From IMG/VR virus record IMGVR_UViG_3300009108_000041, positions 1 to 28,531 of that record: a stretch of DNA of 28,531 nt; one strand, given 5' to 3'. This document shows, piece after piece, positions 1-28,531 of this stretch (the first letter of the stretch is position 1; each line of letters opens with the position of its first letter). The translations under genes and the position numbers were made by a program. The stretch is from a virus. The notes beneath the pieces are model-generated. The model saw nothing but the letters and a program-made list of their open reading frames with translations. It ran no database searches and was not told where the DNA came from.

Positions 1-41
1 AATACATCTGACCTTATGTAATAGGTTTTATATTTACTCAT
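1..41 (-). CDS. Start of a further minus-strand gene, cut by the window edge
   Basis: The first 13 codons of a leftward gene are visible. The ATG at 41-39 overlaps the TGA stop of the preceding gene (ATGA), and an AGGAG ribosome-binding site sits about 7 bases before it, inside the preceding gene's last codons. The visible N-terminus reads MSKYKTYYIRSDV and does not identify a family. The overlap matches the other junctions of this operon, which is the main reason to believe it. The remainder lies outside the window. Confidence 0.5.
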   Translation of the reverse strand, partial: MSKYKTYYIRSDV

Positions 42-271
42 TTTATTTCTCCTTTTAATGCTTCTAATATTTGAAAATCTCTTTTGCGAAAACCTTCTCT
101 CCCATATGCTTGATAACCCAAATCTTCAAGAGAACCATCTTCCCAAATGATACCCCATGTTTTTCCTTTTCTAAATCCATAGTTATCTGCTTTGAATTTC
201 CATTTTAACCATCCAAAACTTCCATTCTGTTTTTCACCATATTTTGGCTGAATTTCATGTATTATCATCAT
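38..271 (-). CDS. Small phage protein of unknown function (77 aa)
   Basis: I do not recognise this 77-residue protein. It is rich in Trp, Gly and Lys (a GWLKWKF run near residues 20-26, then KTWGIIWEDGS around 37-47), suggesting a small soluble beta-containing domain. There is no membrane segment and no known motif. The ATG at 271-269 overlaps the TGA of the upstream gene and has a GAGGTGGA ribosome-binding sequence directly before it. A second ATG follows at once, so the start could be one codon later. It belongs to the tightly coupled leftward operon of accessory genes. Its reality rests on length, spacing and ribosome-binding site, not on homology. Confidence 0.6.
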   Translation of the reverse strand: MMIIHEIQPKYGEKQNGSFGWLKWKFKADNYGFRKGKTWGIIWEDGSLEDLGYQAYGREGFRKRDFQILEALKGEIK

Positions 272-480
272 TCCACCTCACTTTCTCCAATAGCTTTCAA
301 TGTCTGATATGTATTGAATCCCATTGGGTTATTTTTGATTGTGTTTAGCTTAGCGGATAGTTCTATGGCAGTCTGTCGCCATTGAGACTTACCGCTCTCA
401 GCGTTTTTTAGCATCTGTCGAAGGAAATATATGTAGCCTACAACAATGCTAAGCGTTAAGATTGTTAATCCGTTTATCAT
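268..480 (-). CDS. Small single-pass membrane protein (70 aa)
   Basis: This 70-residue protein has one N-terminal hydrophobic segment (about residues 4-20, LTILTLSIVVGYIYFL) followed by a basic, helical tail with several Lys and Gln residues. The pattern is a signal-anchor protein with the tail probably in the cytoplasm. The start at 480-478 has a GGAG site 6-9 bases upstream. That site lies inside the last codons of the preceding gene, so the two genes overlap by 32 bases. It is too short to assign. Small membrane proteins next to accessory phage genes include spanin or holin parts and superinfection exclusion factors, but nothing here favours any of these. Confidence 0.55.
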   Translation of the reverse strand: MINGLTILTLSIVVGYIYFLRQMLKNAESGKSQWRQTAIELSAKLNTIKNNPMGFNTYQTLKAIGESEVE

Positions 481-790
481 TATTCAACTCCGTTGTTTTT
501 GGTTTTAGGGTTTGTGGTTTGGGGGTTGGCTTTTTATGATAAGGAAAAGGTTTTCCCATATATGTACCCACAAAATGCCAATGCGTGCCTTTGCCACCGT
601 TTCTTACGATTAGTTTTGCCTCTACGAGACGTTTGCCGAAGTTAGCAGGGTCTCTTTCATTCCACATCCACCACTTGTCGTTTGGTTTGTTATAAAGAAT
701 GTTCCCATTCTTTAGCACCGAGTAGTGAGGGTGTGCTTTGGCAAATTGAGTCGCCAATTCTTTTCGTCGTTTTGCTGTGGGATATTTCAT
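449..790 (-). CDS. Unknown basic phage protein with Pro/Lys/Thr-rich tail (113 aa)
   Basis: The first 85 or so residues form a compact basic domain with a WWMW aromatic cluster near residue 40, an LIVRNGGKGTHWHFVGTY stretch, and many Lys and Arg residues. A nucleic-acid-binding role is possible but not shown. After residue 85 the sequence becomes low-complexity (HKKPTPKPQTLKPKTTELNN). That tail is translated from a copy of the operon's ribosome-binding cassette which has lost one base compared with the copy at 1205-1232. The in-frame TAA present in the other copy is therefore missing, and the gene reads 32 bases into its neighbour. The ATG overlaps the preceding stop (TAATG). No family was recognised. 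Confidence 0.6.
   Translation of the reverse strand: MKYPTAKRRKELATQFAKAHPHYSVLKNGNILYNKPNDKWWMWNERDPANFGKRLVEAKLIVRNGGKGTHWHFVGTYMGKPFPYHKKPTPKPQTLKPKTTELNNDKRINNLNA
483..509 (-). repeat. Ribosome-binding cassette, copy 1 (lacks one base)
   Basis: These 27 bases match 1205-1232 exactly except for one missing base. On the coding strand both run CTAAAACCA, then a short A run, then ACAACGGAGTTGAA, just before an ATG. The GGAG is the ribosome-binding site of the membrane-protein gene starting at 480. In this copy the missing T removes a TAA stop, so the upstream gene continues through it. Confidence 0.75.
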
Positions 791-1203
791 TAGCTTACCC
801 TAAATGCTAAGTATTCGCCAATTTCATACCCATACCCATCGTAATGTGCAAAATGATGTCCGTACCCATCTGCGGAAACGTATTTGCTCTGCACTTCTTC
901 TATTTTTAACGCCATCAGTTCACCAAGCACTTCATATGATTCGTTGGCTTGCGCCTTACTAACCACCTTTAGGGGTAGTTCTGTTATTTCAGCAATGAAC
1001 CAATGACTAAAGCACCCAAGCATATATCTGTCCGACAGCAGTTCGTCTTGCATAATTTCATCAATCTTATCACTGTGGATAAATCTGAAGTTCTCCACCT
1101 CGAAGTCTTCGTCTTTATCCATCATGCTAAAGATGACCGTCCTATGGTCTGTAACGAGGTTTTTAACTTCGTTAATTATCGTTTTTGTTTTTGTGTATTC
1201 CAT
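790..1203 (-). CDS. Conserved-looking phage protein with aromatic/Gly C-terminus (137 aa)
   Basis: This 137-residue protein has an acidic N-terminal half (KDEDFEVENF near residues 30-40) and a striking C-terminus, DGYGHHFAHYDGYGYEIGEY, at about residues 112-131. Similar His/Tyr/Gly C-termini occur in uncharacterised phage proteins as far as I recall; the function is unknown. I start it at the ATG at 1203, because GGAG lies 6 bases upstream; a TTG two codons earlier is also in frame. Its TAA overlaps the next gene's ATG, indicating translational coupling. No membrane segment or catalytic motif was seen. Confidence 0.65.
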   Translation of the reverse strand: MEYTKTKTIINEVKNLVTDHRTVIFSMMDKDEDFEVENFRFIHSDKIDEIMQDELLSDRYMLGCFSHWFIAEITELPLKVVSKAQANESYEVLGELMALKIEEVQSKYVSADGYGHHFAHYDGYGYEIGEYLAFRVS

Positions 1204-1204
1204 T

Positions 1205-1232
1205 TTCAACTCCGTTGTTTTATGGTTTTAGG
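1205..1232 (-). repeat. Ribosome-binding cassette, copy 2 (complete)
   Basis: This is the 28-base counterpart of 483-509, about 720 bp away. Read on the coding strand it contains the last codons and TAA stop of the 1220-1519 gene (CTA AAA CCA TAA), followed by ACAACGGAGTTGAA and the ATG of the 790-1203 gene. It acts as a stop-plus-start junction module. Confidence 0.75.
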
Positions 1233-1519
1233 TTTTTTAATCCTTTTGGGATTAATTCTTTTGGTAAATCTTTAGCTTGGACGGTTATAACATTTCCGTT
1301 AGACAAGGTATATGTAACTATTGCTTGACTTATGGTGCTTGGGTGTTTCGAGGTAGTTTTAGACTTAACAGGGAAGTCTTCGTCGGTTATGCGTAGAAAC
1401 TCCTTCAAAATTGTTGTTCGCCTTAGTTCTTCCAAATTCTTTACTTGTTCTTCGTAAAGTCCTTTTTGCCGTTCGATATTTTCAATAATCTTTTTTGTTT
1501 TGTCGCTCAGTTTTAGCAT
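1220..1519 (-). CDS. Small coiled-coil protein (99 aa)
   Basis: Residues 3-45 form an uninterrupted charged helix with heptad-like spacing (KTKKIIENIERQKGLYEE, then LEELRRTTILKEF), likely a coiled coil. The second half (about 55-90) has alternating hydrophobic residues (SQAIVTYTLSNGNVITVQAKDLP) typical of a short beta hairpin. No enzymatic motif is present. The ATG at 1519 is preceded by GGAAGGAT, which overlaps the end of the upstream DUF7192-like gene, so translation is probably coupled to it. It could be a small partner of the upstream AAA+/DUF7192 pair, but that is only inferred from position. Confidence 0.6.
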   Translation of the reverse strand: MLKLSDKTKKIIENIERQKGLYEEQVKNLEELRRTTILKEFLRITDEDFPVKSKTTSKHPSTISQAIVTYTLSNGNVITVQAKDLPKELIPKGLKNLKP

Positions 1520-1523
1520 AATG

Positions 1524-2444
1524 CTATCCTTCCATGACTTGTGTTATTAATTCCTGTGCGTATTCACTTCGACCTTTAGCATCTTGTCGCCATTGTTTTG
1601 CTATCATGTAGTCAATTCCCATGAATTCAAGCATGGCTTCGGACGTTTCTAAGGCTTTACCCATATTCCATGTGCTTCTTTGGTCGTAAAATCCTTCGTC
1701 GAAGATTCCAAAGATTGAATCTCTGAAAAGCCCCTGTGCGAATAGCAATCCAACTCTTTTTGTGTCTAAAGGCTCTTCGAAGTCTTTCAATGTGAAATTC
1801 ACCGAACATTCGCACCTGTCATCCATTATAAGATTATCCCACCCTGCCGAGCATAGCATTATTCTTGTAGCTACCCCTTTTTTGGTTAGAGCATCTGCTA
1901 AGATAACCGCCATAGCTGTTATTTCGGCGAAGTCATCTTCATCGTTACCGCAAGACATTGTCATATTCAGCCCAAGCGTAATAGCTTTGCGTTCGGTGTC
2001 TCTTTCCACGTTTTGCCAATATTCAGGTACTCCACTCATAATTCTGTCGAAGTCTAATTCATCACCGTCTTCACGGAAACGTCTTCGTCTTTTCATGGAT
2101 ACCCCTGTGTCTGAAAAGATTTCGGGATTAGTGAATTCTAATTCACTTCGATAATCCATCACTCTTTTTAGCACCTTTTCGGCAAGGTCGCCTGTATCTA
2201 TCACCATGTGCGTTTTTTCACGATTTTTGTAATATCCAAATGCCCATGAATCTGAGGAATCACCTTGATGTCCGTATTCACCTTCCCTTATGAATTCCAT
2301 GAATTCTGAATTGTCTCGAAATTCTTTGAGTATTAACCTTCTCTTGCCTTTGGGGTCACTACGTGGTACGTCATAAGATTGATAATCTCTACCCTTGTTT
2401 TCGGGGTCTTTTACGGTTTCGATTTTGTTTGTATCGATTAACAT
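1524..2444 (-). CDS. DUF7192-like phage protein, possible degenerate VWA partner of the AAA+ ATPase
   Basis: This 306-residue protein matches what I remember of the phage DUF7192 family: an EFxxFIREGEYGHQGDSSDSW segment near 47-67, a SGVPEYWQNV block near 137-146, and a hydrophobic strand ITLGLNMTMSCG at 155-166 followed by a helix carrying AVILADALTKKG. The strand-then-helix layout resembles the first strand of a von Willebrand A domain. The metal-site DxSxS is replaced by NMTMS (160-164), so metal binding is doubtful. Its ATG overlaps the stop of the MoxR-like ATPase gene, which is the arrangement seen for MoxR-VWA chaperone pairs (for example CobS-CobT and RavA-ViaA). The likely role is adaptor or substrate recogniser for that ATPase; the substrate is unknown. 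The family call is from memory. Confidence 0.6.
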   Translation of the reverse strand: MLIDTNKIETVKDPENKGRDYQSYDVPRSDPKGKRRLILKEFRDNSEFMEFIREGEYGHQGDSSDSWAFGYYKNREKTHMVIDTGDLAEKVLKRVMDYRSELEFTNPEIFSDTGVSMKRRRRFREDGDELDFDRIMSGVPEYWQNVERDTERKAITLGLNMTMSCGNDEDDFAEITAMAVILADALTKKGVATRIMLCSAGWDNLIMDDRCECSVNFTLKDFEEPLDTKRVGLLFAQGLFRDSIFGIFDEGFYDQRSTWNMGKALETSEAMLEFMGIDYMIAKQWRQDAKGRSEYAQELITQVMEG

Positions 2445-3721
2445 TATTTAGCACCTTTTGATTGGGGATTAATTTCTGATTGAGCCTTTGCTATGATGTC
2501 GGTTAGCATGACTTTATCTTTTTCATTCTTTTGCCATGATACCGTCATGTCATTTAGCACTTGTTTTACGCTGTCACCGTCGATAACAGCCTTGCGCCCC
2601 TCCGCAAACAGACGTGTGGATACCACTCTTCTGAGCCTGTTTTTTGCTACCTCTTTACGTAGCTTTTTGAGGGAATTCCCAAGAGCCACGAGATTCTTTT
2701 CGATAGCTTTTTCGCTACCATCATGGGAGTAGATTTTCGGCTTTTTAGCTCGCTTTTTGTTTCCTGTCAAGATTAACTCTTCCAATCGGTCGTCATAATC
2801 GACGTATATGGTTGAGAGGGCAAATCTGTCAAGCGTAGCTTGGTCTAACTGATTCCGTCCTGTGTATTCCCATGAGCCGTTTCCTGTACCGTAGGTATTA
2901 CAGCAAGCTAAGAAAAAGCACCCTTCGTGACGTTTAAGGGTGGGTTTTTCGGTGTTATTGGGAACCGATAGTATCCCATTCGCAAGGAATGAATTCCATA
3001 CGACGAGCATATTAGGGTCGCTTGCATCAAATTCGTCGGCAAGGAATACTCCGCCATTCTCAGCAATCTCAATGAACGGCGTGCTAATATACCGACCATC
3101 CATTAGCATTCGACCCAAGACATGACCTTCGGACATTCCTGCCGTACATGAGATGTGACCGAACGCAGTATTTAGTGCCTCAGCTACGTTCTGAGCCAAA
3201 GTGGTTTTTCCTGTACCAGCAGGGCCTACAAGCATGACATTCCTGTGACGTAATGCCTTGCGGATTATCCGTTCCAATAGGTGATGGCTTACCTTCCCTT
3301 TGGGAATGGTAATATCATTGAATTGCTGACCTTCGACGTTAACCGATATGGAAACGTCTTCTTCTTCGTCGGTAAGACCTAACTTCTTACGAAGTTCTTC
3401 GAGGGCTTCTTTAATCTCGGCTTTTTCATCTTTTTCAGTAGCCGACGGTTTACTGGATTCGCTGTCGGTTTTAGCATCTGTTTTAGCACCGTCCTGTTCA
3501 GTAGCCGACGGTGTACTGTCAGAATCTGAGGATGGCTTTGGACGGTTATGAATTAACCGTTTTAACTGTTCTTTCCTCATGTGAGCAATCTCAGAAGTAC
3601 CTTCTGAAATAGTTCCGTTTTTGGATAGTTTGTAACCGATTTTCCGTAGTTCGGCGACGGTTTTATCCCTCAAGTCATCGACTGAGTAGTAGTCTGTGGA
3701 TGGGTGTGTTTCTGTTATCAT
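2444..3721 (-). CDS. MoxR/CobS-like AAA+ ATPase
   Basis: This is a 425-residue ATPase. Residues 13-60 look like a Rho-N/SAP-type helical domain (TVAELRKIGYKL, then MRKEQLKRLIHNR). Residues 61-105 are an acidic Ser/Thr/Asp linker that repeats PSATE twice. Residues 135-390 are the AAA+ core. It contains Walker A GPAGTGKTT (166-174), Walker B GVFLADEFD (224-232), a sensor-1 Asn in ACCNTYG (N275), a DRF motif (R299) and an STR motif (369-370) of sensor-2 type. The layout matches MoxR/CobS-like chaperone ATPases common in phages. An AGGAG site lies about 9 bases before the ATG. Its stop overlaps the DUF7192-like gene. It probably forms a hexameric ring that remodels a protein or protein-DNA complex. 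The target is not evident. Confidence 0.85.
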   Translation of the reverse strand: MITETHPSTDYYSVDDLRDKTVAELRKIGYKLSKNGTISEGTSEIAHMRKEQLKRLIHNRPKPSSDSDSTPSATEQDGAKTDAKTDSESSKPSATEKDEKAEIKEALEELRKKLGLTDEEEDVSISVNVEGQQFNDITIPKGKVSHHLLERIIRKALRHRNVMLVGPAGTGKTTLAQNVAEALNTAFGHISCTAGMSEGHVLGRMLMDGRYISTPFIEIAENGGVFLADEFDASDPNMLVVWNSFLANGILSVPNNTEKPTLKRHEGCFFLACCNTYGTGNGSWEYTGRNQLDQATLDRFALSTIYVDYDDRLEELILTGNKKRAKKPKIYSHDGSEKAIEKNLVALGNSLKKLRKEVAKNRLRRVVSTRLFAEGRKAVIDGDSVKQVLNDMTVSWQKNEKDKVMLTDIIAKAQSEINPQSKGAK

Positions 3722-3759
3722 GGTTTTTCTCCTAAGTTCGTTGGTTTAGGTGTAACTTT

Positions 3760-4122
3760 TTAGCAGGAATAGGCTGAATACGTGTCGTCATTCAGCAGGA
3801 ATTCCGCTCTTCCATTCGTGAAGGTAATGGGTTCGGGTTCGAGGAACGTAGGCGTGTCCACGTACCATTTCCCCTTCGATTGATAGACGTGAAAGTCTAA
3901 GCCGTAGGCTTTAGCAACTTCGTTCATTCGTCTCTTCGTCGTAGCTGTCTCATGCCCACCTGTGCGAAGGATAGCAAGATTCTCTTCTCTGTCGATGGTT
4001 ACTATAACCGTCGAGTATAGCGTGACGTTGATTCGTCCGTTCGTGCCTGCGCTTACGTTCGTAGCCTTCTTCCTGCGAAGGGCTGTTTCGAGGTTCGGTT
4101 GTTGTGTGTGTGTGTGTTTCAT
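3760..4122 (-). CDS. Conserved phage hypothetical protein with TATTKRRMN motif (120 aa)
   Basis: This is the first gene of the leftward operon. The core (residues 30-100) has beta strands INVTLYSTVIVTID and LAILRTGG, then ETATTKRRMNEVAKAYGL (about 58-75), then FHVYQSKGKWYVDTP. The TATTKRRMN...WYV pattern recurs in small uncharacterised phage proteins that I recall from other genomes; the function is unknown. The basic TKRR helix may contact nucleic acid. A clear GGAG ribosome-binding site lies 6-10 bases before the ATG, next to a 5-bp hairpin. The N-terminal MKHTHTQQ comes from a GT-repeat tract on the plus strand. It is separated by 38 bases from the ATPase gene. Confidence 0.7.
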   Translation of the reverse strand: MKHTHTQQPNLETALRRKKATNVSAGTNGRINVTLYSTVIVTIDREENLAILRTGGHETATTKRRMNEVAKAYGLDFHVYQSKGKWYVDTPTFLEPEPITFTNGRAEFLLNDDTYSAYSC

Positions 4123-4128
4123 GTCGTT

Positions 4129-4213
4129 CTCCTGACGGCTGACCGTCGGTTTGGGTGTTCAAATTGGACGAGACCGCCTCGACCAACGCATATAACTTAA
4201 CAAATTTGAACAC
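4129..4213 (-). promoter_or_regulatory. Leader of the leftward operon with inverted repeat and hairpin
   Basis: An 11-bp perfect inverted repeat (GTGTTCAAATT at 4155-4165, AATTTGAACAC at 4203-4213) flanks 37 bp, including an AT-rich stretch at 4190-4201 that could be a -10 region on the minus strand. A 5-bp hairpin (GACGG at 4134-4138, CCGTC at 4143-4147, 4-nt loop) directly adjoins the GGAG site at 4129-4133. This fits an operator-controlled leftward promoter, or an RNA structure near the ribosome-binding site. No strong -35 element was found, so the promoter itself is not firmly placed. Confidence 0.4.
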
Positions 4214-4409
4214 GCTAAGGCAACAAATTCCTGTAAGTTACGCAATATCAAGGGTTTACGGAGGCTTAGCATGGTGTTTGGCACTGCCCTAAAATGGCAA
4301 AATACAGGGAAATATAAGGATTTAGCATGCTGTCGGTTACCGTCGAGAAGGTAGAATGAGGGAAAAAATGGTCAACGCAGGCAGGATTATTGCGGACTCA
4401 ACGGTTTTT

Positions 4410-4451
4410 GGGAGGGGCAATCCGAAATCGTGGGGGGTGCGTGGGGAGGGG
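4410..4451 (+). other. G-rich tract, possible G-quadruplex
   Basis: Five runs of three or more G fall within 42 bases: GGG (4410-4412), GGGG (4414-4417), GGGGGG (4432-4437), GGGG (4443-4446) and GGGG (4448-4451). The loops are 1, 14, 5 and 1 bases. The tract is unusual in an AT-leaning region with no gene. Folding is possible but needs one long loop. Confidence 0.35.
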
Positions 4452-4494
4452 AGAGACCTCTATAAAAATTACGAGCAAAAATCAACCAAATTAC

Positions 4495-4536
4495 TGCATA
4501 CAGATTGCTTACAAGCTTGCATACAACTTGCTTACA
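4495..4536. repeat. Four TGCWTACA boxes spaced about one helical turn
   Basis: TGCATACA at 4495 and 4518 alternates with TGCTTACA at 4506 and 4529, giving centre spacings of 11, 12 and 11 bp. Such phasing puts all boxes on one face of the helix, as expected for cooperative binding of a protein. Confidence 0.65.
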
Positions 4537-4569
4537 AATAATATTTTTTAGACTATTTCTCGTCTATCT

Positions 4570-4640
4570 CTTATTAAATAGCTTATTAAATAACTTGTTA
4601 AATAGCTGTTTAATAGGTTGTTTAATTGCTTATTAATCTG
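4570..4640. repeat. Six imperfect 12-bp iterons
   Basis: Tandem units start at 4570, 4582, 4594, 4606, 4617 and 4629. The first three are CTTATTAAATAG, CTTATTAAATAA and CTTGTTAAATAG. The last three are diverged (the fourth is 11 bp) but keep the TTAAT core. The unit length is near a helical turn. Direct, phased and AT-rich repeats suggest binding sites for a replication initiator or repressor. Confidence 0.65.
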
Positions 4641-4645
4641 GTACT

Positions 4646-4697
4646 GGTATAGGTATAGGTATATATATAATAAGTATATAATATACTTAATATTAAG
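4646..4697. repeat. GGTATA triple repeat and AT-rich palindromes
   Basis: Three tandem GGTATA units (4646-4663) run into a nearly pure AT stretch. This contains an 8-bp inverted repeat, TAAGTATA at 4671-4678 and TATACTTA at 4682-4689, overlapping a perfect 12-bp palindrome CTTAATATTAAG at 4686-4697. It is a good candidate for a duplex-unwinding element or operator. Confidence 0.5.
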
Positions 4698-4737
4698 AGC
4701 CTGAAAAAAGTTTAGAAATGTTTAGTGAAACAAAGGC

Positions 4738-4765
4738 TTGTAATAGTCGTTTGGTAATGTATGAT
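4738..4765 (+). promoter_or_regulatory. Candidate sigma70-type promoter for the rightward block
   Basis: TTGTAA (4738-4743) and TATGAT (4760-4765) are separated by 16 bp. The predicted transcript would begin near 4772, only about 13 bases before the GTG of the small terminase gene, giving an almost leaderless message. There is no good Shine-Dalgarno sequence there, which agrees with a near-leaderless start. Confidence 0.45.
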
Positions 4766-4784
4766 ACGGTTATAGATTAGAGCC

Positions 4785-5591
4785 GTGAAGGTTTATTGTC
4801 ATGGACGTGAATTTGACGAGTATACCGTCTCTGAGGCTATGAAACTAAGCATTGATGCCTTGTTTGACTGGCGGAAAGCAAAAAAAAATGACTGGGTTGT
4901 TACATTTGATGGCAAAGTTATTAAAGTGCTTGCCCGCTTTGAGTTCAATAAGAGCAGGAAAAAGCCAAGCATCATTCTTCGGACGGGATACGGCGATACT
5001 TCACTGTCTTCAAAACACATCTATGCAAAGGAAACCAAGTTTTTTGATGATATCGACAAACCTTATACGTACGGTCTACCGCCGACAAGCAAACAACAGG
5101 CGTTCATCGATAGACTCATCAACAAAAATTCGTTCGATGAGCATGGAAACGCAAATGCCAATGACATAATCAGCGAATACATGGCGGTATTCAGCGATAA
5201 TAATGAAAAACAAGCGCTACGTCGTGGGTTAAGGATTCTCAGAAAGAAGTCAATTAAAGAAATGGTCAACCAATCACTAAAAGAAAAGTTTGAAACACAT
5301 GGTCTGGATGATGACTATGTAGCTGTAAAACTTAAAACGCTGGTGGAGGAAAGTAAAACCCCAGACAGTGTTAGGCTCTCTGCGCTCAATCGTATCGGAG
5401 ATGTTTTAGGGCATACCGTAAAGGAAAAAGAAGAAAAAGCACAAAATATCATTATGATATCAGACGGGGATAAAAAATTATTAGCCCAAGTACGTCAAGA
5501 TTTGAGTGACCAGCAAATTAATCAACTTATGGCTAAAGTAAAGAAGGGCGGTGTGGATGCCGTTGTTGAAAGCGAAAATACCGAAAGCTGA
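4785..5591 (+). CDS. terS: Putative small terminase subunit with N-terminal extension
   Basis: This 268-residue protein opens the rightward packaging block, in the position of a small terminase. Residues 100-215 are helical. They contain TSKQQAFIDRLIN (about 101-113), a basic stretch LRRGLRILRKKSIKEMVN (about 144-161) and KFETHGLDDDYVAVKLKTLVEE followed by SVRLSALNRIGDVLGH. The last two are typical of small-terminase-like proteins, where a helix-turn-helix selects viral DNA and oligomerises. Residues 1-95 form an extra beta-rich domain of unknown role. The C-terminal tail is charged and may bind the large subunit. The GTG start is chosen because it follows the promoter closely; the next in-frame ATG (4836) would drop 17 residues. 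The small-terminase call is by pattern and position. Confidence 0.65.
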   Translation: MKVYCHGREFDEYTVSEAMKLSIDALFDWRKAKKNDWVVTFDGKVIKVLARFEFNKSRKKPSIILRTGYGDTSLSSKHIYAKETKFFDDIDKPYTYGLPPTSKQQAFIDRLINKNSFDEHGNANANDIISEYMAVFSDNNEKQALRRGLRILRKKSIKEMVNQSLKEKFETHGLDDDYVAVKLKTLVEESKTPDSVRLSALNRIGDVLGHTVKEKEEKAQNIIMISDGDKKLLAQVRQDLSDQQINQLMAKVKKGGVDAVVESENTES

Positions 5592-5766
5592 ACTGCAAGT
5601 GGAAATGGATGTGGATAAAGATGCCTTTATCAGTCTTAACGGTAAAATGTATCCCATTGACGGCGCTGTAAGTGAACTTGTAATGTCTATGCTGGAAGAA
5701 ATTGTCTCTTTGAGAGAGCAAATTAGCGTTTATAATGAATATTTGGGTGAAGGAGGCGATGCGTAA
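5551..5766 (+). CDS. Small helical protein between the terminase genes (71 aa)
   Basis: This 71-residue protein overlaps the end of the small-terminase gene by 41 bases. Residues 1-18 are basic or mixed, residues 20-38 include FISLNGKMYPIDGAV, and residues 39-64 form a leucine/valine-rich helix (ELVMSMLEEIVSLREQISVY) that could dimerise. A GAAGGG sequence lies about 8 bases before the ATG at 5551. An internal ATG at 5604 would give a 53-residue form lacking the overlap but has a poorer ribosome-binding site. It is unidentified. Its location suggests a packaging accessory role, by position only. Confidence 0.55.
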   Translation: MWMPLLKAKIPKAELQVEMDVDKDAFISLNGKMYPIDGAVSELVMSMLEEIVSLREQISVYNEYLGEGGDA

Positions 5767-5885
5767 TGCCCGTCTGGTATGGTACAGGGGAAATGCGCTA
5801 CTCGGATGGGGCATCCCGTCTTGTTAAAACGCTGAAAAAGAAAAAACAACGTCCAAAAAAGAAAAAGAAATCCAAGAAAAAGTGA
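5766..5885 (+). CDS. Tiny Lys-rich basic protein (39 aa)
   Basis: A 39-codon gene starts at the ATG overlapping the preceding TAA (TAATG). It has the best Shine-Dalgarno of the region, AAGGAGG at 5750-5756, 9 bases upstream. It begins MPVWYGTGEMRYSDGASRLV, and the last 17 residues are almost all Lys (KKKKQRPKKKKKSKKK). Such a tail should bind DNA or RNA nonspecifically. Small basic proteins between terminase genes are not a family I can name. The strong ribosome-binding site and coupling argue that it is translated. The A-rich tail could also provoke ribosome slippage, although no useful overlapping frame follows. Confidence 0.6.
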   Translation: MPVWYGTGEMRYSDGASRLVKTLKKKKQRPKKKKKSKKK

Positions 5886-5913
5886 GCTGGAAACGCATAT
5901 TACTTATTTATAT

Positions 5914-5931
5914 CCTTTACTTGGGTAAAGG
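5914..5931 (+). promoter_or_regulatory. Hairpin covering the terL ribosome-binding site
   Basis: CCTTTAC (5914-5920) and GTAAAGG (5925-5931) form a perfect 7-bp stem with a TTGG loop. The 3' arm contains AAAGG, the only Shine-Dalgarno-like sequence before the terL ATG, ending 6 bases upstream of it. Folding would hide the site, so terL translation may be held low or depend on ribosomes finishing the 39-aa gene upstream. Confidence 0.6.
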
Positions 5932-5937
5932 CTGGGC

Positions 5938-7572
5938 ATGACATTCGATTATACCCCCGAAGAGCGTGAGGCATTGCTCCGCCGTATGTATGTTGATATA
6001 TTTTTCTTCGCTAAATTCATACTCGGCGACCATGAACAGCCCATGAACTATCATATTCGCTCCAAATCTCCAGATTTTCACAAAGAGGTAATCAATAAAT
6101 TGCTCAATCTCGGTGTGGGGGAGAAATTGGCGGTGGTCGCTCCTCGTGGTCATGCCAAATCGACCCTTATCAACCTCGTCTATCCCCTGCACCGCATATT
6201 ATTCGACGAAGAAAAGTTTATTTTGCTTATATCGGAATCAGAAACGCAGTCCAAGTATTATTTGGAAGCATTGGGGAATGAAATTGAGCATAATGCCAAG
6301 CTCAGATACTTTTTTGGCGACCGTAAGGGTAAAACGTGGGGTAAAGAAGAAAAAGAATTCATTTCGGGTTTCGACGTTGACGGAAATCCTAACTCATGGG
6401 TAAAAGTGCTTGTACGTGGTACTGGACAGAAGGTTCGTGGTCTAAAATATGGCGCATATCGTCCGACTTTAACGATTATTGACGATGGCGAGGGCGAACG
6501 GAATACTGCTACTCCTGTATTGCGAGACCAATTTCGTGCGTGGCTGAATGGGGCTGTAATTGCGGGTAGTAATGATGCCCGCCTTATTTTTATCGGCACA
6601 GTCGTAGACGAACAAAGTTATTTAAATCGTATCGCTGGGCCAATGGCATTCGACCGTAAAGGGAATCGAAAGCGTAAAGGGTGGCAAACGATGTTCTATC
6701 AAGCTATCTTGCAAGACTCGCCCGATGGGGAATTTGTAGCCAGCGGGAAGGAAATCGTCGGGCCAGATGGATGTCCAAGTGTATTGTGGCCCGACTATCG
6801 TTCCTATCAATGGCTTAATGATGAGCGGGAACGGCTGATGTCCGAGGGTGATGTCGCCTATTTTTATCAAGAATATCAAAATATACCGATGGACGACAGC
6901 TTCCGTGTGTTTAAGAAAGAACATATTCAGTATTGGGACGGGGCGTTTGGGTTCAATAACGACCAACCCGTCATTATTTTAACGGAAGATGGCGAACGGC
7001 GGGAAATTCCTGTGAATATTTTTATAGGCGTTGACCCTGCATCTTCAGAAAATGTAAAAGCCGACTATACGGTAATTATGGTGATAGGCGTGGATAAGGA
7101 AAATAATATATATGTTATCGACTATTTTCGTGGACAGGTGACCCCGATGGACGGTGCAGATAAAATATTCGAAATGGCTGAAGCCTATAAACCAAAAGAA
7201 ATTAAGATTGAAGAGACAGGTCACGTGATGTTGGCGGAATATGTGATAAAAAAATCAAAAGAAATGGGAAGATTTTGGAACATTTCGCCGAAAAAAGCGA
7301 TTAAAAGTAAGTTTTACCGTATTAAACAGCTTCAACCCTATTTTGCGTCGAAAGCTATGTTTATGAGGGAAGAACATTTCGAATTGGAACAAGAATTACT
7401 CAACTTTAAAGAACACGGCTCATTTAAAAAGGATACGCTGGATGCATTACGATGGGCTTTGGACGACATCTATTCACCAAAGGTAACATACAATGATGAA
7501 GGTGAAATTATCCCCTATCAACCTCGACCAAAGGGTATGGACTGGCAAACAGGACAACTTATTTATGCATAA
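5938..7572 (+). CDS. terL: Terminase large subunit (packaging ATPase and nuclease)
   Basis: This 544-residue protein is of normal length for large terminases, the motor that pumps DNA into the prohead and cuts it. The ATPase half contains a Walker A variant APRGHAKST (68-76) and a Walker B strand LTIIDDGEG (178-186, catalytic-type acidic residues D182-E185), followed by a coupling motif LIFIGTVVDE (216-225). The RNase H-like nuclease half contains GVDPASS (D366), IKIEETG (E425/E426) and DALRWALDD (D502), the three expected metal-binding acidic positions. It follows the small terminase and two small genes and precedes the portal. Its start is set by the AAAGG site sitting in a hairpin. Confidence 0.93.
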   Translation: MTFDYTPEEREALLRRMYVDIFFFAKFILGDHEQPMNYHIRSKSPDFHKEVINKLLNLGVGEKLAVVAPRGHAKSTLINLVYPLHRILFDEEKFILLISESETQSKYYLEALGNEIEHNAKLRYFFGDRKGKTWGKEEKEFISGFDVDGNPNSWVKVLVRGTGQKVRGLKYGAYRPTLTIIDDGEGERNTATPVLRDQFRAWLNGAVIAGSNDARLIFIGTVVDEQSYLNRIAGPMAFDRKGNRKRKGWQTMFYQAILQDSPDGEFVASGKEIVGPDGCPSVLWPDYRSYQWLNDERERLMSEGDVAYFYQEYQNIPMDDSFRVFKKEHIQYWDGAFGFNNDQPVIILTEDGERREIPVNIFIGVDPASSENVKADYTVIMVIGVDKENNIYVIDYFRGQVTPMDGADKIFEMAEAYKPKEIKIEETGHVMLAEYVIKKSKEMGRFWNISPKKAIKSKFYRIKQLQPYFASKAMFMREEHFELEQELLNFKEHGSFKKDTLDALRWALDDIYSPKVTYNDEGEIIPYQPRPKGMDWQTGQLIYA

Positions 7573-7597
7573 ACATGGAAAAAATATTTTGGTAAAA

Positions 7598-7616
7598 CGT
7601 CACAATTTTGTAACAT
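7598..7616. promoter_or_regulatory. 19-bp quasi-palindromic site upstream of the portal gene
   Basis: CGTCACAATTTTGTAACAT contains the inverted half-sites GTCACAA and TTGTAAC (dyad 7599-7614). A copy with only two differing central bases lies at 26129-26147 before the tail-fibre gene. Just upstream (7588-7595) is TTTGGTAA, which also occurs near the other site and in the rightward promoter region. It is a candidate operator or promoter element. The portal gene lacks a Shine-Dalgarno sequence. Confidence 0.5.
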
Positions 7617-7629
7617 CCACTGAATATCT

Positions 7630-9666
7630 ATGATAAAGATAAAAAAAATAGACCTTTCTGACATTTCTGCGCATGACGTACGAGATGAATATACGCTATT
7701 TCAGAGCAATGCTACGGATTTTCGCAGTCAAATGGCTGAAGATGAGGAATTTTACCTCGGCGTTCAGCTTACCCCCTCTCAAAAAGACTATTTATTAAGC
7801 GTAGGTCAACCCCCAGAGGCAAATAATAAAATTCGACCTGCTGTGGAGCAAGTATTGGCGAATATATCTGGCGCATCCCCAGAATGGGATGTTCATGCCA
7901 TCGGTAAAACGGATAGCGAAGTCGCCTACGTATACAATGCGCTTTTAGACAAAGTGTGGTACGATTCTAACGGGGATAGGCATTTTCGGAATGTATGCAG
8001 AGATTATATCGTAAAAGGTGTGGGTTATCTCTATGTATATCCCGATTGGCAGGCTGAGAATGGTGCAGGCGGTATTCGTATTAAACGTGTTTCGCCCGAA
8101 AGCGTATTTGTAGACCCGAACTCAACCGACCCATTTTTTAGAGATGCGTCGAGCATTATACTTTCTGATTTGCATACGAAAGAAAGTTTGAAATCTCACT
8201 TCCCTGAATATGCTGATATTATTGAAGATGCACGTGAGGATGAATATAAGAATGAGATTGGTGCAGATGGATACAACCGAGATAAGATTATTCGTCGGAA
8301 TGATGTGACCTCAGATGGTCAGCCAAAGGTGCGAAAATTTGTGCGGTGGTGCTATGTGAATGTACCTCACGTGATTTTGACGGATTTATTGACGGGTAAG
8401 TATGAAACATTCGACCGAGAACAATATAAAAAGATGATAAAAGAGCCTCGGTATAAGGCTTATCTTGAAAACGGCCAAATTGAAGAGCAGTTGACTTATA
8501 TACGTCAAGTGCGTGAAGTGTTTGTGATTGGTGATAAGGTTATTTACGATGAGGTGCTACCGATTGACAGGTTCCCGATTGTACCTGCCTGCAATGAGCA
8601 TAATGGGACACCTTATCCCGCTGGTGATGTTCGCCATGCTAAAAGTCCTCAGCGGATGCTAAACCGTACAGAGGCGTTGCTGATTAGCCACGCCACGTCT
8701 ACGGCAAGCTTTAAGTTGATATATGAGGACGGTGCAATCGACCCAGAAGAAATAGAAAAATGGCTTATACCGAATGCGACGATACGTGCGAACCCGAATG
8801 CGTTGGCAAATGGTAAAATTAAGGAATTCGCCCCGCCGTCCATCAGTAGCCAGCTCTATTCTGAAAAACAGCGTTATGAAATCGACATTGAGACGATTTT
8901 TGGTGCATATAAATTTCAACAGGGCGACCCTCGTGGTGCTGTTGGAACGGTGGGGGAAGCTCAAATTATTGACGAGGCATCTGCCCGTAAGCAAAATTGG
9001 AAGATATTGCCTGTATACGATATGTTGAATGAGGTTGGCAAGTGTGTTGCATTATACTCCCCTTATGTTTATGACAAACAGCGAGTATTGCGCATTGTAA
9101 ATCCATTGGGCATAGAAAAAGAATTAACGATTAACGTACCTGTTATTAATGACTACACGAATGCGGTTGAGCGAATTTATGATGTGGCAACGGCTGAAGT
9201 GGATATTCGAGTGGTTGTTGGCAGTACACGTGCGAAAAGCCCAAGTGCGAATTTAGCCAGAGACATCAATTTGATGCAGGCAGGTATTTATGATAAAACC
9301 CAAGTGATAATGAATATGGAGGGCGATGTGGATAAGACTGCATTGATTCAGCGCATGGGCGAAATATCAAATTTAATGTCTGAAAATCAACAGTTAAAAG
9401 AGCAGAATAAAGCATTATCTGGAGATATTCAGACGAGAGAAAGAGAATTGTTCCACGCCAATATGCGTGCGGAAGTCGCAAATGCCACAAAACCTGTGGC
9501 TCAGGCTGTGAGCAACTTGCGAGCCACCGCAAAGGCGGAACAGGACAAACAAAAAGAGATGACCCAAGAGACCGCAAGGGATTTGGAGTTTATCTCGGAC
9601 GAAACGATTAACTCAGAAACCAAAGCCCCCTCTCCTCTAAACGAGGGAATTATGGGTGTGGGGTAA
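7630..9666 (+). CDS. Portal protein, P22-like
   Basis: This 678-residue protein forms the dodecameric ring at the capsid vertex through which DNA enters and leaves. It follows terL as expected. The N-terminal region has a helical segment and then NNKIRPAVEQVLANISG (about 66-82), DVHAIGKTD and RNVCRDYIVKGVGYLYVYPDW (about 119-139). ESVFVDPNSTDPFFRDAS follows; this is the pattern typical of P22-type portals of short-tailed phages. The length is between T7-like and P22 portals. Residues from about 560 to 655 are a charged, Gln/Ala-rich coiled coil (ENQQLKEQNKALSGDI) consistent with the barrel extension. The ATG at 7630 has no Shine-Dalgarno sequence; a conserved quasi-palindrome lies 14-32 bases upstream. 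Confidence 0.85.
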   Translation: MIKIKKIDLSDISAHDVRDEYTLFQSNATDFRSQMAEDEEFYLGVQLTPSQKDYLLSVGQPPEANNKIRPAVEQVLANISGASPEWDVHAIGKTDSEVAYVYNALLDKVWYDSNGDRHFRNVCRDYIVKGVGYLYVYPDWQAENGAGGIRIKRVSPESVFVDPNSTDPFFRDASSIILSDLHTKESLKSHFPEYADIIEDAREDEYKNEIGADGYNRDKIIRRNDVTSDGQPKVRKFVRWCYVNVPHVILTDLLTGKYETFDREQYKKMIKEPRYKAYLENGQIEEQLTYIRQVREVFVIGDKVIYDEVLPIDRFPIVPACNEHNGTPYPAGDVRHAKSPQRMLNRTEALLISHATSTASFKLIYEDGAIDPEEIEKWLIPNATIRANPNALANGKIKEFAPPSISSQLYSEKQRYEIDIETIFGAYKFQQGDPRGAVGTVGEAQIIDEASARKQNWKILPVYDMLNEVGKCVALYSPYVYDKQRVLRIVNPLGIEKELTINVPVINDYTNAVERIYDVATAEVDIRVVVGSTRAKSPSANLARDINLMQAGIYDKTQVIMNMEGDVDKTALIQRMGEISNLMSENQQLKEQNKALSGDIQTRERELFHANMRAEVANATKPVAQAVSNLRATAKAEQDKQKEMTQETARDLEFISDETINSETKAPSPLNEGIMGVG

Positions 9667-9689
9667 CTTAGAAAGGAAGCGAGCATCGT

Positions 9690-10628
9690 ATGGGTAAAAC
9701 GACAGAACAGCAGACCCAAGACATTGGTGGTGACAACTTGATGGATGCATTGAATACATTTAATGCAGAGACAAGCCCACCTGAATCGGAAGCTCCTGAC
9801 GCAGAAGAACTGACGGCAGAAGCCAGCCAACCCGAACCCGATGTGAAAGCGGAAGCTAAAACGTCTGTGGAAACAGATGAAGTGGAAACGACAGAAACGG
9901 ATAAAGAGCCAGCTTGGCTCATCGAAAGCAAGTTTAAAGACGATAAGGACGGCAAACACAAGCTTGCAGAGGCATATCGGAATATGCAGAGTATGAAAGA
10001 CAAGGCTGAAGGTGAACTCCGAGAACGGAATGAGCGATATGAAAAATTGGCTGAATTGGATACATGGCTGAAACAGAATCCAGAAATGGTGAAGATGATG
10101 CAAGGTGAAGTCCAGCGCCAAGATGCTCAGACGGAAGGGCCACCAGCGAAGCCTGAAGATTACGACATATATGAAGAGAGTATCGATGGCAGTTCATCGG
10201 CGGAATGGCGACGGAAACATGACGATTGGCTGATGGAGCAAGGCGCAAAGCGTGCCATATCATATGTAGACCAACGGCGAGCGGAAGATAGGCAACTTGA
10301 AGCGCAACGCTCTGAGGTGAATGCATTGAAAGCTATTGGTATGAGCGAAGATGAAATCAAGCAATTTTACGGTTTTATGAATGACCCGAAGAACGTCACT
10401 CCACAGAATATGGTTGAGGTATGGAAAAGACTCGACCCACAGGCTCAGACAAAGACAGAAGCCAAAGATGCGGAGTCCGATAATGAGACTTCTGAAGGCA
10501 ATGTGAAGAAAGCAATGGCAAAAGTACCCAATGCGGGTGCAGTGGACGGTAAATCCGCCCCTGTTCAGAGCGCTCAGAACAAGCAAGAAGAAGAATGGTG
10601 GACTGGCATTATGGCTAATTCAAGGTAA
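9690..10628 (+). CDS. Putative scaffolding protein
   Basis: This 312-residue, very acidic and Gln/Glu/Lys-rich protein sits between portal and capsid, the standard scaffold position. Residues 25-75 are low-complexity Glu/Asp/Thr/Ala (disordered). Residues 78-135 form a helical coiled coil (KLAEAYRNMQSMKDKAEGEL). Residues 155-215 contain a second helical part, and the C-terminus carries further helices ending in basic and Trp residues. Scaffolds guide capsid assembly and then leave or are degraded. Sequence alone rarely identifies them, so the call rests on composition and place. AAAGGAAG precedes the ATG. No protease domain is visible. Confidence 0.75.
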   Translation: MGKTTEQQTQDIGGDNLMDALNTFNAETSPPESEAPDAEELTAEASQPEPDVKAEAKTSVETDEVETTETDKEPAWLIESKFKDDKDGKHKLAEAYRNMQSMKDKAEGELRERNERYEKLAELDTWLKQNPEMVKMMQGEVQRQDAQTEGPPAKPEDYDIYEESIDGSSSAEWRRKHDDWLMEQGAKRAISYVDQRRAEDRQLEAQRSEVNALKAIGMSEDEIKQFYGFMNDPKNVTPQNMVEVWKRLDPQAQTKTEAKDAESDNETSEGNVKKAMAKVPNAGAVDGKSAPVQSAQNKQEEEWWTGIMANSR

Positions 10629-10723
10629 CTCGACGGTAAAATAAGATTGTATTTGCAGTTGCGATAAGCAGTTGCATTTTTGGCAGTAGCGCCGTCGGGT
10701 AAGAACATAGGAAGGAAAACCTA
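10629..10723 (+). promoter_or_regulatory. Leader of the capsid gene
   Basis: This 95-bp gap holds a direct repeat of GCAGTTGC at 10655-10662 and 10668-10675, and an inverted pair CGACGG (10631-10636) and CCGTCG (10692-10697) that could close a long stem around it. A strong double ribosome-binding sequence, AGGAAGGAAAA, lies just before the capsid ATG. A promoter or structured leader is plausible for the most abundant virion protein. I could not place convincing -35/-10 boxes. Confidence 0.35.
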
Positions 10724-12166
10724 ATGGCGTTCAAATATGGTAGCGGAACTTCAACACAGTTCTCAGACGGTACGCAACGGCAAGTGCTTGAACTTGGGCC
10801 AGAGATTCATTATTTCAACCCAAGTGTTACCCCTATCCTGACTGTTTCTGGGCGTATGTCCTCTCATGGAACACCTGTTCCGATTTTTGAGTGGATGGAA
10901 GACGAATATTTCGTTAAGCGCTCTATCAGTCTAACTGCTGGCGAAATGACAGCAAATGATGAGGTGGTAGATAGTGCTACTGGCGGTGCAGACGGTCATC
11001 AATCAATAATCAAACTCCCCCGACAAGCTCAAATGGAAATGTTTGAAGTCGGTGGTGTTTACACAATCTCAGGTTCATCCGCACAGGGTTCTGGCGGTTC
11101 TGGTGCAAATACGCATTTCATGTGTATTGCAGTGGGGAAAAATGTCAACCTGAGTTCTCCCTCAGATAAACACGTTCAGTTTGTAGGCGGAACATATAGT
11201 TCTGGCACATGGACATTCGACACAGTAGCCGATGCTACGGATATGATTACGGCTGGTCAAGCGACCACCATCACATTCGTGGGTACAGCTTCTGGTGTTG
11301 GTAGTTCCAGCAGTAAGGCATCTTACGAGGCTGGGACAGATGGTGCATCACTAACTGACGGTGAAACCTTTGCCGTTCGTGGCATTGAAGGTATCGCTGA
11401 GGGTGCGGGTGTTGGTAAAGCATCACAGAAAAAAGTGCGCAGGCTTTCGAACTGCACACAGATTTTCCGTGAGCCTTACGAAATCACTCGTACTGCTCGT
11501 GTATCTCAACAGTACGGCGGGCCAGAGTTGGCTCGGTTGCAGGCTCGTAAATTGGCACAAATTAAGGTCAATGTAGAGTATGCAATGATGTTTAACGGCG
11601 CAAAAAGCCTCGATTCCTCTTCTGCTAACCCGAAACGTGCGTTTCAGGGCTTAGGTATTGGCGGAAATGCGGGTGTTATTCAATCTAACAATGGATATGA
11701 CAACACAGATATGCAGTTGGCAGATTCCAATGGTAGTTTGAATGATTTTGATGCACTTGTTGAAAACATCTTCCAAGACACTGTTGACGGAAGCATGGAG
11801 AAGACGGTGTATGCATCAAATAAATGGTTGCGTAAGCTGGCAAAGATGGTGCGTGCCGATGGTTCAACTACATTAAACTCAGCACAGGGCGCAGAGACCA
11901 AAGCGGGTCTGCGTGTGCTTGAGTATGTTGGCCCAGTTGGTAAGCTAAACTTTGTGCCTCATCCTTTACTTAAAGGTGGGTATGACGATTATGCAATTGC
12001 CATTGATGAATCGAACTTTGACGTTCGTGTACTTTCTGAATCTGGATTCCAGTTGCGGAAAGATATTGTTAAAGACGGTTCTGATGGTCAGACCGATGAA
12101 TGGCTTGTAGAGCTTGGCCCTGAAATCAGGCAAGAGCAAACACACGCTGTTTTAAAGCTAACCTAA
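10724..12166 (+). CDS. Major capsid protein, SU10/DUF5309-like (HK97 fold)
   Basis: This 480-residue protein follows the scaffold gene and has the strongest ribosome-binding site of the structural block. Residues 1-80 include PILTVSGRM and FEWMEDEYF. Residues 110-225 are Gly/Ser/Thr-rich beta structure, probably an inserted or protruding domain (VGGVYTISGS, then TDGETFAVRGIEGIAEGAG). From about residue 240 the signature NCTQIFREPYEIT, then VSQQYGGPELARLQARKLAQ and the helix VNVEYAMMFNG match SU10-type major capsid proteins. TVYASNKWLRKLAKM and the C-terminal WLVELGPEI strand fit the rest of the HK97 fold. It assembles the icosahedral shell. A GC-rich hairpin follows the stop codon. Confidence 0.82.
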   Translation: MAFKYGSGTSTQFSDGTQRQVLELGPEIHYFNPSVTPILTVSGRMSSHGTPVPIFEWMEDEYFVKRSISLTAGEMTANDEVVDSATGGADGHQSIIKLPRQAQMEMFEVGGVYTISGSSAQGSGGSGANTHFMCIAVGKNVNLSSPSDKHVQFVGGTYSSGTWTFDTVADATDMITAGQATTITFVGTASGVGSSSSKASYEAGTDGASLTDGETFAVRGIEGIAEGAGVGKASQKKVRRLSNCTQIFREPYEITRTARVSQQYGGPELARLQARKLAQIKVNVEYAMMFNGAKSLDSSSANPKRAFQGLGIGGNAGVIQSNNGYDNTDMQLADSNGSLNDFDALVENIFQDTVDGSMEKTVYASNKWLRKLAKMVRADGSTTLNSAQGAETKAGLRVLEYVGPVGKLNFVPHPLLKGGYDDYAIAIDESNFDVRVLSESGFQLRKDIVKDGSDGQTDEWLVELGPEIRQEQTHAVLKLT

Positions 12167-12176
12167 GCAGTATGAT

Positions 12177-12202
12177 TGAGGGGGCGGGCGACTGCCCCCT
12201 CA
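12177..12202 (+). terminator. GC-rich hairpin after the capsid gene
   Basis: TGAGGGGGC (12177-12185) pairs perfectly with GCCCCCTCA (12194-12202) around an 8-base loop. It lies 11 bases after the capsid stop and 27 before the next start. There is no T run after it, so it may be a partial terminator, a processing site or an mRNA stabiliser that sets the capsid apart from downstream genes. Confidence 0.55.
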
Positions 12203-12228
12203 TCTAATTAAAAGAAAAAGGAAATAAA

Positions 12229-12786
12229 ATGGCAGATAAAGTAAGATATTCAATCAGCGTTACTCCAATAGAGGAAGTAACAGAGCATTATGGATATGCT
12301 GGAGAGGATGTTGATGTATTAACGGATAACACAACAAGAACTACTGAGGTAATTGCTACCCACGTTCAAGAAACTTTGGGGTGTAGCAGTCAAGACATTT
12401 CTCTTGTGACGAATTTTGGTACAATGACCAATTCAACTAATGGCTTTGCAAGCGGAAGTGCTTATTATTTAAGCGCTCCAGCAAATACTGCTGGACTTGC
12501 TATGCCCGCTTTAGCAAGTTGCGATGTTCTTTATATTGAAAATACGGGTTATCAGCAGTCTTCTTCCAGCGCTACGAAGGGAACAACAGCAAACACAACA
12601 GATTATTTAACCGTTGAAGCTGGAGATAATGGTACAATTTTAGCTATTTTGAAAGCTAATGAAGGAATTGTACTCCCAATAAAGGGCGGTGCTAATGCAA
12701 GCGCTTTTTATATCTCTTCAACTGAATCAGATGGAACTACTGCTGGTGCTAATACTTTGGGTGCAAAATTTATAGCATTAACTTAA
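12229..12786 (+). CDS. Candidate capsid decoration or head-fibre protein (185 aa)
   Basis: This 185-residue protein, directly after the capsid gene, is nearly all beta-type sequence rich in Thr, Ser, Ala and Gly, with very few charged residues in the C-terminal two thirds (for example SAYYLSAPANTAGLAMPALA and ILAILKANEGIVLP). No catalytic motif is present. Position and composition fit a decoration or head-fibre protein attached to the capsid surface. Its third-position use is more AT-rich than its neighbours, and both Arg codons are AGA whereas neighbours favour CGN, which hints at separate acquisition. The ribosome-binding site is AAGGAAA. The function is inferred only. Confidence 0.55.
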   Translation: MADKVRYSISVTPIEEVTEHYGYAGEDVDVLTDNTTRTTEVIATHVQETLGCSSQDISLVTNFGTMTNSTNGFASGSAYYLSAPANTAGLAMPALASCDVLYIENTGYQQSSSSATKGTTANTTDYLTVEAGDNGTILAILKANEGIVLPIKGGANASAFYISSTESDGTTAGANTLGAKFIALT

Positions 12787-12795
12787 AAACATATT

Positions 12796-13422
12796 ATGAG
12801 ATACCAAGAAGCATATGAATTAATAGAGGCGGGTTTACTGAAGGCGAATTTGAGTTTTCCTGTTATGGAATCTTTGAAGGCGACTATCTTTGATGAAAAG
12901 GTGAATGAAGTGGGTTTGCGCTCTGTAAAGAAGCGGAGCAGTGAAAGCTTTACTACCACGAAGACCAACGTGTATACGTTTACGAATGCAGATATCAGCA
13001 ACAAGGTTTATAAGGTACAGTTGGACAAAAGCAACGTGCCTTTTGTGAGCGAAAAGCGGTATATCGAAGACCTTGACGAAAACCAAGTGGATGAAATTGG
13101 TTATTTCATTAAAGTGGAAGGGTCGGACACCAAAATTTATTTTACAAAGGATACGGATGCGGGAAAAACGCTTAAAATATTCTATTATGCTAAGCCGACT
13201 GCTAAGTCTGCTGTAACAAGCAATGTGGATATACCTGCTCAGTTGATACCTGCCTGCGTACATTATTCATTGGCTCATTTTTTAGCATTGGACGGTCAGA
13301 TGCAGATATCATCTGGACATCGTGGATTGGGCCGTCAGATTGAGATGGAATACATTGAAACAGACAATGCCCGTGAAGCAAAACCCGACATATTACCTCT
13401 CCCATTACAGGATTTTATCTAA
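12796..13422 (+). CDS. Head-tail adaptor-like protein (208 aa)
   Basis: The N-terminal 35 residues are helical (EAYELIEAGLLKA). Then a beta barrel-like part follows (VYKVQLDKSNVPFVSEKRY, then GYFIKVEGSDTKIYFT and KTLKIFYYAKP), and a final helical part holds VDIPAQLIPACVHYSLAHFLAL. This arrangement, with a Pro-bounded helix that contacts the portal, is common in head-tail adaptors of short-tailed phages. The next gene's N-terminal domain has the same layout, so the two may be stacked neck proteins. The ATG lacks a Shine-Dalgarno sequence. The stop overlaps the next ATG (TAATG). The assignment is by pattern and order. Confidence 0.6.
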   Translation: MRYQEAYELIEAGLLKANLSFPVMESLKATIFDEKVNEVGLRSVKKRSSESFTTTKTNVYTFTNADISNKVYKVQLDKSNVPFVSEKRYIEDLDENQVDEIGYFIKVEGSDTKIYFTKDTDAGKTLKIFYYAKPTAKSAVTSNVDIPAQLIPACVHYSLAHFLALDGQMQISSGHRGLGRQIEMEYIETDNAREAKPDILPLPLQDFI

Positions 13423-15452
13423 TGGCAAGTTTTAAAGTACAAATCGAAGATATGATAGGGTCGGTAGGGGACGACCAATTTTTAGCAGACAGCATTAATG
13501 CGGTATCGAAAGAAATTATAAACGCTATGCCCGAAGACAAGCTTTGGTCTGTGAGTGAAGAGTCAAACGAATCCAGTTCGAATGGATTGGCGACAGAAGA
13601 TAGTAAGGTATTGGGTGTCTTTAGAGAGAATGGGACGAATGACGAGTTTGTGTCGTGCAAAGAAGTTCCCATGTATTATGAGCGAAAGATTCAGGATAGC
13701 AGTTCTTTGTTTTACCCATCATCGGTTGAACCTGTTTTTTTATTAAAAGGCGGAAAGGTGTATGTATATCCCGCCCCATCGGCGAGCAATGAAGCTTTTA
13801 AAGTGGTGAGCGCTAAATACCCTGAACTGACATCAATCACGGTGGCGACTGCCAGTAGTATTAGTACATTCCCTGATGAGTTAGAGCATTTGATTGTTTT
13901 AGGGGCATCTTCACGTGGATTACAGTATTTGATGGCACGGGTGAAGGATAATTTATCGGGTTTAGCACCGAGTTTCGTTGCTCCGAGTTTCCCCAGCATT
14001 AGCACGCTAAGCCTTAGCGTTGCACCAAATGCGCCTTCGCTAAGTAATCAGAGTGTTTCGTCGCTCGGAACAGCACCTGCTTATACAAAGCCGAGTTTTG
14101 TTGCACCAGTGTTTCCGACTATCAGCACATTAAGTCTTAGCACAGCACCAATTTCACCATCGCTTAGCAGTCAAAGTGTTGCAAGTTTGGGTACAGCGCC
14201 GAGCTATACAAAGCCAAGCTTTGTTGTGCCATCGTTTCCCAGTTTACAAACGCTTAGCCCGTCTAACGCTCCAAGCGCACCTGCGTTAAAGCCGTTGAGT
14301 TATAGCGATGCAAGTAAAACCGATTTTGGAAATAGTGTGGCTGTGAGTGCGCTGGGGACAGCGCCGAGCTATGTTTCTCCTGTTTCAAGTATAGATACCA
14401 GCCAATTTGAGACCTTTTTAGAAACGAATGAAGACCCTGAATTGGCAGGGGTGCAAATTGAGCGTATGCGTGTGGAGCTTGGAAAGTTTCAGGCGGATAT
14501 ATCTGACAGGTTGAATGATTTTAATGAGGGTACTGAGGAATATCGTGCAGATATCCAAAAGAAGATTAAGCAGGCAGATATTGATATATCTGAAGCGCAG
14601 GTGAATGCGCAAAATGGCACAAATGTTGATATTCAAAATAAGGCTAAGCAGTTGGAAGCGGATTTATCTGATAACAAACTTACTTTGGAAAAATATGCAT
14701 CTGAATTGGGTAGCTATCAGACGACAGTGAATAGTGAAGTACAAACATTTGTGAATAATGAGATTCAGCACAAGTTTCAAAAGTGGGTAACTGAGTATGC
14801 CAATGTTTTACAGGGATACCAGTTGGACATTCAAAACGAACTAAATTCATTTAATAAAGATAATGTGGTTTACCAAGCTGAACTCCAGAAGAAAATTAAA
14901 GATGCAGAATTGGGTGACGGAGACGAGAACCGTTTGCTCCAAAAATATGCCAATGAGATTCAGAGTTTCGGAGCAACCATTAATTCTGAAATAGAGACAT
15001 GGGTAAAGAATGAAATTGAGAATAAGTTTCAAAAATGGGTGACAGATTACGGTAATAAGCTTCAAGAGTTTCAGTTGGATATTCAGAATGAATTAAATGA
15101 ATTCAATAAAGAAAATGTAGCATATCAGGCGGATTTGCAGAAGAAAATTAAAGATGCAGATTTGGGTGATTCTGGTGAGAATCAAGCCTTACAGAAGTAT
15201 GCCAATCAGATTCAAAGTTTTGGGGCAACCATCAACGCTGAAGTAGAAACATGGTCTAAAAACGAGATTGAGAATAAGTTTAATAAATGGCTAAATGAAT
15301 ACGCAAATCTGGTTCAGGTCTACAATGTGGATGTGGCGAAGTACAATGCAAATCTTCAGCGATATGGTGCTGAATATAATTGGTATCAGGAACAGTATCA
15401 GCGGTTGGACGGAAAGTATAATGATATGTTAAAAGCGTATATATCTAACTGA
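13422..15452 (+). CDS. Adaptor domain fused to Ser/Pro repeats and coiled-coil repeats (neck or whisker protein)
   Basis: This 676-residue protein has three parts. Residues 1-182 resemble a head-tail adaptor: MIGSVGDDQFLADSINAV, then VFLLKGGKVYVYPAPS, then STFPDELEHLIVLGASSRGL. Residues 183-320 consist of three Pro/Ser/Thr-rich repeats of about 41 residues built on PSFVAPSFPSISTLSLS. Residues 345-676 are a long coiled coil with three 84-residue repeats containing NEIENKFQKWV and LDIQNELNEFNKEN. The likely role is a neck protein whose rod-like C-terminus projects as a collar or whisker, or spans the tail. The stop and start codons overlap those of the neighbouring genes. I know of no named family combining these parts. 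Confidence 0.65.
   Translation: MASFKVQIEDMIGSVGDDQFLADSINAVSKEIINAMPEDKLWSVSEESNESSSNGLATEDSKVLGVFRENGTNDEFVSCKEVPMYYERKIQDSSSLFYPSSVEPVFLLKGGKVYVYPAPSASNEAFKVVSAKYPELTSITVATASSISTFPDELEHLIVLGASSRGLQYLMARVKDNLSGLAPSFVAPSFPSISTLSLSVAPNAPSLSNQSVSSLGTAPAYTKPSFVAPVFPTISTLSLSTAPISPSLSSQSVASLGTAPSYTKPSFVVPSFPSLQTLSPSNAPSAPALKPLSYSDASKTDFGNSVAVSALGTAPSYVSPVSSIDTSQFETFLETNEDPELAGVQIERMRVELGKFQADISDRLNDFNEGTEEYRADIQKKIKQADIDISEAQVNAQNGTNVDIQNKAKQLEADLSDNKLTLEKYASELGSYQTTVNSEVQTFVNNEIQHKFQKWVTEYANVLQGYQLDIQNELNSFNKDNVVYQAELQKKIKDAELGDGDENRLLQKYANEIQSFGATINSEIETWVKNEIENKFQKWVTDYGNKLQEFQLDIQNELNEFNKENVAYQADLQKKIKDADLGDSGENQALQKYANQIQSFGATINAEVETWSKNEIENKFNKWLNEYANLVQVYNVDVAKYNANLQRYGAEYNWYQEQYQRLDGKYNDMLKAYISN
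13968..14381 (+). repeat. Three Ser/Pro-rich coding repeats
   Basis: The first two units are 123 bp each (13968-14090 and 14091-14213), encoding 41 residues from PSFVAP to AxYTK. The third, starting at 14214, is about 168 bp. It keeps the PSFVVPSFPS start and the ALGTAPSYV end but has a different middle. The DNA is less similar than the protein, so the duplication is old or selection keeps the protein pattern. Confidence 0.8.
14691..15446 (+). repeat. Three 252-bp coiled-coil coding repeats
   Basis: Units at 14691-14942, 14943-15194 and 15195-15446 each begin KYAxxxxS and encode 84 residues. Units 1 and 2 align end to end (LDIQNELNxFNKxNVxYQA then LQKKIKDAxLGD). Unit 3 aligns for its first half and then diverges. 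Upstream residues 345-423 contain a degraded partial unit (QKKIKQAD). The array has an exact 84-residue register. Confidence 0.85.
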
Positions 15453-18400
15453 TGCCAAAACGCACCCACATTATTAATCGATTTGAAGGCGGTATCAACG
15501 AAGAGTCGAACTCCAGAGACCTTGAGGCTAATGAGGTTGTAAGTGCTAAGAATGTGGCTGTTGACCATATTGGGAAGGTTAAGACGACACCTTATTCTCG
15601 TAGCGTTGAGACAACTTATACGGATTCTGACCAAGTGAGCGGTGATGGTATCTTCTTATTCTCTACGGATTATTTGCGTGGGGAATCGGGTACGTCGAGC
15701 GGAAGTGAAGCGGATACGGGAGATGATTATATTGCGATTGCGGATTCGGCAAGCGGTGGCGGTGTTCGAATACGAAGCAGGATAAATGGACAAGATAGTG
15801 GTGGCGCTATCCCGATTAAGTTTGCGACTTTGAGCAGTGACAATCGACCTGTGTATTATGTTGCAGATGGTGGGTTGCGTATATGTGACAGTAATTTTGG
15901 GGATACGAACAACCTGAGCCGATGGTATGGTTATGTAAAGCGTACCTTATTCAGCAATATACCTGCTCATAAATATGCGATTGCAGGATGGAAGCATGAA
16001 AAAACGGATATCGATATACCTGCCGTAGCCAGTTCGCTTGTGTCTGGGACTACCTTGTCTACCAGTTCTGTTAGTAGTAATAAAACGGCTGATGTGTCTA
16101 TTGACGGTACAAATAATGATACGGGTTACACATCGAACACAAATGCAGTTCACGCCAATGATACGGATTCTACATTCAGCAAGGCGAATTTGGGATTTAC
16201 AGGTAGTCAGGATTATGTGAAGACTGTACGTGTGCGGGTAAAGGTTGATGGTTATTCAACAACAGCATCATGGATGATTGAGGGTGTTATTCGTGTTGGG
16301 ATTCAAAACAGTACAAGTTTTGCGAGTACGGGATATCAGTATGCCACAGCGGATTTATCACAAGAGGTAGACCCTCAAGACAATTTTCCTAACTTTACCG
16401 AGACAGAATATGAATATACGTTTTCCTTTCCTGATAGCGGTGTGGATATTAGCAGTGATAACCTGCGTGTAAGTTTACGTCAGTTGTCTAACGATTCAAG
16501 TGGCACATATAAGATTGATAATATCTTTATTGAAGGTGGAAATGGTATTGGGGATACTGCCTATAATAGTAGCCCGAATGCTGTGAATGTGGTTATGGGT
16601 GATTCAGCTACCACCAGCGATGATTGGTCTGATGATTGGAATGTTGGTGTATCTTTTGTGTATGACGGGAATCAAGAAAGTTTGGTTCGACCATTAACCA
16701 TATCTGGCGGTAAGGAATATATTACTTTGACAAAATCGCCCTATACGAATGTGGGTTTTAATTTTACGAGCAGTTGGAATCAGCGGATTACGGGTGTTAA
16801 TGTATATGTAAAGAAGACAAGTGAGACCGATTGGCGCTTGCACGCTATATTGGACATGGTGGGCGGAACGATTCAGCGATACGGCGACCCACAGAAATTT
16901 GAATGTTCTTACTCAACGGCGAATACAGGGTATTTGTTCAATTTAAAAGGTGAAGTGAGTAAGGATATACCCTATATCACCTATGAGGCTTATGCGGGGT
17001 ATGGTCAGGATTTAAATACATTAACGGCACGGTACAAAACGGCTGTGGTTGCGAATCGTCGTGCTTATGTAGCCAATGTGATGGTTGAAGATGAAAATGG
17101 GAACATGAAAAAATATGCGGATAGAATTATTAAAAGTCCGCCCAATAAATTTGATGTATTGCCACTCGAAAATTCATTGGAAGTAACAGTAAATGACGGT
17201 GAAAGCATAACGGCATTGGTAGAGTATGGCGACCGATTATTACAGTTTAAAGAGCGAACGCTTTATATTATTAATATATCTGGGCAGGTAGAGTTTAACG
17301 AAGGTGTATATCATTATCGTGGTGTAAAGACGAAGGCACAGGTGTGCAAAACGGATGTGGGTGTGGCTTGGATAAACGAGAACGGCTGTTTCTTTTTTGA
17401 CGGACGACAGGTTCGTGATTTGATGGAAAAGCGAGGGAAGCGGGCGATTAAAAAGAGTACGTGGACAAGTTTTATATCGGATAAAAGCATGATTGTTTAT
17501 CAGCCAGATATTCAGCAGTTGGCTGTGGTAAAGAGTTATGACAATACAGCTAACAGCGGTGATGCGTATATTTATGATATGGTGACGGGCAGTTGGGTAT
17601 ATCAGGCTGATTTTGTGGATAGCGATAAGAAGAAAACGAACCTTATTAACGATTGGAATGGAAAAATAACATACTGTATTCAAGATGGCAATAATACCGT
17701 GATTAAACAGGTGGTGCAAAGTGAGACATCGCAAACTGGGTTTGAATTGATAACCCCTGATATGGATTTCGGCAACCCTGCCAGCTCTAAGAATATATAT
17801 AATATTCAGGTGACATATACAGGTGGTACGGGTCAAGACGCAAGGCTTTATTATAGAGTAGATAGTGGAAGCTGGGTTAGCGAATTTGGAGACGAACTAA
17901 TTACTAATGGTACTTTTGATACCGATAAAACTGGTTGGACGGAAAACAATAGGGTTGATGCAACTATTAACAATCAAAGATTAAGAGTCGCTTCAAATGC
18001 CCAGACAGGGGGAACGGCTGGAAATGCTATTGTGTATCAATCGTTTACTACTGTTGTAGGTGAGACATATAGGGTAACTGGCAACTTTTATGCTGGTACT
18101 GATTCGGGTGCGAAAATTTCTGTTGGGAAAACGGATGCATTATCAACTGGAGTATATCAAGGCGGAACTTCAACAATGACCACAAATACTTCGGTAGATT
18201 TTACCTTTATAGCAGTTGATACCACTCAAGTAGTATTTCTATATCAAGTTGAAACTGATGATGATGAAGGTGATTACCATGAGTGGGACAATATTTCTAT
18301 AAATCTTGTTGCCCAATTAAATAGTACATCTGCATCACAAACAATAACTGAATTCTCACCACAAAATTTTGTTGAGAATGCAAAGAGTTTTCAGCTCAAA

Positions 18401-18475
18401 TTTTCAGGGACGATAGCATCTGGGTTTGAGATAAATGATGTTGCTATCGAATACAGGGAAAAGCGAGCGATATAA
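15452..18475 (+). CDS. Tail hub or stabilisation protein, gp10-like, with inserted beta-sandwich domains
   Basis: This 1007-residue protein starts HIINRFEGGINEESNSRDLEAN and then VVSAKNVAVDHIGKVKT, the pattern of phage tail hub and P22 gp10-like stabilisation proteins. The centre holds VEYGDRLLQFKERTLYIINIS (about 590-610), VCKTDVGVAWINENGCFFFDG and a likely beta-propeller. Two extra beta-sandwich domains interrupt it: residues about 190-385 (ending KIDNIFIEGG) and about 814-955 (LITNGTFDTDKTGWTE to YHEWDNISINL), the latter looking like a CBM4/9-type carbohydrate-binding module. The C-terminal region SFQLKFSGTIASGFEINDVAIEY resumes the core fold. It probably closes the tail below the adaptors. 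The domain names are from pattern. Confidence 0.65.
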   Translation: MPKRTHIINRFEGGINEESNSRDLEANEVVSAKNVAVDHIGKVKTTPYSRSVETTYTDSDQVSGDGIFLFSTDYLRGESGTSSGSEADTGDDYIAIADSASGGGVRIRSRINGQDSGGAIPIKFATLSSDNRPVYYVADGGLRICDSNFGDTNNLSRWYGYVKRTLFSNIPAHKYAIAGWKHEKTDIDIPAVASSLVSGTTLSTSSVSSNKTADVSIDGTNNDTGYTSNTNAVHANDTDSTFSKANLGFTGSQDYVKTVRVRVKVDGYSTTASWMIEGVIRVGIQNSTSFASTGYQYATADLSQEVDPQDNFPNFTETEYEYTFSFPDSGVDISSDNLRVSLRQLSNDSSGTYKIDNIFIEGGNGIGDTAYNSSPNAVNVVMGDSATTSDDWSDDWNVGVSFVYDGNQESLVRPLTISGGKEYITLTKSPYTNVGFNFTSSWNQRITGVNVYVKKTSETDWRLHAILDMVGGTIQRYGDPQKFECSYSTANTGYLFNLKGEVSKDIPYITYEAYAGYGQDLNTLTARYKTAVVANRRAYVANVMVEDENGNMKKYADRIIKSPPNKFDVLPLENSLEVTVNDGESITALVEYGDRLLQFKERTLYIINISGQVEFNEGVYHYRGVKTKAQVCKTDVGVAWINENGCFFFDGRQVRDLMEKRGKRAIKKSTWTSFISDKSMIVYQPDIQQLAVVKSYDNTANSGDAYIYDMVTGSWVYQADFVDSDKKKTNLINDWNGKITYCIQDGNNTVIKQVVQSETSQTGFELITPDMDFGNPASSKNIYNIQVTYTGGTGQDARLYYRVDSGSWVSEFGDELITNGTFDTDKTGWTENNRVDATINNQRLRVASNAQTGGTAGNAIVYQSFTTVVGETYRVTGNFYAGTDSGAKISVGKTDALSTGVYQGGTSTMTTNTSVDFTFIAVDTTQVVFLYQVETDDDEGDYHEWDNISINLVAQLNSTSASQTITEFSPQNFVENAKSFQLKFSGTIASGFEINDVAIEYREKRAI

Positions 18476-18476
18476 T

Positions 18477-18950
18477 ATGGCAAGTAAATATTTATTAAAT
18501 CGATATCAGCGAACATTGCGCCCAAAGGCAAAGACGCTGTTAGACCGAGTGAAGATTGAGTCGAGGTTGAACGAAGAGATGCATGAGGCGAATATGGAAA
18601 TGATTGGAAATGTTTCGAGCCTTGCAATGAAAGGCGGTGAAACTTTGCGGGATTATAAACTGGCAAAAGCAGGCGGTTATGAGGATGGTTTGTTCACTTT
18701 TATGGGCAATCCTGAGCAGGCGGGCGAATTTAAGGCGAAGGGTGCGGATTTGGCGAGAATGTATGGGCGAGAGAGGGTGCTGGGCGGGGATGTTTATATA
18801 AAAGATGGGCAAACGATTGTAGGTGGATTGCAACCTGAAGCGCCAGACACTCAGACTCAAACAGATTATAGCGGTCAAAGTAGTGTTGGTGGCGTTCATA
18901 GTATTGGTGAGTTGCTGATGCGAAGAAATCAACACTGGGGGAGTGAATAA
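18477..18950 (+). CDS. Small ejection/internal virion-type protein (157 aa)
   Basis: I start this gene at the ATG at 18477, one base after the previous stop; an in-frame ATG 42 bases earlier would overlap the hub gene. The 157-residue product is basic and helical at the N-terminus (LLNRYQRTLRPKAKTLLDRVK) and helical to about residue 70. A Gly-rich and then Gln/Thr-rich flexible C-terminus follows (PEAPDTQTQTDYSG). No family was recognised. Its place, just before a glycine-zipper protein and the giant peptidase protein, fits the ejection protein group of short-tailed phages, which are carried in the head and pass into the host cell with the DNA. Confidence 0.55.
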   Translation: MASKYLLNRYQRTLRPKAKTLLDRVKIESRLNEEMHEANMEMIGNVSSLAMKGGETLRDYKLAKAGGYEDGLFTFMGNPEQAGEFKAKGADLARMYGRERVLGGDVYIKDGQTIVGGLQPEAPDTQTQTDYSGQSSVGGVHSIGELLMRRNQHWGSE

Positions 18951-18951
18951 T

Positions 18952-19497
18952 ATGGGATATGCAACAAGTGGCGCAATGAGTGGTGCAACAAGCGGTGCAA
19001 CGGCTGGTTTTGCGATGGGTGGCCACGTTGGCGCAGGCATTGGTTTTGTACTTGGCGGACTTGGCGGATGGCTTTCTGGTGACGAAACAGATAGGCGCAA
19101 TGATGCTATTCGCAGTAGTATTTATGACCAGATTGGGGACTATGAGAAAAAGCGACCTGAGATTGATGAATATTATGCGGGTATATTGCAGAGTGCGGAG
19201 CGTGAAGATGCATTAGAAACGCAGGGGCTGTTTGACAAGTTTATGGGGGAATCGAATTCCATCAGAAGCCGTTCTGAACAAGAGATAACAGAGAGTGACA
19301 TTGCAATGCACGGAACGGCGAATAAGCGCCACAGTCAGGGGATAAAAACTTTACAGGATTGGATGAATCTATCACGGGAGACTCAGAAGAATAAATATGC
19401 AACGAATATTGCAGAAATTAATATGGCAAAAGATGAAGCCCATGATGAGCTGGATAATGTGATAACCAGTCTGCGGACACAAGCAATGGGGTTATAA
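18952..19497 (+). CDS. Glycine-zipper membrane-active ejection protein (181 aa)
   Basis: The ATG at 18952 is preferred because GGGGAG ends 9 bases upstream; a GTG at 18943 would overlap the previous gene. Residues 3-42 are a Gly/Ala/Ser small-residue repeat (SGAMSGATSGATAGFAMGG, then GAGIGFVLGGLGGWLSG), a glycine-zipper segment able to cross or perforate a membrane. Residues 45-181 are charged helices with many Glu, Asp and Arg. Similar layouts occur in proteins that build the trans-envelope channel during phage DNA ejection. It lies between two other candidate ejection proteins. The membrane activity is predicted from composition only. Confidence 0.65.
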   Translation: MGYATSGAMSGATSGATAGFAMGGHVGAGIGFVLGGLGGWLSGDETDRRNDAIRSSIYDQIGDYEKKRPEIDEYYAGILQSAEREDALETQGLFDKFMGESNSIRSRSEQEITESDIAMHGTANKRHSQGIKTLQDWMNLSRETQKNKYATNIAEINMAKDEAHDELDNVITSLRTQAMGL

Positions 19498-19498
19498 A

Positions 19499-20239
19499 AT
19501 GGGATTAACGCAATCACAAATAAGACAAAGACGAAATACATCTCAAATCGCAGAAATGTTGGGCGATTATCTTCAGATGAAAAAAGAAGAACGGGATTTA
19601 TATAGACCAAAGGATAAACAGTTACGCTCTGTGGGTGATGCGCTTATAGAGTATAACCCGAACGATGGGACGACCCGTACCATTGCTGAAGCGCCCCCTA
19701 AAAAGGAAAAGGGTAGTTATAGTCTTCGGCAGTTTGGGAATCAGGTGCATCGAATAAATAACCGCACAGGTGAGACTGAATTGGTTAAGACGGTTGAAAA
19801 AGAAGAGCAGACACCTACCCCCCATTTTACCCATGTTACGCTTGCCGACGGCAGAATTGCAATCGTCAACAGCCGAGACGGCAGTATTACACCAACTGAG
19901 CATACTTCTTATGTAAAGAAAACTAATCCTTGGCGAACGGTGGTAAAAAAGAATAATGATGGTAGATTTTTTACTGTGCGGTACAATATAGAGACTGATG
20001 AACAGTCCGTTAAGGAAATTGATGAAATGGCGGGACAATCCCTTTTTGATAATCAGCCTGAAGGCGGTTATGAAGATGATATCTTTGATAAGATATTGAA
20101 TACTTTGGGAGGTATTGTATCAGGCTACACTGAATCTGCAAATGCAGAAAACGAAGGTGAACCGTCTTCCCCACCTGAAAAGGGTCGAACCAATGCTGAT
20201 TACTTGAATAATAAATGGGCAAAGAATAAGAGGCAATAA
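19499..20239 (+). CDS. Unknown virion-associated protein (246 aa)
   Basis: Residues 1-40 are a basic helix (SQIRQRRNTSQIAEMLGDYLQMKKEERDLY). Residues 45-165 contain three similar short beta units ending in Gly-Asp/Glu turns: EYNPNDGTTRTIAE, HRINNRTGETELVK and AIVNSRDGSITPTE. These hint at a small beta-propeller-like or hairpin stack. Residues 165-185 give a fourth unit (VRYNIETDEQSVKEID). The C-terminus is acidic and then basic (NNKWAKNKRQ). No family was recognised. It lies one base after the glycine-zipper gene and three bases before the giant virion protein gene, so it is probably made and packaged with them. Confidence 0.55.
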   Translation: MGLTQSQIRQRRNTSQIAEMLGDYLQMKKEERDLYRPKDKQLRSVGDALIEYNPNDGTTRTIAEAPPKKEKGSYSLRQFGNQVHRINNRTGETELVKTVEKEEQTPTPHFTHVTLADGRIAIVNSRDGSITPTEHTSYVKKTNPWRTVVKKNNDGRFFTVRYNIETDEQSVKEIDEMAGQSLFDNQPEGGYEDDIFDKILNTLGGIVSGYTESANAENEGEPSSPPEKGRTNADYLNNKWAKNKRQ

Positions 20240-20242
20240 ATA

Positions 20243-23200
20243 ATGGCTGTTGTTCAAACGGGGCGAAGCCAAGTTGACCCGCCGATAAAGACCTATCTTG
20301 TGAATGGGGATTATTATGATATCCCCAAAGCAGATGAGGTTGAATTTTTAAATGATTTTAAGGATGCACGTGAAGTGGTGTCTTATAAAGTTGGTGAAGA
20401 CCAATATGATATATTGCCCGAAGAAGTGGCTGAATTTTCACGAGACTTCCCTAACGCTATCCCTCTGCATACTCCAAAAGAAGAAATAGAGAATATACAG
20501 TCGGGTTCTTTGCCTGATTCATTATTGCAAAATGAACTAAACCTTGTGTCGAACGGCGGTGGCGGAACGCCTGACTTCTCCCCTGTTTTATCGTCGGTTA
20601 CGTCTGAAAGTACAGCGCAAAGACCGCCTGAAAATGAATTTAAAAATGTAGCCATACGGAAAAAGGTTTTTAATCCAGACTATTTTAAATCATCTATGTC
20701 TGATATTGCTAAAGAGACGGAAGAAAAGATTAAGCATTATTATAATACGGACAATGTGCAGGTGAAGATTGGTCAGATTGGCCGTGATGCAGATACGCAA
20801 GCCCAATATCAGGCGAGCGGTGCAAGCCGTACTCCATTGAGTATGCATCAGTTTGGGGCAGGGGCAGATTTTCAAATATTTATTGACGGCAAGCTTGTAA
20901 GCGGTCGTGGGCGAACGGATGAATTAACGGAAAGCGTTGACCCCTATCGCATATTGGGTGGCGTGGCAAAAGAGCGTGGTTATTTTTGGGGGTATAATTG
21001 GGATAGCGGTCACGTGAGCCAAAGTCAGTATGTGGATGAATTTTTAAACGACAACCCAGAATATGCTTTTATGGATTCTGTGAAGGGATTGTATCGGAAT
21101 TATCGCACATCAGCTCCTGCAAGTTTAAAGCCATTGTTGAGCCGAATGGATGCGATTTATGGGAATCCTATTGGTCGCCAATATCACGGTGAAGAGCGAA
21201 CAAACGATTCTTTATTAGAGCCAATATATGTTGGTGGCGTACCGAAGGTTCAGATGTCGGATTCGACCACCATGTCTCCCGAACAGCAGATGGTTGCAGA
21301 GGGTGAAGACAGGCAAGGTGCGTTTGAAGCGTTTGGTCGTGGTGCGATTGCATATGCACCTGAAACATTGGGTGGAATCGGCGGTAGTGCGCTTGCGATT
21401 GCCATGATTTCTAATCCGATTGGTGCGATTGCTGGCGGATTGGTTTTTGGTTTGTTGGGTGCGTTTGGGACAGGTGCAATTAAGAATGCGATATTGGAAG
21501 AGGCGAACCCTGAATTTAAAGCCAAGTTAGATGCACAGCTTGAGCAGGATTTAGAACAGTATCCAGTAGCATCGTTTATGGGTCAGGTCGCCCCGTCGAT
21601 GGTTGCGCTAAAGCCGAATCCAAAGAATGTGAAGAATTCCCTAAAGTTTGCTAAGCATTTGCTGAAAAACTGGGACAAAAGAGACGATATATTTATGACA
21701 GAAGCTGGTCGTGAAGGTGTCTCTAACTTGGTAAACGTGATGGCTGGGTCTGGCGTTGAGGGCGGTGTGGAAATGTATAGGCAGGTTCAATCAGGCGATT
21801 GGAGTGGTGTGCGACTTGCGCTTGCGTTGACAGCAGGTGCATTTATCAATGAGCCGAATAAAGTTGGGCGGGCGATTGGATTTAAGCCGACCAAATCGTT
21901 TATGAAAGATGTCGAAGCTGTTCATGCAGGATTAAAAACATCGAAGCAGATTGCTATGGAAGGTGGTGTAACACCAAAATCGAGAGCGGTGAGTGACGAA
22001 TCGCTACCTGAATTGCGTACGGCTGATGAGGGCGCACCTACGATTGAGTCTTGGCCCGATGATGGGCAGACTGTTTTGCCCCGTTCTGAGAGAATACGGA
22101 AAGATTTGACCGCAAATCAAGAAGAGATTGTGGCTCGACAGGAAGCCGTAGATGAAATTGATGTTTCGATACGAGACTTAGACGATGAAATTGCATACAT
22201 CGATTCTGAAATTAATGTGATTAAGAAGTCGAGCAGAGAAGAGCTGGATAATTTAAATGTTGTTGACAGAAAAGCACACTTAGAAGCCCTTGCAAACGAT
22301 AAGAAGGCGCTAAAGGATGCTAAGAAAGACCTGCATATCAGGCAAAAAGGTGCTAAGGCTGACATCAACAAGAAGACGGTTGCTAATAAGAAACTCAGAA
22401 AAGAATTGAGTGACATGGATGTGGATGGGGACGTATCTCCAGAGATGCAGGCGAGGACGGATGCCCATGTTAAGCTAAAAGCTGAAGAAGATGCGCTGAT
22501 GTCTCGTTGGAAATCTTTGGATGCTGATGACCCTGAAAAAATTGTGATTGAGCGGAGACTGCAATCGTTATCGGATGAACTCAATATGCTGAGCGACGAA
22601 GGTATTGATATTACACCCCCTGCGGATGATGGTATTGATATTGTTGGAGTGGCGAATCGGAAGCTGACAAAACGTGTAGTTATGGGCAAGGACGGTGAGC
22701 CAATGCTCTTGACAGAGGGTGGCGGGCGTGTCGGTCTTGGTTCTCGTGTTCGTGTGGCTGGAATTGGCAAACATAGCGGTAAAAACGCCGATGTGGTGAA
22801 GGTGTATAAAAACGGCAATATGAAAGTCCGATTTGATGAAGGTGGTTACGCAAGCATCAAGGGTCAAGATTTGGAAGTGGTTTCGAGACCTGTTAAGCCC
22901 AAAAAAGGTCAGGTACATATTGAACCAGAGCATCGCCGTCTTGTTAGAGGCTTACAAGACCTAAAAGATGAAGGTAAGATGGGTGAAGCGACGGGTGAGC
23001 GTGTTGTGATGGAAGGCGACCGAGATATGGGCGCAGAGCCTGCCCATCGAGTGCCAATGGAGCGTGATAAGCCTGTATATGCAGAGGTTGAAGATAATTT
23101 TGTACGGCAAAGCAATGGGTCGTGGATTGGGAAAGTTGGCAACCGCACATTTAAGATTATTCGTATGCGTGGTGATAATATTTATGAAGGTGGTGGATTT

Positions 23201-26128
23201 GGGTGGTATGACCTTGATAAAGGGCAGTATTTGGGGCGAACGAAGCGTGAGGCGATACGAACATTGCAACAGGTGAAAGATGCGCCGTTACGTGGAGTTG
23301 CTTATGATAGTCCTAAAAACATTGAAGGACAAGAGATTACAAGTGTTGCCCGTGAAGAGGGTGTGGTGTCTGAAAAACCATTTTCGATTGAGCGTGGGCG
23401 AGAAAGGACGATTGACCGTGTATTTAAAGCGGTGGATGAATATGAAGCTCAAGGCAGTGTACCGAGCGAGCATCGTCGTACTATTCATGCGCTAAAAGGA
23501 AATGCTAAAACATGGGATAAAAAAATTAAACAGCTTGAAGCTGACCCTAATTTTGACCCTACGAGTCCTGAGTATGTACGTGCTAAAAGCAGTATGGATA
23601 GGGCGTTGAAGCGCTTAGAGGATTCTGTGTCTGTTTCTCATATGCAAGGTGCGACTTTTGGCTTGGAGATGCTACCGTTTATGCGGAGGATTGTTGATGC
23701 ATTTGATAATTTTACATCTTCATTTGGTTCGAAGAGCGGGAAAGCGTCTCTTCGTGCCATCAATAAGCGTGAGAAAGAATTGTTTGACCGACTGCGTATG
23801 GGCGACAAGAGCGTTGAGGAAGAGTTGGATATGCTGTCGATGCGTCGAGCAGAAATTAACGGAAAAGAAATTGAGAATGCATCACCGAATAGCTTAAAAA
23901 AGCTTGTAGTGGAAGAAGAAACACCTGCGACAAAAAAGAAGGCAGAAAAGTTCGTCGAGAAAATTGACCGTAACTCCAAAGGAGGAAAATTTGTTAATGC
24001 GCTGGTTCAGTTGCAACACCGTAGCAATAATAAATATTTTCAGAGCCTTGTTCGGATGTTACAGCGTTCTCACGAAACCCAGCATAGAATATTGGGTATG
24101 TATTATGAAAGCTTACGTCCGTTTAAGATAGATAAGCTTAAACCTCATGCCCGTGAGCGGTTAGCCGATTTGCTTGAAGGTCACGAACCTGATATGAATA
24201 ATGCATTGGATAGAAAACTTGTTGAAATCCGAGATGTAATGCGTGAATTATATGACCGAATGCACCGAGATGCGATTGATGTTGGTATTGATGTTAAAGG
24301 GTATATTAAAGATTACCTGCCCATGATGCTCAATCGTGAAGCAACGCATGACCTGTATACGAGAATACTTACCCTTCAGCAAAAACTTGAGCTTGATATT
24401 AAGGGCAAAGGGCGTGGTGAGGCGTATAGCGATAGAGTGTTAATGGGTATTTTAAACAAGGAACAAAAGCGAAAAACGGAATTGGCTGGTTTGCTTAAAA
24501 ATTTGATTGAGACAGGGCAGGCAAAGGATTTGAATGAAGCGTTTCGAAAACTTCGTTACTTTACAGGTGAGACGCTGTTTAGACCATTTGCTAATATGGA
24601 AAAACATCGCCGATTGGTATTACCCAATAAGTATTTGGAGCGTGATGCGGTTAAAATATTTGAGCGATACTTAAATGGATATGCCACACGTTTTGCAGAG
24701 GTGAAGAATATGGGTGGGCCAACGACATCTGACTTTACGCTAAACCATGAACTGCTGGGTTTTGAAGATTCTGATTTAGCACGAGATGCGCAGTTAGCAT
24801 ACAAAATGTGGAATGGCACAATTTATATGGATGAAACGATTGGTGCTAAGTCCATGAAGAATTTAAAGCATATGTCTACGGCGACATCGTTTCTTGTTGG
24901 CACAAAAATTGGGTTGGGATTTGCCACCATCCCTAACTTGTTTCAGACCCTTTATTCGGTATGGACACGGGTGGGAACGAAGAGTTATTTGCGTGGGATT
25001 GCTCAATTTGCATTTAGCCCTAAAATGAGACGAGAAATGCGTGAATCTGGGATTGTGGTGGATGATGCGATTAAGGCGATGGCTAATATTGAATATGACG
25101 GGCCAATGCAACGTGTAACGGATAGGTTACTGAGAATGTCTGGTTTTAATGCTGTGAATAAAATGAATAACTATATATCGGCATCGTCAGGACGGCAGTT
25201 TATTAAGAATTTGTATAAAAAGGCAGGTAAAAGCGGGCGGTCTGCCCAACGTGCAAGGCGAACATTAAGAAGGTATGGTTTTAACTATACGAAACAGCCC
25301 AGCGATGAGCGAATGGCAAACTTCATGTTTCGATTTGCGACGGATACGCAGTTACTTCGGAATGTAGCCAGAGACCCGATAGCCTTTCACGACCCCCGAT
25401 TACAGTGGATGTTCTTGTTTAAAAAATTTGGTATTAAACAGGTTCAGCTTGTGAAAGACGATTTACGTGCTTTACATCGGGATGGAGATTATCAAGGTCT
25501 TGCTGGATACGTGACACGGCTTGGATTGGCGACAGGTATGGCAGGTGTTGGCGGTGAGGTACTTCGGAATTGGTATAAGAAAAGGTTGGGTACAAAAGAA
25601 GATTATCGACGCATCCCTGCGAATGAATTTGAAGACTTTTTGGAAGTATTGGCGAATGCAGGCAGTTTGGGTATTGTTGGGGATATGATTGCATCTGGAT
25701 ATTATACAAAGAATCCTGCGCTTGCGCTTATCAGAGCCGTTACCCCAACTCATGTTGATTTTGCAATAGAGGTTGTGGAAGAGATGGGGCAATTTATGTA
25801 CGAGGCGTTTACGGGATATGGATTCCAGAATGCATTTTTGCGGTCACTCCCTCGCTCTTCTGGACTACTGGGCAGTGTACCCAGAATTGCGTTTGGGGAA
25901 CGGCTACGGACGGGCAAACAGCAGAAAGGCTATGTGTCTGAACAGAAGGGTAAAGCCAAAAAGCGCATATTTGAGGCGATTATGAATAAACGCCGTGACA
26001 GCGCCAGAGAGATTCTATGGCAATATAATAGAAACCATCCAGAAAATATGCTTCGGATAGGTGACTTGAATCGAGTTGAATTGGAAAAATATCTGAAACG
26101 ACGTTTGGATAAAAAGAATAATTATTAA
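20243..26128 (+). CDS. Giant virion protein with M15 murein peptidase domain and polyvalent-type helical region (1961 aa)
   Basis: Residues 18-75 hold two copies of a YDIP/DFPNA motif. Residues 145-265 form a peptidase M15 domain: SMHQFGAGAD (200-209) gives the SxHxxGxAxD zinc motif (H202, D209), and WDSGH (253-257) gives the third ligand H257 and likely base D254. Residues 377-412 are a glycine-rich hydrophobic segment. Residues 612-785 are a long charged coiled coil. Residues 829-884 resemble a KOW/SH3-like barrel. Residues 945-1010 include GWYDLDKGQYLGRTKREAI, like domains of large polyvalent phage proteins. Residues 1250-1961 are mostly helical, with hydrophobic stretches near 1755-1860. 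The likely role is cutting peptidoglycan and forming part of the ejection channel when DNA enters. All catalytic M15 residues are present. Confidence 0.8.
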   Translation: MAVVQTGRSQVDPPIKTYLVNGDYYDIPKADEVEFLNDFKDAREVVSYKVGEDQYDILPEEVAEFSRDFPNAIPLHTPKEEIENIQSGSLPDSLLQNELNLVSNGGGGTPDFSPVLSSVTSESTAQRPPENEFKNVAIRKKVFNPDYFKSSMSDIAKETEEKIKHYYNTDNVQVKIGQIGRDADTQAQYQASGASRTPLSMHQFGAGADFQIFIDGKLVSGRGRTDELTESVDPYRILGGVAKERGYFWGYNWDSGHVSQSQYVDEFLNDNPEYAFMDSVKGLYRNYRTSAPASLKPLLSRMDAIYGNPIGRQYHGEERTNDSLLEPIYVGGVPKVQMSDSTTMSPEQQMVAEGEDRQGAFEAFGRGAIAYAPETLGGIGGSALAIAMISNPIGAIAGGLVFGLLGAFGTGAIKNAILEEANPEFKAKLDAQLEQDLEQYPVASFMGQVAPSMVALKPNPKNVKNSLKFAKHLLKNWDKRDDIFMTEAGREGVSNLVNVMAGSGVEGGVEMYRQVQSGDWSGVRLALALTAGAFINEPNKVGRAIGFKPTKSFMKDVEAVHAGLKTSKQIAMEGGVTPKSRAVSDESLPELRTADEGAPTIESWPDDGQTVLPRSERIRKDLTANQEEIVARQEAVDEIDVSIRDLDDEIAYIDSEINVIKKSSREELDNLNVVDRKAHLEALANDKKALKDAKKDLHIRQKGAKADINKKTVANKKLRKELSDMDVDGDVSPEMQARTDAHVKLKAEEDALMSRWKSLDADDPEKIVIERRLQSLSDELNMLSDEGIDITPPADDGIDIVGVANRKLTKRVVMGKDGEPMLLTEGGGRVGLGSRVRVAGIGKHSGKNADVVKVYKNGNMKVRFDEGGYASIKGQDLEVVSRPVKPKKGQVHIEPEHRRLVRGLQDLKDEGKMGEATGERVVMEGDRDMGAEPAHRVPMERDKPVYAEVEDNFVRQSNGSWIGKVGNRTFKIIRMRGDNIYEGGGFGWYDLDKGQYLGRTKREAIRTLQQVKDAPLRGVAYDSPKNIEGQEITSVAREEGVVSEKPFSIERGRERTIDRVFKAVDEYEAQGSVPSEHRRTIHALKGNAKTWDKKIKQLEADPNFDPTSPEYVRAKSSMDRALKRLEDSVSVSHMQGATFGLEMLPFMRRIVDAFDNFTSSFGSKSGKASLRAINKREKELFDRLRMGDKSVEEELDMLSMRRAEINGKEIENASPNSLKKLVVEEETPATKKKAEKFVEKIDRNSKGGKFVNALVQLQHRSNNKYFQSLVRMLQRSHETQHRILGMYYESLRPFKIDKLKPHARERLADLLEGHEPDMNNALDRKLVEIRDVMRELYDRMHRDAIDVGIDVKGYIKDYLPMMLNREATHDLYTRILTLQQKLELDIKGKGRGEAYSDRVLMGILNKEQKRKTELAGLLKNLIETGQAKDLNEAFRKLRYFTGETLFRPFANMEKHRRLVLPNKYLERDAVKIFERYLNGYATRFAEVKNMGGPTTSDFTLNHELLGFEDSDLARDAQLAYKMWNGTIYMDETIGAKSMKNLKHMSTATSFLVGTKIGLGFATIPNLFQTLYSVWTRVGTKSYLRGIAQFAFSPKMRREMRESGIVVDDAIKAMANIEYDGPMQRVTDRLLRMSGFNAVNKMNNYISASSGRQFIKNLYKKAGKSGRSAQRARRTLRRYGFNYTKQPSDERMANFMFRFATDTQLLRNVARDPIAFHDPRLQWMFLFKKFGIKQVQLVKDDLRALHRDGDYQGLAGYVTRLGLATGMAGVGGEVLRNWYKKRLGTKEDYRRIPANEFEDFLEVLANAGSLGIVGDMIASGYYTKNPALALIRAVTPTHVDFAIEVVEEMGQFMYEAFTGYGFQNAFLRSLPRSSGLLGSVPRIAFGERLRTGKQQKGYVSEQKGKAKKRIFEAIMNKRRDSAREILWQYNRNHPENMLRIGDLNRVELEKYLKRRLDKKNNY

Positions 26129-26147
26129 CGTCACAATAATGTAACAT
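26129..26147. promoter_or_regulatory. 19-bp quasi-palindromic site upstream of the tail-fibre gene
   Basis: CGTCACAATAATGTAACAT matches 7598-7616 at 17 of 19 positions; only the central two bases differ. It begins one base after the giant gene's stop codon and lies 40 bases before the fibre ATG. TTTGGTAA follows at 26153-26160, and a possible -10 TACAAT lies at 26167-26172. It may switch on the fibre gene separately from the block upstream. Confidence 0.5.
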
Positions 26148-26186
26148 AATACTTTGGTAAACCGAATACAATAATTAAAATTAGTT

Positions 26187-28531
26187 ATGCCTGTAAGCAA
26201 TCAAAATAATAGTCGCAATTTTAACCAAATACCAGTTACAGGGCCGTTTGGTAAGCCTTTAAGCAACTTAGAAGGTGTCGAAAATGAAGTTCGGGTGGTA
26301 CGTAGCGGTGGTTCTTATTCGATTGCGGTTAAATCGGGGAACGTATGGCGGTATATCAGCGAGAGCGGTAAAGCCAGTTCAACTACACTTGGATTGATTA
26401 AAGTTGGTAGCGGATTGTCGATAGACGCAGATGGCAAACTATCCGCCACAGGCGCAAGTGCAAATTATTACATTACAGGAATAAGCGGAGATGGTGATAG
26501 CACCATTACCATCACAAGGCAGGGATTGGCGGACATCACCCACAGCCTTGCACACTCTCATAGTGAATATATAACAGGTAACGAACTGATAAATTTTACA
26601 GGAGATGTGACGGGTTCTGGGACTACAGCAGTTACCCTTACCATTGATACAGATGCAGTAAACGATACCCATATAGATTGGGGAACAGGAACAAACCAAG
26701 TTAATACAGATGATATTCCAGAGGGGACAACAAATCTATGGGCAAGTAATGAAACGATTGATGATAGAGTTAATGCGTTAATACAGGACGGCACAGGTAT
26801 TGTGTTCATGTATGATGATAATGCCAATACGCTGACAGCTAATGTAACGCTTAGTGGACTTACAACCGATGATTTGACGGATACAGGCGCAACGAATAAA
26901 TACTTTACTAACGCCCTTGCAAGAGCATCCTTATCCGCCGCCGCACCTATAACTTATAATTCATCCACAGGGGCGTTTAGTGTATCTGACCATGCGATTA
27001 CGCTTGCTAAAGTACAGGAAATAGCCACAAACAGTTTCTTGGGTCGGAATGATGCCTCTACTGGAGATATAGAAGTGTTAAGTATCAACGATGTAGAAAC
27101 GATGCTTGGGTTAAACAATTTTATTTCATCGTCAAGCGTACATTCTTTAACGGATACTGCGATTACAGAAACAGGGACACCTTCAGAAGTTCCCGATGAA
27201 GATTTACTTATCTATGACCGCACAGGCAGTAAGTGGAAGAATCGGAAATTGGTGGCGGGGGATATACCGACTTTAGCCAAATCTAAAATTTCAACCTCTG
27301 GAACATGGGCTAACGGAGATATATCTGAAGGTAGTGTTACACAGCACCAGTCTGCCCTATCCATTACAGAATCTCAAATATCAGATTTTGGTACTTATGA
27401 TAATTATTCAAGTTGGACAGTTGATGCTTATTACAGCAGTTCGTCTAATACAACCACTATTGATTCTGGGAATACGGTACAATTTAAAGCGGGTACAGGC
27501 GCATCTATAAGTCATAGTGCTACTGCTTCCCAAATGACCATTGAATATGCTCTTGATTTGGGTTCTGTATATTTAAGCCATTTTGCTGATGTAAAAAGCG
27601 GAAATACCACACTTGGAACTTCTGCATCCAACGTAGGGAAGTTTCTTAGGGTATCTGCTCAAGGCACAAACCCAGAAACATATTATTGGGATGCTTTAGC
27701 GATACAAAATAGTGATATTTCTTCCTCAATGGTTACTCAACATCAAGACAGTATTAACCATGATGCGCTAACAGGGTTTGAACCAGATGAGCATATTGAT
27801 TGGACTGCTTCGGGTGCGGGTACAATCGACAGTTCCAATTATACAAATACAGTAGATATGGGTGATGGGTTTAAGATTGCTGATACAGATTCCAACGTGG
27901 ATATTACTGAAGGTGAATATGTAAAATTCACTACACAACAAGGTAGTGGCGGTGTTGGTGTGGTAACAGGTTCTGGTACTTATGGCAACCCATACCTTGT
28001 AACGCTTAATTATGCGGACACGAATACGCAATTATCTGATGCCGATGTAGGCAACTACGGATATATTAAAAACATCTCTGGCTTAACCACTTGGACGGTG
28101 AAGGTAAATACAACCAATACATCTGCCATGACTTCTGCATCATCTATTGATTTTGTGGCGGATAGCGGTATTACGCTTTCGCAATCCCTTACGTCTAATG
28201 CTAAGACGATTACAATTAGTTCTGATTTATCTGCCACGGCAGTAAAAGATTTAGGTGATGTTCAGCTATATGCCCCCGCATCTTTAGGTGATGGAGATGT
28301 CTTACGATGGAGTGATAGCGGGGATGAATGGGTGGCTCAAGCCTTATCCCTCAGCTATCTCCCATTAAGTGGTGGAGATTTGACAGGTGCAATCAAACAA
28401 ACGAGCGACACTTATCTCAAATTATATTCATCTACGAATGGCGCACAAATCGGTATCGAGCTTTCCGACAGCTCCAACCAAGGTCAAAAAGGATATATAA
28501 GGTATCTTCATACAGATACGCAATCTTATGG
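26187..28531 (+). CDS. Tail fibre protein, N-terminal part (runs off the window)
   Basis: An open frame of 781 codons runs from the ATG at 26187 to the window edge without a stop. The N-terminus (NFNQIPVTGPFGKPLSNLEG) probably attaches to the tail. The body is Gly/Ser/Thr/Asn-rich beta repeats. These include LTIDTDAVNDTHIDWGTGTN, TDDLTDTGATNKYFTNA (about 225-241), PITYNSSTGAFSV and FLGRNDASTGDIEVLSINDV, all common in receptor-binding fibres. Near 727-740 PLSGGDLTGAI and then an IELSDSSNQGQKGY unit mark the approach to a distal fibre domain. It should recognise the host surface. The ATG has no Shine-Dalgarno sequence, and a conserved 19-bp site lies upstream. The missing C-terminus carries the specificity. 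Confidence 0.85.
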   Translation, partial: MPVSNQNNSRNFNQIPVTGPFGKPLSNLEGVENEVRVVRSGGSYSIAVKSGNVWRYISESGKASSTTLGLIKVGSGLSIDADGKLSATGASANYYITGISGDGDSTITITRQGLADITHSLAHSHSEYITGNELINFTGDVTGSGTTAVTLTIDTDAVNDTHIDWGTGTNQVNTDDIPEGTTNLWASNETIDDRVNALIQDGTGIVFMYDDNANTLTANVTLSGLTTDDLTDTGATNKYFTNALARASLSAAAPITYNSSTGAFSVSDHAITLAKVQEIATNSFLGRNDASTGDIEVLSINDVETMLGLNNFISSSSVHSLTDTAITETGTPSEVPDEDLLIYDRTGSKWKNRKLVAGDIPTLAKSKISTSGTWANGDISEGSVTQHQSALSITESQISDFGTYDNYSSWTVDAYYSSSSNTTTIDSGNTVQFKAGTGASISHSATASQMTIEYALDLGSVYLSHFADVKSGNTTLGTSASNVGKFLRVSAQGTNPETYYWDALAIQNSDISSSMVTQHQDSINHDALTGFEPDEHIDWTASGAGTIDSSNYTNTVDMGDGFKIADTDSNVDITEGEYVKFTTQQGSGGVGVVTGSGTYGNPYLVTLNYADTNTQLSDADVGNYGYIKNISGLTTWTVKVNTTNTSAMTSASSIDFVADSGITLSQSLTSNAKTITISSDLSATAVKDLGDVQLYAPASLGDGDVLRWSDSGDEWVAQALSLSYLPLSGGDLTGAIKQTSDTYLKLYSSTNGAQIGIELSDSSNQGQKGYIRYLHTDTQSY

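Follow-up and report, generated by a model that had tools for sequence, protein, structure and literature searches.

What does a dense set of short repeats do at the point where the gene blocks of an uncultured phage diverge? The window analyzed here is an entire virus record, a 28.5-kb fragment (28,531 nt) in which a 660-bp intergenic zone separates a leftward gene block, beginning with the gene at 3760-4122, from a rightward block encoding small terminase, large terminase, and portal. Because it is flanked by 3760-4122 on the minus strand and terS (4785-5591) on the plus strand, the site is the divergence point, as a preliminary description of this DNA had recognized in proposing a phage origin here. 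Replication origins of uncultured phages are seldom located, and this one may be readable from sequence, since intergenic and initiator-gene arrays match when they come from the same genome and vary from one type to another. On the evidence below, 4495-4719 is probably an iteron-type replication origin, a reading that we hold with some reservation. The features of the zone and its flanks are as follows.

3760-4122, minus strand: first gene of the leftward block, phrog_554 / Kyano_Gp96-like, function unassigned
4398-4476, plus strand: conserved module, with TCAACG at 4398, CCGAAAT at 4422, a G-run at 4432, a GACCTC box at 4455-4460, and TATAAAAATT
4495-4537, plus strand: array 1, four 11/12-bp TGCWTACA boxes
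4570-4640, plus strand: array 2, six ~12-bp AT-rich units (CTTATTAAATAG)
4640-4663, plus strand: array 3, GGTACT followed by three GGTATA hexamers
4660-4719, no strand assigned: AT-rich stretch with overlapping palindromes, a candidate DNA-unwinding element
4738-4765, plus strand: possible sigma-70-like terS promoter (TTGTAA-16-TATGAT), not above chance for the region
4785-5591, plus strand: small terminase gene terS, starting with GTG; its product has an additional beta-rich domain at the N terminus and, at residues ~100-168, a DNA-binding domain of SF6/SPP1 type
5938-7572, plus strand: large terminase gene terL (phrog_38, E 1.8e-79; Terminase_6C)
7630-9666, rightward block: portal gene

Repeat arrays at the divergence point

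The TGCWTACA boxes of array 1 start at 4495, 4506, 4518, and 4529 (steps of 11, 12, and 11 bp), and the motif has only one further copy on the plus strand of the window. Array 2 units start at 4570, 4582, 4594, 4606, 4617, and 4629 (steps of 12, 12, 12, 11, and 12 bp); the hexamers follow, and then the palindromes, which include a 13-nt inverted repeat spanning 4667-4693. The preliminary description had listed four boxes 11-12 bp apart, six 12-bp iterons, GGTATA three times over, and overlapping AT palindromes, all of which are present, the iterons as six units of about 12 bp; the conserved element at 4398-4476 was absent from it. Its suggestion of helical phasing holds in part: the spacing is near 10.5 bp, but the 12-bp array drifts out of phase because 11-12 bp only approximates the helical repeat.

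Tandem Repeats Finder scores the window arrays at 51 and 71, and this repetition exceeds chance: when the 344-bp region was shuffled 500 times with dinucleotides preserved, no shuffle reached 51. The 60 bp beginning at 4660 have the lowest GC content of the whole contig (GC 0.15). A search for the window's array pattern elsewhere in viral contigs gave no match, and the region has no match in Rfam.

Arrays in related phages

We compared 62 viral loci carrying a terL relative, mostly at 62-100% identity, and examined eight relatives as whole contigs; G003 is an apparently closed 38.5-kb genome with a 99-bp end repeat. These relatives are non-independent lineages, G003 being close to G004 and G005 to L052. 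Far from being absent in a syntenic close relative, the iterons persist in G001, the window's closest relative at about 77% DNA identity, which retains every tier (TTGCTTACAG units at array 1, TTATTTAATAAG units at array 2, and CTGGTA hexamers) in the same number, spacing, and order. G002 has TTACGGTAAGGC, GTAAAGGATAAG, and AAGGTA hexamers in the same place. The order of the window also recurs in L139 as 11-bp GCTATAGC units, GATATA hexamers, and AT palindromes, and L117 has an AGAAGT hexamer tier at the matching place. Loci of the majority clade carry ATCGCATAGCA- or TAGGGTAGCTAT-like units, some with just two or three recognizable copies.

Relatives sharing this terminase locus have arrays of 11-12-bp units in the corresponding zone, the unit sequences varying by clade. 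In the comparison of iteron spacing that the preliminary description had suggested, most relatives besides G001 have 11-12-bp repeats here, but the repeats are weak in some, and none were detected to the right of the conserved module in L038, L040, L041, L044, and L049. In G006 and G007 the arrays are inverted and lie ~600 bp to the left of the module. The zone includes some of the genome's most AT-rich 60 bp (lowest 0-1.5%) in the window, G001, G002, G003, G004, G005, and G008; the sequence to the right of the module in G007 is not AT-rich.

The wholly different unit sequences of different clades are what would be expected if the arrays were functionless AT-rich slippage repeats in free drift. 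We regard this as very improbable: the window and G001, about 77% identical, agree in tier number, spacing, and order, and drift cannot produce the match to the relatives' initiator genes described below. An alignment of window array 1 with the arrays of relatives encoding an O-like initiator was not above shuffles, and homology between them was rejected. Contigs L189 and L191, which contain the G002 unit, were also set aside, their repeats lying within ORFs and no relatives of the window's genes being present.

A cumulative GC-skew inflection had been put forward as a further mark of an origin. The skew does turn near the site in complete relatives, but it merely tracks gene strand, and we rejected its minimum as an origin marker.

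Several other repeats were seen in these genomes (coordinates with terS forward). A further 12-bp CCAAAACCATAG array lies ~730 bp left of the module in G003 (15527-15569) and G004 (16258-16299), at the cumulative GC-skew minimum. G006 (2338-4362) and G007 (262-1770) contain long arrays of 9-bp GGTCCAACT-like units, possibly collagen-like coding repeats. In the hexamer tier right of the module in L117 and L114, AGAAGTAGAAGTA / CTTCTACTTC repeats read as TAG/AAG triplets and, beside an AT-rich stretch, are reminiscent of DnaA-trio unwinding elements.

An array copy within the initiator gene

For each complete relative, the array was aligned to every 300-bp bin of its own genome. The initiator gene, about 10 kb away, was the best match in G003, G004, G005, and G006, scoring 22.5, 22.5, 26.5, and 15.5, where the top bins in the rest of the genome scored 12.5-15; in G005, 44 nt of the array align with the initiator gene at about 82%. 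The gene products of these O-like relatives match phage replication initiators.

Array and initiator gene from one genome were then compared against 300 dinucleotide shuffles, with further genomes added by a search with the initiator alignment. The unselected set comprised nine relatives with an O-like replication initiator, whose gene lies 8-10 kb from the array. No shuffle matched the observed score in G003, G004, G005, L052/L107, L043/L108, or L087/L109, and the weaker cases were G006 (1/300), G007 (3/300), and G008 (20/300); a slightly shorter L043 array gave 3/300. A scan for second copies flagged seven more distant relatives, and these, selected on that ground, gave 0/300 in six cases and 1/300 in L139. 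The match in L117 and L132 spans both the 11-bp tier and an AGAAGTA tier, and in L139 and L140 other bins match the array equally or nearly as well as the initiator gene.

When arrays and initiator genes are compared across genomes, the matrix falls into blocks by type (G003/L043; G005/L052/L087; L132/L117/L122/L140/L139), and therefore the array and its copy in the initiator gene change together, although shared ancestry can account for part of the pattern. Because the arrays recur within the initiator gene and their types change together, the arrays of the O-like relatives are most simply read as iterons for the initiator, whose own gene carries them a second time. With a second array in that gene, the family probably has more than one origin, and the site at the divergence point is probably not the only one.

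The window belongs to a subclade with initiators of other types (G001 14-802; G002 1937-2863). The arrays of G001 and G002 have no match in their own initiator genes, with 209/300 and 204/300 shuffles reaching the observed score, and an apparent copy in the AT-rich linker of the G001 gene was discarded as a low-complexity match. The window's 28.5-kb contig contains no initiator gene, its nearest relative, G001, encoding one at 14-802. Since the initiator genes of the subclade lack an array copy and that of the window lies off the contig, the origin assignment for the window is drawn from synteny and anatomy. The origin proposed in the preliminary description is accordingly backed for the family by the copy within the O-like initiator gene; for the window the backing is limited to position and anatomy.

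The same comparison bears on whether the arrays could instead be an operator or activator array for divergent early (left) and late (right) promoters. The site does sit between divergent blocks, AAACCTTAGGTTT palindromes lie beside the arrays in majority-clade relatives, a promoter-like pair is found at 4738-4765, and in the window, G006, and G007 alike the arrays point toward the start of the following gene. Against this, consensus promoters in the region are no commoner than in shuffles (8 vs 5.1 +/- 2.1), no regulator was identified, and initiator iterons, unlike a late-gene operator, would be expected to recur in the initiator gene. We therefore judge regulation of this kind to be a rather improbable role. 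In majority-clade loci, for example L036, an ORF of ~66 aa (MAYEQKDMTGSIF...) lies between the array and terS, preceded in many of them by the AAACCTTAGGTTT palindromes.

Returning to the replication origin, the initiator, encoded off the contig, would bind the tandem 11-12-bp boxes of arrays 1 and 2 and open the adjacent AT-rich stretch, after which helicase could be loaded. O-like members would have two initiator-binding sites 8-10 kb apart, like oriL and oriR of SPP1. We infer the initiator binding, the unwinding, and the carry-over of the origin role to the window's subclade.

A conserved module and the neighboring terminase

To the left of the arrays is the module at 4398-4476, whose elements keep their order across loci: TCAACG, a CCGAAAT-like block, a G-run, a C-rich box, and an A/T tract. 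The module alignment took in 27 loci; among 40 loci scored, some of them redundant, 38 place TCAACG 56-58 bp from the box. G002-G007 each have one copy per genome, at the divergence point. It is also found in L102, a MAG contig from another collection, and in the distant relatives L132, L117, L122, L153, L140, L114, and L139, and is retained in G001 and G002 despite their differing initiators. In G008 the module stays at the divergence point, with terS ~2.4 kb further on. We infer that this module, an element distinct from the arrays, is a candidate cos/pac packaging signal.

The next gene beyond the zone encodes a small terminase. Pfam Terminase_2 is found in 10 of 21 members, and the named viral fold matches are mostly TerS. 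Among the PDB chains compared, the SF6/SPP1-family TerS DNA-binding domain was the best match to residues 100-168 of the predicted model (SF6 G1P 4zc3, Z 7.0, rmsd 1.8 over 57/57 residues; 2cmp, Z 6.8). A PDB sequence search with TerS gave no match, a Foldseek search against the PDB gave nothing significant, and no cultured phages with a related TerS were found. Residues 1-95 form a beta-rich N-terminal domain (~95 aa) ahead of the DNA-binding helices; the structure comparison mainly covered 100-168.

A TerS-binding packaging array was at first the leading idea. The arrays would on this account belong to a packaging-initiation site (pac or cosB-like), with a TerS ring wrapping them and TerL cutting in the G-rich/C-box module. 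They lie immediately upstream of terS, whose predicted DNA-binding domain resembles SF6 G1P (4zc3, Z 7.0), and the module follows the terminase, not the initiator type. The terS promoters of SPP1 are spanned by three direct-repeat sets belonging to pac, and at that place SF6, which lacks the SPP1 boxA, has different repeats (PMC4737164). The order of G-rich site, A/T tract, repeats, and terS also parallels lambda cosN-I2-cosB-Nu1 (PMC4856287), and the 11-mer ATGAAAATTTT is common to lambda 31-41 and the L024 and L026 modules. The idea was demoted because the arrays match the initiator gene, recurring in it and co-varying with it in the O-like relatives. In addition, the module and array of G008 lie ~2.4 kb from terS, and the arrays of G006 and G007 are on the module's other side. 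Dyad symmetry expected of a two-fold cut site was not above shuffles overall (median p 0.78), being strong only in L049 and L012, and contig ends form no convincing cluster at the module: too few fall there, L030 starting 31 nt before the box and L014 about 22 nt after it. We now think it unlikely that the arrays serve packaging in this way.

Comparison with known systems

The closest parallel to an origin of this kind is in SPP1, whose oriL, within gene 38, and oriR, at another site, both combine an AT-rich unwinding element with direct repeats to which gp38 binds; as in the O-like relatives, one repeat copy is inside the initiator gene and another outside, in SPP1 ~13 kb away (PMC6316719). 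The present locus differs in that the outside copy is at the divergence point beside terS and a conserved module of fixed spacing, the repeat units, 11-12 bp long and arranged in two or three tiers, change type between clades, and the window's subclade has no inside copy in the initiator genes of G001 and G002.

In lambda, the ori consists of O-protein iterons within gene O. The O-like relatives resemble it in carrying iterons in the linker of the initiator gene, and O-like family matches were found; the window's site is, by contrast, intergenic, and to our knowledge lambda has no second array outside O. Compared with SPP1/SF6 pac and lambda cos, the likeness lies in the repeat boxes close to terS, in a G-rich element set apart from them, and in a TerS DNA-binding domain of SF6-like type; the difference is that the arrays here match the initiator gene in O-like relatives. 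A closer precedent was sought in the literature and none was found. The locus would resemble SPP1 in having an iteron array outside the initiator gene, here placed at the divergence point on the terminase side, beside a conserved candidate packaging module.

A combined origin-plus-packaging locus is conceivable, though we advance it tentatively. If one of two co-varying iteron copies lies in the initiator gene and the other next to the packaging signal and terS, the latter site could couple replication initiation to packaging; the window's subclade may have replaced its initiator and re-formed the array at the same position from new units. The many natural array pairs are available for testing how iteron specificity evolves. 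The module, a candidate packaging signal across this entire family of uncultured phages, would allow assemblies to be oriented and their ends predicted.

Further observations

In the leftward block, an AAA_5 ATPase gene (phrog_249; 2444-3721, minus strand) adjoins one for a DUF7192 protein (1524-2444, minus strand), and every complete relative has the ATPase on the left side of the divergence point. At 14820-15290, within ORF 13422-15452, is a tandem duplication of 252 bp (77% matches). One Candidatus Marinimicrobia MAG (UBA7303) includes two different relatives, L102 and L103, which weakly hints at the host.
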